From positions 1 to 64,000 of IMG/VR virus record IMGVR_UViG_3300026257_000002: 64,000 bases of DNA, one strand, 5' to 3'. This document shows, piece after piece, positions 1 to 64,000 of the stretch. The translations under genes were made by a program, and so were the position numbers. How positions within the stretch are numbered: position 1 is the first letter of the stretch; each line of letters opens with the position of its first letter. The DNA is from a virus. The notes under the pieces were generated by a model, which searched no databases, was not told the DNA's origin, and worked only from the letters and a program-made list of their open reading frames with translations.

Positions 1-679
1 GAGCCATCCCCAAAATATCTACTTCTTTCAATAACTGCTTTACTAATGGAGCATAGATTGTGGTTGGTGTAATCAACTCAGGTGCATCTTTAAGATAAAT
101 CTTCTGCCTCCATATCATATCATTAATTAAACTATATCCATTACTATGAACACCACTACTTTCTATACCAATAATCTTATCACCAGCTTTAATACGAGAT
201 CCATCAATTATCTTATCTTCTTCTACAACACCTGTACAGAATCCTGCTAGATCTAAGTCCCATATACCTGCAGCATTGGTAGGTTTAGGATGTTCAGCAG
301 TCTCTCCACCTAGAAGATCCATCTCAGATACCTCACATCCCTTAATAATACCATCTATTATATCAGACAAAATAACCTGTTCTAATTTACCTGTAGAAAT
401 ATAGTCCAGAAAATATAATGGTTTAGCACCACATGTAATTACATCATTAACACACATGGCAACAAGATCTATACCAATAGTTGTATAGTCATTAAGAATT
501 CTTGCTATATTAATTTTCGTTCCTACTCCATCAGCACCTGAAACTAATACAGGATTTTCATATTCTGATGGAACTTTCATCATTCCATTAAAACCACCAA
601 TGTTAGGTGCTTTCTCTTTAATCTTTTCTACAAAACTATTTCCTGCTTCAATATCTACACCAGAATCTTTATAATTCAT
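1..679 (-). CDS. purM: Phosphoribosylaminoimidazole (AIR) synthetase, C-terminus beyond window
   Basis: Reading leftward from the ATG at 677-679, the frame stays open to base 1, so about 226 N-terminal residues are present and the C-terminal third is outside. PurM cyclises formylglycinamidine ribonucleotide to aminoimidazole ribonucleotide using ATP, a step of purine synthesis. Visible family motifs are GADGVGTKI near residue 49, a Met-Cys-Val-Asn-Asp stretch followed by CGAKPLYFLDY, GGETAEHP and SSGVHSNGYSL. Cyanophages carry pur genes, presumably to feed nucleotide synthesis in the host; purC lies nearby in the same orientation. The start overlaps the end of the upstream gene by 11 bp, suggesting translational coupling. 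Confidence 0.95.
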   Translation of the reverse strand, partial: MNYKDSGVDIEAGNSFVEKIKEKAPNIGGFNGMMKVPSEYENPVLVSGADGVGTKINIARILNDYTTIGIDLVAMCVNDVITCGAKPLYFLDYISTGKLEQVILSDIIDGIIKGCEVSEMDLLGGETAEHPKPTNAAGIWDLDLAGFCTGVVEEDKIIDGSRIKAGDKIIGIESSGVHSNGYSLINDMIWRQKIYLKDAPELITPTTIYAPLVKQLLKEVDILGMA

Positions 680-1091
680 GATTAATCCACCATACTTGTT
701 TTTTCACTCTGTAACATTTAGTTGCGCCATACTTGGTTTTAATACCAGACTTCCTTCTCTCTTCACCTGCTTCTCTTCTGAGTTGAGAGGAGGTCTTTCT
801 ATTCTGAGCAGATTCAAAGTCTGGATACTGGCACTTCTCATTCCATATCTTTATTTGTTCAACCTTCCAGTTGATATAATAGATGCTAGGAACACACTTA
901 GGATTCCAACCATGAAACCCATGATCACCACTAGGAACATCAAAAGCACCGTCAGATATATCAGGTGACCAATTACCTTTAGTCCTAACAAAAAACCTTT
1001 CATCTTCTGAAAGTCCTGTTCTATAACCTAAATGATGTTTCAATACATTCTCTGTGAAATGGTCATCTGGAACATCCCATGTTTCATCCAT
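669..1091 (-). CDS. Hypothetical protein, 140 aa
   Basis: No family recognised. The protein is rich in aromatic and charged residues, with many Trp and Gly in the middle and a strongly basic C-terminal third, and has no signal peptide or membrane segment. Its start overlaps the stop of the 58-aa gene upstream (TAATG) and its end overlaps the purM start, so it belongs to the same leftward transcription unit. Function unknown. Confidence 0.75.
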   Translation of the reverse strand: MDETWDVPDDHFTENVLKHHLGYRTGLSEDERFFVRTKGNWSPDISDGAFDVPSGDHGFHGWNPKCVPSIYYINWKVEQIKIWNEKCQYPDFESAQNRKTSSQLRREAGEERRKSGIKTKYGATKCYRVKKQVWWINHEL

Positions 1092-1267
1092 TAATTTTTA
1101 TCTTCCATAAAATCAGGACACAATAAAGCAGCAGATAATTCTTTAGCATGCATATTCTTCTCACACAACTTATTCATCCAGATCCTCTCTTCAAGAGTAA
1201 CACTTCCTTCAGATACAATGCGACAGCATATATCACTCAGTGCTATCCTATATTTGGTGCTTAACAT
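1091..1267 (-). CDS. Small conserved-looking phage protein, 58 aa
   Basis: Starts MLSTKYRIALSDICC and ends at a TAA sharing one base with the next ATG (TAATG). The product is soluble, probably helical, with three cysteines and no membrane segment. From memory it resembles small unknown proteins found in other cyanomyoviruses. The tight coupling to the next gene supports it being real. Confidence 0.7.
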   Translation of the reverse strand: MLSTKYRIALSDICCRIVSEGSVTLEERIWMNKLCEKNMHAKELSAALLCPDFMEDKN

Positions 1268-1283
1268 GTTCGATTACCTTTGG

Positions 1284-1544
1284 TTAAATTTCATTTCTTA
1301 CAGTTGCCTCCTGCTGTGCTTTAAGCCATCCTTGTCCTCTACTTATTGATTCTAGTCTAGCAGATTCAAACTCTTTTTCCCAATCATCTGTGCCCTCCCA
1401 GTCTTCTTTAAACTCTTCTGGCACATAAGCAAAACCAACTCTCCTGACTCTTCGACCTTTCCAATCTTTCCTATCTTGTGTGAATAAATGCCCACCTAAT
1501 TGAGAAGCAATCCATTCCATGGCCCTTTTCTGATATGGTTTCAT
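1284..1544 (-). CDS. Hypothetical protein, 86 aa
   Basis: Family not recognised. It begins MKPYQKRAMEWIASQLGG, has a basic KGRRVRRVGF patch around residue 30 and an acidic, Trp-containing second half, suggesting a small helical protein. Its ATG overlaps the stop of the upstream gene at 1544, so the two are probably translated together. Confidence 0.65.
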   Translation of the reverse strand: MKPYQKRAMEWIASQLGGHLFTQDRKDWKGRRVRRVGFAYVPEEFKEDWEGTDDWEKEFESARLESISRGQGWLKAQQEATVRNEI

Positions 1545-1702
1545 TATTGGTCACCTTTAAGATACTCCTCGTATTCTTTTAACTGCTCTTCTGTCCAATC
1601 CTTTCTATATCCTGGTCCCAATGCTCCACGTAGAAGTGTAACACTAATACCATTAAAAGTTTTAACTTTTGTATTATTATACTCTCCTGGTTTTAGTGCC
1701 AT
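1544..1702 (-). CDS. Hypothetical protein, 52 aa
   Basis: I chose the ATG at 1700-1702 (MALKPGEYNN). A longer reading from a TTG at 1726 adds only eight residues of poor composition. The C-terminus is Lys/Glu-rich (KDWTEEQLKEYEEYLKG) and probably helical. It couples to the next gene at 1544. Function unknown. Confidence 0.6.
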   Translation of the reverse strand: MALKPGEYNNTKVKTFNGISVTLLRGALGPGYRKDWTEEQLKEYEEYLKGDQ

Positions 1703-1750
1703 GTTCTTAAAATAGTATAGGGGCAAGAGTGTCCATAACCGTCTAGAAAA

Positions 1751-1879
1751 TTAGTGTAGTACATTTTTGATAACATTTTCAATATGTAAGTTCCCATGTA
1801 TATAAAGCATTATAGCAAATAAAGGAACAGAACTAAAAAGAACACCTAAAGATATTAACATCTTATATTCACTTTTCAT
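1751..1879 (-). CDS. Small single-pass membrane protein, 42 aa
   Basis: Starts MKSEYKMLISLGVLF at the ATG at 1877-1879 and ends at a TAA at 1751. Residues 7-28 form one hydrophobic segment, followed by a short His/Asn-containing tail. It fills the gap between ho1 and the next gene in the same orientation, fitting the dense packing here. No homology is known to me; role unknown. Confidence 0.5.
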   Translation of the reverse strand: MKSEYKMLISLGVLFSSVPLFAIMLYIHGNLHIENVIKNVLH

Positions 1880-1899
1880 TGCATTGAACGATTTTGATT

Positions 1900-2568
1900 C
1901 TATTTAACAAAAGAGCACAACACCTTCAGTAATGCTTTAATTGCACTACCTTCAAGTTCTTCAAACATATACATGTTCAATCTAAATGCATAGTTTGCCT
2001 CTGCAATTAAAGCATTGATCTTAGATTGATCCACACCCATTGAATCTAAGGTCGCTCTATAATTAACCTTAAATTCCTTTGCATCAGGTACTCCAGGAAA
2101 TTCATAGAAGTTCAATCCCTTACCCACTGGTGGTTGTAGAACACGTTCCACAATCCCTTTCAATATCTGTCCACCTGATAAGTCACCAATATATCTGGTA
2201 TAATGATGTGCTATTAAAAGATATTCAGTATCATCTACCAACTCATTAATCCTATAACAATAGTGGTTACAAGCCTCTGAAGGTATCTGGTGATCCTTCC
2301 ATTCAGGACCATAATAATATTCAAGATCCTTTTCAAGTGCATCCTTACGTTCAAGTACAGGATAATGTATCTGCTTAACAAGAGGATCTTCTGTTTCTCT
2401 TATCTTATGTTCCATTGTATCATAAACATAATAGAAGTTTGTAATAAGTTTACGATACTCAGTAGGGTCTAATGCACCCCGAAGAAATGATGCAACAAAC
2501 TTAGTATTCTCTGCTGCTGAGTGTGACTTCTTAGTTCCTTCTTTTAATTGTTTCGCTAAATCAGTCAT
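1900..2568 (-). CDS. ho1: Heme oxygenase (biliverdin-forming)
   Basis: Cleaves heme to biliverdin IX-alpha, iron and CO using reduced ferredoxin, the first step to phycobilin pigments in cyanobacteria. The 222-aa length is near the usual size. The proximal heme ligand is His16 in KKSHSAAEN, and the distal-helix motif GDLSGGQ lies at residues 128-134. Known as an auxiliary metabolic gene of marine cyanophages, often with pebS or pcyA; no bilin reductase is present here. The ATG overlaps the stop of the upstream membrane-protein gene by four bases. Confidence 0.95.
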   Translation of the reverse strand: MTDLAKQLKEGTKKSHSAAENTKFVASFLRGALDPTEYRKLITNFYYVYDTMEHKIRETEDPLVKQIHYPVLERKDALEKDLEYYYGPEWKDHQIPSEACNHYCYRINELVDDTEYLLIAHHYTRYIGDLSGGQILKGIVERVLQPPVGKGLNFYEFPGVPDAKEFKVNYRATLDSMGVDQSKINALIAEANYAFRLNMYMFEELEGSAIKALLKVLCSFVK

Positions 2569-2789
2569 ATTCTTCTGGTCTCTACTTCAACTGCATCCAA
2601 AATGGTCATCAATGCTCTTGCATACATTCTATATCCACTGCCAACATATAGTTGACCAGCAAGCACAGATACAGTAGCAGCACCCCAGAAAATATAATAG
2701 AATCTGGATTTGACCTGGTGTCTTTTCTTTTCTTTTTTACTCATTAAAAGTTCCTCCATAATATCTTTGTTTGTTGTAGGTTTATCCAT
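2565..2789 (-). CDS. Small membrane protein next to ho1, 74 aa
   Basis: The N-terminal 28 residues are charged (MSKKEKKRHQVKSR). A single hydrophobic segment follows at about residues 30-50 (YIFWGAATVSVLAGQLYVG), then a short cytoplasmic-type tail. It overlaps ho1 by ATGA. Similar small proteins occur in other cyanomyoviruses, from memory; function unknown. Confidence 0.7.
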   Translation of the reverse strand: MDKPTTNKDIMEELLMSKKEKKRHQVKSRFYYIFWGAATVSVLAGQLYVGSGYRMYARALMTILDAVEVETRRI

Positions 2790-2806
2790 GATTGTATTAT
2801 AGCATA

Positions 2807-3118
2807 TTACTCATTAGTCCAATCCTGGTAAGGTGGTTCATCCTCTAAAACATTATGTTTAAAGTGTTCTGTATCAAAATAAGATATAGGTAATTGATGT
2901 TCACCAAGATCATAGGATCCTTTCATTCTCTTCTTATACTCACGCTCATCTAACACTTCATTGATTAATATCTTCATCTCCCTCACATACTCAGGAGTCA
3001 TTATCCTACGAGGTTGAACAACCATAGGTTTAGTTGATGATGGTTTCTTTTTTCCCCTGAAATTAGGATCAGAAGGACCACTCATACCTTGTGTATCTAT
3101 TTTATCACTCATAATCAT
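2807..3118 (-). CDS. Hypothetical protein, 103 aa
   Basis: The N-terminus is Ser/Pro/Lys-rich and likely disordered (GKKKPSSTKP). The centre carries a helical, basic segment (TPEYVREMKILINEVLDERE) and the C-terminus is acidic. An internal ATG three codons in (MSDKID) is an equally good start. Overlaps the upstream gene by four bases. Family unknown. Confidence 0.65.
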   Translation of the reverse strand: MIMSDKIDTQGMSGPSDPNFRGKKKPSSTKPMVVQPRRIMTPEYVREMKILINEVLDEREYKKRMKGSYDLGEHQLPISYFDTEHFKHNVLEDEPPYQDWTNE

Positions 3119-3354
3119 CTTTCAATAGACATATTTTTAATAACAATAAATCTATCTTTCTTCCAAGTTCCTGCTTGCTGAACCTCAAAAGTATCCTCAG
3201 AACTCCATCCAGACTCATAGAATGCTTCTGAAAGGTCTCCTAAGAGTTTTGTAGTAGAAGAACTGACTGGATATACCTTACCACCTCTCCAAGGGTCATC
3301 AGGACTATCTGGTGAATTCAATATTCTTTCTTCAGGTTCTAAATTTCCTAACAT
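3115..3354 (-). CDS. Hypothetical protein, 79 aa
   Basis: No family recognised. The first 25 residues are Pro/Asp/Ser-rich; the C-terminal part (WKKDRFIVIKNMSIER) looks beta-forming. It starts 2 bp after the purC stop and overlaps the next gene by ATGA, so it is probably co-transcribed with purC. Confidence 0.65.
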   Translation of the reverse strand: MLGNLEPEERILNSPDSPDDPWRGGKVYPVSSSTTKLLGDLSEAFYESGWSSEDTFEVQQAGTWKKDRFIVIKNMSIER

Positions 3355-3356
3355 AA

Positions 3357-4064
3357 TTAAACAAACTGCAGTAATTTCTGTAGTATATATTTGTATGCTT
3401 CTACTATATCACCTTCGTCCTTTCTAAACAAGTCCTTATCAAATCTCTCTCTAGTTCCTTTCTTCCATAATCTCATACTATCAGGGCTAATTTCATCAGC
3501 AAGTAGAAGATGACCCGAAGTCTTCTCATGTCCAAATTCTAGTTTGAAGTCAACAAGAGTAATATCCAACTTATTGAAAAGATCGATAAGAATGTCATTG
3601 ACCTTGAGAGCTTTGGATGCCATCAGGTCTGTGAGTATGGGAGTGTAACCCATCACATTCAGTCTATCTGGAGTCAGTAAAGGATCATTTTTCTCATCAT
3701 CTTTTAGATAGAACTCTACCAGTGGGTATGGAAACCTAATACCTTCTTTGACACAAGTTTCCCTCACTATACCACCTGCTGCCACGTTCCTGACTACTAC
3801 CTCAATGGGAACGATGTTTACCTTCTCACAGATCATCTTGTTATCACCAATCATATTGATATAGTGAGTTGGGATGTGCTCCTTGGCAAGTTGCTTAAAG
3901 ATAAGAGCAGAGATACTACAGCAAAGAGATCCTTTACCAAGTGGAAAATCTACTCTCCTACCGTTACCAGCAGTAACCTTATCATGAAATTCAATAATGA
4001 CTTTATCTGCTTCACCATCTACATCATAGACAGTCTTTACTTTTCCTTCTAAAATTTTATTCAT
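3357..4064 (-). CDS. purC: SAICAR synthetase
   Basis: Joins carboxyaminoimidazole ribonucleotide to aspartate with ATP in purine synthesis. The 235-aa length matches bacterial PurC. Family signatures are visible: VDFKLEFG at about 171-178, HLLLADEISPDSMRLW at 185-200, and an N-terminal EGKVKTVYDV beta-hairpin. It lies in the same leftward unit as purM, consistent with phage support of purine supply. A sigma70-like promoter at 4179-4207 and the 28-aa ORF lie directly upstream. Confidence 0.96.
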   Translation of the reverse strand: MNKILEGKVKTVYDVDGEADKVIIEFHDKVTAGNGRRVDFPLGKGSLCCSISALIFKQLAKEHIPTHYINMIGDNKMICEKVNIVPIEVVVRNVAAGGIVRETCVKEGIRFPYPLVEFYLKDDEKNDPLLTPDRLNVMGYTPILTDLMASKALKVNDILIDLFNKLDITLVDFKLEFGHEKTSGHLLLADEISPDSMRLWKKGTRERFDKDLFRKDEGDIVEAYKYILQKLLQFV

Positions 4065-4065
4065 A

Positions 4066-4152
4066 TCAATGATGTGGATTATAATAATGTACTATACTGA
4101 CAAGAAATATGATAAGGACCAATACAAAACAAAACCACGCTAAAAATGCCAT
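4066..4152 (-). CDS. Candidate 28-aa single-pass membrane peptide
   Basis: The ATG at 4150-4152 opens a frame encoding MAFLAWFCFVLVLIIFLVSI plus a short His/Tyr/Pro tail, ending TGA at 4066. Almost the whole peptide is one transmembrane helix. It sits between a promoter/terminator pair and purC, whose ATG is 2 bp after the stop. A ribosome-binding site is not obvious, so its reality is uncertain. Confidence 0.4.
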   Translation of the reverse strand: MAFLAWFCFVLVLIIFLVSIVHYYNPHH

Positions 4153-4153
4153 T

Positions 4154-4176
4154 AAAAAAGAGGGTGTTTAACCCTC
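4154..4176 (-). terminator. Intrinsic terminator upstream of purC unit
   Basis: On the minus strand, a GAGGGT/ACCCTC stem with a 5-nt loop (4160-4176) is followed by six T (4154-4159). It would end leftward transcripts from the small genes above 4215. The downstream end of the adjacent promoter overlaps it. Confidence 0.75.
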
Positions 4177-4178
4177 AT

Positions 4179-4207
4179 AGTATACAATAAAAAAGCGCCG
4201 CCGTCAA
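4179..4207 (-). promoter_or_regulatory. Sigma70-like promoter for the purC unit
   Basis: On the minus strand, -35 TTGACG (4202-4207), a 17-bp spacer, then -10 TATACT (4179-4184). Transcription should begin near 4172, inside the terminator hairpin, and run left into the 28-aa ORF, purC and probably ho1. Confidence 0.8.
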
Positions 4208-4214
4208 GGGATAT

Positions 4215-4442
4215 TTAATTATGCCCATCGTATGCAACAGAATCCTCTGGAAGTGGTGGTGCAGGAGTATTATCAGATATTACTTTCCACTCCTGAATAA
4301 GTCGCTCTACTTGTTTTCTATCCATTCCATCCAACTTTCGACAATTCTTCAGACACATAAGAATACACTTTTCATCACTCATAGGTGCTTTCTGTGTCCA
4401 ACCATTATTATCTAAATATGTTTCTGGTTTATCCTCATACAT
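4215..4442 (-). CDS. Hypothetical protein, 75 aa
   Basis: Begins MYEDKPETYLDNNGW. It contains three Cys within CILMCLKNC around residue 26 and a helical, charged centre (DRKQVERLIQEWK), then a Pro/Asp-rich tail. No family recognised. Located 7 bp before the 54-aa gene in transcription order. Confidence 0.65.
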   Translation of the reverse strand: MYEDKPETYLDNNGWTQKAPMSDEKCILMCLKNCRKLDGMDRKQVERLIQEWKVISDNTPAPPLPEDSVAYDGHN

Positions 4443-4448
4443 CTTAGC

Positions 4449-4613
4449 TTACTGCCAATATTCGTCTAAAGCATCAAGTGATTTGTCAAGATACTTATTA
4501 GCACCAACGCATTCCCATTCACCCATCTCTCCACGGTCACACTTATCTCTTAACTCATTCTTAAGCTTAAGAAGTTTATGAGTCATATCAACTTTACTAA
4601 GTCTGCCGTTCAT
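4449..4613 (-). CDS. Hypothetical protein, 54 aa
   Basis: Starts MNGRLSKVDMTHKLL at 4611-4613 and ends at TAA 4449. It is mostly helical and charged, with two Cys (DKCDRGEMGEWECVG). It overlaps the end of the 27-aa ORF upstream by 17 bp. Unknown function. Confidence 0.6.
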   Translation of the reverse strand: MNGRLSKVDMTHKLLKLKNELRDKCDRGEMGEWECVGANKYLDKSLDALDEYWQ

Positions 4614-4680
4614 AAGAACCCCCATTTTTGGTATTTAGGTGAGATTTATTGATTCTGTAAATATATTGTGTGCTAGTCAT
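4597..4680 (-). CDS. Candidate 27-aa ORF
   Basis: The frame reads MTSTQYIYRINKSHLNTK and ends TAG at 4597. Its ATG overlaps the stop of the 53-aa gene as CATGA, a coupling typical of this genome. It is very small, so support rests on the overlap and gap-filling only. Confidence 0.4.
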   Translation of the reverse strand: MTSTQYIYRINKSHLNTKNGGSYERQT

Positions 4681-4838
4681 GACTTGTTTATAGTCCGTTT
4701 CTCCTTTGTGTTGTTGTAAATAATTACTCTACCGTTTTCATGAGTGAATACTAATTCATCATGATGCCCCCAGCAGAGCTCTTCATATATGGCATTCAAT
4801 CTCTCCATATCTTCATAAAGTTGATTGGGATTAGTCAT
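4677..4838 (-). CDS. Hypothetical protein, 53 aa, first gene after promoter
   Basis: Starts MTNPNQLYEDMERLNAIYEEL. The sequence GGAG about 12 bp upstream is a plausible ribosome-binding site. The N-terminus is helical; the C-terminus (RVIIYNNTKEKRTINKS) is beta-like and basic. Resembles a small cyanomyovirus protein from memory. Lies 40 bp downstream of a strong sigma70-like promoter. Confidence 0.65.
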   Translation of the reverse strand: MTNPNQLYEDMERLNAIYEELCWGHHDELVFTHENGRVIIYNNTKEKRTINKS

Positions 4839-4877
4839 TAATAGTAGGGTGCTCCTTAATCAGAATCCTAATATGCC

Positions 4878-4906
4878 AGTATATAGTAAACCTTAAACCA
4901 GGTCAA
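4878..4906 (-). promoter_or_regulatory. Sigma70-like promoter, leftward
   Basis: Minus-strand -35 TTGACC (4901-4906), a 17-bp spacer and -10 TATACT (4878-4883). It directs leftward transcription of the small genes at 4215-4838. The tail-fibre gene ends 9 bp away at 4915. Confidence 0.8.
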
Positions 4907-4914
4907 GCCCCGTG

Positions 4915-5940
4915 TCAGTCGAACTTGACAAAAAACGTGACTGTTAATACCTGCATCTGATTGAGTGTGCTGGAATTAACTGCAAAATTAATTCTATCTC
5001 CTGCAGAAAAACTCTTTGGATTGGAATAAAAAGTTTGAATAACTGAAGGATTGGATACCGTTGGACTAGTAAATGCTAATTCATAGTTAGAATCTTGTGT
5101 GCCATTGACAATAAGATGAAGATTTAAATCACCAACTGCCTGTTCGGCATGAAGTGTAGCAGCAACTACAGTGCCATCATGAGGCATTGTAACACCTTCT
5201 GTGTTATCTCCACCACCAGTATACTCCGAACCACCAAAGATCATCGTGGCATTAGTTCCAGGCAATCCAATCCTACCATTCAAACCACATGAGAATGGCA
5301 TAGAAAGACCACCAAGGACGTTTGCCGATGAAGTAGTTCCCGCCCATCCCTCATCAGCTGATATACTTCCTGAAACCGCTGCTCCAGTAGAATTTGTACT
5401 TAAATATTGTGATGTAAGTCCTGAGGAATCAAGGGCAAAATATGGTGTTGTAAGTCCTGAGGAATCAGTTGACAAATATGGTGTTGTAAGTCCTGAGGAA
5501 TCAGTTGACAAATATGTTGACGTTATATTTCCACTGATGCTAACTCCATCATCAGTAGTTTCAAATTTTGATGTGCCTGAATACCTAAGTTCTACAGATC
5601 CACCCTGAGTACATGTGATGTAAGGATCTTCTGATCCTTGCTTAGCTCTGAGAACCAAAAGATCACTCTTTACATTACTGGCAGTTGAAGATTGATAGAT
5701 CTCCAACTCTTGAGTAGCACCAAGTCTTAACTTTTCATCATCACCAAGGTTTACTTGATCGACAATTAATGTTGTCGTAGTAATATCAGTAGTGACTAAT
5801 GATGTTCCATCAAGAACTGTAGTATCACTTAGATCATTATAAGTAATATTCTTTCCAGTAGGAACATTAATTCCTTCTGTTGCCAAGAATGGTCCGTTTG
5901 CGGCTTTGTTTAATACTTCGTCTGCTCTTAGTCTTGACAT
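4915..5940 (-). CDS. Virion appendage / tail-fibre-like protein, 341 aa
   Basis: Low-complexity Ser/Thr/Gly-rich composition typical of phage fibre proteins. It begins MSRLRADEVLNKAANGPF, an N-terminal module shared with the genes at 5945 and 8756. Residues about 145-185 carry a 12-residue tandem repeat (YLSTDSSGLTTP and variants). The C-terminal 120 residues form a beta-rich domain (GTNATMIFGG to the end), perhaps the exposed tip. Inference: a trimeric fibre or baseplate attachment involved in host contact. Confidence 0.7.
   Translation of the reverse strand: MSRLRADEVLNKAANGPFLATEGINVPTGKNITYNDLSDTTVLDGTSLVTTDITTTTLIVDQVNLGDDEKLRLGATQELEIYQSSTASNVKSDLLVLRAKQGSEDPYITCTQGGSVELRYSGTSKFETTDDGVSISGNITSTYLSTDSSGLTTPYLSTDSSGLTTPYFALDSSGLTSQYLSTNSTGAAVSGSISADEGWAGTTSSANVLGGLSMPFSCGLNGRIGLPGTNATMIFGGSEYTGGGDNTEGVTMPHDGTVVAATLHAEQAVGDLNLHLIVNGTQDSNYELAFTSPTVSNPSVIQTFYSNPKSFSAGDRINFAVNSSTLNQMQVLTVTFFVKFD
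5402..5509. repeat. 36-bp tandem repeat inside fibre gene
   Basis: Three in-frame units at 5402-5437, 5438-5473 and 5474-5509. The last two are identical and the first diverged, followed by a partial unit. They encode the YLSTDSSGLTTP repeat, so repeat number could vary without a frameshift. Confidence 0.85.
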
Positions 5941-5944
5941 TTAT

Positions 5945-6175
5945 TTACCAAGTAGTGAGGGCAGTTCTTTTCCATGTATCAGTTCCTACACAAACATAAA
6001 GATAATTAGCATCCCAACAAACTTCACCCGCAGTTCCAGCATCACTTGAATTAGTAATAGTTCTGGCACCTAAAAGGGTTAACTTTTTACCAGATGCTAC
6101 TGTGATACCTTCAATCGCTTCAACAGCACCGTTCTCTGCGAAGTTACAAATTTCGTCTACTTTAATTCTTGACAT
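5945..6175 (-). CDS. Small fibre-associated protein with shared N-terminal module, 76 aa
   Basis: Begins MSRIKVDEICNFAENGAV, closely matching the first 40 residues of the 341-aa fibre protein upstream and the 838-aa one. The remainder is a short beta-rich domain (GEVCWDANYLYVCVGTDTWKR) like the small end-cap motifs found in marine phage structural proteins. Probably a virion protein. Confidence 0.6.
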   Translation of the reverse strand: MSRIKVDEICNFAENGAVEAIEGITVASGKKLTLLGARTITNSSDAGTAGEVCWDANYLYVCVGTDTWKRTALTTW

Positions 6176-6185
6176 AGTTTTTTAA

Positions 6186-6419
6186 TTATTTATTGAGTCT
6201 AGGGTATAACTGCCCGGTATCGAGACGATAAACAGGTCTAGCTGCTTCAATAGCACTAATAAGTCCTAATAAAGTATAATTATGAGGACTGTATGGAGTG
6301 GTAATTCTCGCAAGTCCAGTGATTGGATCAAAATTAATATCAGTAAGTGTAGTAGGAGTTGGACTAACCGCGAGTGTCGCAACTACCGATCCTGTTGTGA
6401 AATCGTTGTAATTTGCCAT
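6186..6419 (-). CDS. Hypothetical virion-type protein, 77 aa
   Basis: Begins MANYNDFTTGSVVATLAVSP. It is Thr/Pro-rich without charged runs, consistent with a small structural protein. Its ATG shares a base with the stop of the 778-aa gene upstream. No family recognised. Confidence 0.6.
   Translation of the reverse strand: MANYNDFTTGSVVATLAVSPTPTTLTDINFDPITGLARITTPYSPHNYTLLGLISAIEAARPVYRLDTGQLYPRLNK
6187..6194 (-). promoter_or_regulatory. T4-late-like box AATAAATA
   Basis: Minus-strand AATAAATA, 12 bp upstream of the 5945-6175 gene. One mismatch from the T4 late consensus TATAAATA; moderate support only. Confidence 0.35.
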
Positions 6420-8755
6420 TAGGTTGTTCTAGCACAGAATAATAAACCATGTACAGAGTTGGCAGTAACTCCATCATATGTAGTTGCTGCATTAGTATAA
6501 CCAGCTCTGATAACTTCATATACTTCAGATGCACTAATAGTAATAGTATCACCTATAATAAAAGTTGTTGCTCCTGGAGTATAATTAAAATCAATTAAAA
6601 CAAAATCATTAGGCAAATAATATAGTGATGGCGAGACGTTATTTGCTAAAGGAAGTCCTTTTATTACTCTATCAAAGTTTGCGGAAGATGAAACTGATGG
6701 ACCAGTTGCAACAAAATCATTTATATTTGTATTATCATAACTCGTATCCCGAGTAGAGTCCCTTTGTTTATCGTAAACATGATCTCTATAGTAAACTATA
6801 GAATCCGCTACATCGTAGTAGTAACTACCAGTTGCTGACATAGCATTATCATAATAACGATTAGTAGTATATTTAGTTACTAGGGAAGTCCACTGGTCAG
6901 AGAGATCTCTAGAATATCCATAGAGTGCTTCACGGGCCATTTTGTAAGAACTATTGCTTTCTTCACCAGAAATATAACTTTGTCCAGTCATAGTTTCAAA
7001 GAAGATAGATTTTGTATTATTATTATATACAGTATAACTTCCTTGCCATACATAATCAAGATCCCAAACACTTTGACCATATCCAGTTCCTTTATGGATA
7101 CTAAATGTAAAGTATGGGGTATCAACACCATTAAGTACCTGAACAAAACTAATAACAGCAAAGTCAGTATCTTGTGGAGTTGTTGCTCGGTATGTAACAA
7201 TCTTCAGTGGATATGAATCTGGCGTTGCTGAACCAGTAAAACTATGGTTTACAGTATTGTCGTGTGAAATCCTACCAGTATAATCAGTAGCAGCGGGGGA
7301 CCAATCTAAATCTTCTTCCCCACCTCTCATTCCGTTATAAGTATTGGTTGAACTCTGAGGATCATAATTTAAGAAGTCAGGATCAATAAATGAATCTAAT
7401 GATAATTGATAATTATTTGCATCCGACAATTTAAATCTATAGAAAGTTGTCCCATAAGTTTTACCAGCATCATTTTCAATTCTAACAAGAAGTGTCTTAT
7501 TAGCATAATTTTTTAAATATGAGTTAGCAACTGAACCAATGTTAGTTGTTTTAATACTACAAATACCATCTCCCGCCCCTGCAACGGTTTCAGCAGTGTT
7601 GACTCCAAATGTAATATCATTTGCAGGTGACGTACCACCTATCTGATCACCTGGAATAACAAATGATTCATTATCAGACCATCCACTTGTATTGGAATCA
7701 AGAACTTCAATCCCGTAAATGTATGCATTGCCACCACCCCTTCTGTAAATCCGAAGATTTAAAGCTGATCTCGACCCGTCAAGAGGAACTTGATAATCAT
7801 AATATGGATATAGGTTACGGTCAGAACGAGTAGCATCAGGAGAACCGCCTATGTTGACGTTGTTACTAGGAAGAATATTAAAAGGAATACTATATGTAGC
7901 AGCAGTACCAGTCAAATAATAAGTTCCTTGTTCCCACCCTTCTGTATCCCAGCTTCGCCAGACATCAACAGTAGAACTTAACGACACATCATGATTAGGA
8001 AAAGCCCTGTGCGACAGAGCGTTATAATTAGTAGTATTAATTAATCTATTTGAATCATAAGCTCCAGTACTATCCTGAACATATACCTCTGATGTCGTAG
8101 AGGTCTCATAATTTACCCACTTTATGGTATCAGCCTGTCTTATATCATCAATAGTGGTCTGATCTGAGATGTTTCTGAGATAATGTCCTCGATTAAAATT
8201 AATAATATCAATCATATTGATACCATTGGTAGCATCTGACTGTGTGGTATGAAGATAAACACTATTCTCGTCAATTACACTTACATAAACAGTATCTCCA
8301 TTTGCTGCACCTGAATATAGCCATTGATCGTAATTAAGTCTATTATCAACTCCCTGATAGTATTTAAAACTATCACCAGTGGTAAATCCATGGTCGGTGA
8401 TCTCAATATAATCACTACTGGCATTACCAGTAGTGAAATACCATGCTCTCGTCAATTTAAATTCTTCATTAACAGTATCATCAATAATAAAATATCTGTG
8501 AGTTTTCTCAGCTTTCACAAAATCTGTTCCTGTCGGAACCGCTCCACCACAATAAGCCCAATCGGTATCCCATTGTTCCACATTCCATGGAGATGTCCCG
8601 GTAGGAGGATAACATGAAGTTACCATTCCATTTACTGCTGTACCACTATTCCACCCAAGGTACTCAAAGGTTTCTTCAAGGGCATCCAAAACACTACTGG
8701 ATGACCAACCAGCGTTTCCGCCGTAGACGTGAACTATGTTTTTATCTATTGCCAT
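6419..8755 (-). CDS. Large virion structural / tail-fibre protein, 778 aa
   Basis: Begins MAIDKNIVHVYGGNAGW. It is Ser/Thr/Tyr/Asn-rich throughout and poor in Lys, with many aromatic beta-type segments, as in cyanophage fibre or baseplate appendage proteins. No enzyme motif, signal peptide or membrane helix was seen. It lies in a run of fibre-like genes with tight junctions (1 bp to the 838-aa gene). Likely a host-recognition component; which part of the virion is unknown. Confidence 0.7.
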   Translation of the reverse strand: MAIDKNIVHVYGGNAGWSSSSVLDALEETFEYLGWNSGTAVNGMVTSCYPPTGTSPWNVEQWDTDWAYCGGAVPTGTDFVKAEKTHRYFIIDDTVNEEFKLTRAWYFTTGNASSDYIEITDHGFTTGDSFKYYQGVDNRLNYDQWLYSGAANGDTVYVSVIDENSVYLHTTQSDATNGINMIDIINFNRGHYLRNISDQTTIDDIRQADTIKWVNYETSTTSEVYVQDSTGAYDSNRLINTTNYNALSHRAFPNHDVSLSSTVDVWRSWDTEGWEQGTYYLTGTAATYSIPFNILPSNNVNIGGSPDATRSDRNLYPYYDYQVPLDGSRSALNLRIYRRGGGNAYIYGIEVLDSNTSGWSDNESFVIPGDQIGGTSPANDITFGVNTAETVAGAGDGICSIKTTNIGSVANSYLKNYANKTLLVRIENDAGKTYGTTFYRFKLSDANNYQLSLDSFIDPDFLNYDPQSSTNTYNGMRGGEEDLDWSPAATDYTGRISHDNTVNHSFTGSATPDSYPLKIVTYRATTPQDTDFAVISFVQVLNGVDTPYFTFSIHKGTGYGQSVWDLDYVWQGSYTVYNNNTKSIFFETMTGQSYISGEESNSSYKMAREALYGYSRDLSDQWTSLVTKYTTNRYYDNAMSATGSYYYDVADSIVYYRDHVYDKQRDSTRDTSYDNTNINDFVATGPSVSSSANFDRVIKGLPLANNVSPSLYYLPNDFVLIDFNYTPGATTFIIGDTITISASEVYEVIRAGYTNAATTYDGVTANSVHGLLFCARTT

Positions 8756-11272
8756 TTATGCCTCTAGTCTGATTAAGTTAAGGTTTAGTTGAATTGAATT
8801 AGTGCTTCCACTGCGATTTGTTACTGCTAGATACATTGTATCACTAGCACTTGGTGTATCAGCATTATATCCGATTACACCTGGAGATAACCAAATTACA
8901 TTTTGTCCTCTAGTCTCAGCAATAACTCCAGAACCAGCAGTAGGATCACTACCTTCGCTTCTATTAGCATCAGCTGTTCTAGAAGCATCATCAGTATAAA
9001 CTCTCACCCAAGCATCATAATCGGAGTCAATGTATAACAATATATATGCTTTTTGTGCTGTTATATTTAGGTTTTCCGTAGCATTATCAGCAAGTGATGC
9101 AGTAGTTCCAGTAACCACCGTCCTTGCCTGAAGACCTATAGATCCACCAGCAGCAACAGTGACAACTCCACCTGCATCAATTGATAAACCCGAACCAATT
9201 TTGACGCCACCTAATGTACCAGCAGCAGCAATTGGTAACGTATAACCACCAGGAACAGCAGCGATATTGCCACTAGCATCTAATGTGATTGTAGTACCAT
9301 CAGGAATAACACCACCCAATGTTGATGTTGTGGCAACAGGTAATGTATAAGCAGCAGGAATGGATGGTTTGTTAAGGATCTGTGCTAGTCCAGAAGTAGC
9401 ATCCCAATCTGATTGAACTGGAGCAGTGCTAGAAAGTGTTACTCTTTTGTTAGCAGAATCCCATGAAACGGTAGTATCACCACCACCAGCAAATTCAATC
9501 TGATCTGTTGTTCCTACTGAAGGATCAAGGTTCAGGAAGACATTATTTGATGTGGTATTAGTTCCATAAAGATCATACAGAACTGATGATCCACCACCTC
9601 CACCACCACCACCAGTGGAAAGAACTGTAAGAGTTCCAAGCATTGCTGCATGATTTCCACACTGATAGTAATATACACCGGCAGTAGTAGGAGTCCATGA
9701 AGTTGTTGCAGTACCTTCACCAGAAGCAGCAGGACTAGAAACACTAGATCCACCATCACTCACTCTGATATACAGAGGGTGATTTGCACTAACTGTATTG
9801 TTGAAAGTAATTGTATCACCTTCATATATTGTAATGCTAGGGTCGGCGGAACTTGAATAACTATTGCCACGATCACTACCAGTGATTAAATAATTTCCAT
9901 TCCCAACTTCTGCGTCAACATCTAGACTGTATGTAGTAGGAGTTGTTCCTACCTGAGCACTAATAGTTTTATTACCAGAATCATAAGAGAATGAAATGCC
10001 TAATGATGTTCCATTAAGGAGTGCCTGTGCTGCAGCATCTTTAGCATCGTCATCAGTATAAGATGAACCGCTACCTGCACTCTGTCTAAAGGTAATTGTA
10101 TTAGCATCAGTTAACTCAACTGTTAAACCATTAGCACCCACAAGGGAAATGTCATCATCTACTGTAGTGGTTACATTACCATCACCATCATGATTAGTTC
10201 CTCTTAGTCTAAGAGTAGTGCCTGATCCAGCACCAGTTTCTGCTGAAATATTATAAAGTCTACTATCAATGTGTAAGTTTTCAACATCTCTAAAGATCTC
10301 AACACCACCATGAATATTTCTAAGGAAGGTTACTGAGTCAGCAATTCCATCGGAATCATTAAGACTTAGTATACCAGTGTCCGTTCCTGTTAAAGCAATA
10401 GAATATGTAGTATTAGTGTTAGGAATAATATCACCAAGTTGTGCTATCTGATGCCAAGAATTACCAGCAGCATAGTACATGGTATTGTTGCTATCAGAGA
10501 ATGCGAAAGCACCATTATAGGTAGTGGCACTAGGGAAACTTGACAGCAGGTCATACCAGAAGGTGATTAAACTTGCTGTATCTGCAGCAGTAGTAATACT
10601 GTTTGCAGTAATATCATTTACACCAGTTAAATTATTACTACCATCAAGAACTAATGCAGAATTCTTTAATAGAGTTCCATCAGTACCATCAAACAAAGCA
10701 ACCGCACCATCTGTAGTTGTTGCCGGTGCTCCAACTGTTCCTGATAATGCTGAGGAGATTGTAATATCAGTTCCACTTCGGGCAACTGTGATATTAGATC
10801 CACCTAAGATTGAAAATATATCATTACTTGAATCAGTTCCTGTTAATGTAAGTTGTGCTCCATCAGTTACTGTTGATGCTACCAAATCATAGGTAGTGTT
10901 CTGATCACTTCCTGTTATTGTAATGACACCAGCATTTTCAGTAACAACTACTGTTCCAGAACCAGTAAATGAAACTTCATCTATCTGCCCAGTAGCATCA
11001 CCTGATCCAGTTAGTTTTAATTTAACATCATTTGCAGCTGCGGCAAGTGATGAAAATGAATAGGTGCTATTTGTATTACTAATAGTAACCCATTTAAGAC
11101 CAGATCCAGTAGATGATAATAGTTGGTTATCTAAACCCACACCAGTATCAATATTAATTTTAGCACCATCAAGATCAAGTGCTTCCCCAGCAGTAACTTT
11201 AAGACCTTCAGTAAAGGTTACTTTATCTGTTCCCGCTAAATTTACTAGTTCGTCAACTAATATTAGTGACAT
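8756..11272 (-). CDS. Tail-fibre-like protein with embedded cupredoxin-like domain, 838 aa
   Basis: Starts MSLILVDELVNLAGTDK, a variant of the module in the two smaller fibre proteins. Much of it is repetitive Thr/Gly/Ser fibre-type sequence (GSDQNTTYDL, GTDTGILSL). At about residues 450-552 lies a beta-sandwich-like segment with potential type-1 copper ligands: His498 (NHPLYI), Cys538, His541 and Met544 (YYQCGNHAAM), followed by a run of eight Gly. The C-terminal 120 residues form another beta-rich domain. A late-type promoter box lies 30 bp upstream. Probable virion protein; copper binding is inference. Confidence 0.75.
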   Translation of the reverse strand: MSLILVDELVNLAGTDKVTFTEGLKVTAGEALDLDGAKINIDTGVGLDNQLLSSTGSGLKWVTISNTNSTYSFSSLAAAANDVKLKLTGSGDATGQIDEVSFTGSGTVVVTENAGVITITGSDQNTTYDLVASTVTDGAQLTLTGTDSSNDIFSILGGSNITVARSGTDITISSALSGTVGAPATTTDGAVALFDGTDGTLLKNSALVLDGSNNLTGVNDITANSITTAADTASLITFWYDLLSSFPSATTYNGAFAFSDSNNTMYYAAGNSWHQIAQLGDIIPNTNTTYSIALTGTDTGILSLNDSDGIADSVTFLRNIHGGVEIFRDVENLHIDSRLYNISAETGAGSGTTLRLRGTNHDGDGNVTTTVDDDISLVGANGLTVELTDANTITFRQSAGSGSSYTDDDAKDAAAQALLNGTSLGISFSYDSGNKTISAQVGTTPTTYSLDVDAEVGNGNYLITGSDRGNSYSSSADPSITIYEGDTITFNNTVSANHPLYIRVSDGGSSVSSPAASGEGTATTSWTPTTAGVYYYQCGNHAAMLGTLTVLSTGGGGGGGGSSVLYDLYGTNTTSNNVFLNLDPSVGTTDQIEFAGGGDTTVSWDSANKRVTLSSTAPVQSDWDATSGLAQILNKPSIPAAYTLPVATTSTLGGVIPDGTTITLDASGNIAAVPGGYTLPIAAAGTLGGVKIGSGLSIDAGGVVTVAAGGSIGLQARTVVTGTTASLADNATENLNITAQKAYILLYIDSDYDAWVRVYTDDASRTADANRSEGSDPTAGSGVIAETRGQNVIWLSPGVIGYNADTPSASDTMYLAVTNRSGSTNSIQLNLNLIRLEA

Positions 11273-11302
11273 ATATATGTCCTGTTATACTTTCCTTCAA
11301 AG

Positions 11303-11310
11303 TATTTATA
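11303..11310 (-). promoter_or_regulatory. Late promoter TATAAATA
   Basis: Exact T4 late -10 octamer on the minus strand, 30 bp upstream of the 838-aa fibre gene, consistent with gp55-directed transcription. Confidence 0.7.
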
Positions 11311-11316
11311 AACTTA

Positions 11317-11871
11317 CTATGGAACGAAAGAATACCATCCTGTAGCGATATACTTGAATTCACTTTTACTAATTATACCATGATGAAAGTGTGTCCATGA
11401 TGTAGGCCAAAGAACTACTCTTCCTGCTACTGCATCAGTAGTCAAATCATACTGAGGAAATCTAGTTCCGCCATCATCAGTGACAGTGTTGAGGTAAATC
11501 ATCCACACAATCACACGCTGAGCATCAGTTATGAATCCTGCTTCACAATGTGGTTGTGGATAACCACCACCAGGAAGATATTTCTGAAGATTATATCTAT
11601 TCTCTAATCCCCAATACCCTATGCTATCTAACTCAGGGTTCTTAATTTTATAATCTTTTAAACACTCAGATAAAGCACCATGTATCATGCAATCCACATC
11701 AGTCTCATTACTGAATTTATTATGAATATCCCAACTATCTTTTGCTTTGATATCAACTCCCTGACCTATAAGACCTCGCTGTATATTAGGTGTCTGATTA
11801 ATATACTGTATAATTTTACTGCATTCTTTTGATGTTAGAACATCATCATAAATTTCAATATATGTATTCAT
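11317..11871 (-). CDS. 2OG-Fe(II) oxygenase superfamily protein, 184 aa
   Basis: Resembles prolyl-4-hydroxylase-type dioxygenases. Candidate iron ligands are the His and Glu of PHCEAGF (HxE in place of the usual HxD) and a distal His in THFHHG; a basic residue near the C-terminus (KSEFKYIATGWYSF) would bind 2-oxoglutarate. I start at the ATG at 11869-11871 (MNTYIEIYDDVL); a longer GTG reading would begin inside the upstream terminator. Such oxygenases are common in cyanomyoviruses; the substrate is unknown. Confidence 0.8.
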   Translation of the reverse strand: MNTYIEIYDDVLTSKECSKIIQYINQTPNIQRGLIGQGVDIKAKDSWDIHNKFSNETDVDCMIHGALSECLKDYKIKNPELDSIGYWGLENRYNLQKYLPGGGYPQPHCEAGFITDAQRVIVWMIYLNTVTDDGGTRFPQYDLTTDAVAGRVVLWPTSWTHFHHGIISKSEFKYIATGWYSFVP

Positions 11872-11882
11872 ACTATTAAAAT

Positions 11883-11907
11883 AAAAAAAGTGGGGTAAAC
11901 ACCCCAC
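11883..11907 (-). terminator. Intrinsic terminator
   Basis: Minus-strand GTGGGG/CCCCAC hairpin (11890-11907) followed by seven T (11883-11889). It ends the leftward transcript of the 129-aa gene just before the oxygenase gene. Confidence 0.85.
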
Positions 11908-11913
11908 AAATAA

Positions 11914-12303
11914 TTACGAGAATGTAATCACATCTTGGCCAAAGGAAGTAGGATAATCTACAGGACCAGCAGCACCATAACCATAATCAATAGTATCAGA
12001 AGTATCAGAAGTAGTAACTGTAAAGTTACTGACATCAGTCTTGGTAGCATCAGTAGCACTAGTACCACCAGAAACAATATCATTAGAAACAAAACCTCGC
12101 TTAATATCATTGATACTATCAAGGAGATGAATGAGTCTAGTAAGAAGAGTAGGTGAAGCGGTATCAACTACTGTGGCGAGAGCAGAACGAAGTTCTTTCT
12201 CGGCAGTAGCAAGATGTTCATAAGTAGTCATTTTTTCAATATAATTAGAAGGGACAAATGAAGTCTGATTATTAAACTTTAAATTAGTATTGTTAAGTGG
12301 CAT
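11914..12303 (-). CDS. Hypothetical protein, 129 aa
   Basis: The N-terminal 24 residues are Asn-rich; an internal ATG (MTTYEHLATAEKEL) is an alternative start. Residues 25-75 look helical (LLTRLIHLLDSINDIKRGF); the C-terminus is Thr/Ser/Asp-rich. No family recognised. It is alone between a good sigma70-like promoter (12327-12355) and a terminator (11883-11907), so it is probably expressed as its own early transcript. Confidence 0.7.
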   Translation of the reverse strand: MPLNNTNLKFNNQTSFVPSNYIEKMTTYEHLATAEKELRSALATVVDTASPTLLTRLIHLLDSINDIKRGFVSNDIVSGGTSATDATKTDVSNFTVTTSDTSDTIDYGYGAAGPVDYPTSFGQDVITFS

Positions 12304-12326
12304 CTTTTATAATGATTTACTATGTA

Positions 12327-12355
12327 ATGATAGCAGATTCAGGCAATGTTGTCAA
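12327..12355 (-). promoter_or_regulatory. Sigma70-like promoter
   Basis: Minus-strand -35 TTGACA (12350-12355), 17-bp spacer, -10 TATCAT (12327-12332). It overlaps the end of the 72-aa gene and points at the 129-aa gene. Confidence 0.8.
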
Positions 12356-12557
12356 GATCTTGTTCTAGTTGAGTCAAAACCACCTGATAGTCATCATCAG
12401 GATCACCAAAAAGTTGTAGTCCATTGACATCATAAAATTCATAAAGTCTTTTATAAAGATAAGGATAATCATCCTCAAGATTTATAAATCCATCAACAGC
12501 ATCATTTAGAAGTGCAATATCTTGAGGAAATTTACGAAGAATATTTTGATGATTCAT
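12339..12557 (-). CDS. Hypothetical protein, 72 aa
   Basis: Begins MNHQNILRKFPQDIALL. Acidic and aromatic, with likely helices and no membrane segment. The C-terminal codons overlap the promoter of the next gene. Family unknown. Confidence 0.6.
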   Translation of the reverse strand: MNHQNILRKFPQDIALLNDAVDGFINLEDDYPYLYKRLYEFYDVNGLQLFGDPDDDYQVVLTQLEQDLDNIA

Positions 12558-12592
12558 TTCTATATGAAAAATACATTACTAATTATAATACA

Positions 12593-12841
12593 TTATTTTT
12601 CTTCAAAGTTAATCTTGCGTATTTTTCTCTGGCGGCGAGTTTCTTGATACGCTAAATCATCAGCACTAAATGTCGGAGAGATTGTCTCCTTCAGATTGCT
12701 GACAATTTCCACCAGTGACAAATTGTTCCCGCTGATACTGGTGCCACGGATGGACGTAAAATTCTCGCACCGGCAAGCCCGTGTCTTTGTTGGATGACTC
12801 TCCAATTTCTTCCCGCAACTTTTGCATCTGATGACTAACAT
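12593..12841 (-). CDS. Zinc-ribbon-like small protein, 82 aa
   Basis: The N-terminus MLVIRCKSCGKKL and the following ACRCEN supply four Cys (Cys-x2-Cys and Cys-x-Cys) spaced like a small zinc ribbon. The basic tail (YQETRRQRKIRKINF) could bind nucleic acid. I recall related proteins in cyanophages. The first 176 nt overlap the end of the 83-aa gene in another frame. Confidence 0.65.
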   Translation of the reverse strand: MLVIRCKSCGKKLESHPTKTRACRCENFTSIRGTSISGNNLSLVEIVSNLKETISPTFSADDLAYQETRRQRKIRKINFEEK

Positions 12842-12917
12842 TTTCTAACATACCTCTCATATAAGCGAGTTCAAGTTTAATATCGTTGATATCTTCTTTG
12901 ATTTTTTCTGATTCCAT
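12666..12917 (-). CDS. Coiled-coil protein, 83 aa, overlapping the zinc-ribbon gene
   Basis: The first 40 residues (MESEKIKEDINDIKLELAYM onward) are a clear amphipathic or coiled-coil helix with a proper ATG. The rest is read across the zinc-ribbon gene in another frame and has odd composition (HPWHQYQREQ). Probably real at least in its N-terminal part; no family assigned. Confidence 0.55.
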   Translation of the reverse strand: MESEKIKEDINDIKLELAYMRGMLENVSHQMQKLREEIGESSNKDTGLPVREFYVHPWHQYQREQFVTGGNCQQSEGDNLSDI

Positions 12918-12942
12918 TTATTTAGTAAGAGGTTATGGACAA

Positions 12943-13014
12943 CTCCCAAGGCAGGATTTGAACCTGCGACCGAGTGATTAACAGTCACCTGCTCTGCCAC
13001 TGAGCTACTTGGGA
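12943..13014 (-). tRNA. trnN: tRNA-Asn (GTT)
   Basis: A 72-nt cloverleaf on the minus strand. Acceptor TCCCAAG pairs with CTTGGGA and the discriminator is G. The anticodon loop CTGTTAA gives GTT, with a 5-bp anticodon stem. The T-arm GCAGG/CCTGC holds TTCAAAT. CCA is not encoded. It lies directly downstream of the tmRNA. Confidence 0.95.
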
Positions 13015-13038
13015 ATAAAGGGGGGCTTCTCACCCCCC

Positions 13039-13053
13039 CTGAACTACTTGGGT
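13039..13053 (-). repeat. Partial copy of tRNA-Asn 5' end
   Basis: The minus strand matches the first 15 nt of tRNA-Asn (acceptor and D-stem start) at 13 of 15 positions, 39 nt before the real tRNA and within the 3' part of the tmRNA precursor. Possibly a recombination scar. Confidence 0.55.
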
Positions 13054-13083
13054 AACAAGGCTAGTTTAACCCCGATCTCCCAT

Positions 13084-13134
13084 TCAGGCAGTCACGAGTT
13101 CGCGAGTGCGGGAGAATGCTACGATGTTATTCGC
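13084..13134 (-). other. tmRNA tag reading frame
   Basis: GCG resume codon through TGA gives ANNIVAFSRTRELVTA (16 codons plus stop). It has the same length and Asn-x-Ile-Val-x-Phe-x-Arg core as cyanobacterial tags as I remember them, which end Ala-Pro-Val-Ala-Ala. A GCT codon directly before is an alternative resume site. Confidence 0.75.
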
Positions 13135-13282
13135 AGCAGGTGTAGATGTTTTAGCATCTGTTGTTTGCTTATCCAAGCAGGTTTCAGTCACAATCGTAAT
13201 AACCCGTCTAAACCGTGGCACCCCCATGAATGGAGGTGAGGAGAGTCGAACTCCTGTCCGAGCCTATTCGTAAAGTCACCTA

Positions 13283-13300
13283 TTCCTCTTTGAAGAGGAA
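13283..13300 (-). other. Perfect 8-bp hairpin at 5' end of tmRNA precursor
   Basis: TTCCTCTT/AAGAGGAA with a 2-nt centre lies between the tRNA-Thr 3' end (13301) and the tmRNA T-arm. It may be a processing stem for releasing the flanking RNAs. Confidence 0.5.
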
Positions 13301-13372
13301 TGCCATCAGGAGGATTTGAACCACCGACCTTGGCTTTACAAAAGCCCTGCACTACCACTGTGCTATGATGGC
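13301..13372 (-). tRNA. trnT: tRNA-Thr (TGT)
   Basis: A 72-nt cloverleaf. Acceptor GCCATCA pairs with TGATGGC, discriminator A. The anticodon loop TTTGTAA gives TGT, reading ACA. The T-arm loop is TTCAAAT. CCA is not encoded. Two bases separate it from tRNA-Arg. Confidence 0.94.
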
Positions 13373-13374
13373 GA

Positions 13375-13448
13375 CGATTCAGGTTGGACTCGAACCAACG
13401 ACCGACTGCTTAGAAGGCAGTTGCTCTACTCCACTGAGCTACTGAACC
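13375..13448 (-). tRNA. trnR: tRNA-Arg (TCT)
   Basis: A 74-nt cloverleaf. Acceptor GGTTCAG pairs with CTGAATC, discriminator G. The anticodon stem ACTGC/GCAGT holds loop CTTCTAA, giving TCT for AGA codons. AGA is common in this AT-rich genome and rarer in host genes, the usual reason offered for carrying it. Confidence 0.94.
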
Positions 13449-13452
13449 AAAG

Positions 13453-13534
13453 TGGGCAAGGTTGGATTTGAACCAACGTAGGCAGAGCCAAGGGATTTAC
13501 AGTCCCTCTCCTTTAACCACTCGGACACTTACCC
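13453..13534 (-). tRNA. trnY: tRNA-Tyr (GTA)
   Basis: An 82-nt class II tRNA with a long variable arm. Acceptor GGGTAAG pairs with CTTGCCC, discriminator A. The anticodon loop CTGTAAA gives GTA. It is the first of the RNA genes in transcription order. Confidence 0.94.
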
Positions 13535-13551
13535 TCAACGAGTTTTTCTAC

Positions 13552-13764
13552 TCATGTGTAGTATGCTTGAAAGTATTTAACAATACCATCAGAACGAACA
13601 TTACCCTGAGACACCCAATCATGGCAACACTGAGTGATGCTGTTCATACTATACATTGGTTCTTTATTTTTGTCAAGCACAGATCCAAAACGAGTGAGGA
13701 GAAGACTGTAAACTTTTTGCCTCAACTCCATACGGTCATCGCTATAACGCCAATCATCAATCAT
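13552..13764 (-). CDS. Conserved-looking phage protein, 70 aa
   Basis: Begins MIDDWRYSDDRMELRQKVYS. An internal Met (MELRQK) is another possible start. Helical N-terminal half and a Tyr-rich C-terminus (GIVKYFQAYY). I recall very similar small proteins in other cyanomyoviruses; function unknown. Likely co-transcribed with the tRNA block. Confidence 0.65.
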   Translation of the reverse strand: MIDDWRYSDDRMELRQKVYSLLLTRFGSVLDKNKEPMYSMNSITQCCHDWVSQGNVRSDGIVKYFQAYYT

Positions 13765-13791
13765 CTACCTTCTCCAATCTTACAATGTAAT

Positions 13792-13995
13792 TTATTTGCC
13801 TGTAATCCAAACTTGTTCAGAACCACCACCCTTCCATGGAGAATGATTCTTTGTTGCTATTCTATACATTTTCTCATGCATAGTTTCTTCTTCCTTTTTC
13901 TCCTCAGATTTATCAGTAGCAATGGGCATACTATCTAAAGGATTAGGTGGGAACCAATCATCATTCGGAACAGGTGATTGTGCTGGATAAGTCAT
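13792..13995 (-). CDS. Hypothetical protein, 67 aa
   Basis: The N-terminal third is Pro-rich (PAQSPVPNDDWFPPNPLD), the middle is Lys/Glu-rich (KSEEKKEEE), and the end is basic and Gly-rich. Likely disordered and soluble. Overlaps the lysozyme-like gene by ATGA. Function unknown. Confidence 0.55.
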   Translation of the reverse strand: MTYPAQSPVPNDDWFPPNPLDSMPIATDKSEEKKEEETMHEKMYRIATKNHSPWKGGGSEQVWITGK

Positions 13996-14579
13996 GTGAA
14001 TACCATTTTTTTCGTATAATCATATGCATATTTATCACGATGACCCTTGATACCCCATCCTAACCAACGATAAGCAGGTCTCATATAATAAGATACAGTT
14101 TGTCCACTACCTTCAAAATAAGGAAGTTGTCTCTGGAAAATATTCTCATTAATCATATAACGAGTCTGACCTTCTAATGAACTAGGATCACACCCATAAT
14201 TTTTACAAAACTTTCCAAGATTATTATAACGACCAACAGTTGTCCATTGAATCAATCCATATCCACCTCTATGGCACTGATCATAAGGAACTCTAGCACC
14301 ACCCTCACATATATTAGCATGGAAATTAGATTCTGATTTAATGTTACCCATGATCGTTGCCAGGGCGTTACGATCTGTGATTTTGGTTTTTTCTTGGAGT
14401 TGTTCAAGGACATACTGTTCTTCTGGTGTGCATCCAGCACACTTCCAAGTAGGTTCACGAGAAATTGCTGGAATTTCTTTATCTACATCATGAACCTTCA
14501 GAGGAGACGAAGAGATAGTCGATGGAAGAAGAACAGTCAGACCAGCAACAATAATTGATGTTGAGAGCATTCGTTTCAT
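13992..14579 (-). CDS. Exported lysozyme-like protein, 195 aa
   Basis: I start at the ATG at 14577-14579, which gives MKRMLSTSIIVAGLTVLLPS, a signal peptide or signal anchor; a longer in-frame start would put residues ahead of it and overlap the promoter. The core matches phage tail-lysozyme-type domains: NALATIMGNIKSESNF, with the candidate catalytic Glu in KSESN, then GGYGLIQWT. Such domains cut peptidoglycan. With a signal sequence it could act as an exported endolysin or during entry. A strong promoter lies 14 bp upstream. Confidence 0.75.
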   Translation of the reverse strand: MKRMLSTSIIVAGLTVLLPSTISSSPLKVHDVDKEIPAISREPTWKCAGCTPEEQYVLEQLQEKTKITDRNALATIMGNIKSESNFHANICEGGARVPYDQCHRGGYGLIQWTTVGRYNNLGKFCKNYGCDPSSLEGQTRYMINENIFQRQLPYFEGSGQTVSYYMRPAYRWLGWGIKGHRDKYAYDYTKKMVFT

Positions 14580-14592
14580 TACAACAATGTGT

Positions 14593-14621
14593 ATCATACC
14601 ATCTATATAGATGGTTGTCAA
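14593..14621 (-). promoter_or_regulatory. Near-consensus sigma70 promoter, leftward
   Basis: Minus-strand -35 TTGACA (14616-14621), 17-bp spacer, -10 TATGAT (14593-14598). It drives the lysozyme-like gene and possibly the tRNA/tmRNA block. Its -35 overlaps the -35 of the divergent plus-strand promoter. Confidence 0.85.
14599..14614. promoter_or_regulatory. 16-bp perfect palindrome in promoter spacer
   Basis: CCATCTATATAGATGG occupies nearly the whole spacer of the leftward promoter and touches the -35 of the rightward one. This is an operator-like position for a dimeric regulator. No regulator is assigned. Confidence 0.6.
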
Positions 14622-14643
14622 GAGCCAAATAAATAAGTATAAT
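14615..14643 (+). promoter_or_regulatory. Sigma70-like promoter, rightward
   Basis: Plus-strand -35 TTGTCA (14615-14620), 17-bp spacer, -10 TATAAT (14638-14643). It points into the plus-strand island starting at 14666. Confidence 0.75.
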
Positions 14644-14665
14644 AGATGCTATACAGCAATTTCTC

Positions 14666-14833
14666 ATGAGATTTAACGAAACAGACATGAATCGTCTCCA
14701 TAAGGCATGTAAGGTATGTCAAGAACAAACTGGTTCAGAATATATGTGGGATGAGTATGAAGATCTCATTAGAAAGATTAAATGTTATTCGGAAGAATAC
14801 TGTCTTAAAGAGTCAGGAATTCATAACAATTAA
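14666..14833 (+). CDS. Small Cys-containing phage protein, 55 aa
   Basis: Starts MRFNETDMNRLHKACKVCQE. It carries a Cys-x2-Cys pair early and two further Cys near KCYSEEYC, which could form a small metal site. Mostly charged and helical. First gene after the rightward promoter; no strong ribosome-binding site. Similar proteins exist in cyanophages from memory. Confidence 0.65.
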   Translation: MRFNETDMNRLHKACKVCQEQTGSEYMWDEYEDLIRKIKCYSEEYCLKESGIHNN

Positions 14834-14908
14834 CAAGTAATATAGATAGTCTAGTTTAAAACACTACTATGAAAGTCTTTAATGACTGATGTAATTCATG
14901 TAAAATAG

Positions 14909-15100
14909 ATGTCAAAAAATTATGTAACCGAAGAACAATGCCAGGAGATGATTGATGCTGCAATACGAAAACATAATCGTAATGCTTCAATTGTCAGTAT
15001 TTGTGTTGGTTGGGTTGTTCTTGCACTTTTTGCTGATGGTCTTCTTCGACTTATTGGAGTGATACCTCCATTGTTCGTAGATTTAAATTTAACTCTGTAA
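14909..15100 (+). CDS. Small membrane protein, 63 aa
   Basis: The N-terminal 27 residues are polar (TEEQCQEMIDAAIRKHNRN) and residues 28-52 are hydrophobic (SICVGWVVLALFADGLLRL), consistent with one transmembrane helix. Lies between the 55-aa gene and talC. Conserved in cyanomyoviruses as I recall; role unknown. Confidence 0.65.
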   Translation: MSKNYVTEEQCQEMIDAAIRKHNRNASIVSICVGWVVLALFADGLLRLIGVIPPLFVDLNLTL

Positions 15101-15136
15101 ATAAAGCACATACATAAGAAAAACAATCTTTTACTC

Positions 15137-15787
15137 ATGAAAATCTTTTTAGACACCGCTGACCTTAATGAAATCAAAAAAGCAGCAAGAACTGGTTTAG
15201 TTGATGGTGTCACTACAAACCCCACACTAATTAAAAAAAGTGGCAGGACTCTTCCTGACGTTGCTAAAGAACTGATTAATACATATCCACAATTTGAAAG
15301 TGTATCATGTGAGGTGGTTGCTGAGACTGCTGAAGAAATGATTGAACAAGCTCAACAGTTTATTCAATTAGGAAATGAAGCAATCACTATCAAACTACCA
15401 TGTACTATAGAAGGTTTGATTGCATGTAGAACACTCTCTGTGCTTGGTATTAAAACTAATGTCACATTAGTGTTCTCTGTAGCACAAGCAATCATGGCAG
15501 CAAAGGCAGGTGCTACTTATATCTCACCTTTCGTAGGACGCTGTAATGATAACTCATTCAGTGGTGTAGAACTTGTTCATGCTATCAGTAAAACTTATTG
15601 TGCTCAGGATGTAAAAACTCAAATTCTCGCAGCATCATTGAGAGATGTTCATCATGTATCACGGTGTTTTTCTTTTGGTGCCAGCGTTATTACAATGCCA
15701 CCTAAAGTATTCTGGGCAATGTATAATCATGTGCTTACTCGCGAAGGATTAGATCAATTCCAAAAAGACTGGGAAGAAGTACAATGA
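15137..15787 (+). CDS. talC: Transaldolase
   Basis: Small TalC/FSA-type transaldolase of 216 aa, transferring a dihydroxyacetone unit in the pentose phosphate pathway. The N-terminal MKIFLDTADLNEI and GVTTNPTL (24-31) are family hallmarks. The Schiff-base Lys is K86 in AITIKLPC. The end has the usual SFGASVITMPPKV. Cyanophages are known to carry talC and are thought to push host carbon from the Calvin cycle toward NADPH and ribose supply. It is the central gene of the plus-strand island. Confidence 0.96.
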   Translation: MKIFLDTADLNEIKKAARTGLVDGVTTNPTLIKKSGRTLPDVAKELINTYPQFESVSCEVVAETAEEMIEQAQQFIQLGNEAITIKLPCTIEGLIACRTLSVLGIKTNVTLVFSVAQAIMAAKAGATYISPFVGRCNDNSFSGVELVHAISKTYCAQDVKTQILAASLRDVHHVSRCFSFGASVITMPPKVFWAMYNHVLTREGLDQFQKDWEEVQ

Positions 15788-15844
15788 TTCTATACAACAG
15801 GATCTAAATAGTACATTGAAAATACTAAACGAATACCATTACTA

Positions 15845-16030
15845 ATGTTACAGAAGATACTACTCTTCGCTTCACCCATAGTATCTGCTGCTACCATTGC
15901 TACAGTTATAACGGTTAATAGTTGGAAGAAAAAGAAACCACCAAAGATCAACATCACATGGGATGATGATGACGATGATGATTACACTGGTGGTCCTGGT
16001 GAAGGTCCATACTGGTGGTATACAAAATAA
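15845..16030 (+). CDS. Small membrane protein with Asp-rich tail, 61 aa
   Basis: Residues 4-25 are hydrophobic (signal anchor), followed by KKKKPPK and then WDDDDDDDY and a Gly/Pro/Trp-rich end. The topology suggests a membrane-anchored acidic tail. No family recognised. Confidence 0.6.
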   Translation: MLQKILLFASPIVSAATIATVITVNSWKKKKPPKINITWDDDDDDDYTGGPGEGPYWWYTK

Positions 16031-16056
16031 ATAAATAAAAAAAATGAGGAATAGTT

Positions 16057-16524
16057 ATGGGTGCTATGACACCGCCGAGCAGAAAGTCCTGCTACAACTT
16101 CAGAGTAACGGAGATCAATCGTGTTCTTGATGGTGATACTATTGATGTCACTATTGATCTTGGGTTTGATTTATACAAGAAAGAAAGAGTTAGAGTTGCA
16201 GGCGTTGATACGCCGGAGAAAAGGACTAGAAATTTAGAGGAGAAAAAACTTGGAATCGACGCAACCAACTGGCTCAAAGAGAAACTGGAGAGTACTATCG
16301 CTGGTGATGATGAGTTGTCTGTTAGGACTGAACTTGTTGGTGGGGTCGGTAAGTATGGGCGTCTTCTTGGTTGGTTATACATTGGGGACTCAGAATTGTC
16401 TCTCAACGAACAAATGATTGAAGAGGGATATGCTCACGCATACGATGGTGGCACCAAAGACATGAATCTTGAAGCACTTCGGGAGATTCGTAAGGCACAT
16501 GGTACTCTAATAGAAATAGAGTAA
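16057..16524 (+). CDS. Staphylococcal-nuclease-like (thermonuclease) protein, 155 aa
   Basis: An SNase-fold phosphodiesterase. VLDGDTI supplies the calcium-binding Asp27. RVRVAGVDTPE supplies Arg46, Asp51, Thr52 and catalytic Glu54. GKYGRLLGWLY supplies Arg102. All catalytic positions are kept. A ribosome-binding GAGGAA lies 9-14 bp upstream. No signal peptide, so it probably acts in the cell, perhaps on host nucleic acid; that role is inference. Confidence 0.88.
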   Translation: MGAMTPPSRKSCYNFRVTEINRVLDGDTIDVTIDLGFDLYKKERVRVAGVDTPEKRTRNLEEKKLGIDATNWLKEKLESTIAGDDELSVRTELVGGVGKYGRLLGWLYIGDSELSLNEQMIEEGYAHAYDGGTKDMNLEALREIRKAHGTLIEIE

Positions 16525-16579
16525 GTATTAATTACCGAAACCAAATGATAAATAGCTTCAGTCTTTAAATTATCGTGTA

Positions 16580-17077
16580 ATGAACAAAGCAATAATTGCT
16601 ATTGGAATGTTACTGATGACCACCAGTGCTGCACAGGCAGGTGGACTTGTTACTAAGCACGCTTCTTCAGTTCAATTGACGGTGGACGCGGCACGATCAA
16701 CAGCTTCAAGAATCGGATCTTCTTTCAGTATAAGTGGATCAAATATTGACACAACTGATGGAACGACGGCTAGTACAGTGTCTGCTGGTACAATAACTTC
16801 AGGCGTCTACACACCAGGAGTTATTGCAGCAACCCAAGACACAGCAGGTGCGGCTTTCAGTTTTACCCAGTCATACACTCAAGCTGATGCGGTTCCTACA
16901 AGTGCGGCGACTGTAGGTGCTAACCCTAACTTTAGTAGTGTTACATCATACACAGCTGGGGCCAAAGATACCTTGGCTGGAACTATTACCAGCGCAAATG
17001 TCATCGGCATAACGTCTGGTGGAGCCGGTACTACAGCAACAGGACAATTCGTCTCCGAAATTACTATAATTGATTAA
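16580..17077 (+). CDS. Exported Thr/Ser-rich protein, 165 aa
   Basis: A signal peptide (MNKAIIAIGMLLMTTSAAQA) is followed by a low-complexity Ala/Thr/Ser/Gly chain with no enzyme motif. It shares the phrase GAAFSFTQSY with GAAFQFTETY in the next gene, suggesting a common origin. Possibly secreted to the periplasm; function unknown. Confidence 0.65.
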   Translation: MNKAIIAIGMLLMTTSAAQAGGLVTKHASSVQLTVDAARSTASRIGSSFSISGSNIDTTDGTTASTVSAGTITSGVYTPGVIAATQDTAGAAFSFTQSYTQADAVPTSAATVGANPNFSSVTSYTAGAKDTLAGTITSANVIGITSGGAGTTATGQFVSEITIID

Positions 17078-17084
17078 GAGTGTC

Positions 17085-17501
17085 ATGAAGAAGTTAATTC
17101 TACTGGCATTTTTTCTGGGGTCTCCTGCTTTGGCAGTCCCCGTCGTTCCCAATTTTTCCCAAGGCTCGATGTCGAGCCACACAGAGACCACTCAAAAGAT
17201 AACTGAGACGATAAATAGCATGGATTATGCCACTGGTTATCAGTATTCTGCTACTGGTTCTGGTGTAACAGCATCTGGAAATCTTTCCCCAGGAACAGGT
17301 GCTTCTACTGTAACTATAGATGGAGTGACCTCATCATGGACGGGAATAACAGCAAAACCAACGTTCCAACAAACAAATCCAGGAGCAGCTTTCCAGTTCA
17401 CAGAAACTTACAGCGGCCCGGGTCTTCAAAATCATACAATTATTCAAAGGGAAACCGAAGTTACAAGCGTTACCGACACCACAAGTATCTTCTCGCAGTA
17501 G
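17085..17501 (+). CDS. Exported protein related to its upstream neighbour, 138 aa
   Basis: Starting at the ATG at 17085 gives MKKLILLAFFLGSPALAVP, a clean signal peptide; the longer ATG at 17070 adds five residues and overlaps the previous gene. The rest is Thr/Ser-rich with GAAFQFTETY shared with the upstream protein. Its last 166 nt overlap the next gene in another frame. Confidence 0.65.
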   Translation: MKKLILLAFFLGSPALAVPVVPNFSQGSMSSHTETTQKITETINSMDYATGYQYSATGSGVTASGNLSPGTGASTVTIDGVTSSWTGITAKPTFQQTNPGAAFQFTETYSGPGLQNHTIIQRETEVTSVTDTTSIFSQ

Positions 17502-18265
17502 CATTATTATTTACTAATCCTTCTTATGCTGAAACTATTGGTGGTGTGTCTGCTACTGCTTCTCCGGTAGCTAATTCATCTGGCTCGGTAACAAATCAAG
17601 CCGTTCAAGTACTGCAGGGACCATATATTACAAACACATACGGAGGTGGTATACAATGTCAAGGGCCCACTCGCAACTTCTCACCCTATGTAACTGGAAC
17701 TGCATCTGCATCTAGACCATGGGAACCATATTATAATGATCCAGTATATGATGTCACCGATACAATGGGTGCCTTCGATGATGATGGTAATGTTATACCA
17801 GATGGACGTATTGATAATCCAGGTGATATTTTATTTCATAAAAGAACAAGAACTGGACAAAAAGATAACTATAGTATAGGTGTTGGTTTCTCCATGACAT
17901 GGAGCACACCTACAGATAAAAAATTACAAGAACTATGTAAAGAAGCAGCAACTACACAAATTGCATTACAGCAACAACTAACTGCCAACAAGAGGCTAGA
18001 TTTTGAGATAGCCCGTTTGAAAAATTGCGGGGAGCTAATGCAGAAAGGTATAATGTTTGCACCTGGTAGTAAGTATGCAAATGTGTGTGCTGATGTTGTA
18101 GTAATGAACAAGAACGCTACTACACCACACATTCACTCAATTCCACAACCTACTTCTTCGTCTTCGCCTTTACAGACTTCAACTTTGCAATCGCTTGATT
18201 CCGATCACGCTGTTCTGCTCGGCGGTCCCCTACAGATTGGACCTTCATCTTCTTCCCCCGAATAG
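17336..18265 (+). CDS. Exported protein, 309 aa, uncertain start, 3' end overlaps antisense gene
   Basis: The recognisable protein starts with KYLLAVALLFTNPSYAET, a signal peptide, but at codon 50 of the frame. The only upstream ATG (17336) gives 50 extra basic residues read across the previous gene, and no ATG, GTG or TTG lies near 17480. The mature part has a beta-rich region (YSIGVGFSMTWSTP) and a helical Cys-containing C-terminal half (LQELCKEAATTQIALQQQL). The last 116 nt overlap the minus-strand gene at 18150. From memory, similar secreted proteins occur in cyanophages. Confidence 0.6.
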   Translation: MDGNNSKTNVPTNKSRSSFPVHRNLQRPGSSKSYNYSKGNRSYKRYRHHKYLLAVALLFTNPSYAETIGGVSATASPVANSSGSVTNQAVQVLQGPYITNTYGGGIQCQGPTRNFSPYVTGTASASRPWEPYYNDPVYDVTDTMGAFDDDGNVIPDGRIDNPGDILFHKRTRTGQKDNYSIGVGFSMTWSTPTDKKLQELCKEAATTQIALQQQLTANKRLDFEIARLKNCGELMQKGIMFAPGSKYANVCADVVVMNKNATTPHIHSIPQPTSSSSPLQTSTLQSLDSDHAVLLGGPLQIGPSSSSPE

Positions 18266-18962
18266 TAGCAACCTTCTTTAGAACTTTCTTCACTGTAGGT
18301 TTGATTACCTTCAGAAGAATGTCAGCGAATGGTTTAGCGAGCAGTGCTGATGTAGTAGCAACTACAGCAATACCCCCAGTGGTGACCACAACACTAGCTG
18401 GGGGTAATCCATTTAATACTTGTGTAACTACAGGAACATCACCTACCTCTCGGATACATTCACCTCCAACTAACTTATATCCTAATATTTCTTTGCGTCC
18501 ACTATCAAACAGGAACCCCACGGGTTCTTTATTTAACTGTTCTTGAGTAGGACACTGAATGCTTGCTGGTGGAGCAGATGGTGGTGTCGATGGAGTTTCC
18601 TTTGATATATCTTTTGAATTATTTGGTTGCTCTCCTTTAACTTTAGGAGTTGGTGTCGGACCTTTAGTAAATTTTAATTGATTTTTATCATAATCAATTG
18701 GACTGAATGATGGAACACCTGCATCACAATAAGTGATTAGACCATTCTCATCATCCATACCAATAGTTTCAGAATCATCAATTTCATGAGCTTCTACACA
18801 ACCAGGAATATTAACGATAGGAATTCCTAATTCTACTGTTACCGGAGGTATAATAACATTAGTCCTTCCCACAACAGGAGTAGTCCAGATATCAATGGGT
18901 GGGATATCTAGTTGCCTGATATTTACTTTAATATCGATTGGTCTAATCTCAAGAATATCCAT
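18150..18962 (-). CDS. Pro-rich protein with hydrophobic and basic C-terminus, 270 aa
   Basis: The N-terminal 60 residues are Ile/Pro-rich with repeating DIxP-type phrases (IRPIDIKVNIRQLDIPPIDI). Residues about 100-135 are Pro/Ser/Lys-rich and likely disordered. A hydrophobic stretch at about 188-208 (VVVTTGGIAVVATTSALLA) is followed by a strongly basic tail (KKVLKKVATIRGKK, RRAEQRDRN). Membrane association is plausible. Converges with and overlaps the plus-strand exported protein gene. Confidence 0.65.
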   Translation of the reverse strand: MDILEIRPIDIKVNIRQLDIPPIDIWTTPVVGRTNVIIPPVTVELGIPIVNIPGCVEAHEIDDSETIGMDDENGLITYCDAGVPSFSPIDYDKNQLKFTKGPTPTPKVKGEQPNNSKDISKETPSTPPSAPPASIQCPTQEQLNKEPVGFLFDSGRKEILGYKLVGGECIREVGDVPVVTQVLNGLPPASVVVTTGGIAVVATTSALLAKPFADILLKVIKPTVKKVLKKVATIRGKKMKVQSVGDRRAEQRDRNQAIAKLKSVKAKTKK

Positions 18963-18965
18963 TTG

Positions 18966-19202
18966 TCATGGGAAGTTAATCACAGAACCAGTTGAACTTG
19001 GCATCTCAGGCATCTCAGGCATAGCACCGTCGAGCATACCAGGAAGTGCTTCAGTCATTGCACCAGCAATAGCCTTCGCTACATTCTCCCTAGCATTTTC
19101 AATTAAAATATCCTTTTGAACATAAAGATAAACACCACCCCCTAGGACAGATAATGAAACTAGACCAGATAACAACGCGACACCGTTAATCAATTTTTGC
19201 AT
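18966..19202 (-). CDS. Small membrane protein, 78 aa
   Basis: I start at the ATG at 19202 (MQKLINGVALLSGLVSLSVL). Residues 5-28 form a transmembrane helix, followed by an amphipathic helix (IENARENVAKAIAGAMTEAL) and a Met/Pro/Glu-rich tail. Overlaps the end of the neighbouring two-helix membrane gene. Part of a possible membrane or lysis cluster; unproven. Confidence 0.6.
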   Translation of the reverse strand: MQKLINGVALLSGLVSLSVLGGGVYLYVQKDILIENARENVAKAIAGAMTEALPGMLDGAMPEMPEMPSSTGSVINFP

Positions 19203-19470
19203 CTTTCTTCTCCAACGTAGGTGATTCTTTTTCTTCCTTCTTTTTAGAAGGCATGACTCCAAAGGTAGCTAGAGTTCCAGTAAACACACTAGCTATAAAA
19301 GTTGGGTCAATATTTTTTTGAGGAATACCAGGAACAGTTACATAATTAAGAGTCAGAATTGCTGCTGACCATCCAAGAATAATAACTCGAACGAGAGTTG
19401 ATACACCCTCATCCGCCCACTCAAATTTATTTTCCTGTTTAGTTTCCCCTTTCTTTGGATTTAATTCCAT
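19186..19470 (-). CDS. Two-helix membrane protein, 94 aa (holin-like layout)
   Basis: Polar N-terminus, hydrophobic segments at about 25-44 (TLVRVIILGWSAAILTLNYV) and 58-72 (FIASVFTGTLATFGV), then a highly charged Lys/Glu tail. Size, two helices and charged C-terminus match class II holins, but many small phage membrane proteins look alike, so this is only suggestive. Neighbours include a secreted metallopeptidase. Confidence 0.55.
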   Translation of the reverse strand: MELNPKKGETKQENKFEWADEGVSTLVRVIILGWSAAILTLNYVTVPGIPQKNIDPTFIASVFTGTLATFGVMPSKKKEEKESPTLEKKDAKID

Positions 19471-19494
19471 AAGTAAAGAGTAAGGCTCTTTTAT

Positions 19495-20187
19495 TTATTT
19501 GATGTAACCTTTTTCTTCTAAAAACTGTCTAGTTAAAGGAGTTGGACTATACACTTCCCACATTTTACCAGTAGCACATGCTGCTAACGCATCCATTGTC
19601 ATTTTATCAGTATGTCCTGCCCACATTGCTTCACGTTCCCATGGAAGAACACTATCTGTATAAGTTCTTTTAGCAATCTCAGTCCACAACATAGGAACAT
19701 CTTCCTCTGGTTTGATGATAGCGATCATATTGTTATCAATGGTGCCTGCCATACAATCCTGTGCTGCATGCCATCCTTCATGACGCATAACCGACATTAG
19801 AGTACCTTGTTTACTCATATAATCTTCATTCAAGAAGAAGTTATTACCTACTGTATGATATACTCCACGATGTCCATGAGGAAAATACTTTTGATCTGCT
19901 AGAAATACATTAACTCCGACATGCTCAAGAGAAACAAGCATTGAGTTAAACTCATGAGCAATAATACCATAATTACTATCAGGATAACGATTACGGATAT
20001 CTCCAATACTGTAAATTTTTTCCACATTATCGGTACATTCCCTTAGTAACATACATCCCATAGCATCATAAGATTTCATTCCCTTAGTGATTTTATTTAC
20101 CCCTAGAGGTTCATTAATCGAAGATGTATGATGATCAGCAAGAACAGGAGTTGCTGTAAGAAGTAATGCTAATAGAAATTTATTCAT
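19495..20187 (-). CDS. Exported zinc metallopeptidase-like protein, 230 aa
   Basis: A signal peptide (MNKFLLALLLTATPVLA) precedes a domain with HEGWH at 136-140, the HExxH zinc motif, within VMRHEGWHAAQD. A downstream Glu in PWEREAMWAG is a plausible third ligand. Such a protein would act in the periplasm or outside the cell. Substrate unknown; a role in envelope breakdown during lysis is possible given the neighbouring membrane proteins. Confidence 0.75.
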   Translation of the reverse strand: MNKFLLALLLTATPVLADHHTSSINEPLGVNKITKGMKSYDAMGCMLLRECTDNVEKIYSIGDIRNRYPDSNYGIIAHEFNSMLVSLEHVGVNVFLADQKYFPHGHRGVYHTVGNNFFLNEDYMSKQGTLMSVMRHEGWHAAQDCMAGTIDNNMIAIIKPEEDVPMLWTEIAKRTYTDSVLPWEREAMWAGHTDKMTMDALAACATGKMWEVYSPTPLTRQFLEEKGYIK

Positions 20188-20189
20188 AA

Positions 20190-20522
20190 TTAATTTTGAA
20201 AAGTTTTAATAAAATACTCAGCGTCAACTACCACCAAAGGTTTCTTGCCATTCTTTTTGATAACAACAATTGGTTCATAATTACCGCAATTCGATGCAGA
20301 CTGTTCGTATGCTTCCCAGATATTTAGTTTCTCTACATTTTTACATTCTATGCTATGTGGAAACTTTTGACGTGCTGCTCGCGCCATAATTAAATCTTCT
20401 CCACCAGCACCCATGCTACGAGACTCAATGTCTTCAGGATGAATGTCAAGTGCTTCAATAAGTTTATCTCTCACCCACTGTTGCAACCGTCTGCCTTTTG
20501 CTTTCGCAGACTGTGCCTTCAT
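20190..20522 (-). CDS. PD-(D/E)XK-type endonuclease, 110 aa
   Basis: A small basic protein with GAGGEDLIM followed by HSIECKN, fitting the Asp...Glu-x-Lys core of PD-(D/E)XK nucleases, on an N-terminal helical basic segment (KAKGRRLQQWVRDKLIEAL). Similar short nucleases are annotated near nrd genes in cyanomyoviruses, from memory. Could cut branched or host DNA; not determined. Followed in transcription order by the metallopeptidase gene. Confidence 0.7.
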   Translation of the reverse strand: MKAQSAKAKGRRLQQWVRDKLIEALDIHPEDIESRSMGAGGEDLIMARAARQKFPHSIECKNVEKLNIWEAYEQSASNCGNYEPIVVIKKNGKKPLVVVDAEYFIKTFQN

Positions 20523-20554
20523 AAAAAAATACCCCCATCATATGATGGAGGTAT
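20523..20554 (-). terminator. Intrinsic terminator after nrd operon
   Basis: The minus-strand hairpin ATACCTCCATCA/TGATGGGGGTAT (20529-20554) is followed by seven T (20523-20529). It separates the nrd unit from the endonuclease gene. Confidence 0.8.
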
Positions 20555-20564
20555 TTAGACTACA

Positions 20565-20858
20565 TCAGTGGGTATCCCACGGATCGGGTATTAAATTCCT
20601 TGGTCTTTGGTTTGTTTGAAGAACTCTTGGAGGCTCGACTGGCAGTTGGGTGGTTCTGGATCCTTGATCCCTTTCTTCTTCTTCCAATCGTTGTGCATAG
20701 CTTGCATCATCCAACTCTGGGAAAGACTCCTCGGTCCATTCTTCAAACATTCTATCTGCATCGTACTCAAGACTTTCATGCCTTGATACTCTTCCCTCCA
20801 ACCATGCAAAGAATCTTCGATCATAACTGGAAACCAGCGAAAGTATCTTTCTTAACAT
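20565..20858 (-). CDS. Hypothetical acidic protein downstream of nrdB, 97 aa
   Basis: I chose the ATG at 20856-20858 (MLRKILSLVSSYDRRFFAWL) with GGAGG about 10 bp upstream; it overlaps the nrdB end by 38 bp. The middle is acidic and helical (ADRMFEEWTEESFPELDDA) and the tail Pro-rich. A competing frame (20591-20824) has an ATGA junction with nrdB but poorer composition. Family unknown. Confidence 0.6.
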   Translation of the reverse strand: MLRKILSLVSSYDRRFFAWLEGRVSRHESLEYDADRMFEEWTEESFPELDDASYAQRLEEEERDQGSRTTQLPVEPPRVLQTNQRPRNLIPDPWDTH

Positions 20859-22005
20859 CCTGCTTAATTCCTCCAACAATATAACTTTCATTTTCAGTTT
20901 CTTGTGGTGCTACCTGAAGACCCTTAGAGGAAATCCAATGTTCGGTCCATGGTAGTGGATTATTCTTAGCAGCAACATCATATACTGGTTTTAAACCAAT
21001 TGATTTCATGCGACGATTGGCGATCCACTCAACATACTGAGTCAGAAGTTTAGCATTCAAACCAATCATAGAACCTTCTTTAAACAGATAGTCTGCCCAG
21101 ACACGTTCTTCAGTTACCGCCGCCTCAAATGCTTGATAGACCCACTGCTCTTCTTCTTCAGCAATTCTAACCATGTCTGGGTCGTCTCCCTGACACCATT
21201 TATTAATAATGTTTTGTGTAAGAACAAGATGTTGGTTTTCATCTCTTGCGATGAGAGAGATAATTTTAGCGGATCCCTCCATAAGTTTAAGCTCTCCAAA
21301 AGCGAATGAACATGCGAACGAGACATAGAATCGAATTCCTTCAAGAATGTTGACATTGATTACAGCACGATAAAGTTTACGCTTAAGTTCATATAAATCA
21401 CATTCAGCAGCAGGAACTCCATCTAGGTTGTGTTGCCACATGTTACCACTACCATATGTCTGAGCATGATTAATGAATTCATCATATGCACCCGTAACTG
21501 TTTCGGCGCGTGATAGTATCATATCATCTTCCAAGATCGTGTCAAGCACTTCTGCTGGATCAGCGTAAACATTTTTGATGATGTAAGTATATGAACGACT
21601 ATGAATCATTTCCATAAAAGACCATGCTTCCATACATGATTCAAGTTCAGGTAACGAACAGTATGGTAAGAAAGCCATACCAGGAGCACGACCCTGAACT
21701 GAATCAAGCATAATCTGATACTTTAGATTAGAAGTAAAGATATGTTTTTGCTCTGGACGCAATGATTGATAATCACCACGATCTTTTTGCAGAGAAACCT
21801 CCTCAGGTCTCCAGAAGTATCCAAGTTGCGACTGAGTAAGTTTATCAAACACTGGATACTTAAAGTTATCATAACGTTGAACACCAAGGGGAGCACCAAA
21901 GAACATTGGTTGTTTCTTAGTATCAACATTATCCCTATTAAATACAGTCATACCACGAACTGTAGTATCTTCTTCCGATCTCACTCTAAAGTTTACATGA
22001 CTCAC
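20821..22005 (-). CDS. nrdB: Ribonucleotide reductase, small (beta) subunit, class I
   Basis: A 394-aa ferritin-like subunit carrying the radical cofactor for making deoxynucleotides. Metal-ligand motifs are visible: EAWSFMEMIHSRSY (Glu and His), and ARDENQHL (Glu and His) in the second half. The start overlaps the nrdA end by 20 bp, implying coupled translation. Acts with NrdA to supply dNTPs for phage replication. Confidence 0.96.
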   Translation of the reverse strand: MSHVNFRVRSEEDTTVRGMTVFNRDNVDTKKQPMFFGAPLGVQRYDNFKYPVFDKLTQSQLGYFWRPEEVSLQKDRGDYQSLRPEQKHIFTSNLKYQIMLDSVQGRAPGMAFLPYCSLPELESCMEAWSFMEMIHSRSYTYIIKNVYADPAEVLDTILEDDMILSRAETVTGAYDEFINHAQTYGSGNMWQHNLDGVPAAECDLYELKRKLYRAVINVNILEGIRFYVSFACSFAFGELKLMEGSAKIISLIARDENQHLVLTQNIINKWCQGDDPDMVRIAEEEEQWVYQAFEAAVTEERVWADYLFKEGSMIGLNAKLLTQYVEWIANRRMKSIGLKPVYDVAAKNNPLPWTEHWISSKGLQVAPQETENESYIVGGIKQDVKKDTFAGFQL

Positions 22006-24292
22006 AGTCTTCCTCCTCGGTGTTTTCTATACTTAAAATTAAACTTTCTAAACTCTTCTTCACATCTTCTTGATATTCATCAGTCTTAATGTCATATGTA
22101 TTCTGATAATAAGAAGTCTTCCAACCATACTTATAAGTACTGAGGAAGTCTTGTGCCATTACTGAAACTGGAACCTCATTATTATCAAACTTTTCTGGAT
22201 TATAAGACCAGTTACCACTAATTCCTTGATCGAAGAACTTTTGCATAACAGCAACAATCTTAATATATCCAGCATTGGATGCCATATCCCATAAGAGTGT
22301 GTAGTTATTCTTTAGTGTAGCATACTGAGGAACAATTTGCTTAAGAACCCCCTTCTTTGATTTTTTAACGGACAAGTATGCTCTAGGAGGTTCGATTCCG
22401 TTTGTGGCATTTGACACAACGGAACTGCTCTCCGAAGGCATTTGTGCGGACAATGTTGAGTGCCGTAAACCGTGTTCCAAGATAGATGCCCTAAGAGATT
22501 CCCAGTCATAATTGTATTCCGGTGATACTATACCATCAACATCATTCTTATATGTATCAATCGGAAGGATGCCATCTGCATACTTTGTGTGGACGAATGC
22601 CTCACAATGTCCTTTCTCCTTAGCAACTTCATTAGAAGATTTCAAAAGGAAGTATTGGAAAGCTTCAGACAAATCATGAACTACTTTCCATGCTGCTGGA
22701 TCGTCATAGTGCTCGCCATTACGAGCAAGGTAATGTGCTAAACCAATAAACCCTACTCCCAATGATCTCCTCGCCTTTGTAGAGCGTTCTGCAGCTGCTA
22801 CAGGATATTTTTGATAGTCTATTACTTCCTCTAAACTACGAACAGAAAGATCACATAGTTCTTCCATCTCAGAAAGTTTGTAAATCTTACCTATATTAAT
22901 AGCAGAAAGAATACAAAGAGCAATCTCACCATCAGAATCATCGATGTGAGTAAGTGGTTTAGTTGGAAGAGTGATCTCCTGACAGAGATTACTCATATAA
23001 ACTTTATCTTTGAATGAAGAATGTGAATTACAGTGATCTATATTCATAATATAAATCCTTCCAGTCTCTGCTCTTTCCTTAAGAAGATTAAGAATTAATT
23101 CTTGAGCATTAATTGTTGTTCTTGGGATTGACTCGTCTGACTCATATGAGCAGTATAAACTATCAAAAGAGTCGGTCCCAAAATTCTCATAAAGGTCAGG
23201 AACATTATGAGGGGAAAAAAGGGAGATGTCCTTATTTTCGATAAAACGTTCATAGAATAATTTAGAAATTTGGATAGAATAATCTAATTTGCGAACACGG
23301 TTATCTTCAGTTCCTTTATTATTCTTAAGGACAAGAATATCTTCTATTTCTTGATGCCAGATTGGGAAGTGGACAGTTGCTGATCCACCACGGATTCCAT
23401 TTTGAGTGCAGCATCTGACAGTTGACTCAAACTTTTTGAGAAAAGGGACAACACCGGTATGCTGTACTTCTCCACCTCTGATTTTACTGTTGATGCCACG
23501 GATTCTACCTGCGTTGATACCGATTCCTGCACGTTGAGCAACATACTGACCAATCGCCATGTCACTAGAAAAGATGCTATCGAGGGTGTCATCAATATCA
23601 ACAAGCACACAGCTAGCAAATTGTCGGAGAGGGGTGCGCACCCCAGCCAAGATAGGTGTGGGAACGTTGATTTTGTGCTTGCTGATTGCGTTGTAGTATC
23701 TTCTAACATAATCTAACCTCTTCTCCTGTGGATATTCTGCAAAGATCGTAGCAGCAACTAATAAGTATGCATACTGAGGAGTTTCATAAATTGTATTTAA
23801 ACTCCTATCTTGAACGAGATACTTATCAACTACTTGACGAAGACCAGCATAAGTAAACAAATAGTCACGACCATGATCTATGTATGAATGAATTTTTTCC
23901 CATTCATCATCAGAATATTTAGTCACCAATTCAGCATCATAGATGCCACGACTAATACCTTCAATCAAATGTTCCTTAAGATCAGGAAATCCATGTTGCC
24001 AATCAGGTCCAAAAACTTGCTTATAAAGACCAAACAATAATAGACGTGCTGCTACAAATTGATAGTTTGGATTATCCAAAGAGATAAGGTCACTGGCAGA
24101 ACGCACCAGAATCTCTTGAATTTTATCTGTAGTAATGCCATCATAAAATTGAATACCAGAATTCATTTCTACTTGACTCGCAGATACTCCTGCAAGATGA
24201 TCACAAGCACATTCAACCATTGAATGAATCTTTTCCAGGTTCAGTGGTTCAATATTACCACTGCGCTTAACAACTTTGATACCGTTACTCAT
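21986..24292 (-). CDS. nrdA: Ribonucleotide reductase, large (alpha) subunit, class I
   Basis: The 768-aa catalytic subunit reducing ribonucleotides. An ATP-cone-like N-terminus (GIKVVKRSGNIEPLNLEKIH) is followed by the catalytic core: QFASCVLV holds an active-site Cys, NLCQEI another, and PSESSSVVSNATNGIEPPR is the family signature. The C-terminal CESCKL supplies the thiol pair reduced by thioredoxin or glutaredoxin. The start overlaps gp61 by ATGA. Confidence 0.97.
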   Translation of the reverse strand: MSNGIKVVKRSGNIEPLNLEKIHSMVECACDHLAGVSASQVEMNSGIQFYDGITTDKIQEILVRSASDLISLDNPNYQFVAARLLLFGLYKQVFGPDWQHGFPDLKEHLIEGISRGIYDAELVTKYSDDEWEKIHSYIDHGRDYLFTYAGLRQVVDKYLVQDRSLNTIYETPQYAYLLVAATIFAEYPQEKRLDYVRRYYNAISKHKINVPTPILAGVRTPLRQFASCVLVDIDDTLDSIFSSDMAIGQYVAQRAGIGINAGRIRGINSKIRGGEVQHTGVVPFLKKFESTVRCCTQNGIRGGSATVHFPIWHQEIEDILVLKNNKGTEDNRVRKLDYSIQISKLFYERFIENKDISLFSPHNVPDLYENFGTDSFDSLYCSYESDESIPRTTINAQELILNLLKERAETGRIYIMNIDHCNSHSSFKDKVYMSNLCQEITLPTKPLTHIDDSDGEIALCILSAINIGKIYKLSEMEELCDLSVRSLEEVIDYQKYPVAAAERSTKARRSLGVGFIGLAHYLARNGEHYDDPAAWKVVHDLSEAFQYFLLKSSNEVAKEKGHCEAFVHTKYADGILPIDTYKNDVDGIVSPEYNYDWESLRASILEHGLRHSTLSAQMPSESSSVVSNATNGIEPPRAYLSVKKSKKGVLKQIVPQYATLKNNYTLLWDMASNAGYIKIVAVMQKFFDQGISGNWSYNPEKFDNNEVPVSVMAQDFLSTYKYGWKTSYYQNTYDIKTDEYQEDVKKSLESLILSIENTEEEDCESCKL

Positions 24293-25269
24293 ACTTTTTT
24301 CCAGGCGTTTAATTTAATGATTGCTTCTAGTCCTTGGTAGGTATTACATTCTACCAGATTTTGTACGTTGTGTCCAGACATCTTCATGTCATTGATATCC
24401 TTTTCAATTACGGTATTTGGCCAGATGACGATACTATTCCCAGATGAGATAAGTTTTTCATACTTGGCAACGATCTCTTTGTTGCGTGGTTCATTGTCCA
24501 AAACATAAATGAGATCACTGAACTCAGTGTCATCCAACGTAACATCAGATCCACACATGGCGATTGCATTTGATAAAAATAAGGAATCAAATGGTCCTTC
24601 GGTGACATATATTTTTTTAGTATTGTTTACTCTATCAAGTCCAAATAATTTAGGGAATGATTTATCTAAAATCGTTGTAATGTAACGAAGTTTAGTATTT
24701 TTATCTAATGACCTCCCCTGATGTCCAAACACCTTACCATCATTAGACAATAAGGGGATGACGATTCTAGATTCTTTTTGTTTATTGCTAAGTTTTGCCC
24801 AAGCATTGAAGTCTTCTGCGTAGTAAAAAATTGAGAATAAATTCTCTGGAATTTGACGTTGACTTAAGTATACTTTTGCGGGATGTTCTTTATTTAGAGT
24901 ATCTACTTTTTTAAGATCTGAGAATATATCTTTCTTAAATATTGGGGTGGGAATTTTAAAATCAGGCACTGCAGTATTAGATCCCTTGCCAGTTAGACCT
25001 TCTTTATATCTCTCCATAATATACTCATCATGAAGCATCGGAGATTGATCTTTTAAGAAATTTGTAAACGTTCTACCCATGCCACAATTATGGCATTTAA
25101 AAAAGTAATCATTACGTTTCCGATAAAAATAACCCCTAGTTTTATTACGGTGCTTCTGTGAGTCACCGCAGTAGGGGCATCTAAATGTATACAGATCTGA
25201 TTTCTTTTTAGCAAACTTTACAAGTTGAGGCGAGATAAGATTAATATACTTCGCATCAATAAAATTCAT
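24289..25269 (-). CDS. g61: DNA primase, T4 gp61 type
   Basis: A 326-aa primase laying RNA primers on the lagging strand with gp41 helicase. The N-terminal zinc finger has Cys31, Cys34, Cys59 and Cys62 (CPYC ... CHNC). The central Toprim core shows VTEGPFDSLFL and VLDNEPRN. A promoter with -35 TTGACA lies just upstream inside the previous gene, making this the first gene of the primase-nrdA-nrdB unit. Confidence 0.95.
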   Translation of the reverse strand: MNFIDAKYINLISPQLVKFAKKKSDLYTFRCPYCGDSQKHRNKTRGYFYRKRNDYFFKCHNCGMGRTFTNFLKDQSPMLHDEYIMERYKEGLTGKGSNTAVPDFKIPTPIFKKDIFSDLKKVDTLNKEHPAKVYLSQRQIPENLFSIFYYAEDFNAWAKLSNKQKESRIVIPLLSNDGKVFGHQGRSLDKNTKLRYITTILDKSFPKLFGLDRVNNTKKIYVTEGPFDSLFLSNAIAMCGSDVTLDDTEFSDLIYVLDNEPRNKEIVAKYEKLISSGNSIVIWPNTVIEKDINDMKMSGHNVQNLVECNTYQGLEAIIKLNAWKKV

Positions 25270-25288
25270 ATTATAGGGGCGAGTTGCT

Positions 25289-25675
25289 TCACCTCACTAT
25301 AGCAGGTTGCAGGTTCCCTGTCAAGGGTGCTGGCTGAGTAATATTCGCCATTATTCTCTGCCCCGGTACACTAACGAGGAAAGATATAACAGCAAGAGCA
25401 CCAAAAATACTCCACATCTTTTTTTCCATGACTCTAAGGCGATCATCAACCTTTCTGATATCCCTTTCACATCCTTGTTTGATTAGGGTTGCCTCACGAT
25501 CAAGAGCACGATGCATACTCTCAATCTTCTCAAACAAGACAGCATCTATTCTATCCTGCTTGTCAAGCTTCTCATCATGGACCGCCAACAACTGACCCAT
25601 CTTGACTGAATTGTCTTGTAGCGTTTCAACTACTTTTTCTAATCGTTCTAGTATAGCAGAATTAACGTCATCCAT
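25289..25675 (-). CDS. Coiled-coil protein with C-terminal membrane helix, 128 aa
   Basis: Residues 1-85 form a long charged helix or coiled coil; residues 87-104 (MWSIFGALAVISFLVSVPG) form a transmembrane helix; a short Pro-containing tail follows. The layout resembles XhlA-type phage membrane proteins, but no sequence motif proves this. Its 3' end holds the promoter for gp61. Confidence 0.6.
   Translation of the reverse strand: MDDVNSAILERLEKVVETLQDNSVKMGQLLAVHDEKLDKQDRIDAVLFEKIESMHRALDREATLIKQGCERDIRKVDDRLRVMEKKMWSIFGALAVISFLVSVPGQRIMANITQPAPLTGNLQPAIVR
25296..25324 (-). promoter_or_regulatory. Sigma70-like promoter for gp61-nrdA-nrdB
   Basis: Minus-strand -35 TTGACA (25319-25324), 17-bp spacer, -10 TATAGT (25296-25301), located in the last codons of the upstream gene. 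Confidence 0.85.
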
Positions 25676-25681
25676 CCAACG

Positions 25682-26425
25682 TTATACAGATGATGGGTTG
25701 AACTGCATAATCTTAAGGAAGTCTTCCACACTCTTATTCATGAGGAAACGATACTGATCCTGAACGCCAGCATCAAGTGCTTCAAATGTAGCAACCATTC
25801 TCTTAGCAACATCAGTGTTAACTCTAAGTGAACGACCATCTTTAAACTGAACGAAACCTTCTACTTCTTGATTACCATAGGTAGATTCCTGTGCCAGTTT
25901 CATGAGAGTTCCAAGAACTTCTACACCAGGAGCCTGAGTTCCTACTGATTCTGATACTTGCTTCTGAAGTGCAGTAGATTTCTTAGCAGCTTTCTTTCTG
26001 AAGTCAGACAAACGTGCCTTCATCAGAGTGTCCATCTCTTTAGTCTTATTCTGCATTTTGCCTTTGGCATCCTGCGCTTTCTTCTGAACTTCTTTCTGCT
26101 TGTTTAGTTTCTTTTGTTGGGCAATCTGTTTCTGAGCACGCTCAGTCTCTGAAGGTGAATCCTTCTTATCATCTGCCTCAACGATGTGTTGTTCTTGTGC
26201 CATTTTTTTCTTTGCCTTCTTGTCTCGGTTGGTTAAAATTCTGTTTACAAGTTTACGACCTGCTTTTGTTCTACCATCATATTTTTTCTTTTTCTTACTG
26301 GCAGGAATACCAGGAGGTTCATGTGAAGGAGGTAGTGATAGATTAGCACCGGAACCAACAGAATTTGTTGGTTCTTCCCACATTTGATATCTCGCTTGTT
26401 GTAGAAGTTTTCTAATGTTTTTCAT
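25682..26425 (-). CDS. Lys/Gln-rich phage protein, probably structural, 247 aa
   Basis: The first 60 residues are Pro/Ser-rich; the middle is extremely basic and helical (many KKAKKK and AQKQIAQQKKL phrases); the C-terminal 80 residues form a compact domain (GFVQFKDGRSLRVNTDVAKR). Similar proteins are annotated as virion or core proteins in cyanophages. The stop overlaps no other gene; the start overlaps the upstream gene end by four bases. Confidence 0.6.
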   Translation of the reverse strand: MKNIRKLLQQARYQMWEEPTNSVGSGANLSLPPSHEPPGIPASKKKKKYDGRTKAGRKLVNRILTNRDKKAKKKMAQEQHIVEADDKKDSPSETERAQKQIAQQKKLNKQKEVQKKAQDAKGKMQNKTKEMDTLMKARLSDFRKKAAKKSTALQKQVSESVGTQAPGVEVLGTLMKLAQESTYGNQEVEGFVQFKDGRSLRVNTDVAKRMVATFEALDAGVQDQYRFLMNKSVEDFLKIMQFNPSSV

Positions 26426-26784
26426 ATTTTATTTAGTTCTTCTAGACATTTATGATCTGGTTCAACATATTCCAGGTAGTTTTGTGGCATCCTATTTAAG
26501 TATATCAGAAAAGATTTGAGAACCGGCCAACAATTTCTTTCAATTTTATAAAATAGCAAAGGAACTGTAGCATCATTAAAAACATTAAAAAGAATAATCA
26601 AATGATTTAAAATTAAATGATGTTTAAGTATGTCAGAATTTATATACTTTCGCATAAGTTTTTTGACATACTTAAATCTTTTTAAATCCTCATCAAATTC
26701 TTCTTTAGTTGTGCAGTGTGGATTGTTGTAATATTTAATCGCAAAGAAGGCATAGTTGTCTTCATTCAGTTCATCAAATCTCAT
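26422..26784 (-). CDS. Hypothetical helical protein, 120 aa
   Basis: Begins MRFDELNEDNYAFFAIKYYN. It has a basic helical middle and a hydrophobic helix pair (HLILNHLIILFNVFNDATVPLLF) but no clear export signal. I recall homologues in other cyanomyoviruses close to Ig-domain virion proteins. Function unknown. Confidence 0.65.
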   Translation of the reverse strand: MRFDELNEDNYAFFAIKYYNNPHCTTKEEFDEDLKRFKYVKKLMRKYINSDILKHHLILNHLIILFNVFNDATVPLLFYKIERNCWPVLKSFLIYLNRMPQNYLEYVEPDHKCLEELNKI

Positions 26785-26791
26785 TTAATTA

Positions 26792-27583
26792 TTAGGTAAC
26801 AGTTAAGGTAGCAGCAGAGGAAACTACTTCAGCAGCACCAGAGTCGGTAGTAACTTTGACTCTGTACTGATATCCATTCTCACCTGCCTCACCAGCAGTG
26901 GTAGCAGCAGTGGTAAAGGTAGCAGCATTTGCACTAGAGATGTCATCAAAGGTTGCTCCACTATCTGTGCTGAGTTGCCATTGATACTCAAGTGTGCCCG
27001 CACCAGTAGAAACTGTAGCAGCAACTGTGAATGCTTGCGTATTAGGAGCAGCAACAGATGCACTAGCAGGTTGTGTACCAATTGTGATAACAGCAAGAGC
27101 ATCAGCAGCAATTCTATCATCAGTAAAGTCACCAGCAGTACCAGCAGCAACATTCAGGTGTGCCAAACACTCTGCTTTATGACGAGTTTCACCCTCAACA
27201 TCATAACTCTTATAGAGCCACCAACCAGGGCCCCAAATACCACGTCCTTTGTTTGTAGCAAGTGCTGCCTCAGTAGTGTCAGCAAAAATGAGTTCTCCAG
27301 GCAGACTATCACCACCTTTAATTACATAATCAGCGACTGCTTTAGGAGCAGTGCGACGAATTGCACCAGCAAGTGAATTGTCAGTAGCACCAGCATATGC
27401 TTTATGCAATTCAATTGCAGTTGTGCTGGTTACTTCTTTGACGAGGTATGATACACCGCCAAGAACAAGGATGTCTCCTACATCTACGTTATCTGCAGCG
27501 TTCTTTGTAACAGTAGCATCAGTTTGTGTGACTGCTACATTGTTAGCAAAGGTGGCGGCATCAATTTTTCCGAGAATTGCCAT
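26792..27583 (-). CDS. Virion protein with C-terminal Ig-like domain, 263 aa
   Basis: Residues about 170-263 form an Ig-like beta-sandwich: TQPASASVAAPNTQAFTVAA, then LEYQWQLSTDSGATFDDI with the typical Trp, ending YRVKVTTDSGAAEVVSSAAT. The N-terminal part is a separate virion-type domain (AILGKIDAATFANNV). Ig-like domains are common surface decorations in tailed phages. A late-type promoter box lies 35 bp upstream. Confidence 0.8.
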   Translation of the reverse strand: MAILGKIDAATFANNVAVTQTDATVTKNAADNVDVGDILVLGGVSYLVKEVTSTTAIELHKAYAGATDNSLAGAIRRTAPKAVADYVIKGGDSLPGELIFADTTEAALATNKGRGIWGPGWWLYKSYDVEGETRHKAECLAHLNVAAGTAGDFTDDRIAADALAVITIGTQPASASVAAPNTQAFTVAATVSTGAGTLEYQWQLSTDSGATFDDISSANAATFTTAATTAGEAGENGYQYRVKVTTDSGAAEVVSSAATLTVT

Positions 27584-27617
27584 TTGTCTCCCTAAAAGTT
27601 TTTTCTTAATCTTTGAT

Positions 27618-27625
27618 TATTTATA
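27618..27625 (-). promoter_or_regulatory. Late promoter TATAAATA
   Basis: Exact octamer on the minus strand, touching the T-run of the preceding terminator, 35 bp upstream of the Ig-domain virion gene. Confidence 0.75.
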
Positions 27626-27647
27626 AAAAAAGGGGAGTATACTCCCC
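27625..27647 (-). terminator. Intrinsic terminator fused to late promoter
   Basis: Perfect GGGGAGTA/TACTCCCC hairpin (27632-27647) followed by seven T on the minus strand. The last T is the first base of the TATAAATA box. Confidence 0.88.
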
Positions 27648-27674
27648 AATAAAATACCTAATTATTAACTGCTA

Positions 27675-27890
27675 TCAGTCTTCTTCGCGAGCTTTGATTG
27701 CTTTAGTAACAACCTCAAGAAGTTGATCATCCATATCAGTCTTAGTTAACTTAACTGCTTTAGCAAGAATAACAAGACAGATCTCAACCATCTTCTCACC
27801 AAGTTCTTCATTTTCTGGAATTTTATTAACAGCATCAGAAACAATTTTAGATGCAAGTGGAAGTAAAAAAGCCAACATAGTAAACCTCAT
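27675..27890 (-). CDS. Hypothetical helical protein, 71 aa
   Basis: Begins MRFTMLAFLLPLASKIVSDAV; an internal Met (MLAFLL) may be the start. Amphipathic helices alternate Lys and Leu/Val (ILAKAVKLTKTDMDDQLLEV). The weakly hydrophobic N-terminus is not a convincing signal peptide. Seen in cyanophages, from memory; function unknown. Confidence 0.65.
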   Translation of the reverse strand: MRFTMLAFLLPLASKIVSDAVNKIPENEELGEKMVEICLVILAKAVKLTKTDMDDQLLEVVTKAIKAREED

Positions 27891-27916
27891 TAGTAATGTA
27901 TACCGTATATATGTCT

Positions 27917-28741
27917 TTAATATTTTTTTATTTTCTTACTACCACTACATCCACATCCTTCATCTACCGTTTCCTCTGAATTACAGTCGGCAGTTCCATG
28001 CACAGCACACTTACTTCCTTCTTTTGAATTGTTACATTTTGCTTCTTCTAATCCCATTTCAGTTCTCCAATCAGAGAACTCTTCTTTCTTCACTGCCTTA
28101 CCAATTTCTTTACGACGTTTGGCAAGATACTTATCTGACTTATCCTTATCACCATCATTATCAATATCACCATCTTCCTTACCAACAGGATCAAGTGCTT
28201 CCATTAAATCCACCTTAGTAGAAACTTGCTTCACACCACCTTCAAATAATTTACCAGAGGAAAGTTTTGCTACCGTAGCATCCATCAGTGATGCTGAATA
28301 CTGATCTTCAACGGTCTTTTTATTTTCCACTTCTCCATAACACTCCTTTCCGGCAATACCATCAGTAGATCGTTTAATTAAAGAATCCGAATAACTATCG
28401 TTGTACATTTCTTTATGGGTACTTTTTCTTTTATTTATAGATGTGGACCACTCAGGTGTCTTATTCTTACCATATCTTTCTTTCTTCTGACCAGGAGTAA
28501 GATCCTGAAGATACTCTCTGTTCTCATCAGTGCCGAGTTCATGAACTTCACTAATATCGGAAATCCAACTCCTGAATGTTTTATGATTTTCATCTAAGCA
28601 GATGACATAGTTAGGTCCACGCCTAATAATAGTACCAACATGATCATTTCCATTACGAACTTTCATCCCCTCTGGGAAAATCTCATCATTATAATACTGT
28701 TCACGGGTGTAAACCTTTGAGTATTCTGAAAAGTTATACAT
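27917..28741 (-). CDS. Hydrophilic phage protein, possible virion or core component, 274 aa
   Basis: The N-terminus (MYNFSEYSKVYTREQYYNDE) carries a small beta domain (VGTIIRRGPNYVICLDENHK). The middle is charged and disordered; DGDIDNDGDKDKSDKYLAKR is an Asp-rich, calcium-loop-like stretch. The end is Cys-rich (CNNSKEGSKC, CGCSGSKK). I recall related cyanophage proteins annotated as structural. Confidence 0.6.
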   Translation of the reverse strand: MYNFSEYSKVYTREQYYNDEIFPEGMKVRNGNDHVGTIIRRGPNYVICLDENHKTFRSWISDISEVHELGTDENREYLQDLTPGQKKERYGKNKTPEWSTSINKRKSTHKEMYNDSYSDSLIKRSTDGIAGKECYGEVENKKTVEDQYSASLMDATVAKLSSGKLFEGGVKQVSTKVDLMEALDPVGKEDGDIDNDGDKDKSDKYLAKRRKEIGKAVKKEEFSDWRTEMGLEEAKCNNSKEGSKCAVHGTADCNSEETVDEGCGCSGSKKIKKY

Positions 28742-28763
28742 TAATAGTTAGATTCTATCTTAC

Positions 28764-28771
28764 TATTTATT
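28764..28771 (-). promoter_or_regulatory. Late-like box AATAAATA
   Basis: Minus strand, 23 bp upstream of the 274-aa gene and touching the end of the nucleotidyltransferase gene. One base from TATAAATA. Confidence 0.45.
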
Positions 28772-29333
28772 ATTTAAAATTGGCGGGAAGATTCTGTGCA
28801 ATTTCTCTCATTAAACTTCTGCAATCATTATCATTCAAAGAAGTAGGAATGCCTGATCGAAAAGTTTTAAAGTCTAACTTGTGTGCTGCTCTTCTCATTT
28901 TAGTTCCAGAGATAGTAAAAGTATCTCCATCAGCATCTCTGCTACCAGAAGATCTAATCTCAACCTTTCTGAACGAGAAGTCTTTACCATTATATTTGTG
29001 TAGGAATTGCATAGCAGAAACTCTATCAGAACCTACAAGGAATACCACCTCATCATATCCTGCCATCATAATATCCTGCAGGATAGCAACAGGATCTTTA
29101 GGACCAGAGAAGATTTTTCCTTTATGTTCAGGAAACATCTTATCCATATAATGTTTCTTCCTGTCGGGTGGAAGTGGGTTGTTACCTTTCTTATCTAAAG
29201 TCTGTGAAATATAAATGCGGTAGTCATTCCTCCCTGCTGCTTGTTTCACACCAGCAAAGTTTTCTTTATGTCCTGTGGTTGGTGGTTGAAATCTACCAAA
29301 TGTAAAGTAGCAAACCTTTCCGTCTAACGCCAT
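28770..29333 (-). CDS. Cytidylyltransferase-like nucleotidyltransferase, 187 aa
   Basis: HIGH-type Rossmann nucleotidyltransferase: FGRFQPPTTGH at 12-22 is the first motif and ISGTKMR at 141-147 the second (ISSTxxR type). The family includes NMN and phosphopantetheine adenylyltransferases and cytidylyltransferases; which substrate is used here cannot be told. Overlaps the ligase-like gene by 10 bp, suggesting joint work. Confidence 0.8.
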   Translation of the reverse strand: MALDGKVCYFTFGRFQPPTTGHKENFAGVKQAAGRNDYRIYISQTLDKKGNNPLPPDRKKHYMDKMFPEHKGKIFSGPKDPVAILQDIMMAGYDEVVFLVGSDRVSAMQFLHKYNGKDFSFRKVEIRSSGSRDADGDTFTISGTKMRRAAHKLDFKTFRSGIPTSLNDNDCRSLMREIAQNLPANFK

Positions 29334-30517
29334 TGTTTCTGTAAAGTGAAATTGTTGTACGCAAACTCAAGACGATTAACAAACTTAATCATGTCACCAT
29401 CCTTATGAAGGACATAACCCTCTGGGGTTGTGACCTTATATCCTTTATCAGTCTGAACAAATGTTCTGAACTCTTCTAAGTGATCTAGTTTATCTATAAC
29501 CATTTGTTTCACTTCCTGCATTTCTTTATATAATGCAAGCAATGCCTTGAACTTATAGACATTATTTACAAGGTAATTTTCACTCTGATAAACAAGATTA
29601 CGTTTCTTGATAAGGTTTGGAGCAGTCTTAATCCTGGCAAGTTCCTTTGTCATCTTGGCATGATAAAAATTACCCAGTGCATATAATGCTGCATCAACAT
29701 TACCAATACTACGAGCATTCTTAATCTCATCATTAAAGAACTGCTTCAGATAAGTTGAAATATGAAACTTGGCATCACCTGTACTACCACTGACATCAAC
29801 CAGTTCATCTAAAAAGTCTCCACAGATCACACACATACGCTCAATCTTGGTGATATAACTATTAAATTTTTGCATTTCTGATGATGAAAATCCAACCCTA
29901 TGCATTGGTGTATCATTCTTAACTACCAATGCTTCATTAGAACCTTCAATATCAGCACCAGCAAGTGCTTGCATTGATTGAAAATCTGTTCCTCTGTAAT
30001 GTGTATGAAAAACTATACCAATCTGAGAACGTCCTGCTGCCTGACCAATAGGATGATTTACTGGAATGCCATATGTAATAGTGTTAGGTCTGAATGTATA
30101 AAGTTGTTCTCCATTAATTGTTTCTTGCTTAAGAGTAGACTTTGTATATAAAAGATCACCCTGAAATATACCATTCATCTTCAATTTTGAAAAATACTTC
30201 AGAGAAAATTTTAATTTTTCTGCAAGGTCTCCTTCATAATATAAATCAACATCTTCTTCTGCATAACAAATTTTAGGAGTTTGGGCAAATACAGATTTAG
30301 TTCCAACAAAAAACATTCCACTGTTAGGATCTTTACCACAAATAAGTGATGGAGCACCGTCCCATTTGGTTTGCATAAAACCTTGGGACTCCTGATGACC
30401 CAGCATATTCCTTAACTCTTTCAAGAAAGAAACTGCAGCAGAACATCCTTCCGAACCATAGTTCAGCATTTCATCTTCAAGATGTTCTAGATGTTTTAGT
30501 TGGGTTACATTTGCCAT
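29324..30517 (-). CDS. Ligase-like nucleotidyltransferase, 397 aa
   Basis: Three motifs line up with the covalent nucleotidyltransferase (DNA/RNA ligase) core: KWDG at 51-54 (motif I, candidate AMP-Lys), FQGDLLY at about 118-124 (motif III) and EALVVK at 195-200 (motif IV/V region). The C-terminal half is helical and unlike standard ligases. In cyanophages such proteins are usually left as hypothetical. It is sandwiched between a cytidylyltransferase-like gene and an unknown, all overlapping. Ligase activity is inference. Confidence 0.6.
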   Translation of the reverse strand: MANVTQLKHLEHLEDEMLNYGSEGCSAAVSFLKELRNMLGHQESQGFMQTKWDGAPSLICGKDPNSGMFFVGTKSVFAQTPKICYAEEDVDLYYEGDLAEKLKFSLKYFSKLKMNGIFQGDLLYTKSTLKQETINGEQLYTFRPNTITYGIPVNHPIGQAAGRSQIGIVFHTHYRGTDFQSMQALAGADIEGSNEALVVKNDTPMHRVGFSSSEMQKFNSYITKIERMCVICGDFLDELVDVSGSTGDAKFHISTYLKQFFNDEIKNARSIGNVDAALYALGNFYHAKMTKELARIKTAPNLIKKRNLVYQSENYLVNNVYKFKALLALYKEMQEVKQMVIDKLDHLEEFRTFVQTDKGYKVTTPEGYVLHKDGDMIKFVNRLEFAYNNFTLQKQWR

Positions 30518-31677
30518 TAGTCGTCGTATCCGTCTGAAGGAATGCTATAAACAGTTTCCATATTAAATTTATAACCAGACTGCAATTTATCTGGCCAAGG
30601 CAGACTCTTACCAGCTTCGTCACTGGCACCAGATGTATCGCGAATATTAAATTTCAACTCCATTGCTGGAGTACCCACAGTAATATCAATTCTTTGTCCA
30701 GTACCACTCTTACCTCCATAATGAACAACAACAGAATTCACACTAGTTGCTGCATCACATACTTGTTTGGTCATAGGAAAATTTTTAATATTATTTCCCT
30801 TCTCCATGTGAGTATAGTGATAACCATATCCAATAGATCCACGAATCATACTTTGTAATAGTGTTCTATTGAATTTTGGATTATCTACATTGCCACCACT
30901 CACAATTTTACCTAACTTTGCTTGATTGAATATTGCACAGAATCTTTCATTCTCAATACCAAAAGTTTCTAGAACTTTTTTACCAACATTATTTTTAATT
31001 TCACCACTTTCAATCTCACCCTTTGGAAATATTTTTTTAACACCAAGATTAGACATTGTTGTAGTACCACCCTTCTTAAGAGAAAGATAGATTTTTCTCT
31101 CTGCTTTTCCTTTACATTTTGTATGTAATGTCAGGTCAGTAACAATAGCACCAATATCATAATTAGATGCAGTAGCATTACCAATTTTCCACCCACTCCC
31201 TTCAAATACAATGGGTCTTTTTTTATTATCTGGACCTTCGTTGACCAACACGTAGGAACAATCATCAAGATTGTATGTTTTAATCAACTCTTTAATAAAA
31301 TCTTTATATGGATTTTTGGAATAGTCACCAGTTTCAATCCAATCATTCAAACCATTCTCTAACTGTGCCTCAAACAAATTACCTGTGTTTCTTGTACCAC
31401 GATTGCCCCTACTACCATCACCCCAACTAACTTTAAGTTTACTAATTTTTAATTTTCTTTTCAAATCTGGTATTGCTATCTCATCCTTTAATGCTCTTGA
31501 AAGTTTAGCGTTTGTTTTATTCTGACCATCAAATGCCAATGGGTTTTCTATCACACCATCATAATTTTCTTTAAGATAATTCCATAGACGAAGGGATTCT
31601 GCTGCAACAGATCCATCCATATGAGATACAGATTTTCCTGCGTCAGAAAAAGTTGATGGTATGAGATTATATGCCAT
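30517..31677 (-). CDS. Hypothetical protein, 386 aa, possibly restriction-endonuclease-fold
   Basis: No family recognised with confidence. A stretch TGNLFEAQLENGL followed by YDIGAIVTDLTLH and KIYLSLKKGG is reminiscent of a PD-(D/E)XK core (Glu, Asp, then x-x-Lys), but the last acid is missing, so this is a guess. A later part (GYGYHYTHMEKGN) looks like a separate domain. The stop overlaps the ATG of the ligase-like gene. Confidence 0.55.
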   Translation of the reverse strand: MAYNLIPSTFSDAGKSVSHMDGSVAAESLRLWNYLKENYDGVIENPLAFDGQNKTNAKLSRALKDEIAIPDLKRKLKISKLKVSWGDGSRGNRGTRNTGNLFEAQLENGLNDWIETGDYSKNPYKDFIKELIKTYNLDDCSYVLVNEGPDNKKRPIVFEGSGWKIGNATASNYDIGAIVTDLTLHTKCKGKAERKIYLSLKKGGTTTMSNLGVKKIFPKGEIESGEIKNNVGKKVLETFGIENERFCAIFNQAKLGKIVSGGNVDNPKFNRTLLQSMIRGSIGYGYHYTHMEKGNNIKNFPMTKQVCDAATSVNSVVVHYGGKSGTGQRIDITVGTPAMELKFNIRDTSGASDEAGKSLPWPDKLQSGYKFNMETVYSIPSDGYDD

Positions 31678-31696
31678 AAAAAAACCCCTATAGGGG
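31678..31696 (-). terminator. Hairpin and T-run directly before the 386-aa gene
   Basis: Minus-strand CCCCTATAGGGG (31685-31696) then seven T (31678-31684), immediately before the ATG. It would stop transcripts from the mazG-helicase-polymerase unit. Confidence 0.7.
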
Positions 31697-31704
31697 TATT
31701 TATA
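31697..31704 (-). promoter_or_regulatory. Late promoter TATAAATA, proximal copy
   Basis: Exact octamer on the minus strand, 20 bp before the 386-aa gene; its start point would fall within the terminator hairpin. Confidence 0.6.
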
Positions 31705-31721
31705 TTAAAGATCTCTGGGGG

Positions 31722-31729
31722 TATTTATA
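31722..31729 (-). promoter_or_regulatory. Late promoter TATAAATA, distal copy
   Basis: Exact octamer, the second copy in the tandem duplication, next to the mazG stop. Its transcript would contain the whole hairpin. Confidence 0.5.
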
Positions 31730-32134
31730 TTAAAGATCTCCTGCCTCACGTTTTTCAGATCGTTCAATACTAAATGAACCCTCAGGGTAACGAGCACTCA
31801 GTTTTTCAAAATTCATCTGAATAATTTCTTCAAGAGAAACATTGAGACCCATACATGCCTGAGCGACATACCACATGATATCTCCAAGTTCACGTTTAAG
31901 ATGAAACAGATTCTCTTCGTTTACTGGTTTACCCTGAAAGATAATCTTCTTAACGATCTCAGTAAACTCACCTGCTTCAGCAGACATACCTACAGCAGCA
32001 GTAAGTAATCGCTCACTAGGAAACTCCTGTCCTTCCAGTTCTTGAAGACGATAGATAAATGCTTCATAGTCCTTGCTTTGTTCTGATGTAACAGCGTCAA
32101 CAAACTCAATGTATTTCTGTGTGTCGATGGTCAT
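31730..32134 (-). CDS. mazG: MazG-type nucleotide pyrophosphohydrolase
   Basis: A 134-aa all-helical NTP pyrophosphatase. The metal-binding pattern Glu-x2-Glu ... Glu-x2-Asp is seen in SAEAGEFTEIVKK and KRELGDIMWYV. In cyanophages MazG has been proposed to adjust host nucleotide or ppGpp pools. It lies last in the polymerase/recombinase/helicase unit. Confidence 0.93.
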   Translation of the reverse strand: MTIDTQKYIEFVDAVTSEQSKDYEAFIYRLQELEGQEFPSERLLTAAVGMSAEAGEFTEIVKKIIFQGKPVNEENLFHLKRELGDIMWYVAQACMGLNVSLEEIIQMNFEKLSARYPEGSFSIERSEKREAGDL

Positions 32135-32137
32135 AGA

Positions 32138-33526
32138 TTAAAATTTAAATTCAGTTAACTTTGCCATAGATGATTTACTTTGAGATCTGGCAACCTCCTC
32201 AAAATTATACTCTTCCTGCCCTGAGTCAACAATGTCAACCTGAGCAGATTCCTCTACATCATACAACCTCATCTTCGCCCTGTCAATACCTATAACAAAT
32301 CTTTTATATGATGTAGTATCGTTATAACGATTTTTAAGTTGCTTAATCATGAGTTGATTAATTCCTTCAAGTTCTTCTGTGCTGATAAGAGCAAACATAA
32401 AGTCTGCAGTAGCAGGAAGTCCAAAAGACTCAGAGGTATCTGTAAGATCAATATCGCTAGCGCCATACCCAGAACGAGTAGTCTGAGTAGCCGAAACAAT
32501 AGGGACGTTATGTTCTGCAGCAAGTCCACGAAGTTCTTCTGCAATCGCTTTGATGTTAGTATAAGAATTTACAAGTGCTCCTTTATAACGTGATGATGCA
32601 CAGATGTTTAGATAATCAATAAAGATAATGTCTGGTTTAAAACTTTTCTTGAGTGAAAGTTCATTCAGAAGTGCCTTGAAGTGTCCACTGTGCGCTGACG
32701 CTGTAGGATATTCTTTAATGATAAGTTTGCCGTTGGTCTTCTGTGCCAGTCTAGTTACTTTGGAACTGAAGATTTGTTCTGGCAGTTCTTCAATGTCCTT
32801 GATGTTTACGTTGAGCAGATTCGCGTCAATGCGTTCTGCGATTTTTTCTTCCGCCATTTCCAACGTGATATATAAGACGTTTTTGCCTTGAAGGAGTGTC
32901 GCAGCGGCCATGTGACACATAAACAAAGACTTACCCACCCCAGTACCAGCAAGTGCGATGTTGAGAGTTTTGTTAGAAATACCACCCTTCGTAATTTTAT
33001 TGAAGAGAGACAGATCGAATGGGATTTTGTTTTCATTTCTATGATAGAACTCGTAGCGACTTTCATAATCTTCTATGTAGTCATGCCCAATGTGCTCATC
33101 GAATGAAACACCCAATGCTTCCTGAAGAATTGATGGGATCGCATCTTCATTTCTCTTCTCATCCTGACCATCAGCAATCTTAACACTCTCTAGTAGTGCT
33201 AAGTAAACTGCACGTTGCTTACACCACTTTTCAGTAGCGTCAAGGATCCAACGATCATCAACTTCAGTGTTATCGATGTCAGTAATTTTTACTTGCAGTT
33301 CCTTATAAGAATCTTCATTCAGATCCTTGCGATTATCAACTTCAATAGAAAGTACTTCCTTGGTTGGTGGTTGACCATAGTTAACTACAAACTCATTAAT
33401 AATATCAAACAGAATTTTATCAGAGTAATCATTAAAATATTCTGGTTTCACGTAAGGAATAACCTTACGCATATAACTCTCGTTAGTAACGAGATTTTTC
33501 AGTATAGTACTTTCAATTACTTCCAT
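32138..33526 (-). CDS. g41: Replicative DNA helicase, T4 gp41 type
   Basis: A 462-aa DnaB-like hexameric helicase. Walker A is GTGVGKS at 194-200 and Walker B is PDIIFIDYLN. I start at the ATG at 33524-33526 ([13 protein letters not shown]), which shares bases with the uvsX stop (TGATG); the longer reading would use a non-ATG start inside uvsX. Works with gp61 primase at the fork. Confidence 0.95.
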   Translation of the reverse strand: MEVIESTILKNLVTNESYMRKVIPYVKPEYFNDYSDKILFDIINEFVVNYGQPPTKEVLSIEVDNRKDLNEDSYKELQVKITDIDNTEVDDRWILDATEKWCKQRAVYLALLESVKIADGQDEKRNEDAIPSILQEALGVSFDEHIGHDYIEDYESRYEFYHRNENKIPFDLSLFNKITKGGISNKTLNIALAGTGVGKSLFMCHMAAATLLQGKNVLYITLEMAEEKIAERIDANLLNVNIKDIEELPEQIFSSKVTRLAQKTNGKLIIKEYPTASAHSGHFKALLNELSLKKSFKPDIIFIDYLNICASSRYKGALVNSYTNIKAIAEELRGLAAEHNVPIVSATQTTRSGYGASDIDLTDTSESFGLPATADFMFALISTEELEGINQLMIKQLKNRYNDTTSYKRFVIGIDRAKMRLYDVEESAQVDIVDSGQEEYNFEEVARSQSKSSMAKLTEFKF

Positions 33527-34539
33527 CAAGATCCATAGCAGAATTCTTTTTTGGCACATTCGTCAAGTTTTTGGAGGATTTCTTCAGTGAAGAACTTCTC
33601 TGGATCCTTGTAGATAGCAGAAGGATATACATTCCCATGCTCAGTCTTAACACGGTTACCAATACGTTCAAAGACTCCGTGCTGTTGACCCAGTTCCAAT
33701 AATCCGTAATACTTATCAAGTCCACGTTCGTCAAAAAATAACCTCGTTTCTACAATAGAATTTTCTTTAGTAAAGCGAGACTTATGTGCCTTCACTTTAA
33801 TAATGTTACCAACCTGCTCGGTGCCATCCTTCTCCTTCTTTTTAGAGAGAAACAGAATACTAGAAGCAGCATATTTAAGACCAGTGCCACCACCCATTTC
33901 CTTAGTAGGAACATAAGCACCAACAACTTCATAAGTGTGGTTAGTAACAATCAAAGGAATGCCTGCCTGACCCAACTTCAATGACAAAATTCTAAAGATA
34001 GACTTAATCACCTGAGCACGGGTCATGTCGCGGGTCTCCTTACCATCAGTGGCATCCTGCACTTCCTTGGAAGTAGACAGCATACCCAAAGAGTCTAGCA
34101 CAAAGAGGAGCGGTGGGCGATCCTCCTTCTTGAGTTTCATAAACTCATCAACAACCTTGATAGATTGTGTGCGAAACTCCTGAACTGTGGTTACAGGGAC
34201 AAGACCAACTCGCTTCACATCAATATCGCGAGTTGCCATCATATCCTTAGAGATAGCAGACTCCGACTCAAAGTAGATTACCTGACCTTCAGGATTCTGC
34301 TCAAGAAAGTTCTTTACGATTGAGAGGGCAAAGAAGGTTTTACCTGTACTGGACTCTCCTGCGAGGGCGGTGACTTTGTTTTGTGGGAGACCACCAAAAA
34401 TGCTCCCAGACACAAGAGCATTGAGGATGTAAGAGCCAGTGTCCACAAACGAATCACAATCCCCAGCGGCGATGCCTTCATCAACGATTGACGCAAATTC
34501 ATTATCTAACTCCTTGATAACGCTGTTTAAAAATGACAT
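33526..34539 (-). CDS. uvsX: RecA-like recombinase UvsX
   Basis: A 337-aa strand-exchange ATPase for recombination-dependent replication. Walker A is GESSTGKT at 61-68 and Walker B-type is [12 protein letters not shown]. The C-terminal half continues as in T4 UvsX. It sits between gp43 and gp41 and works with UvsY, encoded at 49.8 kb. Confidence 0.96.
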
Positions 34540-34544
34540 AATAA

Positions 34545-37037
34545 TTATGAAAAGAAACTGCTTAGTGAGCCAGTGCGCTCATGCTTCCACCCAATACATT
34601 CTATCACAGATTTCAGAGGTTCCAAGAAAGACTTCTCAAATTGCATCTGATGATTAATATATTTTTCTAACTTAAATTCTTTAGGAAGCGTATTAAAGAA
34701 TGATATGATATTCTCACCAATAGGATTTGGTGTTTTAAGGTAGATAAATTTTACCTTTTCCCCTTCTTGAATAAGAGGAAACTTATTAGTAATTTTATAC
34801 TGCTTAAGATAGTGATTATACAATAATGCACCTCTGACAGCAATAGGTGTACCCTTCTTATAAATCTCCGAATAACTCCGGTATTTTTCAAGACCATTAC
34901 ATCCTCTTGGGAATGAGATATCTATGTAACTTTGCTGTTGTGTTTCACGTTTGATGTCACTGATATAATCAATCATGTCATCATTGGTTCCTTTAATCAT
35001 GATCTTATATGCTTCCAGAAGTTTGTCTCTGAAATATGCTGGTGTAGATGAACGTTGTGTCTCCAGTCCCATGATCTTCATCTTAGGTTCCTTATAACGA
35101 ACACCCTCACTATCCCAGACATTAAGAATGTATCTCTTCTTAGCAGTCCAGATGCCACGGTTAGCGATGTTCTCGCGTTTCATTACCATCTTCTGCTGGT
35201 ATGCATTTACATACGTCGCCAGTTCTTGGTAACAACTTTCAATATAAGTTTCAAGTTCCACCTTACAGATCTTATCAAGGAAGTTAACAACCTTCTCATC
35301 AGACGGCGTTCCTCCTTTGAATACGTTCTTAACAAGATCACCCAGATCAAGATAAATGGAGTCAGTGTCCACAGCAATGACATAATTTTTATCACCCGAT
35401 TTTAAAATTTTATTAAGATACTCATTCATCTTATTCTCAATCCATCTGATCGAGAGTTGTCCCGAAAGAGTAATTGCTTCAGCGTTCTCCAGTCGAAAAT
35501 ACCTGAAGTATTCATTACCAATAGCACCATAAGCAGAGTTCAATTGGATCTTACGTGCCATCTGAATATTATTATACTTGGCGATGTCCTTAACAAGTTG
35601 AGGATCTTTAGTATTTTCATACTCTTGCTTGGCAGCAAGCATCTTTTTCTTGTAAATTGTACGCTCAGTATAAATCTTTTCCATCAACTTGGGAAGGAAA
35701 CCCTGTTTCTTTGTAGTGAACAAAGTTCCGTTAGGACATAGAGTGACGCCATCCAAAGTGCTAGTATCAATCTCACCATTGAGTAGTTTATCCACGTTGA
35801 TGCCGCTCACACGGTCATCTAGAAGGGTCTCAGGAGAGATATTATACTGCATGATGAGGTGTGGATACAATGAGTTAAGGTCAAAGTTCACAACCCAATC
35901 ATAAATGCCAGGAACAGGTTCCTTTACATAAGCACCAGCATACTGCTGATCTTTAGTGCTCTCAGTCTTAGGGGGAATAATAATATTATCTTGTGTGAGA
36001 GCATCGTAAATGATATTGTCCCACATACGAACCTGATAGAATACATCCTCAAAGTTTACCTTAGCATCATATGCCATAGTAACAGCGAGTTCAATCAGTT
36101 TCATTTTATCTTCCAACATGTCTACGAGTTCAACGTCATGGATGTTATACTCAATAAACTTCTGCCAATCACTACGATAAAAATCCTGGAAGTTTTCAAA
36201 CTCAGAGTGATCCAGTTTCTTCTGTCCAAGTTCCACAAAAGCAATATGGTCTAGACGATAAGATTCTTGGTTAGTATAAGTAAATTTCTGATATAGATCA
36301 TAATAGTCAAGGGTAGCAACACCGATGATATCATAATAGATCTTCTCCTGACCCTTCATAAACAACTTACGCTCACGAACAGAGTTCCATGGCGACATAG
36401 ATCTCATGTGCTTAATACTCAGCATACGATCAATGCGTCGGCAAATGAATGGCATATCAAAGAACTTAACATTCCATCCAGTGATAATATCAGGAGTTTT
36501 TTGCACCCAATACTCTAAGAACTTGAAAAGCAGTTCACGTTCATTCTCGCAATAAACATAATGAACGTCATCACGGGAGTTTTTAAACTCACCACAACCC
36601 CAAGTAATAATCTTCTTACTAGTAAAGTCTTTTACAGTAATACAAAGAATTTCTTCTCGTGCTTCCTCAACACTAGGAAATCCATTCTCTGATGTGGTCT
36701 CAATATCAAGAGACATGATATTGAGTTGACTAAAATCATAATCAACTTCCTTGGGATACTTACTCAGGATATACTGATATAAGTATTTGGTATTGCCATA
36801 GATAGTAAAATTATCTACTGCCTCATAAGTATTAACAAACTCTTTAGCATCTTTAATGCTACCAAGTTGAATAGGTTCTACACAGTCACCATCAAGAGTT
36901 TTATATTTGGTTTGATTTTTTGATGAGACATAAAGAGTCGGAGAGAAGTCTTCACGACGCTCAACCCTTCCACCTCCACTAAAACCACGATACAAAACTG
37001 TATCATTGATGATAGCAACATTAGTATAGAAATCCAT
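34545..37037 (-). CDS. g43: DNA polymerase, family B, T4 gp43 type
   Basis: An 830-aa replicase with proofreading. Exonuclease motif I is DIETT starting at 111. Polymerase motif A is DLNSLYP near 385, motif B is [13 protein letters not shown] and motif C is [10 protein letters not shown] near 554. I use the ATG at 37035-37037; the preceding TTG codon in frame is unlikely as a start. No intein or intron is visible. The start overlaps the small gene upstream by TGATG. Confidence 0.97.
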
Positions 37038-37288
37038 CAAGCAGTAACATCACGATATAATTGTAGCAGACTATCCATAGGTTCAGTGATACTAATAATA
37101 TCAGTAGACCTAATAGGAACCTGCTTTTGATATGAATATGGAATAAAATTTTCTAAAGTAAAATCTGGAGCACATCCAGTTACTACTTTAGGGTTGATGA
37201 GCATACAATCAGTATCCTCGTCAGGACGTTCTTCAATCTCCGCTATCAGAAACGTCCCAATTTTCAACAACACAATCTTCACTGTCAT
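37037..37288 (-). CDS. SGE-family small beta protein, copy 1 (83 aa)
   Basis: Starts MTVKIVLLKIGTFLIAEIEE and resembles three other small proteins of this window (37233, 41877, 47942) that begin with a strand such as LVLLKSGEELVADI. All appear to be short beta-barrel-like proteins. A preceding in-frame GTG is an alternative start. It overlaps the neighbouring family member by 56 bp and gp43 by TGATG. Confidence 0.65.
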   Translation of the reverse strand: MTVKIVLLKIGTFLIAEIEERPDEDTDCMLINPKVVTGCAPDFTLENFIPYSYQKQVPIRSTDIISITEPMDSLLQLYRDVTA

Positions 37289-37595
37289 CACGAACTCCTA
37301 CGTTTTGAATGTAACTTTCTTTAATATTATCTTGAGGATCACAAATAGTGACTATCCAATCTTTGTTAATAAAATACTCCTCTGATTTAGAAGTAGCAAG
37401 CCATGGAATGAAACTTAAAACACTATCCGATGGTTCATTAGCACCCTCATTAAGAACTGCTTGCTGAACTACTGTAACACGAACTGGTTTGATTAATACT
37501 GTACTGATAGTTTCCTGAGTATCGCGGTCAACGATCTCCCGAATATCAGCGACAAGTTCCTCCCCAGACTTGAGGAGAACTAACTGAATAGACAT
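37233..37595 (-). CDS. SGE-family small beta protein, copy 2 (120 aa)
   Basis: Begins MSIQLVLLKSGEELVADIRE, followed by a PVRVTVVQQ-type strand, SFIPWLATS and an acidic tail. It is a paralogue of its downstream neighbour and of the 96-aa protein next to gp44. First gene after a TTGTCA/TATAAT promoter. Its layout recalls small Sm-like barrels, but that is a guess. Confidence 0.65.
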   Translation of the reverse strand: MSIQLVLLKSGEELVADIREIVDRDTQETISTVLIKPVRVTVVQQAVLNEGANEPSDSVLSFIPWLATSKSEEYFINKDWIVTICDPQDNIKESYIQNVGVRDDSEDCVVENWDVSDSGD

Positions 37596-37617
37596 AAACT
37601 CCTAGAATTCAACTTTG

Positions 37618-37646
37618 ATTATAGCATGAGGTCAGTCGATTGACAA
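37618..37646 (-). promoter_or_regulatory. Sigma70-like promoter for the polymerase unit
   Basis: Minus-strand -35 TTGTCA (37641-37646), 17-bp spacer, -10 TATAAT (37618-37623), inside the end of the nucleotidyltransferase gene. Directs gp43, uvsX, gp41 and mazG. Confidence 0.75.
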
Positions 37647-38342
37647 GCTGGCAACCTTAAGATTTCTTAAATGTGCTGACATTTTATCCAAATACCCACG
37701 GTTGCGTAGTTCCTTAAACACAAGGTTCTCTACAGCAAACTCACCACCACGTTGAATAGCAGATGATCTCATGTTACGCAGTTTCTCTTTCAACTTTTCA
37801 AATGCCTCACGGTCATCTGCCCTATTATCAATCAAGAAATCAATCTTCTCCATATAGTGTCTCACCTTATTAATGATATTAAGATCTGAAAGATCTACTT
37901 CCTGATATGTGGGACGACGCAACCATAGACTATTCATCAAGGAGAATACTCCTTGACCTGAGGGGGTGGGGTCTCTTCTATCTTGAGCGTAGAGTTCAAC
38001 ATCGTGTCCATAGATCTGAATATTATGGGTGAGAGTCCATAATTGCTTTTTGTCTCGTAAGTAATCATCAATGAGATCAGGACAATCGGCAATGTCTTCT
38101 TTGGAAACAATAAGATGGAGGTCCAGATCAGAATACTTAGTATAATTGTAATTGGCATTACCACCCACCAGAACTACATCAATTATAGCACTATTAGGAA
38201 CATTTGCAAACTCTGCCCACTCTTCTGCAATGCGAACTAGTCCCTGCATAACCTCAGGTTTCATTGCTTCACCAACCCAGATCTTAGGATTTAATTGCTG
38301 ATTATATCTTAGTGTAAGTTTTAAGTCTCTATATGTTTTCAT
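37632..38342 (-). CDS. Pol-beta-superfamily nucleotidyltransferase, 236 aa
   Basis: The VLVGGNANYNYTKYSDLDLHL stretch at 57-77 shows the Gly-Gly ... Asp-x-Asp motif (Asp72, Asp74), and DVELYAQ supplies a third Asp. The C-terminal half is helical (KLKEKLRNMRSSAIQRGGEF). This is the MNT/KNTase-type fold; the target could be tRNA, protein or small molecule. Overlaps the structural gene upstream by ATGA. Confidence 0.75.
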   Translation of the reverse strand: MKTYRDLKLTLRYNQQLNPKIWVGEAMKPEVMQGLVRIAEEWAEFANVPNSAIIDVVLVGGNANYNYTKYSDLDLHLIVSKEDIADCPDLIDDYLRDKKQLWTLTHNIQIYGHDVELYAQDRRDPTPSGQGVFSLMNSLWLRRPTYQEVDLSDLNIINKVRHYMEKIDFLIDNRADDREAFEKLKEKLRNMRSSAIQRGGEFAVENLVFKELRNRGYLDKMSAHLRNLKVASLSID

Positions 38343-38839
38343 GCGTCAAATACGAATAAGTCAAACTTAGCATCATCTGCTGTGGTAGAAGTTGGATTAG
38401 ATACTGTACCAATAAAAGTAGTACCATTAACCTTTTCCATATTAACAACTAGTGGATCTCCTCTACCACTACTACCGTCAGTAGAATAATGACCTTGTGC
38501 TAATAGAAGGTAACTAGCAGTATCACCATAGTCGTGAGCCATCGTAAAGGTGAACTGGAATGAACCATATCCAGCTGGAGAGTTTATAGCACCAAAGGTT
38601 GCAGTAATACCTGCACCAGTCCAAGTACCTGCTGGTGATGATCCGAAATCAGTAAAAGAAGCAGTTCCTTTATACCTAGGACCACCTGTACCTGCTGCAA
38701 CACCACCTGCTGTGCTACCATCAGAAACTTTCAGGGTACCTATTGTAGGATCATAAAAAAGATCGCCCACTTTCCCAACAAAAGTAGATGCACTAGAACC
38801 ACCAAGTTTTTCTAAAAATGCTCTGTATACTGACGCCAT
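38339..38839 (-). CDS. Virion-type structural protein, 166 aa
   Basis: Begins MASVYRAFLEKLGGSSASTFVG, with GDLFYDPTIGTLKVSDGSTAG as found near the start of many cyanophage structural proteins, then a Gly/Thr/Ser-rich beta domain. A TATAAATA box fused to a terminator lies 20 bp upstream, supporting late expression. Confidence 0.65.
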   Translation of the reverse strand: MASVYRAFLEKLGGSSASTFVGKVGDLFYDPTIGTLKVSDGSTAGGVAAGTGGPRYKGTASFTDFGSSPAGTWTGAGITATFGAINSPAGYGSFQFTFTMAHDYGDTASYLLLAQGHYSTDGSSGRGDPLVVNMEKVNGTTFIGTVSNPTSTTADDAKFDLFVFDA

Positions 38840-38858
38840 TGTTATATACTTTTTTAAA

Positions 38859-38866
38859 TATTTATA
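38859..38866 (-). promoter_or_regulatory. Late promoter TATAAATA
   Basis: Exact octamer on the minus strand, 20 bp before the 166-aa structural gene; its first T is the end of the preceding terminator T-run. Confidence 0.75.
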
Positions 38867-38905
38867 AAAAAAAGAGGGTTGTCTGACTGTGACCAGGAAC
38901 CCTCT
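38866..38905 (-). terminator. Intrinsic terminator after the heat-shock gene
   Basis: AGAGGGTT/AACCCTCT stem (38873-38905, 17-nt loop) then a run of seven T (38866-38872) on the minus strand. Confidence 0.75.
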
Positions 38906-38928
38906 GCGACGACGATATTCAATTTTAT

Positions 38929-39369
38929 TTAGGCAGCAGTTAACTGATAAGTTTTTTTCTTCTGGTGATCAGGAACAATTCTCTTCAATCTGATCGTTAG
39001 AAGACCATTATCAAGTTTAACACTCGTCACTTCAACATCATCAGCAATAGTTCTACTCCAGGTAAATGAACGTCTACCAATTCCCCTCTGTAAATATTCA
39101 TAATCAGGGTTATCAGTTTGAGGTTTCATACACTGAACAAACAATTTATTCGATTCAGTTTCAACTTTAATATCTTCTTTAGTGTAACCAGCAAGTGCCA
39201 GTTCTAATCTAAAGTCAACACTAGATTCTTTAATAAGATTATGCGGTGGATAATTTACATCCGAATCATGGACTGCAGCAAATCTCCTAATCCATTCATC
39301 CATACCAATACCATATCTTGATGCGTCATTCAATAGTGCATCAATGTCAGCAATGTTATACTTAACCAT
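38929..39369 (-). CDS. hsp20: Small heat-shock protein, Hsp20/alpha-crystallin family
   Basis: A 146-aa chaperone, starting at the ATG at 39367-39369 (MVKYNIADIDALLND) with AAGGAGAG just upstream; the longer reading to 39423 is in an AT-rich leader. The alpha-crystallin domain covers about residues 45-140: FRLELALAGYTKEDIKVETESNKL, then GLLTIRLKRI, with the typical Gly-Leu-Leu strand near the end. Common in T4-like cyanophages, presumed to help fold phage proteins. Confidence 0.9.
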   Translation of the reverse strand: MVKYNIADIDALLNDASRYGIGMDEWIRRFAAVHDSDVNYPPHNLIKESSVDFRLELALAGYTKEDIKVETESNKLFVQCMKPQTDNPDYEYLQRGIGRRSFTWSRTIADDVEVTSVKLDNGLLTIRLKRIVPDHQKKKTYQLTAA

Positions 39370-39426
39370 GTGGTCTCTCCTTAAATAAGCGAGTAACGTT
39401 GTGTGGACCCCGAAGGCATCCACAAA

Positions 39427-39434
39427 TATTTATA
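39427..39434 (-). promoter_or_regulatory. Late promoter TATAAATA
   Basis: Exact octamer on the minus strand, 57 bp upstream of hsp20 and 8 bp after the T-run of the regA terminator. Confidence 0.7.
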
Positions 39435-39441
39435 GCACAAC

Positions 39442-39475
39442 AAAAAAAAGCAGATACAGTATAAACCGTATCTGC
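39442..39475 (-). terminator. Intrinsic terminator after regA
   Basis: Minus-strand GCAGATAC ... GTATCTGC stem (39450-39475) followed by eight T (39442-39449). Closes the clamp/clamp-loader unit. Confidence 0.85.
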
Positions 39476-39529
39476 CTATAAGGGTTTCCGACTTTTGTAG
39501 AGACCGCACGAAAAGAGTCTCAATCTTAT

Positions 39530-39970
39530 TTATGTTGCTGTATTTGGGTCTACTTTTTTCTTACCAATATTATATTTTGCCTCAAGCGTCCATTCAACTT
39601 TTTCTTTATATGCAATAACTTTAATCTGATTCAATGGTGATACATCCTCAATTTCTTCAGGCTTAAGTACACTAATTAATTCCCAATCAACTAAAAGTTG
39701 AGTGATACGATTACGACGCTGAACGTCATTCAATGTAAGATTAGATCTCTTACCATCAAGTGCAAATAATTCTTTAAAATGAACAATATAATACCTACCT
39801 TGCTTATGCAAGATATGGCAAGACTGATAGAGTTTCTTTTCTTTCCTAGACGCAACTCCAATCCTTGTCAAAGTCTCACGGACCTTGAGGAAATCATCAG
39901 GTTCATTAAGTAATACTTCCACCATATCGGTGGGTTCCCATGTTACTTCAATATCAGTTGATGTCGTCAT
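39530..39970 (-). CDS. regA: Translational repressor RegA
   Basis: A 146-aa RNA-binding repressor of early mRNAs, including those of clamp and loader genes in T4. The ILHKQGRYYIVHFKELFALDG stretch and RRNRITQLLVDWEL match T4-like RegA. Positioned directly after gp62 as in T4. The start overlaps the gp62 stop by four bases. Confidence 0.93.
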   Translation of the reverse strand: MTTSTDIEVTWEPTDMVEVLLNEPDDFLKVRETLTRIGVASRKEKKLYQSCHILHKQGRYYIVHFKELFALDGKRSNLTLNDVQRRNRITQLLVDWELISVLKPEEIEDVSPLNQIKVIAYKEKVEWTLEAKYNIGKKKVDPNTAT

Positions 39971-40350
39971 TGTTTACCACCTTTACTCAATTTAAGTTTA
40001 ATACAATTTAGCTGTTCGTCAGAAAGAAGACTAAGAGCGGATCGTGCTTTCTCATTACTATAACCATAATAAGTTTTCACTATTTCCAGATCTGTAATTT
40101 TTTCTTTTTTTAACCACGGAGAAAATCTCCGTTTTGGTCTGACAATATTTAGCAAAAATTCATATTGTAGTTTTTTAGAAAGATGATGGTTAATATTAAC
40201 CTCATTCGCCACCATGATTGTATCTATAAACCCAGACAAACACTTGTTAACAATGAATGGTGGATATTCGTTTTTGTTCTCATCAGTCATGATGTTTTGT
40301 TTCTCATGATTGATGGAGTTCAACCAATGCTTTAGTTCAGTTTGAATCAT
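39967..40350 (-). CDS. g62: Sliding-clamp loader small subunit, gp62
   Basis: A 127-aa subunit that partners gp44 to load gp45. Identified mainly from the FIDTIMVANEVN and RRFSPWLKK stretches and the location before regA. In this phage it is separated from gp44 by a methylase, an oxygenase-like gene and two small genes, unlike T4. Confidence 0.88.
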   Translation of the reverse strand: MIQTELKHWLNSINHEKQNIMTDENKNEYPPFIVNKCLSGFIDTIMVANEVNINHHLSKKLQYEFLLNIVRPKRRFSPWLKKEKITDLEIVKTYYGYSNEKARSALSLLSDEQLNCIKLKLSKGGKQ

Positions 40351-40895
40351 CTTAGTTGGTAATATTGACTTTTATTATATCCACTGATTATAGAAGAATG
40401 AATATCCATTGCCATGGTAATTCTAACCTCAGAACTTGTGTTAGGAGAAACCCAGTGGTAGACAGAAGAAGAAAACATCATAAGTTCTCCTCTATGATTC
40501 TCATATTTTTCTCCCTCAAACCACGTACCAACTCCAGGATCTCCTCCTAGGAAAAGATTACTACATGTCCAATCTCTTAGTGGTGCTCCAGGTGCATTAG
40601 GGTTACGATGGCAATGTCTTGCAATGCCCTCACCTTCCCTAAAAGTATTTGCCCAGCATTGAATAAATTTTTTCCTCCCAACAATAATCCTCAACTTAGG
40701 AACAATAATTGATGAGACAACTTTATCATTGAGATAGTTGTGACACCAATGTCTTCCAGTTAAAGAATTGTCAGCAGTTCCATTATGAAGATCATCACCC
40801 AAAGACTTGACATGATCTTCAGTTTCCAAGATCCTATCGTAAATGGTATCACATTCTTCAATACTAAGAAAATTTGGAATCTTAAACAGGTTCAT
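40347..40895 (-). CDS. 2OG-Fe(II) oxygenase-like / cupin protein, 182 aa
   Basis: A double-stranded beta-helix-like protein with HCHRN in the middle and YHWVSPN plus VRITMAMD near the end. His residues in HCHRN and YHWVS plus the downstream Arg are candidate iron and 2OG ligands, although the usual HxD is replaced. Resembles oxygenases next to methylases in cyanophages. Overlaps gp62 by ATGA. Substrate unknown. Confidence 0.65.
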   Translation of the reverse strand: MNLFKIPNFLSIEECDTIYDRILETEDHVKSLGDDLHNGTADNSLTGRHWCHNYLNDKVVSSIIVPKLRIIVGRKKFIQCWANTFREGEGIARHCHRNPNAPGAPLRDWTCSNLFLGGDPGVGTWFEGEKYENHRGELMMFSSSVYHWVSPNTSSEVRITMAMDIHSSIISGYNKSQYYQLR

Positions 40896-40901
40896 AATTA
40901 G

Positions 40902-41729
40902 TTAGTAATTAGTTAGTAACAATTCAGCACGATCTTTTTGCTCATTCATATAATCTCCAGTAGAACGCATGGTATAAGTTAGATCATAAGAACATGCTAA
41001 CCATTCTTTAAAACGATCTTTAACCATTTGAATGGAGTTATATGATATCATGTGACGAGCAAGGTGGTTGTCACAATCAACAGCAAACTGATCATGATCG
41101 AAACGCTTATGCAAATCTCCCTTGTTACCATAGAGGTTATCTTTGATATCATAGGGAGGGTCAGAATATATAAAACAACGTATATCATCTGAAAGAAGTC
41201 CTTCATATGACCAATTCGTAATTTTCCAATTTTGAATTATTTCTGAGTATCCTTTTAGTTTCTCAATTCCTCGCATTGAGAAGTTGGAGTTAGATGCCTG
41301 CCTGCTAAAGGATGAGGACTCAGTGAGACCAGAAAAAGAGCACTTGTTAATAACGTAAAAAGCACAAGCGCGAGATAGATGGGATTGATCATAGTCATTA
41401 ACCAGTTGTTTTGATTCTAGAAATAAATTTTTTGCTGATATAGGTTCAGGATGTTGCTGTTTAAGTTTAACTAATTCAGCACATAGTTCCTCATTATAAT
41501 CTTGAAGAACTCTCCAAAAATTATAGAGAGGTTCATAAAGATCATTAACCCACACAGGAATATCTGGGTTTGCTTTAGTGAAGGCGATGGCAACACTACC
41601 ACCACCTAAAAATGTTTCCCGATACTCTTTAATGTCATCAGGGAAACGTGGTAGTATATACTTAGTGGCGCGAGACTTACCGCCAGGATATCTAAGTGGC
41701 GTCTTGAGAGACTTCAAAGTTTGGTTCAT
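40902..41729 (-). CDS. dam: DNA adenine methylase, Dam/D12 class
   Basis: A 275-aa N6-adenine methyltransferase. PLRYPGGKSR at 11-20 and FLGGGSVA bind S-adenosylmethionine; the catalytic motif DPPY is at 190-193. Similar to T4 Dam, which methylates GATC; the site is unproven here. Likely protects phage DNA or replaces host marks. The start overlaps the 61-aa gene upstream by 38 bp. Confidence 0.93.
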   Translation of the reverse strand: MNQTLKSLKTPLRYPGGKSRATKYILPRFPDDIKEYRETFLGGGSVAIAFTKANPDIPVWVNDLYEPLYNFWRVLQDYNEELCAELVKLKQQHPEPISAKNLFLESKQLVNDYDQSHLSRACAFYVINKCSFSGLTESSSFSRQASNSNFSMRGIEKLKGYSEIIQNWKITNWSYEGLLSDDIRCFIYSDPPYDIKDNLYGNKGDLHKRFDHDQFAVDCDNHLARHMISYNSIQMVKDRFKEWLACSYDLTYTMRSTGDYMNEQKDRAELLLTNY

Positions 41730-41877
41730 GATATTTAAGGTATTCCCAGAAGGTCATTTTAAGTTCTTTCTGTGTCATCCCACAATGAGCGGCAGCAGCA
41801 GGAAGATTCATAGAAGCATAGAAGAGACCTTCATGTGCTTCCTTCACATTTTGAGGTGTAGTTTTTTTTATTTCCAT
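41692..41877 (-). CDS. Small helical protein, 61 aa
   Basis: Begins MEIKKTTPQNVKEAHEGLFY. The centre (NLPAAAAHCGMTQKELKMTF) has helix-turn-helix-like spacing (Ala-x-x-Cys-Gly then Thr-x-x-Glu-Leu-Lys). The end (FWEYLKYHEP) is typical of a protein I recall from other cyanophages. A DNA-binding role is a guess. Confidence 0.65.
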   Translation of the reverse strand: MEIKKTTPQNVKEAHEGLFYASMNLPAAAAHCGMTQKELKMTFWEYLKYHEPNFEVSQDAT

Positions 41878-42167
41878 TAAAGAATCAATTTCTTCTTTTC
41901 AGGAGTTGCGATAGAAGAATACATTTGCTCATACTGAGAAACAATTTCTTCTGCTGCATCAGCCATATATACCACGAACTTAGTAGATATTGTGATTTCT
42001 TTTACTTCTTTACTAATCATCGGAGACCATGCTACGAATTGTAGTGTGCCCTGCTGTGTAGGAACACCTACAATTCCATTCTTTAGTGTAAGGTGATAGT
42101 CTGTGCTTTTGATTACTTCAGCAATCACATCCTCTCCAGAGGACATACGAATCAGTTTTACGTTCAT
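41877..42167 (-). CDS. SGE-family small beta protein, copy 3 (96 aa)
   Basis: The ATG at 42165-42167 gives MNVKLIRMSSGEDVIAEVI and overlaps the gp44 stop as ATGA. VPTQQGTLQFVAWSPM and ISTKFVVYMADAAEEI complete the family pattern shared with the copies at 37037, 37233 and 47942. Well conserved across cyanomyoviruses as I remember; function unknown. Confidence 0.7.
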   Translation of the reverse strand: MNVKLIRMSSGEDVIAEVIKSTDYHLTLKNGIVGVPTQQGTLQFVAWSPMISKEVKEITISTKFVVYMADAAEEIVSQYEQMYSSIATPEKKKLIL

Positions 42168-43105
42168 TTGAATTGACACTCCATCATAATTTCGGTTAAA
42201 CATGCCAGGAGATTAATCTCCTGATCGGCAGCAAACGCTGCCTGGTATTGATATTTAGCGATTACTAAAACCGCTGCTGGAATAGTGGAAGGTGTGAGAA
42301 CATCATACATTGCTTCGTAGATACGATGGATAACCATATTAAAATCATTATCCAGATTAGCAACTACCCACTTGCGAACAACATTAAACTCTTTATTTTT
42401 CAGAGCATCCACAAGTCCTTTAAGATTGATATCAGTAATCTCAGCAAGAATACCAGTATCAATGCTACCAGTATTACCATACTTCTGAAGTTGGTTCAAT
42501 ACACGACGCCAATCTGGGAAGTGAGTTTGAATCAGTTCTGCAACAACCTTCGGATCATACTCAACATTTTCACCCTCAAGTATAGACCTGACACGGTTGA
42601 AAAATTGCCCCGCAACAGATGCCTTTTCTTTTCCTTTATAGGTGAAGTCAATGACTGAACATCTTGATTGGATGGGATCAATGATTTTGTTTTTGTAGTT
42701 GCAGGTGAAGATGAATCGGCAGTTGCTATGATACGCCTCAATAGAACTCCGTAAGAGGAGTTGTACATCGTTTCCTGTGTTATCTGCTTCATCAATAATG
42801 ATGACTTTGTGCTTACTTCCTTGAAGTGATACAGTCGTTGCAAAAGTTTTTGCTTGGTTCCGTACCGTATCTAGAAAGCGTCCTTCATCAGATCCATTAA
42901 TTACAATGTAAGATAGGTTTAATTCTTCACACAATGCCTTAGCGGCAGTAGTCTTACCAACACCAGGAGGACCAGCAAGCAGAAGGTTATTCAACTCACC
43001 AGCAGCAACCTGTTGCTTAAGATCACGTTTGATACTGTCAGGAAGAATACAATCGTCAATCTTACGAGGGCGATATTTCTCCACCCATAGATACTGGTCA
43101 TTCAT
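42164..43105 (-). CDS. g44: Sliding-clamp loader ATPase, gp44
   Basis: A 313-aa AAA+ subunit that opens and loads the gp45 clamp. VEKYRPRKIDDCILP starts it, Walker A is GPPGVGKT at 45-52, Walker B is VIIIDEADN, and a FTCNYKNKIIDPIQSRC segment carries the sensor and SRC motif. Works with gp62. Confidence 0.96.
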   Translation of the reverse strand: MNDQYLWVEKYRPRKIDDCILPDSIKRDLKQQVAAGELNNLLLAGPPGVGKTTAAKALCEELNLSYIVINGSDEGRFLDTVRNQAKTFATTVSLQGSKHKVIIIDEADNTGNDVQLLLRSSIEAYHSNCRFIFTCNYKNKIIDPIQSRCSVIDFTYKGKEKASVAGQFFNRVRSILEGENVEYDPKVVAELIQTHFPDWRRVLNQLQKYGNTGSIDTGILAEITDINLKGLVDALKNKEFNVVRKWVVANLDNDFNMVIHRIYEAMYDVLTPSTIPAAVLVIAKYQYQAAFAADQEINLLACLTEIMMECQFK

Positions 43106-43111
43106 AATAAT

Positions 43112-43336
43112 TTATTCAAAGATGGGATAGATGCGTTGCCGCTGTTGCTGCCGCCACATGATGCGTTGCCGCATTTCTTTCAGTTGATCTGGATCATTAC
43201 CATAATAACCCATATTCATGTAAACACAATCCATATAACGTAAATCATTACGTTCAGCATCAACGGTAAAAGTGTCACAATACTCTATAATTTCTTGAGG
43301 CACTTCTACTTTTTGATAGTTATAATCAATAATCAT
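43112..43336 (-). CDS. Hypothetical protein between gp44 and gp45, 74 aa
   Basis: Acidic first half with several Tyr and Met, then a strongly basic Arg/Gln tail (MRQRIMWRQQQRQRIYPI). It lies exactly between clamp and loader genes, which suggests a replication-linked role, but nothing in the sequence shows one. Confidence 0.65.
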   Translation of the reverse strand: MIIDYNYQKVEVPQEIIEYCDTFTVDAERNDLRYMDCVYMNMGYYGNDPDQLKEMRQRIMWRQQQRQRIYPIFE

Positions 43337-43338
43337 AA

Positions 43339-44004
43339 TCAGTTTGAATCAGGTTCAAGAGCAATCCAATAAGTAACAGGAATGCTCTTATTAGTAAAAC
43401 AACTAATAAGACGCTTCGACATCACTACATCATAATCACCTTTGATAAGTTTCAAGTTCTCAACTTTCATATTGAGGACAAATTCATCATCAGTTTTTCC
43501 GACATTAATAGAAAAAGTATTTGATGTATCATTCTCTTTATCACGAACAACAACAGTAACATCAGTGCTATCACCAATCACAGAAAAATCTGGAAGTTGA
43601 TAAACAGCAGCAGCGCGAATAAGACTTTGAATATCTGATTCACTCAAAACAAATTTTACATCTTCAGATGGAACTTTGATGCCATGATCAGGAGCTTGCT
43701 TAATCAGACTTGAATCAGCAAAGAAATACTTCATAGAAGAACGATTGTTTTGTATTTTCACATAATGGTCGCTACCAAACTCCATGTCTGCGCCATGCAT
43801 CAATGACATACCACCAAGAAACTCATTAAGATCATAGATAGAAAAATTCTTAGGGAAAGTTTCTTCTACTTTTGCCTCAGCAAGAATGTTTTCTGCTACT
43901 GAAATAGTGCGAATAGTATTTCCAGACTTTACAGAAATAGACTGATTGATGCCAGAAAAGTTCTTGAGAAGATTGAAAGTATTTTGTGAGAGTTTCATAG
44001 TCAT
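43339..44004 (-). CDS. g45: DNA polymerase sliding clamp, gp45
   Basis: A 221-aa PCNA-like trimeric clamp that tethers gp43 and, in T4, also activates late transcription with gp55. Begins MTMKLSQNTFNLLKNFSGIN and contains INVGKTDDEFVLNMKVENLK. Start overlaps the upstream gene by ATGA; a second Met two codons in is possible. Confidence 0.94.
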   Translation of the reverse strand: MTMKLSQNTFNLLKNFSGINQSISVKSGNTIRTISVAENILAEAKVEETFPKNFSIYDLNEFLGGMSLMHGADMEFGSDHYVKIQNNRSSMKYFFADSSLIKQAPDHGIKVPSEDVKFVLSESDIQSLIRAAAVYQLPDFSVIGDSTDVTVVVRDKENDTSNTFSINVGKTDDEFVLNMKVENLKLIKGDYDVVMSKRLISCFTNKSIPVTYWIALEPDSN

Positions 44005-44330
44005 TGAGGATAAGGTTCGCCAGTGCGTTCATGTAGACCGGAGAAATGATATAGTAAAACGCAATAATGAATTGCTTTCAAGATATCCATTTTTGATTTA
44101 CCACCTTTCTTACCAAATCGGGAAAGATATTTAATAGCATTAGAACGGCAGAAAGGTTCTGCGTCTCCAATTGCATCCACTAAGTCAAGTGTCTGAGTCT
44201 TAGACTCTTGAGATGTATAGTGTGCTTTATATGTGCTTGAAAGATAATCCTGTACTTCACGAAGTGTTAGATCTTCTTCATACTTCCAAAAATTATTATT
44301 AGACATTCGGATAACTCCATCAGTCGCCAT
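44001..44330 (-). CDS. DUF3310-type protein, 109 aa
   Basis: The end (RFGKKGGKSKMDILKAIHYC) is typical of DUF3310 proteins, a family related to T7 gp1.7 nucleotide kinase. An internal ATG (MSNNNFWKYEED) may be the start because the first eight residues overlap gp46. Possibly involved in nucleotide metabolism; not certain. Confidence 0.65.
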   Translation of the reverse strand: MATDGVIRMSNNNFWKYEEDLTLREVQDYLSSTYKAHYTSQESKTQTLDLVDAIGDAEPFCRSNAIKYLSRFGKKGGKSKMDILKAIHYCVLLYHFSGLHERTGEPYPQ

Positions 44331-46047
44331 TGGTCAATTCCTCCATTTTACTAAAATTTTTCACTTTATCAAATTTGAGAACCCGGTCGAATTTCTCGAC
44401 CATGTGCTCTCGATGCGAGATAATAAACAAATTGAGATCATCCGTGAAATTCCTCAATATGAATGATAACTCATCAGTGCCTGTGTTGTCAAGTGAGCTG
44501 TCAAAAATCTCGTCCAGGACTAGTAGGTTGGTGTCTACGCTGTTCTTAAGCTTAGCAACAGACCTCCATGTTAGCATAAGTGCGATGTCAATGCGAGACT
44601 TCTCACCCTCTGAGAATGATGCATAACTGAAATCATCCCTATAACGAGACTTGATAGTCTCCTCAAAACTCTCACTGAGTGTGAAGTTCACAAAGAAATC
44701 CATCTGCTGTAGATACTGGTTGATGAGTTTATTCATCACTGGAAGATATCGTTTGATAATCCTAGTTTTAATACCAGTATCCTTCAGCAGGTTAGCAGCA
44801 ACGCTGTAGTAATCTTTATTCTCTTTATGAGCAGCAAGAATACTTTCATAACCCACACGCTGATCGTTAAGATTATTCAACTGTTCCTGCTGTTTACTAG
44901 AATCATTCTTAATATCTTGGATACTTGTAATTTCAGATTCTAATTCTTTGATCTGCTTATTCATATGATTGATGAGAGAATTATTCTTATCAATCACACT
45001 ATAATGTTTACGAATGTCATCAGAGACTTCTGTGTATTCAGAAATTTGTCCTTTGACTTCATCTATTTGTTGCTCTAATATTTCCCATGCATTTTTAGTC
45101 TCTTTAATAGTATCATTGTTTTGATCTATCTTATCAGTCTTGAATGTTTCAGAAAGATTTTGCTTGCAGGTGGGGCATTTATCATTTTTAAAATAAAAAA
45201 TATTTTCTTTTTCTAAGTTATTAATTTTAGTTTTAAATTTTACTTTAAATTCTTTTAAATTATCATACTTTTTTGAAAGTTTATCACCATCAAACAACAG
45301 GGACTGTCTTTCTTTAATATATTCATTAATATTATCATTTTCCTGAACTACACCATCACTTTGCGTAATGAGTTTACCAATTTTATCCTGCTTATAATCA
45401 ATCAGATTATCACTTTGCGTCTCAAGTTCCTTTATAAGTTCTTCTTGTGTCTCTATACGATGCTTTACTAGACCAAGATCATTTTCCGTGAGGCGAATAT
45501 CATCGTTTAATCGCTTCATACGATCTTTTAGATTAATATTCATGGTAGAGAACACTTGAATATCTAAAAGATCCTCAATAATTTCACGACGTGATGCTAT
45601 CGGCAGCTGCATGAATGGAATGAACGTAGAAGATCCTAGAACAACAATCTGTGTAAACGATTTATAGTTAAGTTTGAGGATCGTTTGTTCTAGGAACTTC
45701 TGCTGATCTCCAGCAGCAGCATCTTGGTTCAGCATTTCTCCATCAACATAAACCTCAAAGAGGTTAGGTTTCATACCACGGATAACTTTATACTTTTTAT
45801 TACCTTGAGAGAACTCAACTTCTATAAGACAATCCTTACCATTAATAGCATTAACAAGTTGAGGTTTGTTAATCTTACGAAAGGGTTTATTAAACAACAC
45901 AAATGTAAGAGCATCAAGTACAGTACTTTTACCAGAACCATTCCTTCCGATGATTATATTGTTAGTATAAGTATTGAGAGTTATCTCAGTAAAATTATTT
46001 CCACTAGATAAGAAATTTTTATAACGAATAGTTTCAAAACTGATCAT
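44320..46047 (-). CDS. g46: Recombination endonuclease subunit gp46 (SbcC/Rad50-like)
   Basis: A 575-aa ABC-type ATPase that pairs with gp47 to process DNA ends. The ATG at 46045-46047 gives MISFETIRYKNFLSSG; a longer reading adds implausible residues over the DUF3110 gene. Walker A is GRNGSGKST at 34-42, a long coiled coil follows with a zinc-hook CPTC, and the C-terminus has the signature FSEGEKSRIDIALML and LLVLDEIFDSSLD. Confidence 0.95.
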   Translation of the reverse strand: MISFETIRYKNFLSSGNNFTEITLNTYTNNIIIGRNGSGKSTVLDALTFVLFNKPFRKINKPQLVNAINGKDCLIEVEFSQGNKKYKVIRGMKPNLFEVYVDGEMLNQDAAAGDQQKFLEQTILKLNYKSFTQIVVLGSSTFIPFMQLPIASRREIIEDLLDIQVFSTMNINLKDRMKRLNDDIRLTENDLGLVKHRIETQEELIKELETQSDNLIDYKQDKIGKLITQSDGVVQENDNINEYIKERQSLLFDGDKLSKKYDNLKEFKVKFKTKINNLEKENIFYFKNDKCPTCKQNLSETFKTDKIDQNNDTIKETKNAWEILEQQIDEVKGQISEYTEVSDDIRKHYSVIDKNNSLINHMNKQIKELESEITSIQDIKNDSSKQQEQLNNLNDQRVGYESILAAHKENKDYYSVAANLLKDTGIKTRIIKRYLPVMNKLINQYLQQMDFFVNFTLSESFEETIKSRYRDDFSYASFSEGEKSRIDIALMLTWRSVAKLKNSVDTNLLVLDEIFDSSLDNTGTDELSFILRNFTDDLNLFIISHREHMVEKFDRVLKFDKVKNFSKMEELTNGD

Positions 46048-46303
46048 GGTGTGATGGTGGAATAATAAGTTCGTCTGGAGCAACAACAGTATATTTGTAA
46101 CCTGTGTTTTCACACATTTCAATCATGGATTTGCTATCCACCTCAACAGGACTCATTTTAGGAAAATCATCTGCTTCTAATAAAATAGCAAACCGTATTG
46201 CATCTTCTACTTCACTAAACAATAGTAATGTTCTTTCATTCCTACCGTTTGAAACAGCATACGCTCCTTCATTTTCTTTGTCTCGTAAACAGAGTATATA
46301 CAT
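46034..46303 (-). CDS. DUF3110-type protein of cyanobacterial origin, 89 aa
   Basis: Matches the DUF3110 family pattern known from cyanobacteria: RTLLLFSEVEDAIRFAILLE, ADDFPKMSPVEVD, and CENTGYKYTVV with a closing PDELIIPP. Found between gp46 and gp47, whose genes overlap it on both sides. Function of the family is unknown; presumably picked up from a host. Confidence 0.75.
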   Translation of the reverse strand: MYILCLRDKENEGAYAVSNGRNERTLLLFSEVEDAIRFAILLEADDFPKMSPVEVDSKSMIEMCENTGYKYTVVAPDELIIPPSHHDQF

Positions 46304-47349
46304 TATACCACCTCCAGTGCCTCCACGTAAAGAGACTTCATAATCTCTTTCAATTTACCGCTGTCTAAATTAGTATTAAGTTCTTCAATATATTTTTCTA
46401 GAATAGTTAAGGTATCCTCATGTTCCAATTGAATGTCTTCATCCTCACTTTCCTCAGTAGAAAAATCTTCAATAATCTTAAGATCTAATGTGACATCTTG
46501 CAAAGAATTAATAAGATAATCAAACCCAGTGTAATCAGTTTTGTTTTCTACAACAACTTTTACTACAGTATTTTTATATTTATCAACATCTAAATCATAA
46601 TAATCATTCTTAGTATCATCATAGAATATTTTATGAAACATTTCATATGGATTTTTAATATACTGCAACTTTAAAGTTTCTGTATCAAAAATATAAAAAC
46701 CACGTTGATCGCCATAATCATTCCAATACATCTGATAAGAGTTTCCAAGATACTTGAAGTTCCCTTTCTTACTTTTGGTGTGAAAATGACCTGACATTAC
46801 CAGTTCAAATTTATCAAACTCATTAGTATTGCGACCGTGATTACAAATGTAAGTAGGATTAGTTTTAAATCCTTGCATCTCTAAATGTCCCAGAACTACT
46901 TCAGCATCTGTGTCACGTAGAATATTAACACTCTGCTCTTCGTTCTGATCACATATCCATGGCAAATAAACTACCTTACGCCCATCCAGAATGACCTCAG
47001 AGGGTTCTGAATATACATTCAGGTTAGAATACTCAAGAAGCAGTGCTTCAAGCGAGTTAATCTCTAGAGTGTTCTTATAGAAAGCATCATGATTACCAAC
47101 CATCATATCCATAGTAATACCCTTCTCCTCCAAAGGATTAAAGATATTTTTCCTCGCCCAATTAAGAGACCAGAAATCGATGTTACGACGGATATCAAAC
47201 ACATCACCCAAGTGGATAACGTGCTTAATTTTTTTCTTCTTTAATGTAGGAAAGAAAATATCATTATAAAATTTTAGAAAAAAATCATGATAATCTTGAT
47301 TGCCTTTCTTAAACCCAAAATGAGTATCAGTAATCAGGGCAACTTTCAT
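46303..47349 (-). CDS. g47: Recombination endonuclease subunit gp47 (SbcD/Mre11-like)
   Basis: A 348-aa metallophosphatase-type nuclease. All motifs are present: ITDTHFG near residue 8, HLGDVFD, VGNHDAF, and GHFHTK. Partner of gp46 in end resection and host DNA breakdown. Overlaps gp55 by ATGA. Confidence 0.95.
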   Translation of the reverse strand: MKVALITDTHFGFKKGNQDYHDFFLKFYNDIFFPTLKKKKIKHVIHLGDVFDIRRNIDFWSLNWARKNIFNPLEEKGITMDMMVGNHDAFYKNTLEINSLEALLLEYSNLNVYSEPSEVILDGRKVVYLPWICDQNEEQSVNILRDTDAEVVLGHLEMQGFKTNPTYICNHGRNTNEFDKFELVMSGHFHTKSKKGNFKYLGNSYQMYWNDYGDQRGFYIFDTETLKLQYIKNPYEMFHKIFYDDTKNDYYDLDVDKYKNTVVKVVVENKTDYTGFDYLINSLQDVTLDLKIIEDFSTEESEDEDIQLEHEDTLTILEKYIEELNTNLDSGKLKEIMKSLYVEALEVV

Positions 47350-47822
47350 TTTCTAGTTTTCTGCTCGATGTTTTGTTTGATACTATTGTATTCTGAAGGG
47401 GAGTAATTCAGTTCATTCTTATCAGCATGGAGAACTTCATCGTATCCAGAACGCTCAAGAATTTTGCTTTTAATTTCTAGTTGCTTCTTTTCTTTTTGAA
47501 TTCTTCTTAAGAATGCATAGTAAATAATCTGAGTAAAGTATGCAAAAGGATTGCCACGATTAGGATCAAAATTATCAATATACTGAACACAGTTCTCGAT
47601 ACCATCCGAGATCATATCCTCACGAAAAGGATAGTTAATGAAGTTGGGACGATACGACAGATGCTGTGCGATCTTCAAGAAGCACTCACCAATATAATTT
47701 GGTATTCTAGGACGATCCGTCTCTTCTGTCAAGGCTCTGTTAACTTTGACCTTATACTCAGAGAGTGCTGCAAGGAACTCTTTATTATCTACATAATGTT
47801 CTGGCTTCTTTTTAATTCTCAT
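47346..47822 (-). CDS. g55: Late transcription sigma factor gp55
   Basis: A 158-aa divergent sigma factor that, in T4, recognises TATAAATA late promoters with gp33 and gp45. The ATG at 47820-47822 (MRIKKKPEHYV) is used; a longer reading would need TTG. The REDMISDGIENCVQYIDNFDP and GNPFAYFTQIIYYAFLRRI segments match sigma region 2. Fits the late-type boxes found across this window. Confidence 0.93.
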   Translation of the reverse strand: MRIKKKPEHYVDNKEFLAALSEYKVKVNRALTEETDRPRIPNYIGECFLKIAQHLSYRPNFINYPFREDMISDGIENCVQYIDNFDPNRGNPFAYFTQIIYYAFLRRIQKEKKQLEIKSKILERSGYDEVLHADKNELNYSPSEYNSIKQNIEQKTRK

Positions 47823-47857
47823 TTTAATACATGTATCCAATTACTATGTGTATTTAC

Positions 47858-47887
47858 ATTATAACACACTTCAACCGAGCTTGACAA
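47858..47887 (-). promoter_or_regulatory. Sigma70-like promoter for the gp55-gp47-gp46 unit
   Basis: Minus-strand -35 TTGTCA (47882-47887), 18-bp spacer, -10 TATAAT (47858-47863), 36 bp upstream of gp55. Confidence 0.7.
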
Positions 47888-47941
47888 CATTGGATTTTAT
47901 CTGTAGAATAACTCTGTAAGGGTTCAAGAGACAGAATATCT

Positions 47942-48352
47942 TTAGTATTTCTTGAATATTTCTTCAAAAAAGATTCTAGCATCCTTTACCGATGCGCGAT
48001 ATCCTTTGTATTTTTTTTGTGTAGATCTTCTTTTAATTTTTTTACTAAATTCTTTTTCACGATTACTAATCTCATTAACTGCTTTCTTATAATGAGAAAG
48101 TCCTGGTTCAATAAGTTCATTAATAGTTATAATTTTAGCATCCTTTATAAAAAAGAAATTGTCAGTTGTTGATTTGATCCACTTAGATAATTTTAATCCA
48201 GATGATTTTACATCTTCAAAGACTTCAAGGATACTCATATCCTCTAACAGTAAAGGATTGTTAACTATCAGACCTTCATCATGAACTTCAACAAAAGCGA
48301 CAATCTCTTCTCCAGTCATTAATTTAATTGTGGCGAAGAATTTATCATTCAT
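47942..48352 (-). CDS. SGE-family small beta protein, copy 4 (136 aa)
   Basis: The N-terminal 80 residues follow the family pattern: KFFATIKLMTGEEIVAFVEV, then LIVNNPLLLEDM. The C-terminal 55 residues are a charged helical extension (ISNREKEFSKKIKRRSTQKK) absent from the other copies. Start overlaps the uvsW stop by ATGA. Confidence 0.65.
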   Translation of the reverse strand: MNDKFFATIKLMTGEEIVAFVEVHDEGLIVNNPLLLEDMSILEVFEDVKSSGLKLSKWIKSTTDNFFFIKDAKIITINELIEPGLSHYKKAVNEISNREKEFSKKIKRRSTQKKYKGYRASVKDARIFFEEIFKKY

Positions 48353-49821
48353 TTTTTTATGTTTACGGGGATGATTTCATAATTAAATTGCTCCTCATTG
48401 TAAACTTTAATTCTTTCCTTTAAATGATTGAGAGTATAGTTGATGTAACTTCCTCTGGAAAAATCATCTGCAATGTCATAAAGTACTGCTTGTGATTTAT
48501 TATCTCCTTTACGCAGAACCCTACCAATAGATTGTAGATTTCTAATTCTAGACTTGCTAGGAGAAGCAAAAATAATGTTATGTAGATTTTTAATATTGAT
48601 ACCAGTAGAAAAGGTTCCGTAGGAAGCAATGATAACGCAGTTATCATTTATTTCTGCTAACTGTCTAATATTCTCACGTTCAGATGCCTCCACACCACCA
48701 TGAACAAAGAATACTTTTTTGGTATCTCCTATAGTATTATTTATGAGATCAAAAAGTGGTTCACCATGCTTCTCGACATAGTTAAATAACACTAGAGTAT
48801 TTCCTTGAAGATCAGATACTAAATTTTTAACGAACACATTTCTCTTGTCATGTGTTACAATGTATTCTATCTCATCTTGATAGTTCGCAAACTTATACGA
48901 TTCATGTTTGAGAGCAAGAATTTTAATTTTAAGTTGCGTCAGTTGATCGCGTTGCATTAACTCAGTGGTGCTAGTAACTCTATCTGAGACACCAAACAAT
49001 CCTTCCAATACTAGACGATGTGTTTTAGTTCCATCCAAAGTTCCTGTAAAACCGATGCGATACTTTGCATCATGAAGTTTAGTCATAATACTGGTGAGAG
49101 ACTTTGCTTTGAATGTATGGCATTCGTCTCCAATCACCGCAGTATATGAATCAAAGTATTTCTTAGGAAGTTTATAGATTGACTGCCATGTAGTAATGAC
49201 TACAGGAGCATCAGATACTTTCGCTTCACCTTGATAGATCTTATGGCAATACTCTTCGGGGTTCCATCCATAGGATTCAAAGTCTTTAAATAACTGTGTG
49301 ACTAGTGATATACTAGGAACGATGATTAAAGTTTTAAGATTAGTAGCAGTGAAAAATCTAACTAGGGCATAGATCATAAAAGATTTGCCAGACCCTGTAG
49401 GTGATAGGATGATCTTTCTATAATTTCTTAGTGCTTTGAATACAGCATTATACTGATAGTCTCTGGGTTTAATCGCAGTTCCTTCAGTAAGATAATTCAG
49501 ATACTCCCTTACTGTCTCTGGCAGAATATCTGGATCGTAATCAGTAGGTTTACCATAATATTCATTGTCAATCAAAGAACAAGTATATTCTCTTTCATCT
49601 GCCCATTCAAAAAGATATGTAAGAAGTCCGATATAAAGTTGACCGTTACCAGGACTAAACAAACGAATTTTTCCATCCCACATTCTATTCTTAAATTGTG
49701 GCATGAATTTTGCATCAGGAACTTCAAAAGTAAAATACTCACTCAGTTCTTGTTTAATATATGGTTCACAATCGATTTGAAGATATACTTCATTTCTTTT
49801 ACCAATAACAATATCTGCCAT
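48349..49821 (-). CDS. uvsW: DNA/RNA helicase UvsW
   Basis: A 490-aa superfamily 2 helicase that unwinds branched DNA and R-loops and moves T4 from origin- to recombination-driven replication. Walker A is SPTGSGKS; DEAH-type box is GDECH; GFTGTLDGTK is motif III-like and QSIGRVLRKG motif VI. The N-terminus is the UvsW-type double-stranded-DNA mimic domain. Couples to uvsY. Confidence 0.95.
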   Translation of the reverse strand: MADIVIGKRNEVYLQIDCEPYIKQELSEYFTFEVPDAKFMPQFKNRMWDGKIRLFSPGNGQLYIGLLTYLFEWADEREYTCSLIDNEYYGKPTDYDPDILPETVREYLNYLTEGTAIKPRDYQYNAVFKALRNYRKIILSPTGSGKSFMIYALVRFFTATNLKTLIIVPSISLVTQLFKDFESYGWNPEEYCHKIYQGEAKVSDAPVVITTWQSIYKLPKKYFDSYTAVIGDECHTFKAKSLTSIMTKLHDAKYRIGFTGTLDGTKTHRLVLEGLFGVSDRVTSTTELMQRDQLTQLKIKILALKHESYKFANYQDEIEYIVTHDKRNVFVKNLVSDLQGNTLVLFNYVEKHGEPLFDLINNTIGDTKKVFFVHGGVEASERENIRQLAEINDNCVIIASYGTFSTGINIKNLHNIIFASPSKSRIRNLQSIGRVLRKGDNKSQAVLYDIADDFSRGSYINYTLNHLKERIKVYNEEQFNYEIIPVNIKK

Positions 49822-50249
49822 TACCTAATACCTTCAATAAATGATTTCCACTCAATGGCATTTTTAATTTGATATGATCGAGTGTTTATCATTCTGATAA
49901 CACTCTCAAGATATTCGATAATAATATCGTATATATCTATTTTTAATTGTAAATCCTTGATGTCAGGATCAGATTCAATATACATGGTCAAATCTGATTT
50001 GAGAAGTTTTAGGTCAAAAGGATTTTTCCTATAATCTTCTGGATCTCCTTTACCTGAATAATATTCAAACTTACGGCGAGTAAGTTGCTTTAAGTTTCCT
50101 ACTGCTTGTTTCTTTTTAAATCTATACTCTGAAAATATTTTAAAATATTTTGAATGTAGTTGTGGAATACTAAGTGAGGCATTGTCTAACTCAACAGGAT
50201 CAATTTTTGCATCCCGTTCCCACATCGCTTGGATTTCATCAAAAGTCAT
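49821..50249 (-). CDS. uvsY: Recombination mediator UvsY
   Basis: A 142-aa helper that loads UvsX onto single-stranded DNA. Length, the N-terminal MTFDEIQAMWERDAKID and the basic QLTRRKFEYYSGKG stretch are typical of T4-like UvsY. Immediately upstream of uvsW in transcription order, as in T4. Confidence 0.93.
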   Translation of the reverse strand: MTFDEIQAMWERDAKIDPVELDNASLSIPQLHSKYFKIFSEYRFKKKQAVGNLKQLTRRKFEYYSGKGDPEDYRKNPFDLKLLKSDLTMYIESDPDIKDLQLKIDIYDIIIEYLESVIRMINTRSYQIKNAIEWKSFIEGIR

Positions 50250-50764
50250 TAACTAATCACTTTACCATCATACTTAATTCTATATATGAGATATTTAAAG
50301 GTGGCAGTTGCAGTGAGATATTCAACTCCAGTTTCAGTCGAATCAAATACTACGGGAGACAATGCTACAGGAAAAGCATTATCATATTCAATTAAAATCT
50401 TGGATTGCCAATTGCTATTTAAAACTTCTAATACTATCTGACCTTCAATAGGATCTTCATCAGTATCATATTCTTCTGCGAGACCGGTTTTTTTCAACCA
50501 CTTATGAATAGTAGCATAGTTAGACATATCCTCATCAATTAAAAATTTGATAGTAAGATCATCAAATTCAGTCTCCGTTCCTGCAATAGAATAGTCTCGG
50601 AAAGGATTGGGAATTGTGATGTCTGTGATTCTGATACCAGGAATATCTACTGCCTGACATAAAAATGATACTTTAGGAAATTTTAAAATTGATAATTTAA
50701 ATCCTTGAGGTGCCAGATAGTTTGCATTATCAATTTTATCAAGTAACCAATTTGCCTGGGTCAT
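50249..50764 (-). CDS. Tail-tube-like protein, second gp19 family member, 171 aa
   Basis: Shares the layout of gp19 in this window: FLCQAVDIPGIRITDI against FLCRSAGIPASSVGTV, FRDYSIAGTETEFDDLTIKF against a similar strand block, and MSNYATIHKWL against MTLRGYFEKWM. Probably a tail or baseplate component related to the tube protein. The ATG-stop junction with uvsY is shared. Confidence 0.7.
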   Translation of the reverse strand: MTQANWLLDKIDNANYLAPQGFKLSILKFPKVSFLCQAVDIPGIRITDITIPNPFRDYSIAGTETEFDDLTIKFLIDEDMSNYATIHKWLKKTGLAEEYDTDEDPIEGQIVLEVLNSNWQSKILIEYDNAFPVALSPVVFDSTETGVEYLTATATFKYLIYRIKYDGKVIS

Positions 50765-50790
50765 TTTTTTATTTTTTAAATATTTAGGTC

Positions 50791-50979
50791 TTACTTATCC
50801 TCATTTCTCATATCATCATGCAACCTATCAGTAGCATCTTTTTTCATTTGTTCTTCTAATTTAGACTTAGAAGCTTTTATACCAGCAAGTCTTACCTCTA
50901 AAGATTCTTCCCATAAATTAAGCATCTTAAGTCTCCATTTTTTATGATCTTCTATACTCATTCTTTTACTGCAAATCAT
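50791..50979 (-). CDS. Small charged helical protein, 62 aa
   Basis: A second in-frame ATG gives MSIEDHKKWRLKMLNLWEES, perhaps the real start. The remainder (LEVRLAGIKASKSKLEEQMK) is a single long helix. Similar proteins occur in cyanomyoviruses, from memory. Function unknown. Confidence 0.6.
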   Translation of the reverse strand: MICSKRMSIEDHKKWRLKMLNLWEESLEVRLAGIKASKSKLEEQMKKDATDRLHDDMRNEDK

Positions 50980-51015
50980 TTATTTTTAAACGCAGGTCTC
51001 CTCAAATATTTAGAT

Positions 51016-51040
51016 AAAAAAAAGACCCCTTATGGGGTCT
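51016..51040 (-). terminator. Intrinsic terminator
   Basis: Perfect AGACCCC/GGGGTCT hairpin (51023-51040) then a T-run (51016-51022) on the minus strand, directly after the 63-aa gene. Confidence 0.88.
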
Positions 51041-51050
51041 GTTGTATTTT

Positions 51051-51242
51051 TTAGTCTAAAATTGTCCTGCAAACACGTTTACATGGTCCTTGTTTTAATG
51101 AATCGCATTCAATCAAACATTCATAATAATCATTTAATTTTTGATATTCTATTTCCGCTTGTTCTTTTTCAAAATGTTGCCATTCGGATAATTGACCTCT
51201 CGATAATAGGTTATGCATAACATCCTCGATAGATTTTTGCAA
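51051..51242 (-). CDS. Hypothetical protein, 63 aa
   Basis: Helical with four Cys in the last third (ECLIECDSLKQGPCKRVC). Lies between two terminators, so it may be its own transcript. No family recognised. About 165 bp follow to the gp23 stop with no further gene. Confidence 0.55.
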   Translation of the reverse strand: MQKSIEDVMHNLLSRGQLSEWQHFEKEQAEIEYQKLNDYYECLIECDSLKQGPCKRVCRTILD

Positions 51243-51361
51243 ACTTCATGACAATGGAATAAGGTTCATGGTACTTCCTAATTCTATTACTATGTATGGA
51301 AATACGCACAAAATTTCAGTAGAATTTTAACAAAAAGAAATGCCTACGAGTTTATACTCAT

Positions 51362-51388
51362 AAAAAAAAGACCCCCTGAGGGGTCTTT
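51362..51388 (-). terminator. Intrinsic terminator after the major capsid gene
   Basis: AAAGACCCC/GGGGTCTTT hairpin (51367-51388) followed by T-run (51362-51369) on the minus strand, 22 bp after gp23. Confidence 0.9.
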
Positions 51389-51409
51389 ATAAACCTGTGT
51401 GAGGTTATA

Positions 51410-52762
51410 TCACATGAGGTTGGTAACACGTACACGTCTGTAGTAAACGTTGGTGTTGACATTACCAGCAGCAACTGGATCGGAATCTGAAAGAGCAGTC
51501 TCGCCCTTAGAGAAGGGATTAAGAACCATGCCGTAGCGTGTCTTAAATCCGATTTTGGGCTGGAAGGTGTCAGGACCAATTGCACGAACCATCTGGAGAG
51601 GAACGTAAGGGCAATAGAACAGACCAGCATCATATGCTGATGTACCTTTATAACCAGCGATAAAGAACTGAGCAGCGTTAGCGCCCTCAGAAGGAAGTGC
51701 TGAATAAGGATCGATGTAAACGCGAATGCGACCGTTTAGCGTACCAACGAAGGTGCTGCCGGTGTCATCAACGTTAAGACCAGTATTAAGAGCAGGGTTG
51801 TAGTCAAGGACTCCAGCCATTGACAGAGCAGAAGCAACATCTGAAGAACAGATGAGCATGTTGCCCTTCCCTCTACGAGTCTCTTTCGCGATGGCGTTCA
51901 TTTCACGCTCAATTTGGAAGAGAAGACCCTTGAACTTCTCAACACTCCAACGTCCATTGGAGTCAACGTCGAGGTCGAAGGTTCCTTGTGATGCGGTGTT
52001 CTGCTGAGCACCAGGCTTGGCGGAACGGAAGACTGTGCGAACGACTTCTCTGTTGATTTCCGTAAGGATCTCAGCAGAAAGGATGTTAGCAAGTTCAGTC
52101 TCAGCGTCAAGACCGTGGATTGCCTTCAGGTCTTGGGCGAGTTCAATGCTGTACTCAGCTTTCAGAGCGCGGCTCTTAGCGGTAACAGCAATCTTCTCAA
52201 TGCTGAATGCCATTTCTGGGAATACGCTAGCAGCGGCTTCGCCAAGTGCTTCAGCAGTGGTTGTTGCCATTCCACCAGAAGAAGCATAAGTACCACTGTC
52301 GTTAAGAACAGCAGGGTTAGTTCCGCCTGGTGCAGTACCACCAGCAGAGTTGGTGGAGTTGTATCCAGTACCAGACCATGCCTGGTTGACTTCGTTGTAG
52401 AATGTCTCGTCGCCAGTCTGTGACTCGTAACGTGAGCGCATTGCGAAGATAAGTCCAGTAGGACCGTTCATGGGTTGAACGCCACAAATATCATAGGCGA
52501 TCAGGTTAGGCATTGAACGACGGATCAATGAGATCAGTACGGGGTCAAAACCTGCTACATTTCCACTTCCTGTGGTAGGTGAATTGATAGGACCAGCGTT
52601 TGTAGGCGCTTCGGTCAACATTCTCTCCTCACGGAGGAATTTTTCTTGGTTCTCCAGTAATTGTGAAGTAACGGCTTTCTTGTAACTATCTTTGATCTCA
52701 GGGAGATCGCCATGAGACAGAACAGGTGCCCACTTCTCTTGGAGTTGTTCGGTATTGAACAT
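51410..52762 (-). CDS. g23: Major capsid protein gp23
   Basis: A 450-aa HK97-fold shell protein. The N-terminal MFNTEQLQEKWAPVLSHGDL is typical of T4-like cyanophages. A gp21 protease cleavage site fits at MLTE/A (residues 48-52). A TATAAATA box lies 40 bp upstream and a strong terminator follows, consistent with high late expression. Followed upstream by gp22, gp21 and gp20. Confidence 0.98.
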   Translation of the reverse strand: MFNTEQLQEKWAPVLSHGDLPEIKDSYKKAVTSQLLENQEKFLREERMLTEAPTNAGPINSPTTGSGNVAGFDPVLISLIRRSMPNLIAYDICGVQPMNGPTGLIFAMRSRYESQTGDETFYNEVNQAWSGTGYNSTNSAGGTAPGGTNPAVLNDSGTYASSGGMATTTAEALGEAAASVFPEMAFSIEKIAVTAKSRALKAEYSIELAQDLKAIHGLDAETELANILSAEILTEINREVVRTVFRSAKPGAQQNTASQGTFDLDVDSNGRWSVEKFKGLLFQIEREMNAIAKETRRGKGNMLICSSDVASALSMAGVLDYNPALNTGLNVDDTGSTFVGTLNGRIRVYIDPYSALPSEGANAAQFFIAGYKGTSAYDAGLFYCPYVPLQMVRAIGPDTFQPKIGFKTRYGMVLNPFSKGETALSDSDPVAAGNVNTNVYYRRVRVTNLM

Positions 52763-52802
52763 TAGGTGCTCCTAAAAGTTTTGTTAGTTGTGAACTATAA
52801 TT

Positions 52803-52810
52803 TATTTATA
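52803..52810 (-). promoter_or_regulatory. Late promoter TATAAATA for gp23
   Basis: Exact octamer on the minus strand between gp22 and gp23, 40 bp before the gp23 ATG. Confidence 0.8.
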
Positions 52811-52821
52811 ATATAATTAAA

Positions 52822-53940
52822 TCACTTGCTATAACGAGCGATTGCGTTTACATAAGAAGCCATGTGAGCAGGAACTTCCTTCTCAACAACGGGCTCAGAT
52901 TCTTCTACGCTTTCGTTGACTTGAGCCTTGGGGAAATAGTTTTCCTTAATGGTCTCAATCTTGTCACGATATGTTTCCTCAGCAGTAAACTCTACACCCT
53001 CAGCAAGTGAGGAGAGTTTTTCTTTCTGAGTATCTGCTAAACCTTGGGATACTTCTACAACGATAGATTCTTTTACGAATTCTCCCAGAGCAGAGTTTAA
53101 TTCCACATTTTTTTCAATTTGTTCGTTGAGTTTTGTCTCCATCTCATCTAGTTTGTTAGTCATCCCCTCAACCATATTGTACTTCTCTTCAGGGATTTCC
53201 ATGTAGTGTTCATTGAACACACCCTTCAGAGCAGACATAAATGACTCAGCAATTTCGGTACGAATACCTTCATCAATTGCGAGTTTGTTATCGTTAATCC
53301 ATTGCTCTACAATATAATTCAAGAATGAGTCAACCTTAGTGGTCATCTCTTCCTTGATCACGTCAATTTGCTCATTTAACTGAGCAGCATACTTTTCTTC
53401 TAAACGTGTTGTTTCTTCTGTAATTTTAGAATTAACAGCAGCAGTGAAAATTGTTGTTGCCTTTTCTTTGAAACCTTCAGAAAGTTCTTCGCCATTGACA
53501 AGAGCGTCAATGTCAGCAGAAACATCAACTGTTTCTAGAACTTCTTTAGTTTCATCGACAGCCTCTTCTTTCTTAAGGGAAGGCTTTGCGTCTCCACCAC
53601 CACGACTGACACTCTTGCCAGACATATCCTTACCGCCTTCTAATTTAGGCATAGGATCTTGCTTGCCTTCGCCCGAGTTAACTGCAGTCTTAGACTTTTT
53701 AACTGGAGCAGCAGCCTTAGCACCAGAATTTTCAAATTTACCTGCATGACCTTCGGAAGATCCGGCAGCCATTGGTTCTACATTAGCAACTGCAACTTCA
53801 GCGCCTGATGCACTAGGAAGATTTGAACTTTCTGCTGGAGCTGCGCCAGCAGTTACAGCATTCTTCATTTCTGTAACGGTATCAGCATCAAAATTTTCTG
53901 ATGCGAAATCCTCAAATTTCTCGTTTAACGAATTAGCCAT
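52822..53940 (-). CDS. g22: Prohead core scaffold gp22
   Basis: A 372-aa acidic, Lys/Glu-rich and largely helical scaffold removed during head maturation. The N-terminal 150 residues are Ala/Gly/Ser-rich and probably flexible; the rest is coiled coil (ITEETTRLEEKYAAQLNEQI). Position between gp23 and gp21 supports the call. Confidence 0.92.
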   Translation of the reverse strand: MANSLNEKFEDFASENFDADTVTEMKNAVTAGAAPAESSNLPSASGAEVAVANVEPMAAGSSEGHAGKFENSGAKAAAPVKKSKTAVNSGEGKQDPMPKLEGGKDMSGKSVSRGGGDAKPSLKKEEAVDETKEVLETVDVSADIDALVNGEELSEGFKEKATTIFTAAVNSKITEETTRLEEKYAAQLNEQIDVIKEEMTTKVDSFLNYIVEQWINDNKLAIDEGIRTEIAESFMSALKGVFNEHYMEIPEEKYNMVEGMTNKLDEMETKLNEQIEKNVELNSALGEFVKESIVVEVSQGLADTQKEKLSSLAEGVEFTAEETYRDKIETIKENYFPKAQVNESVEESEPVVEKEVPAHMASYVNAIARYSK

Positions 53941-53981
53941 TTAAAATAACCCCGTATGGATACTTTTGATTTTCTATAACT

Positions 53982-53989
53982 TATTTATT
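53982..53989 (-). promoter_or_regulatory. Late-like box AATAAATA
   Basis: Minus strand, 41 bp upstream of gp22; one base from consensus. Confidence 0.45.
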
Positions 53990-53993
53990 AAAA

Positions 53994-54638
53994 TTACAAG
54001 TTAGAAAGCAGTCTTTCAAACCCCTCAAGGATTTTACCCTCAAGTTGATTGCGAGATACACTATCTAACTCTTCTTTAATTTTTTGAACCTCTGCTTCTT
54101 TAAATGCTCCGTTATTCCAAACCCACTCTTTTCCTTCCATAATTCCGTCAACAAAAGCGTCGGGAGCAGAAGGATCTGCTACGATATCGGCAGCAGTAGT
54201 AAGCATGAAATCATCACGGACATAGTTAGAACCATCTTTCGGTTCCAAACTACCTACACCTCTAGAAGAAACTCCAAGTTGTACACCTTCACGAAGAAGG
54301 TTTTTTGCAATCTGACCCATAGGGGTTTCAAGCAGTTTTGCCTTACCAATATAATTTGAACCATCTTGGTAAAGTTCCACAATCTTATGTGAAACACGAT
54401 CAAGGTTGATGGTAGGACCATCAGGATGACCTAGTTCACCGAGAGCACGGGACTTCTGTACAAAATTTTCATTGTAATTAGTTACTTCGCGCTGAAGAAT
54501 AGGCATGGGATATACACGACCATTACGATTTTTTAGATCGCCCTGGAGAAATACTCCCTGAATGTATGTATATTCTTTTCCGTCCTTCTCTTCAGTGAGG
54601 AGTTCAATATCCTCAATGTGCTCTACGATAAGTTTCAT
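53994..54638 (-). CDS. g21: Prohead core protease gp21
   Basis: A 214-aa serine protease of the herpesvirus-assemblin/T4 gp21 type that matures the head. RNGRVYPMPILQREV, a His in GELGHPDGP and Ser in GVSSRGVGSL are at the expected catalytic places. Neighbour to gp22 scaffold and the small core protein. Confidence 0.93.
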   Translation of the reverse strand: MKLIVEHIEDIELLTEEKDGKEYTYIQGVFLQGDLKNRNGRVYPMPILQREVTNYNENFVQKSRALGELGHPDGPTINLDRVSHKIVELYQDGSNYIGKAKLLETPMGQIAKNLLREGVQLGVSSRGVGSLEPKDGSNYVRDDFMLTTAADIVADPSAPDAFVDGIMEGKEWVWNNGAFKEAEVQKIKEELDSVSRNQLEGKILEGFERLLSNL

Positions 54639-54877
54639 GGTTCTTCTGTGGGTTCGGGTTCTGTGGTAGGTTCTTCAGCAGATGCTTCTACTTCAGGAAC
54701 TTCAGACTCAACTTCAGGTTCTTCTTCAGTTGGGTTCATTAGTTGAGTGGAATACTCTTTTTTATAAGTATCCAATGCTTCAGATGCCTTGGCATAAAGC
54801 ACATCAATCACTTCATCAGATGCAACGGAGTTTTCTCCATTAACAATTTGATCAATCAATTCTTTAGTTACACTCAT
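54635..54877 (-). CDS. Small acidic prohead core protein, gp67-like
   Basis: An 80-aa protein with a helical N-terminus (MSVTKELIDQIVNGENSVAS) and a Pro/Glu/Thr-rich acidic tail. Position between gp20 and gp21 and its acidity match T4 gp67, a core component, but sequence similarity is not clear. Overlaps gp21 by ATGA. Confidence 0.65.
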   Translation of the reverse strand: MSVTKELIDQIVNGENSVASDEVIDVLYAKASEALDTYKKEYSTQLMNPTEEEPEVESEVPEVEASAEEPTTEPEPTEEP

Positions 54878-54905
54878 AATAGTAAATATAATATTATAAT
54901 ATTAT

Positions 54906-56537
54906 TTAGTTTTCAACGTCTTTAGAAGTTTGTGCCTTCATAGGAGGTTTAGTTGATGTAGCAACTGGACCTCCTGCTGGTGGAACTGGAGCATTGGGAT
55001 CTTCCACTGGCATGACTGGAATATCCATGAGTTCACCAGATTTTTTCTCTGCTTCAATTTGCTTGCGGAGTTCTTCAATTTCAGATTCTTTTTGTTGTAA
55101 AATCTGACGTTTGACATAATCATTAGAGTAGTAAACACCCATGAAAGGTTGCATTCTTTCTACGAGGGTTAATCTTTCACCAATCATTTCAATGTCTTTA
55201 AGTTCAGTGAAATGGTTATCGAACAGGAAGTCATATTGAATATGCTGTTCCATCATCTCCCAATCATCTGTGGTGATAACACCTTTCAGAATGAGTTGGG
55301 TCTTCAACATATCATTGAAAAGATGTGCAAATTCTTTACGCAACCTTCCAACAAATTTTATAAACTTAAGTTCATCACGCAGGATCTCATTAGAACGTCC
55401 TAAACTAAATCCCTTTTCCTCGCCCACGCGAGATGGTGGGAGATTAAGCGATTTGTAGAGTTTCTTCAGGAAGTATTCAACGTCCTTCAGTTCTCCAAGG
55501 TTTTGAGCACCAGGAAGTGTGGTAATCTCTGTTCCTCTACCACCTTCGCGACGAGGTAACCAGAAATCTTCCAGCATACTCATGAATTTCTTATCATCAC
55601 GAATCTCACCAGTGCTGGCATCATATACCAGTTTATTTCTATAGCGAGACATAACCTCTCTAAGGTATTGCTCTGCCTTAACTTTTGGAAGATTGCCAAC
55701 ATCAATATAGAAAATTCTACGCTCTGGTGCGCGTGACATTCTGTAGATAACCAAAGAATCTTCAATCATTCTCAGTTGGTTAACTGCCTTCAATGCCTTA
55801 TGAAGATATGATAAAGGAAGATTATTATTCAGATCAAGCAAACCTGACGACACAAATGTAATTGCATCAGGAGAAATTTTTACGCCTAACTGATCGTTAC
55901 CTGCAATTGAAACAGTTGCTTTACTATTAAATACACCCTTGGGGTTATACAAATAGTATTCAGTAATATTTCCATAATCAACTTTTCCATTACTATCTGT
56001 AGCAGGCTTATCTTTCTTTTTAACCTCACGCATTTTTTTGATCTTTAGTGGATCAATATAGCGAAGTTCTTTAATGCCCTCAGTGGGTTTGTTTATATCA
56101 ATTACCTTATGATAATAAAGTCTGCCATCAATGTACCAACGCCTGAAAATGTGGTAGCATTTTTTGTCAAACTTAATTAGTCTTTTAAGTTCAGCAAATT
56201 CTTCTCGAATTCTCTTCTTGATTGAGTCACTTACTTCAAGATTAGAGAGTTCAATTTCTACTGGTGAATCATCACCATCAGCAACGATTGCTTCGTTGAC
56301 TACTTCATCAATCGCAGAATCTACTTCTGGATGTAATGATACCTCGCGATATTTTCTGATCTGCTCAAATTCATTTTTTGAGATGCCTTCAATATCGACA
56401 TATTGACCGTAATAACCTCCAGCAGAGATTGTTACGGTCCCATCATCGTTATTGGGAGCAACAGGAGATAATAACCCCTGCTGCTTCTTTTTCTTTTGAT
56501 TATCTTTGTCTAAAGAAAATCCGAATAACTCCGCCAT
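54906..56537 (-). CDS. g20: Portal vertex protein gp20
   Basis: A 543-aa ring protein at the head-tail vertex through which DNA passes. Typical cyanophage segments are visible: YRMSRAPERRIFYIDVGNLP, YRNKLVYDASTGEIRD and REGGRGTEITTLPGAQNLGE. The gene is the standard cyanophage marker. Confidence 0.97.
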   Translation of the reverse strand: MAELFGFSLDKDNQKKKKQQGLLSPVAPNNDDGTVTISAGGYYGQYVDIEGISKNEFEQIRKYREVSLHPEVDSAIDEVVNEAIVADGDDSPVEIELSNLEVSDSIKKRIREEFAELKRLIKFDKKCYHIFRRWYIDGRLYYHKVIDINKPTEGIKELRYIDPLKIKKMREVKKKDKPATDSNGKVDYGNITEYYLYNPKGVFNSKATVSIAGNDQLGVKISPDAITFVSSGLLDLNNNLPLSYLHKALKAVNQLRMIEDSLVIYRMSRAPERRIFYIDVGNLPKVKAEQYLREVMSRYRNKLVYDASTGEIRDDKKFMSMLEDFWLPRREGGRGTEITTLPGAQNLGELKDVEYFLKKLYKSLNLPPSRVGEEKGFSLGRSNEILRDELKFIKFVGRLRKEFAHLFNDMLKTQLILKGVITTDDWEMMEQHIQYDFLFDNHFTELKDIEMIGERLTLVERMQPFMGVYYSNDYVKRQILQQKESEIEELRKQIEAEKKSGELMDIPVMPVEDPNAPVPPAGGPVATSTKPPMKAQTSKDVEN

Positions 56538-56566
56538 TGTATAAATGAACTACGTTTTACTGTAGT

Positions 56567-56574
56567 TATTTATC
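56567..56574 (-). promoter_or_regulatory. Late-like box GATAAATA
   Basis: Minus strand, 29 bp upstream of gp20, overlapping the gp19 stop. Confidence 0.4.
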
Positions 56575-57160
56575 ACGTAATTGAACTTGCCCCTACGTCA
56601 TCAGTTTCCCACCAGTCATACTGGAATTCAACTGTATATTCAGCAACAGTATTATTATTGTCATATGACAAGTCAATCTGAGCGATATTGCTTGGGAAAG
56701 CGTTGTTGAACTTGTATGATCTTACGACGTTATGAGGATCATTAGGATCATCTCCAGAAGAAGTTCCTCTACCAAGTTGATCAACTTGTAAAGTAGAAGC
56801 GAATTCTGAAGTATATCCAGCACCGTCGTCATGCTTATTCAGACGATCCATCCACTTCTCAAAGTATCCTCTGAGTGTCATATCTTCGTCTGCCATTACG
56901 GTAACAGTCCATGATTCAAACGTCCTGTCTCCAGGAAGTTTGATAACTCTACCTCTGAAAGGAACTTCTACAGTTCCAACACTGCTGGCAGGGATACCAG
57001 CAGAACGACATAGGAATGAAAATTTGCCATCACCAGCTTTTACGTCTGAAGCATTATCAATAGAATTGATGTTTGCCTCAAGCTCTACTACGCTTACGCG
57101 GAATAGATTAGGACGAAGACCGTAACCAATTTTTCCTTTGAATGCAGTTAAGTTTGCCAT
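56573..57160 (-). CDS. g19: Tail tube protein gp19
   Basis: A 195-aa protein stacking as rings in the inner tail tube. Begins MANLTAFKGKIGYGLRPNLF; contains FLCRSAGIPASSVGTVEVPF and VTVMADEDMTLRGYFEKWMD, typical of T4-like gp19. Lies between sheath (gp18) and portal (gp20). Confidence 0.95.
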   Translation of the reverse strand: MANLTAFKGKIGYGLRPNLFRVSVVELEANINSIDNASDVKAGDGKFSFLCRSAGIPASSVGTVEVPFRGRVIKLPGDRTFESWTVTVMADEDMTLRGYFEKWMDRLNKHDDGAGYTSEFASTLQVDQLGRGTSSGDDPNDPHNVVRSYKFNNAFPSNIAQIDLSYDNNNTVAEYTVEFQYDWWETDDVGASSIT

Positions 57161-57182
57161 TGTTTGATTATCTCCTTATTTG

Positions 57183-57190
57183 TATTTATT
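57183..57190 (-). promoter_or_regulatory. Late-like box AATAAATA
   Basis: Minus strand, 22 bp upstream of gp19. Confidence 0.4.
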
Positions 57191-57195
57191 GTTAA

Positions 57196-59166
57196 TCAAA
57201 CTCTACCAACTACTTCATCAAAACTAACACCAGTGCGGGTAGCAACAAATGTTAGAGTGATGTAGTTGATTGATCTTGAAGGCTTGATATAGATGTCAGC
57301 GACAAATTCATTTCTATCGATAACGTCAGGAGTGTTATTTGACTCATCAGCAACTACGAGGAAATCAGTCATGCCTCTTCTCGACTGAATGTCACGCATG
57401 TAGTTGTTTACTTGCGTAGCAAAGTTATTGCGAGTAGTTACATCATTTAACTCAAAGAGTACACTCTTAGAGAAGTCTTTGATTGTTCTCTCAAGAATGA
57501 GGAACAAACGACGGACATTAACGCGGTCGAAAGCAGAAGGACTGCGAAGAGCAGTTTTATCTCCATAAAGAACAATACCCTGACCAGGGAATGAAACGAT
57601 TGGATTTACACGCTTTCCATAAAGTTCATCTCTTTGTGCTTGATTAGGATTGTAAGCAATCTTAATAGCATTTCTTAAGTTACCTCTGTTAAAACCGGCA
57701 GGTGAGAACCATGCTTCGGCAGTTTCTGAAGCATTTACACAAAGACCAGCAACATCAGCATCGCAGGGGATCCAACGATATGAATCATTAAATCTGTCGT
57801 AGATATACTTATAGTTGTTAGCGAAAACAGCGTATGAAGAACTATCACTGATTGATTCAAAGAAATCTACAACGTTTGCTGTCTGAGTAGCAGCAGTAGC
57901 AGCACCAGATCCAATAACATCAGATTTTTGTGGTGAAACAATAGTAATACAATCTTTTCTAGTATTCGACAGATTGATTAAAGAATTTGCTTTAGCAAGA
58001 CTTGAAGGACCGGTGAGAATGTAATCAATCAACATGGTCTCAGTGTCGGAGAAGACATCGAGATATGTTTGAGTTTCGTTTCCTACATTGTAATTCTGAT
58101 AGTCAGTACCAGCAGACAATGTATAAGACTTAGGTCCATAAAGGTTGAAGTCGCTTGCTGGAGTAGCAGCATCAGACATATCTACACCACTTATCGCTCC
58201 ACTATCAGCATCTTCGTAAGCAGTTACATAGATATAATTTGAACGACCTTTGATAACGTCCTTGAAGAAGTTACCTTCCCCTTCTGTAGTCTTAGCACCA
58301 GGTGCTTTTGATACAAAAAGAATTTTTTCAATAATTGTATTTGATGTTCCGGTAACACCACCAGTTGCATCAATAACTGCGAAATGAATTTCATCATTAG
58401 CACCACCTCTCGCAGCAGCGTAAGGTGAAGTGCCGGGTCGAGGTGCAATTGCACTCCACTTAATTCCTGATCCTGATCCAGTTTCTGCAAGTGTTTGCTC
58501 ATCATACCAACCTGTTACTGATTGAACAGTTAGATCAGCACTTGCAGCACCAGCACCAGAAATGATGTCGTCCTTAGCGATTAAAGATTGTCCTGCGTCT
58601 AGAACAACTGCGATTGTTAAACCATTAGTAGAGATGGAATAAACATGACCTGTGTTTCCACCGACATCGATTGCAGCACCTACAGTAGGAGCAGTGTCGT
58701 GTTCAGCATCGAGTGTAATAATTTGATCCGCACCAGCATCAATTGATACAACCTGCAGTGCATTACCCCATGTTCCAGGAGTTTTGGCAGCAAATTTATA
58801 AGCTTGTGAACTCCCTTCAAAATTAGCTTCGTAGTCACCTAAGTTATCAATATTTACCGATGTTGTGCCATTGGAATTAGCATTAGTTAAATTTCCAGCA
58901 ACAGCACTAGAAATTCTTGCTGCTTGAAGATTGCCACCGTAGTTAAGAAACTCGGAAGCAGTAAACCAAAATTCGTAGTTGTCTGCGGTTGGCTTACCGA
59001 AAGTTGAAACGAGTTCTTTCTCGTTCGTAATTAATTTTGCAACGCCTACTTCGCCTTTCATGAAAGGACCAGCAATAGCGCCGATATTGGTAGTTGTTTC
59101 TTGGAGACGTGAATTAGTAAAATCGCGCTCCTGAACAAGAATACCTGGCGATGATTGAGATGCCAT
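57196..59166 (-). CDS. g18: Contractile tail sheath protein gp18
   Basis: A 656-aa sheath monomer. The N-terminus (SSPGILVQERDFTNSRLQ) and the C-terminal core (RVNVRRLFLILERTIKDFSK) are family hallmarks. The middle is an inserted, variable, Ala/Gly/Thr-rich domain facing outside. Forms the contracting shell around gp19. Confidence 0.96.
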   Translation of the reverse strand: MASQSSPGILVQERDFTNSRLQETTTNIGAIAGPFMKGEVGVAKLITNEKELVSTFGKPTADNYEFWFTASEFLNYGGNLQAARISSAVAGNLTNANSNGTTSVNIDNLGDYEANFEGSSQAYKFAAKTPGTWGNALQVVSIDAGADQIITLDAEHDTAPTVGAAIDVGGNTGHVYSISTNGLTIAVVLDAGQSLIAKDDIISGAGAASADLTVQSVTGWYDEQTLAETGSGSGIKWSAIAPRPGTSPYAAARGGANDEIHFAVIDATGGVTGTSNTIIEKILFVSKAPGAKTTEGEGNFFKDVIKGRSNYIYVTAYEDADSGAISGVDMSDAATPASDFNLYGPKSYTLSAGTDYQNYNVGNETQTYLDVFSDTETMLIDYILTGPSSLAKANSLINLSNTRKDCITIVSPQKSDVIGSGAATAATQTANVVDFFESISDSSSYAVFANNYKYIYDRFNDSYRWIPCDADVAGLCVNASETAEAWFSPAGFNRGNLRNAIKIAYNPNQAQRDELYGKRVNPIVSFPGQGIVLYGDKTALRSPSAFDRVNVRRLFLILERTIKDFSKSVLFELNDVTTRNNFATQVNNYMRDIQSRRGMTDFLVVADESNNTPDVIDRNEFVADIYIKPSRSINYITLTFVATRTGVSFDEVVGRV

Positions 59167-59201
59167 CTTTTACCTCTAAAGTTCAGATTTTATTCTGTGA
59201 T

Positions 59202-59209
59202 TATTTATG
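59202..59209 (-). promoter_or_regulatory. Late-like box CATAAATA
   Basis: Minus strand, 35 bp upstream of gp18. Confidence 0.4.
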
Positions 59210-59245
59210 AAATCCTATGTTTCAACCGGGGAAACAATGCATGAA

Positions 59246-59473
59246 CTACCAGTCAGGGTAACCTTCTTCAGTAAAACGAGATTTCTTTTTTCTAGTCTCT
59301 ACAACTCTTTTAACCGTGCAGTCTTTACATTCGTAAGAATATGCTGATAATGTTGATCTACTTTTCCTAGTTCTGTAAAAATCTGTAAGTAGGTCTTTGA
59401 CTTTATTGCAAGATCTACATCTCCTTTCTTTGAAAAGAAGATGCTCTAATTGAAATTCCTCTTCAAAGTCCAT
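59246..59473 (-). CDS. Zinc-finger-like small protein, 75 aa
   Basis: Two Cys-x2-Cys pairs (CRSCNKVKDL and YECKDCTVKR) spaced about 27 residues apart form a likely zinc site on a basic body ending TRKKKSRFTEEGYPDW. The pattern recalls zinc ribbons of phage endonuclease VII-type proteins, but no nuclease core is present. It couples to the CpeT-like gene. Confidence 0.65.
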   Translation of the reverse strand: MDFEEEFQLEHLLFKERRCRSCNKVKDLLTDFYRTRKSRSTLSAYSYECKDCTVKRVVETRKKKSRFTEEGYPDW

Positions 59474-59934
59474 TATTTTAAACGTTCAAATTCAAATAAT
59501 CCTTCACCCGGTTTTGTTCCCCAAACAAAGTTTCCTGTATCAACATCATACCCTGTATCAATAGAACGGTATGAAACTCCATTGAATTGTATAAAGGATT
59601 CAACTCTTGTTTTGTTTATGATACATTCATCCTTAATTAAACCTGTCCACCAATCATCATTATATTTCCATTCTAAAATGCAACTAGGTTTTCCAGTTTT
59701 TTGATTGACGGGGTGAGTGATTACAGTAACATCATCAATATATTCATATGTAATATGATAATGACGATATGAATCATTTTCAGTTTGATAATTATACCAT
59801 TGCTTTAACTCTAATATATTATCATCTAGTTTAGTATATAAAATATTAATTTGAGGCCATCTACTAGGATTTTCAAATGCCTGCATCCTATTAAGATAAT
59901 GCCCAGCAATCATTTCACCGAAGCAATTACTCAT
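59473..59934 (-). CDS. cpeT: CpeT/CpcT-like protein
   Basis: A 153-aa protein. The N-terminal AGHYLNRMQAFENPSRWPQI and the C-terminal SYRSIDTGYDVDTGNFVWG with closing GLFEFERL follow the CpeT pattern (phycobilin lyase family acting on phycobiliproteins). CpeT-like genes are known from cyanophages near tail and terminase genes. Together with ho1 it hints at pigment handling. Start and stop junctions are shared with gp17 and the zinc-finger gene. Confidence 0.8.
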   Translation of the reverse strand: MSNCFGEMIAGHYLNRMQAFENPSRWPQINILYTKLDDNILELKQWYNYQTENDSYRHYHITYEYIDDVTVITHPVNQKTGKPSCILEWKYNDDWWTGLIKDECIINKTRVESFIQFNGVSYRSIDTGYDVDTGNFVWGTKPGEGLFEFERLK

Positions 59935-61604
59935 TATAGATGCGACCCCATATAAGTAAACTCTGATGATACATCACCATACTCATCTAAGAACCAACGA
60001 TCACCATCCTTATCTACAAAACTTTCCTGATCCTCTAGACCATCAGAAATAAATCCAAAGGGTGACATATCCTGTTCGATTTGATTTTTCTGCTCGTCAT
60101 AAATTCTTTGACGAACATCATTATCCGTCATCTCTTTGAAGTAATCTTGTACTGCTAACCAGCAGAAGATAACAAGACACATCGCAAGGTCATCATGACA
60201 TCCTTCTTCTGCTTCAAATGATTGACTTTTTTGAATGAATGTAGTTAACTCACTGATAGTATCGTAATCTGGGATTATAAGTTTATCATCTTCAATGAAA
60301 GTTTTTAAGTTTAGACATCCAACCTTCTTCACGGTCTTAGACATCTTTACACCCAACTGCGTTTTCTTTCCAGAAAATCCTGTGCCTACAATTTGCCCTG
60401 CTCGCCCTCTCATGGCACACATTAAAATATTGTCATACTCCAAATCAAAATGCATCATCGATGCTATCTGATCTCCAATATCATTTACTTCAGTTAAAAC
60501 ATATGCCCTATTATATCCATTCGCCATATCAGTGATGATGGATGGGAACATCATAGGTTTAATTTCGTTATTTTTATAACGTGCTACCAACCTGTAAGGG
60601 AACTTTGTGATGTCAAAAACCAAAAATGCACTGTAATCACTACCCACACCACGAGCAACGTCAACAGTAATAATATAATCATGTTCTTTTTGGGGATTTT
60701 CATATACTACTAAACCTTTTCCGTTATCGGCAATAGGATCATCATACACCATTGTTCGCAGTTTGCTTGCCGCAATTAACGTATCCACAGATCCAAGGAA
60801 CTCACACTCAAACTCTTGAGTGAACTGGCGTTGAGATGTGTTGGCAATCGTTTGCTCTTTCCAGTTGGCATCTCTACCAGGAACTTGACTCCAGTGTACT
60901 TCTGTAGTGATATATTCGTTCTTACCTCTCTCAGCATCATGCCAGAGTTTGTAGAACATGTTCATGCCGTTAGGCGTTGAGATAATAATAACCTTAGTAG
61001 ACTTACCTGAGGAGATCGTGGGATATACTGAGGAGAAAAACTGTTCGGCAATGTGAGTTGGAACGAACGCAAATTCGTCCAAGAAGATGATGTTGAATGA
61101 CATACCTCGGACAGCAGAACTAGAAGTAGATGCTGCCATAATCTTAGAACCATTCTCAAGTTCTAGAGATCCTTTATTCCACGCCACAATACCTTGCTGC
61201 ATCCACTTGGGAAGATTTTCATAGGCAAGTTGCAACCTTCCAAGAAGTTCTCTGGATGTGCTTAGTTTGTTTGCTAGGATACCGATGTTAACGTTATCAT
61301 TAAAGATACAATAATGTAGCAAGTAAGAAACCACAGTGGTACTCTTACCAGTCTGACGTGGTAGTTTAGCAATATTGAAACGGTTTGTATGAAACCTTTT
61401 AATCATGTCCTCCTGAAAGTCCCACATTTTAAATGGAACCAGACCTTCATCTAGAGAAACAATCTTGATATAATTTCTAGTAAAGTATACAGGATCATCA
61501 GCACACTTTAACCACTCCTGAACTTGATCTGGAGTGAAACTCATTTCCACATTCGCCGCTTTTAAATTAGGCGAACCTTTATAAATTTTATCAGCTTTAA
61601 TCAT
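59934..61604 (-). CDS. g17: Terminase large subunit gp17
   Basis: A 556-aa packaging motor. The ATPase has Walker A PRQTGKST at 82-89 and Walker B IIFLDEF. The RNase-H-like nuclease domain starts at VDVARGVGSDYSAFLVFD and has HDDLAMCL near the end. Cuts and pumps concatemeric DNA into the prohead with gp16 and gp20. Confidence 0.97.
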   Translation of the reverse strand: MIKADKIYKGSPNLKAANVEMSFTPDQVQEWLKCADDPVYFTRNYIKIVSLDEGLVPFKMWDFQEDMIKRFHTNRFNIAKLPRQTGKSTTVVSYLLHYCIFNDNVNIGILANKLSTSRELLGRLQLAYENLPKWMQQGIVAWNKGSLELENGSKIMAASTSSSAVRGMSFNIIFLDEFAFVPTHIAEQFFSSVYPTISSGKSTKVIIISTPNGMNMFYKLWHDAERGKNEYITTEVHWSQVPGRDANWKEQTIANTSQRQFTQEFECEFLGSVDTLIAASKLRTMVYDDPIADNGKGLVVYENPQKEHDYIITVDVARGVGSDYSAFLVFDITKFPYRLVARYKNNEIKPMMFPSIITDMANGYNRAYVLTEVNDIGDQIASMMHFDLEYDNILMCAMRGRAGQIVGTGFSGKKTQLGVKMSKTVKKVGCLNLKTFIEDDKLIIPDYDTISELTTFIQKSQSFEAEEGCHDDLAMCLVIFCWLAVQDYFKEMTDNDVRQRIYDEQKNQIEQDMSPFGFISDGLEDQESFVDKDGDRWFLDEYGDVSSEFTYMGSHL

Positions 61605-61613
61605 AATAATTTT

Positions 61614-61869
61614 TTACATCATTTCACCGAATAAATGTTTTTTATCATGTTCAATAGTTTTTCTTGTCATATCTAATATTTTTTGTAAATTCTCTGCTTT
61701 CTTCTTTAGCTCTTCTATTTCTTTGTTATGGTCCTCCTGTTTGGAGGCGTGATTGTCCTTCTTCTGTGAGTCCAAATTCTTTTGTGATAGTCCTCTCCAA
61801 CTGCTTAGAAGCATCCTTATCCGAACGTTTAGCTTCTAATAACTCTCTAAATTCTTTAAATTTTTTCAT
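61614..61869 (-). CDS. Small coiled-coil protein split by a +1 frame change
   Basis: Frame 1 starts at ATG 61869 and reads MKKFKEFRELLEAKRSDKD, with EFGLTEEGQSRLQ, to a TAA at 61726. Frame +1 then continues with EIEELKKKAENLQKILDMTR to a TAA at 61614. Each half looks like real coding sequence, while the other frame over each half does not. An AGGAGG sits just before the stop, as in prfB-type frameshift sites. Either programmed frameshifting, a broken gene or a sequence error. The only ATG of the second frame (61814) gives an unlikely N-terminus. Confidence 0.55.
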
Positions 61870-61893
61870 ACTAGTTGGGAGGGTTTACTAATA

Positions 61894-61901
61894 TATTTAT
61901 T
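61894..61901 (-). promoter_or_regulatory. Late-like box AATAAATA
   Basis: Minus strand, 24 bp upstream of the split coiled-coil gene and of gp17. Confidence 0.45.
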
Positions 61902-62161
61902 TAATTTCCATATGCAATTAGTGTCGCCCATACCGAAGATCCGCCAGTAGAAGCTTCTACAACAGCACCAGGTTCTTTTTTGATTGCCATTCCTGCATTA
62001 GCAGGAATATAAACTGTTACTGGTGAAGCATTAGCAACAGTAACTTTGGCAGCATTAGAGTGAGTGTTTACTACCCAAAGAAGTGTTCCTGCTAAAGCAG
62101 CAGCATCAGCTAATGCAGCTGCTTGAATATCTTCTGCGGCAGTGAGAGGTTTGATGATCAT
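61901..62161 (-). CDS. Small virion-type protein, 86 aa
   Basis: Begins MIIKPLTAAEDIQAAALADA. Ala/Val/Thr-rich, beta-forming, with PVTVYIPANAGMAIKKEPG, a pattern I recall from small cyanophage structural proteins near gp16. Might be a capsid decoration or neck component; unproven. Confidence 0.65.
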   Translation of the reverse strand: MIIKPLTAAEDIQAAALADAAALAGTLLWVVNTHSNAAKVTVANASPVTVYIPANAGMAIKKEPGAVVEASTGGSSVWATLIAYGN

Positions 62162-62178
62162 TTGTCTATACTTTTTAG

Positions 62179-62595
62179 TTATTTATCTTCTAAATTATTT
62201 TTTGCCTTCTTCAACATCTTTGCTAGATCAGCAGTAGATCCAACAAACATAGTATTATTAACTGTCGTCGGACCTTTCTTTTCTTCTTGACCTAGATCTT
62301 TCATTTTCTTCTGAAGATCAGATAACTTATCAGTGATGTCAGCAACGTTCTTAATGCCCTGGAAGGCGACTTCGTATGCTCTTGGATGATTGCTACTCCT
62401 AGCAACGTCAAGCAACTCCTCAATGGCAACCTGACCCTTCTGAATGAGTTCATATAACTCACCACGGGCATACTTATAATCTGTTTCTATGTCAACACTA
62501 GTAACATCAACCTTTTCAAGTTTGGGTTGCTCCTCTTCATCCATAGGAGTGATGTTAAAAATATCCTCCATATTTTGCTGGAATTTATTGTCCAT
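62179..62595 (-). CDS. g16: Terminase small subunit gp16
   Basis: A 138-aa DNA-recognition subunit. The middle (ELYELIQKGQVAIEELLDVA, NHPRAYEVAFQGIKNVADI) matches T4-like gp16. The tail is Lys-rich. Placed between gp15 and gp17 as in T4, with an extra small gene inserted. Confidence 0.9.
   Translation of the reverse strand: MDNKFQQNMEDIFNITPMDEEEQPKLEKVDVTSVDIETDYKYARGELYELIQKGQVAIEELLDVARSSNHPRAYEVAFQGIKNVADITDKLSDLQKKMKDLGQEEKKGPTTVNNTMFVGSTADLAKMLKKAKNNLEDK
62180..62187 (-). promoter_or_regulatory. Late-like box GATAAATA
   Basis: Minus strand, 18 bp upstream of the 86-aa gene and overlapping the gp16 stop. Confidence 0.35.
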
Positions 62596-63391
62596 GATAT
62601 ATTATACCTTCATTAAATCCAAAATCATCATCTGGTTGCAACAGAGCATCATCAGCAGCATTAATAACACCATCAGTGTTTTTATCTTCTAATGCTTTAG
62701 GAGTGACGTTATATTCAAGTGCCCTTTGATTAGTATCTTTATCACCAATAAGAGTAGTAGCAATAGATTTTCTAATGATATCATTAGCAGCAACAGGACC
62801 ATACATAAAGGTCTTGACGCTAAATCTTAGTGTGTAATAAATATATCTTCTGGTGGAGTAATCACCTTCATATTCATCAGTATAATCAATACTTTCTAAG
62901 ATGATTGGAATATCCCTCTTCTCATTCATTTCAGGAATGAGATCGATAGTCATAGTAAACTGTGGTTGAAAGAATGGTAAAATCTGTTCAACGATTTGAA
63001 GAGCATCATCTTGAGATTTTGCAATAGCATTAAGTTCAAATCCAATAGTATATGGAACAGGAAGATACTGTACCTTTATAGTTTCAGTCTTCCCATCACC
63101 CACTACTTTATTTCTTTGAATGGGTGGAACTTTTCTTCCTGTATCATACTGCAAAGATGTCATCTCAAATGATAACCTAGGCACAGTAACAGTTACCTTC
63201 TTATCAAGATTAGGAGATTGCTCAAGTCTTGCTAAAAATTTCTGAATAGGTCCATACGCTAAAGGAACCTTCTGCTGAGTGACTAGATCACCATTAGCAT
63301 CAGTTGTCTTTAATTGAATATTATTAAAGAGAGTACCAAAAGTGGTTACAGTCTTTCTAATAATTTGGTGATAAAAATAATTTCCTAACAT
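62585..63391 (-). CDS. g15: Tail sheath stabiliser / completion protein gp15
   Basis: A 268-aa ring protein capping the finished tail. The start MLGNYFYHQIIRKTVTTFGT and the SLQYDTGRKVPPIQR and YLPVPYTIGFELNAIAKSQD segments are typical of T4-like gp15. The ATG overlaps the gp14 stop (TAATG). Confidence 0.94.
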   Translation of the reverse strand: MLGNYFYHQIIRKTVTTFGTLFNNIQLKTTDANGDLVTQQKVPLAYGPIQKFLARLEQSPNLDKKVTVTVPRLSFEMTSLQYDTGRKVPPIQRNKVVGDGKTETIKVQYLPVPYTIGFELNAIAKSQDDALQIVEQILPFFQPQFTMTIDLIPEMNEKRDIPIILESIDYTDEYEGDYSTRRYIYYTLRFSVKTFMYGPVAANDIIRKSIATTLIGDKDTNQRALEYNVTPKALEDKNTDGVINAADDALLQPDDDFGFNEGIIYHGQ

Positions 63392-64000
63392 TAAAAGCTA
63401 CCAGTAAAATTGCCAAATTCGCCAAACGGATTTGCTTCCGTAAAATCAACAATGCCATCCGCTGCTGTTTCAAGTTCCCTATTTTCAGAGAAACTATCAG
63501 TCATATCGAGAGTATCAAAAGAACCTACGGTCCATCGTGCATCTGAATCTGCACCAACAATTTCTTCGTTTATGTCGAAATCGCCGTTCATATAAGCAAC
63601 TTTCAAAATCCTAGTGCTAGAATCATATTCAGCTACTTTACCAACAATGTTTCCGGGTGAAGAATCAATTGTAATAATTGGATTCCATCCGGTAATAGAC
63701 TCAATATTACCATCTCCATCGTAAGTGATATCTCCATATATGTATGATCCTGCAGGAGCATTAACAGCACTGACTACACCATCGGTGATCGCAGTTGTAG
63801 ATGAAGTAATGAATGTTCCAGTGGGAGAATACCAAAATGCATTGGGGGCAGTTTCGTATTTCTGACCAGCTGATGTGATAGTAATCGCACCAAGAACTCC
63901 ATTTGCATCAGCAACTGCGGTTGCAGCTGCATCAAATCTAGTTCCAGAAACTTTTTCATCTTCAGTGAAATGTCCACTTCCATTGAGGTTCAGTAGAATC
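63391..64000 (-). CDS. g14: Neck protein gp14, C-terminal part
   Basis: The frame is open from the window end at 64000 to TAA at 63391, about 202 residues, so the N-terminus lies outside. The end (ENRELETAADGIVDFTEANP) is acidic and similar to gp14 of cyanophages as I remember it. The order gp14-gp15-gp16 supports it. The internal ATG at 63606 is not the start. Confidence 0.8.
   Translation of the reverse strand, partial: ILLNLNGSGHFTEDEKVSGTRFDAAATAVADANGVLGAITITSAGQKYETAPNAFWYSPTGTFITSSTTAITDGVVSAVNAPAGSYIYGDITYDGDGNIESITGWNPIITIDSSPGNIVGKVAEYDSSTRILKVAYMNGDFDINEEIVGADSDARWTVGSFDTLDMTDSFSENRELETAADGIVDFTEANPFGEFGNFTGSF

Follow-up and report, generated by a model that had tools for sequence, protein, structure and literature searches.

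A cyanophage genome carries a circularly permuted tmRNA gene with an altered tag ending

We found that a cyanophage genome carries a circularly permuted, two-piece tmRNA gene of the cyanobacterial type and that its tag, ANNIVAFSRTRELVTA, starts like the tags of picocyanobacterial hosts (ANNIVxFSR) but ends in VTA instead of VAA. The gene lies on the minus strand of the window (the whole stretch of 64,000 nucleotides that was analyzed), which belongs to a 132,522-base (132.5-kb) virus record. It is phage encoded, being part of a phage genome and having phage homologues distinct from the host genes, and the tmRNA is very probably functional. As an overall explanation we favor, with some confidence, a working rescue tmRNA that would rely on the SmpB and alanyl-tRNA synthetase (AlaRS) of the host and that has a changed, probably weaker, degradation signal. 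The existence of permuted tmRNAs in phages is not new; the new part, of moderate novelty, is the pattern of tag endings, which the original prediction of this gene overlooked.

The minus strand at 13309-13021 matched the Rfam cyano_tmRNA model (RF01851) end to end, with 132 bits and an E value of 1.3e-35 (cut-off, 70 bits), and scored 68.9 bits with tmRNA_permuted (RF04321; cut-off, 47 bits). ARAGORN called it as tmRNA* (permuted) with a span of 12993-13322. Thus, both searches that had been proposed as a check, ARAGORN and the cyano_tmRNA model, matched, and the lack of any hit to permuted models, named in advance as counterevidence, was not the case. A pattern for the permuted junction matched once in the window and not at all in 100 shuffles, and the folding z-score was -4.16, better than 200 shuffles. 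The expectation that standard tRNA scans miss the gene holds for plain tRNA scans and for the annotations of related phages but not for ARAGORN. The parts of the gene are as follows.

13021-13309, minus: permuted tmRNA, whole covariance-model match (RF01851, RF04321, ARAGORN)
13239-13255, minus: T-arm of the acceptor piece, 5-bp stem and loop with GUUCGA (stem 100% paired in 40 phage genes)
13232-13238, minus: 3' strand of the acceptor stem, CACCUCC, including U70 (pairing and sequence)
13231, minus: discriminator A73 (sequence)
13226-13230, minus: intervening spacer UUCAU, 5 nt (sequence)
13219-13225, minus: 5' strand of the acceptor stem, GGGGGUG, including G3 (7/7 pairs, G3-U70)
13203-13214, minus: D-arm-like GGUUUAGACGGG, with A in place of the C of the usual GGUUUCGAC
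13087-13134, minus: tag frame from resume codon GCG (alignment to the host resume codon)
13084-13086, minus: tag stop codon UGA (sequence), where the RF04321 match terminates
13110-13115, minus: 5' arm of the stop-flanking helix, UCUCCC (fold, pairs, covariation)
13076-13081, minus: 3' arm of the stop-flanking helix, GGGAGA (fold, pairs, covariation)
13092-13105, minus: 5-bp hairpin UCGCG-AACU-CGUGA within the tag codons (minimum-energy fold; double changes at 4/5 pairs in phages)
13042-13072, minus: pseudoknot 3' of the tag, GGGU/ACCC and AACUA/UAGUU (compensatory changes at 5/5 pairs of the second stem)
13020-13039, minus: hairpin of a G run and a C run at the 3' end of the mRNA-like piece (sequence; inside the cyano_tmRNA model)

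This arrangement bears out the permuted order read earlier from the sequence: T-arm, acceptor 3' strand, 5-nt spacer, acceptor 5' strand, D-arm-like segment, and tag. The 7-bp acceptor stem with G3-U70 forms all of its pairs across the spacer, and the 6-bp helix around the tag stop was found as described (13115-13110 with 13081-13076). No CCA is encoded after the discriminator A73, and the outermost 9 bases of the match overlap the 3' end of tRNA-Thr. The short spacer was considered as an oddity of the phage gene and rejected, since spacers of 5 to 6 nt also occur in 26 of the 90 distinct host genes, taken from picocyanobacterial genomes, that served for comparison. The start of the tag differs by method: ARAGORN gave AKTSTPAANNIV, while alignment to host tags placed the start at the GCG at 13134.

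In 40 phage sequences, 93% of the cells at the named pairs held standard pairs, and changes on both sides were seen at 18 of the 37 pairs. Double-changed cells numbered 126 compared with 35 in shuffles (none of 500 shuffles reached the observed value), and sliding the partner by 1 to 3 columns lowered the pairing to 41 to 56%. Acceptor position 5-68 occurs as C-G, U-A, G-C, and A-U, and both the pseudoknot and the stop-flanking helix are kept by compensatory change across the phage genes. G3 was invariant across the 155 distinct genes, even though an A3-U70 pair is also possible; the search pattern itself imposed U70, so the evidence from the conservation of G3-U70 is limited to G3. Because the helices, the pseudoknot, and G3-U70 persist with compensatory changes elsewhere, the tmRNA is under selection. 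The call of a two-piece tmRNA gene was supported by two covariance models, by ARAGORN, and by covariation across phage relatives.

The gene lies in a cluster with four tRNA genes, all on the minus strand.

12942-13015, minus: tRNA-Asn(GUU), downstream in the same cluster (ARAGORN and Rfam)
13301-13372, minus: tRNA-Thr(UGU), directly upstream (ARAGORN)
13373-13449, minus: tRNA-Arg(UCU) (ARAGORN and Rfam)
13452-13534, minus: tRNA-Tyr(GUA) (ARAGORN and Rfam)
13648-13676, minus: sigma-70-like promoter candidate TTGACA-17-TATAGT upstream of the cluster (11/12 consensus positions)

The promoter candidate is weak evidence for a sigma-70-like promoter ahead of the cluster, and promoter-like sites were not above chance in the window (1 seen and 2.3 expected from shuffles). 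Genes near the cluster encode a 2OG-Fe(II) oxygenase, a phage tail lysozyme, a transaldolase, and a nuclease. A transaldolase gene also lies 3' of the tmRNA in S-CAM1 and S-CAM3, and 2OG oxygenase genes lie 5' of it in S-SSM7 and Sf-FS3. The cyanophage source that had been proposed is supported by the virus record, by DNA matches to cyanomyoviruses (Syn1, S-RIM44, and ACG-2014d), by the nearby transaldolase and tail lysozyme genes, and by the homologues in cyanophages. No SmpB or ClpP gene was found in the virus record, which is possibly partial, or in six relatives, so host factors would be needed.

Homologues were present in the isolates S-CAM1, S-CAM3, S-SSM7/S-SSM6a, Sf-FS3, and S-CBWM1, in the single-cell virus AG-345-P14, and in many further IMG/VR contigs. 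The isolates that we examined lack a tmRNA label in their annotation, and several have a hypothetical-protein coding sequence across or into the gene (1982-2200 in the S-SSM7 locus, 2233-2442 in that of Sf-FS3, and 1970-2095 in that of S-CAM1). These coding sequences are probably not real genes, so that predictions of protein genes that are probably wrong mask the tmRNA in several cyanophages with sequenced genomes. In genes of the S-SSM7 type (2000-2275 in the S-SSM7 locus, and relatives), an insertion in the tag is able to form a hairpin and lengthens the tag to 24 residues. The pseudoknot region 3' of the tag is apparently lost in four phage tmRNAs with VAV or PSLV endings (L257, L270, L276, and L297), and in a 248.8-kb viral contig (L266, 2790-8171) the tmRNA lies within a cluster of approximately 25 tRNA genes.

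In comparison with the host ssrA genes, the family resemblance is evident, but the phage gene stands apart in the tree, in its model score, and in the end of its tag. In a tree for which the tag codons had been removed, one branch with an SH-aLRT support of 100% separated the 57 phage sequences from the 87 host sequences. This tree is unrooted with long branches, and it is compatible with, but does not prove, a single origin of the phage genes. Second tmRNA-like copies were seen in two host genomes. In one, of a picocyanobacterium (L382; G038:C1:925000-929000), a reduced tmRNA-like gene at approximately 1931-2149 on the minus strand, near an integrase-like gene, has a phage-like acceptor stem (GGGGGUG/CACCUCC) and the frame ANNIKRTERTLAIAA, and it is possibly a prophage or island copy. 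In the other (L381; G017:C8), a degraded second copy at approximately 4488-4782, lying some 3 kb away from the intact gene of the host, might be the remnant of an element integrating at ssrA.

The host tags were always 16 residues long and ended in VAA in 88 of the 90 distinct genes, the other two ending in IAA and VLA. The phage tags kept ANNIV or ANKIV and mostly also FSR, but their lengths ranged from 14 to 24 amino acids; since extraction demanded AN(N/K)IV, more diverged phage tags fall outside these counts. Residue 6 was mostly Ala in the phages and Arg or Ser in the hosts, with Ala in no host tag here. Among 56 distinct phage genes, the endings were VAA (14), ATA (13), VAV (9), VTA (6), ALV (5), SLV (3), and ATV (3), with TLV, SCA, and VPA found once each. 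In two freshwater phage contigs (TRQSAPVAV and TRHSAPVAV), only the last residue departs from the host-like SAPVAA.

By ARAGORN calls, a terminal AA was absent from 24 of 27 distinct cyanophage tags, while 54 of 68 tags of other tmRNA types in viral contigs ended in AA. The latter set consists of tmRNAs caught by a loose first pattern scan of viral sequences, and some of its 14 tags without a terminal AA are clearly miscalled, so that AA endings are probably more frequent than 54 of 68; some of these contigs may hold host tmRNAs at prophage borders. The change is not universal in cyanophages, as the AA end is kept in one group (STVAA) and in a few QAAPVAA tags, and on the phage tree parsimony required 7 switches between AA and a different ending. 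All cyanophage tmRNA genes may come from one ancestor, so the 27 tags are not independent. In the openly searchable papers, we found no description of a cyanophage-wide departure from the VAA ending.

Pooled over pairs, the pN/pS of the last three codons was 0.06 in hosts and 0.66 in phages, and that of phage codons 1 to 9 was 0.15; these counts ignore relatedness, and codons 1 to 5 are partly fixed by the extraction pattern. The constraint on codons 1 to 9 indicates that the peptide is selected and, most likely, translated. Most of the constraint on the terminal signal is gone in the phages.

Published degradation data give a basis for what the altered endings might do. Tags ending in AAV or ASV are degraded less than those ending in LAA or LVA in Escherichia coli (PMC9097571), and the decreasing order of strength in Synechocystis is LVA, then AAV, then ASV (PMC3446811). 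By analogy, the phage tags ending in V should be weaker degrons. The published weak variants end in V, and in the literature searched we found no direct degradation measurement for VTA or ATA; we regard a weakened degradation signal in the phage tag as an even proposition.

For tmRNAs in general, alanyl charging via G3-U70 and SmpB-dependent entry are established. The window tmRNA would most likely be cotranscribed with the neighboring tRNAs. Host tRNA-processing enzymes would cut at the spacer, which would be excised during maturation, and CCA would then be added. Host AlaRS would charge the molecule with alanine through G3-U70 and, with host SmpB, it would release ribosomes that have stalled on broken mRNAs in the infected cell, and the ribosome-rescue role proposed earlier fits this picture. 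The VTA ending would lower recognition by a ClpX-type protease of the host, so that the phage would keep ribosome rescue while the tagged chains would be destroyed less efficiently. As a tentative extension, cyanophages may uncouple trans-translation: their tmRNA would rescue ribosomes and displace that of the host, and its tag would be poorly read by host ClpXP, so that unfinished proteins, including those of the phage, would be spared or the protease would not be flooded. Should the altered end prove to be a weaker signal, then lytic viruses have modified a quality-control RNA of their hosts to recycle ribosomes while sparing nascent proteins their usual destruction. The endings VTA, ATA, VAV, ALV, SLV, and ATV would then form a natural series to set against cyanobacterial proteases and a concrete handle on why phages carry tmRNA.

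A somewhat unlikely alternative is a functional tmRNA with a drifted tag end, in which rescue alone is useful, degradation is irrelevant in a short lytic cycle, and the last codons are relaxed and follow the needs of the RNA hairpin. In the last three phage codons, pN/pS lies near neutrality and not above 1, and the variable length of the phage tags points the same way. The covarying hairpin does lie in the tag codons, and constraints from it could explain part of the amino acid change. However, the last residue is Ala or Val in all complete phage tags, the final three residues are mostly small and nonpolar, the frame is intact in every phage tag of the set, and codons 1 to 9 are still constrained. 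It is improbable that the phage tmRNA is an antagonist that competes with the host tmRNA for SmpB and AlaRS, as proposed for mycobacteriophage DS6A. A molecule with only a tRNA-like domain, resembling that of DS6A, has been shown to inhibit tmRNA (Mao et al. 2009, as cited in PMC4131195), and these phages encode no SmpB. Against this, the gene has a complete mRNA-like part encoding a peptide that is under selection, and an antagonist would have no need of the conserved resume codon, stop helix, and pseudoknot. A decayed, nonfunctional remnant is more improbable still. It could account for the C-to-A change in the near-invariant D-arm region, where 4 of the 66 phage genes, those of the window and its close relatives, have GGTTTAGAC and the other 62 have C, as do 90 of 90 host genes, but the seven acceptor pairs, the T-arm, the stop helix, and the pseudoknot are intact, and the relatives show compensatory changes. 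Finally, apart from the family resemblance to ssrA, hardly anything speaks for a recent pick-up of host DNA or an assembly or binning artifact: recent capture is ruled out by the fully supported branch dividing host from phage genes, sequenced isolates with homologues already contradict this reading, and the model score is far from that of intact host genes.

The preferred reading, a working rescue tmRNA with a changed tag end, can be set beside known systems. The window gene resembles the cyanobacterial two-piece tmRNA (RF01851) in its permuted order, with T-arm and acceptor 3' strand first, and in G3-U70, the ANNIV resume context, the stop-flanking helix, the downstream pseudoknot, and the lack of an encoded CCA. 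It differs in its score (132 bits versus about 277 to 327 bits in intact host genes), in its acceptor stem (GGGGGUG/CACCUCC versus GGGGCUG or GGGGUUG in hosts), and in a tag with Ala at residue 6 and a VTA end, where the host tag ends in APVAA. The novelty suggested earlier for a phage copy is reduced: a 2022 survey presented with the methylophage Melnitz reported 53 two-piece tmRNAs in phages, 50 of them marine or aquatic, and showed the genes of cyanobacterial phages and those of cyanobacteria as a single lineage (PMC9004378). Like the window gene, these are complete permuted tmRNAs of marine T4-like phages, and AG-345-P14, named there, carries a relative of the window gene; we saw no treatment there of how the tags end. 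The Melnitz gene itself, unlike ours, is of the alphaproteobacterial type, and the tag of pelagiphage HTVC008M (ANFNEYALAA) retains the usual ALAA end. Another paper lists 79 phage tmRNA sequences (PMC11915505), and the phage tmRNAs listed in PMC4131195 are those of mycobacteriophages and phage G only. Mycobacteriophage DS6A likewise bears a tmRNA derivative, but it has only the tRNA-like part and no tag part, whereas the window gene is complete (PMC4131195). Bacillus phage G also encodes a tmRNA with a tag lacking the AA end (AKLNITNNELQVA, ending in QVA), although its gene is of the standard one-piece form and both phage and host are unrelated to those considered here.

Follow-up and report, generated by a model that had tools for sequence, protein, structure and literature searches.

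Does the tmRNA gene of this virus encode a tag whose end departs from those of its hosts, and what would such a tag do to the proteins that carry it? The question arises from the initial annotation, which described a phage tmRNA with a tag that starts like a cyanobacterial one and ends unlike those of hosts. The window, the whole stretch of DNA analysed here, covers positions 1-64000 of a virus record 132,522 bases long. Among its products are T4-type terminase, portal, major capsid, scaffold and tail-sheath proteins, including homologues of gp17, gp20 and gp23 (PF03237, PF07230, PF07068), and the nearest relatives of its DNA are cyanomyoviruses such as S-SSM5 and S-H38. Judged by its sequence, the source virus is a T4-like cyanophage with ocean cyanobacteria as hosts. 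ARAGORN finds a minus-strand run of tRNA-Tyr, tRNA-Arg, tRNA-Thr, the permuted tmRNA and tRNA-Asn (Table 1). The promoter-like site upstream of this cluster has 11 of 12 consensus bases, where shuffled sequence averages 2.7 such sites, and falls within a 70-aa frame (13552-13764). Also near the cluster are genes for a transaldolase (15137-15787, plus strand) and an endonuclease (16057-16524, plus strand); in S-CAM1 and S-CAM3, a transaldolase likewise lies downstream of the tmRNA.

Table 1. Features of the tmRNA locus, in coordinates of the window
Feature	Position	Strand	Basis or remark
Permuted two-piece cyanobacterial-type tmRNA gene	13021..13309	-	Rfam RF01851, 132 bits; RF04321, 68.9 bits
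Intervening sequence UUCAU	13226..13230	-	Between discriminator A73 (13231) and G1 (13225); RF01851 alignment
G3:U70 pair, acceptor stem	G3 13223, U70 13234	-	By eye from RF01851 alignment
Frame of the initial annotation, ANNIVAFSRTRELVTA and stop	13084..13134	-	GCG at 13134 to TGA at 13084
Probable full tag frame, AKTSTPAANNIVAFSRTRELVTA, 23 codons and TGA	13084..13155	-	ARAGORN coding part 168-239; A at -4
Seven-codon N-terminal extension AKTSTPA	13135..13155	-	Absent from hosts
Small hairpin AGAUG/CAUCU around proposed resume codon	13144..13159	-	Covariation
Stem-loop with tag C-terminal codons and stop	13076..13115	-	Fold -17.6 kcal/mol, z -5.09
Apical hairpin	13109-13088	-	Thr codon ACU (-2) pairs with upstream ACU codon
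tRNA-Thr	13301-13372	-	ARAGORN; upstream of tmRNA
tRNA-Arg	13373-13449	-	ARAGORN; upstream of tmRNA
tRNA-Tyr	13452-13534	-	ARAGORN; upstream of tmRNA
tRNA-Asn	12942..13015	-	ARAGORN, Rfam; downstream of tmRNA
Promoter-like site TTGACA-17-TATAGT	13648..13676	-	Upstream of tRNA/tmRNA cluster; weak evidence

The tmRNA gene runs in the order 3' acceptor/T-arm piece, intervening sequence, 5' acceptor piece, tag and pseudoknot region. The Rfam family cyano_tmRNA (RF01851) matches it at 13309-13021 (E 1.3e-35, gathering score 70, model 1-288), tmRNA_permuted (RF04321) matches the same gene, and ARAGORN calls a permuted tmRNA at 12993-13322 on the minus strand, with the tag AKTSTPAANNIVAFSRTRELVTA followed by a stop. 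Because host tmRNAs score 286-329 bits with the RF01851 model (four hosts and the 30 best of a family search in which 219 of 251 genomes matched), the phage tmRNA is clearly derived; its score is low for the family, and we counted this against our best explanation. The tRNA-like half retains the T arm and the acceptor stem, a spacer of five bases separates A73 from G1, and a G3:U70 pair is present by our reading. Such a pair in the acceptor stem marks alanine acceptance in tmRNA. We also considered a second host tmRNA as donor and rejected it: the second match in Synechococcus WH7803 (C1:862708-862935, 153.6 bits) is a copy of the mRNA-like part of the host gene with the host tag, without T arm, acceptor or tRNA-like domain.

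In 11 cyanophage loci, a complete tRNA gene sits inside the tmRNA intervening sequence, between the acceptor 3' end and G1. It is tRNA-Tyr in L140, L142, L150, L167, L175, L183, L184, L190 and L207, and tRNA-Asn in L165 and L208, with the position confirmed in alignments of these last two. An excerpt of PMC11915505 terms a tRNA gene at that tmRNA site unique to one nominally archaeal tmRNA.

Tag ends were compared in host and viral samples. For hosts, we read 104 of the 105 loci of set A (L058 is cut at the locus end) and 73 of the 73 loci of set B, which was drawn from the four-host search and from the higher-scoring matches listed for the 251 genomes of the family search and so under-samples low-scoring hosts; the two sets overlap and hold 158 unique sequences. 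The first viral scans gave 117 loci, of which 62 lacking a permuted ARAGORN call were left out, many of them perhaps chance matches or one-piece genes. Of the 55 with a permuted call, five with non-cyanobacterial tags were also set aside (L010, L011, L016, L017 and L022, all ending in -AA). The remaining 50, together with seven phage records (from 18 with a substantial match) and the window, make up 58 cyano-type viral loci.

All 177 picocyanobacterial host loci end their tag, 16 aa long, in -VAA. The -PVAA that the initial annotation took as usual is right for marine picocyanobacteria, with two host tag types reading -ALVAA. The phage tag lacks the canonical C-terminal Ala-Ala of ssrA and ends in Thr-Ala. 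A host strain with this ending was named at the outset as what would tell against the claim; we looked for one and found none among the 177 host loci, and an ending like RTRELVTA, with up to two mismatches, occurs in none of 400 host genomes. A host ending missed by sampling was rejected on this count, the pattern being positive in the window as a control. The identity as a phage tmRNA, the cyanobacterial-like start of the tag and its departure from the host end were borne out. The ending is not peculiar to this phage, however: among the 58 cyano-type viral loci, the last two residues are TA in 23, AA in 16, LV in nine, AV in four, SV in two, LA in two, CA in one and VA in one, so that 15 end in -V. 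Counted by unique tmRNA sequence (45), the figures are TA 16, AA 13, LV 6, AV 4, SV 2, LA 2, CA 1 and VA 1. Phage use does not depend on a changed end, since 16 of the 58 loci keep -AA.

Because the first viral scans leaned towards relatives, we added a scan whose pattern touches the tRNA-like domain alone and is therefore blind to the tag. It returned at least 120 matches; among the matches listed, the pattern fell within a tmRNA call at 101 loci (95 unique sequences), some tmRNAs being cut by locus ends (L411, L355). Sorted by eye among these listed matches, 6 of 14 unique tmRNAs with ANNIV/ANKIV-type tags lack -AA, versus 3 of the 81 others (Fisher p 2.3e-4, a figure that overstates the evidence because relatives are treated as independent). 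The other viral tmRNAs thus keep -AA in 78 of 81 listed cases, and in two of the three that do not (L382, L383) the frame seems to have been miscalled. One-piece cyanobacterial loci in a phylum-wide sample (n = 30) end in -AA in 26 cases, in -VA in three and in -AC in one (a doubtful call), with none in -TA. Within these samples, the changed ending appears to be a trait of cyanophages rather than of viral tmRNAs in general, and the tag end seems to have been rewritten repeatedly in such viruses while staying invariant in the host cells sampled.

A further group of 14 loci carries tmRNAs without the seven-codon extension described below, with tags that stop after -LV, -SV or -AV, so that the final Ala-Ala is absent (L015, L029, L138, L147, L148, L151, L158, L173, L179, L188, L191, L192, L194 and L204). 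Among named phages, the -LV group matches only AG-345-P14, over 47% of the query. The record of L188 contains a T4-type portal gene; of 51 records searched, 5 have such a gene, four of them with extended tmRNAs and one with -LV, most records being fragments.

Where does the tag begin? The coordinates first assigned to it, 13134-13084, are exact, and the frame there reads ANNIVAFSRTRELVTA and stops; the frame of 16 residues is real, but it is probably the last 16 of 23, with the start at the GCT at 13155, seven codons upstream. An A stands at -4 of this GCU (position 13159) and is absent at -4 of the GCG at 13134. In hosts, A lies at -4 of the ANNIV codon in 177 of 177 loci; in the extended phage tmRNAs, it lies at -4 of the upstream codon in 43 of 43, where the base at -4 of the ANNIV codon is C in 31 and T in 12, never A. 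The 15 viral tmRNAs without the 21-base insertion have A at -4 of ANNIV, and among the matches listed in the further scan the same holds, with A before the upstream codon in 12 of 12 extended and before ANNIV in 3 of 3 non-extended tmRNAs. The ten bases AACAACAGAT, which precede the upstream Ala codon in the window, directly precede the ANNIV tag start in L173, a locus without the insertion. A passage of PMC2481249 describes A86 as the main frame determinant in E. coli tmRNA. Because the -4 A tracks the upstream codon, and given the role of A86 in E. coli, the tag is probably AKTSTPAANNIVAFSRTRELVTA. ARAGORN agrees with a start at 13155, but it misplaces some host starts and was given little weight. 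The extension itself has the look of an ancient copy of the ANNIV start, duplicated in frame; the sequence in L159 is AKNIATA-ANNIVAF.

Against a start at 13155 counts the small AGAUG/CAUCU hairpin, a predicted helix that overlaps the codon at which translation is proposed to resume, together with the A at -4. Across 21 distinct rows, 96.2% of its cells are paired, and two of its five pairs are changed on both sides, in four rows each. In an E. coli mutant, resumption can be blocked by a helix of this kind, as the available portion of PMC2481249 suggests.

The frame ends in a stop and is conserved at the codon level across phages. Over codons one to nine of 32 distinct phage tags, the variable columns number 3, 2 and 9 at codon positions one, two and three, and over all tag pairs single-nucleotide codon differences are synonymous in 1629 cases versus non-synonymous in 94. 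This coding-type conservation, with changes mostly at third positions, opposes the other doubt raised at the outset, that the frame is untranslated. Chance or a wrong frame was rejected on the Rfam match, on the codon conservation and on a degenerate pattern for endings like AFSRTRELVTA, which matches the window once against 0.00 expected and also served as a positive control.

How did the end come to differ? The C-terminal codons form the apex of a stem-loop that also holds the stop. Across 11 distinct -TA sequences, this stem-loop has standard pairs in 88 of 88 cells, and AG-345-P14, S-SSM7, L430 and L443 supply the changes on both sides that three of its eight pairs show; in slid alignments the paired share drops to 15-43%. 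All 11 of the -TA rows have an identical Thr codon in their RNA, its partner being the upstream ACU/AUU codon, and since it sits in a conserved helix, RNA structure by itself might keep it in place. The WH7803 host and the STVAA phages carry a different apex hairpin, GCAGC/GCUGC. L206 (STVAA) and L002 (RTRELATA) are near-identical in the mRNA-like part on either side of the apex. In a tree of the tmRNA without its tag codons, the -TA rows do not form one clade, with at least seven changes (p-AU 0.005; 234 columns, some long branches, and the -TA group tested after the first tree was seen), and -TA as a single inherited event was rejected on this tree. Because the ends of L206 and L002 differ at the apex and the -TA rows are not one clade, the tag end appears to be an exchangeable RNA hairpin cassette that moves between tmRNA bodies. 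The RNA, its conserved frame, the difference between host and phage, the hairpin and the exchange of ends are direct observations. The S-SSM7-type tags (L006, L430), which are 31 aa long, have gained an extra hairpin; their outer stem is UUUGCCC/GGGGCAA in place of UUCUCCC/GGGAGA, and it still pairs.

The reading that we favour, at even confidence for the whole, is a working two-piece phage tmRNA that depends on its host, rescues ribosomes and adds a tag with a weakened ClpX signal. The tmRNA would share a transcript with the tRNA cluster, and the enzymes that process tRNAs would split it in two. Once it carries alanine, host SmpB and EF-Tu would bring it to ribosomes that have stalled on broken mRNAs in the infected cell, which it would free. 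Translation would resume, most likely, at GCU 13155, adding Ala and AKTSTPAANNIVAFSRTRELVTA. We found no gene for SmpB or for ClpP in the 132,522-base record, which may be incomplete, so that their absence from it is not proof; phage-made SmpB or ClpP was rejected on this basis, and host factors would be used. We infer expression, resume codon, use of host SmpB and proteolytic effect. Within an exchangeable hairpin, the host -VAA end would have become -VTA, still a ClpX-type signal (small, uncharged, with a C-terminal Ala) of reduced affinity. In E. coli ClpXP, changing the last or the penultimate Ala raises KM with little effect on Vmax, according to an excerpt of PMC7652416. By analogy with these terminal changes, -VTA should bind ClpX less well yet still be degraded. 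Against a weakened signal, E. coli efficiently degrades tags that end in -LVA and so have valine at -2; if this is right, degradation of -VTA may be normal. Most likely, the tmRNA works with host SmpB and its degron is less tightly bound by ClpX, the net effect being ribosome rescue with tagged proteins destroyed more slowly or by another route.

The main rival, a serious alternative to which we give somewhat less than even credence, holds that RNA structure, recombination and drift explain the ending: the apical hairpin is swapped and then held by pairing, Thr at -2 is a tolerated side effect, and proteolysis is unchanged. The conserved helix with three pairs changed on both sides fits this account, as do the adenine of the Thr codon, which pairs with U in 11 of 11 sequences, the near-identical L206 and L002 with their different ends, and the scatter of -TA over the tmRNA tree. 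Yet an Ala codon, GCU, could pair there too (U.G), so Thr is not forced; host tags in the equivalent helix never leave -AA, other viral tmRNAs mostly retain it, and the remaining changed endings (-LV, -SV, -AV, -LA, -CA) arise outside this hairpin.

Redirected degradation, in which tagged proteins are shifted from ClpXP to ClpCP, FtsH, a Lon-like protease or a phage-made protease or adaptor, strikes us as unlikely. The last two tag residues are small or hydrophobic and uncharged in 58 of 58 phage loci, as expected of a signal that is still read, but the diverse endings do not indicate one new reader, and the record search noted above yielded no ClpP. Least probable is an inhibitor or decoy that titrates SmpB or blocks host trans-translation, its frame unused: the frame is complete and codon-conserved and the -4 A tracks its start, neither of which a decoy needs, although parts of PMC4131195 and PMC11915505 discuss the tRNA-like-domain-only tmRNA of mycobacteriophage DS6A as an inhibitor.

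Among the closest known systems to the phage tmRNA is the host two-piece tmRNA of Prochlorococcus and marine Synechococcus (RF01851), with which it shares the permuted gene, the alanine acceptor features, the ANNIV start, the pseudoknot region and a tag helix enclosing the stop codon. It differs in its N-terminal extension, its -VTA end and its apical hairpin. The same gene form and extension occur in the cyanomyoviruses S-SSM7, S-CAM1, S-CAM3 and Sf-FS3 and in Marine virus AG-345-P14. Of these, Sf-FS3, AG-345-P14 and S-SSM7 also end in -TA, the S-SSM7 tag being eight residues longer than that of the window phage, and S-CAM1 and S-CAM3 end in STVAA. In the annotation seen, none of the five has a tmRNA feature; in GenBank, the tmRNAs of S-SSM7, S-CAM3 and S-CAM1 are overlapped by 'hypothetical protein' frames (L006 1482-1700 for S-SSM7; L004 1455-1595; L005 1470-1595).

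Phage tmRNAs, including two-piece cyanophage ones, are already known. Excerpts of the literature report them in mycobacteriophages and phage G (PMC4131195), count 79 phage tmRNA sequences (PMC11915505), and describe permuted tmRNAs as commoner in marine phages, with 53 two-piece ones in one survey and AG-345-P14 among the phages named (PMC9004378). The marine phage Melnitz and its relatives likewise encode a permuted two-piece tmRNA, of the alphaproteobacterial type in contrast to ours (same excerpt of PMC9004378, which does not take up tag endings). ClpXP likewise reads the C-terminal residues of the E. coli ssrA tag (AANDENYALAA) as the signal (PMC7652416, in part); the phage tag has Thr for the penultimate Ala and other residues upstream. 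An excerpt of PMC7966870 mentions the SsrA tag for E. coli only. In the open-licence literature, supplements being outside this scope, we found no account of cyanophage tmRNAs with altered tag starts or endings, and these alterations are apparently new.

Our analysis also corrects how such phage tags are read, in both start codon and length. Natural pairs of near-identical RNAs with different degrons, such as L206 and L002, bear on why phages carry tmRNA: they allow a direct test of whether ribosome rescue, proteolysis or the sparing of tagged protein is the selected trait, and culturable Synechococcus hosts are on record for the isolates Sf-FS3 and S-SSM7. Tentatively, T4-like cyanophages may have turned tmRNA from 'rescue and destroy' to 'rescue and spare', swapping or trimming the hairpin end, moving the resume codon upstream and weakening the ClpX signal in several lineages, with ends that read -TA or -LA or that lost the final Ala-Ala to leave -LV, -SV or -AV. 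If this is true, ribosome recycling would be kept, and viral tags would form a tunable degron system distinct from that of the host.
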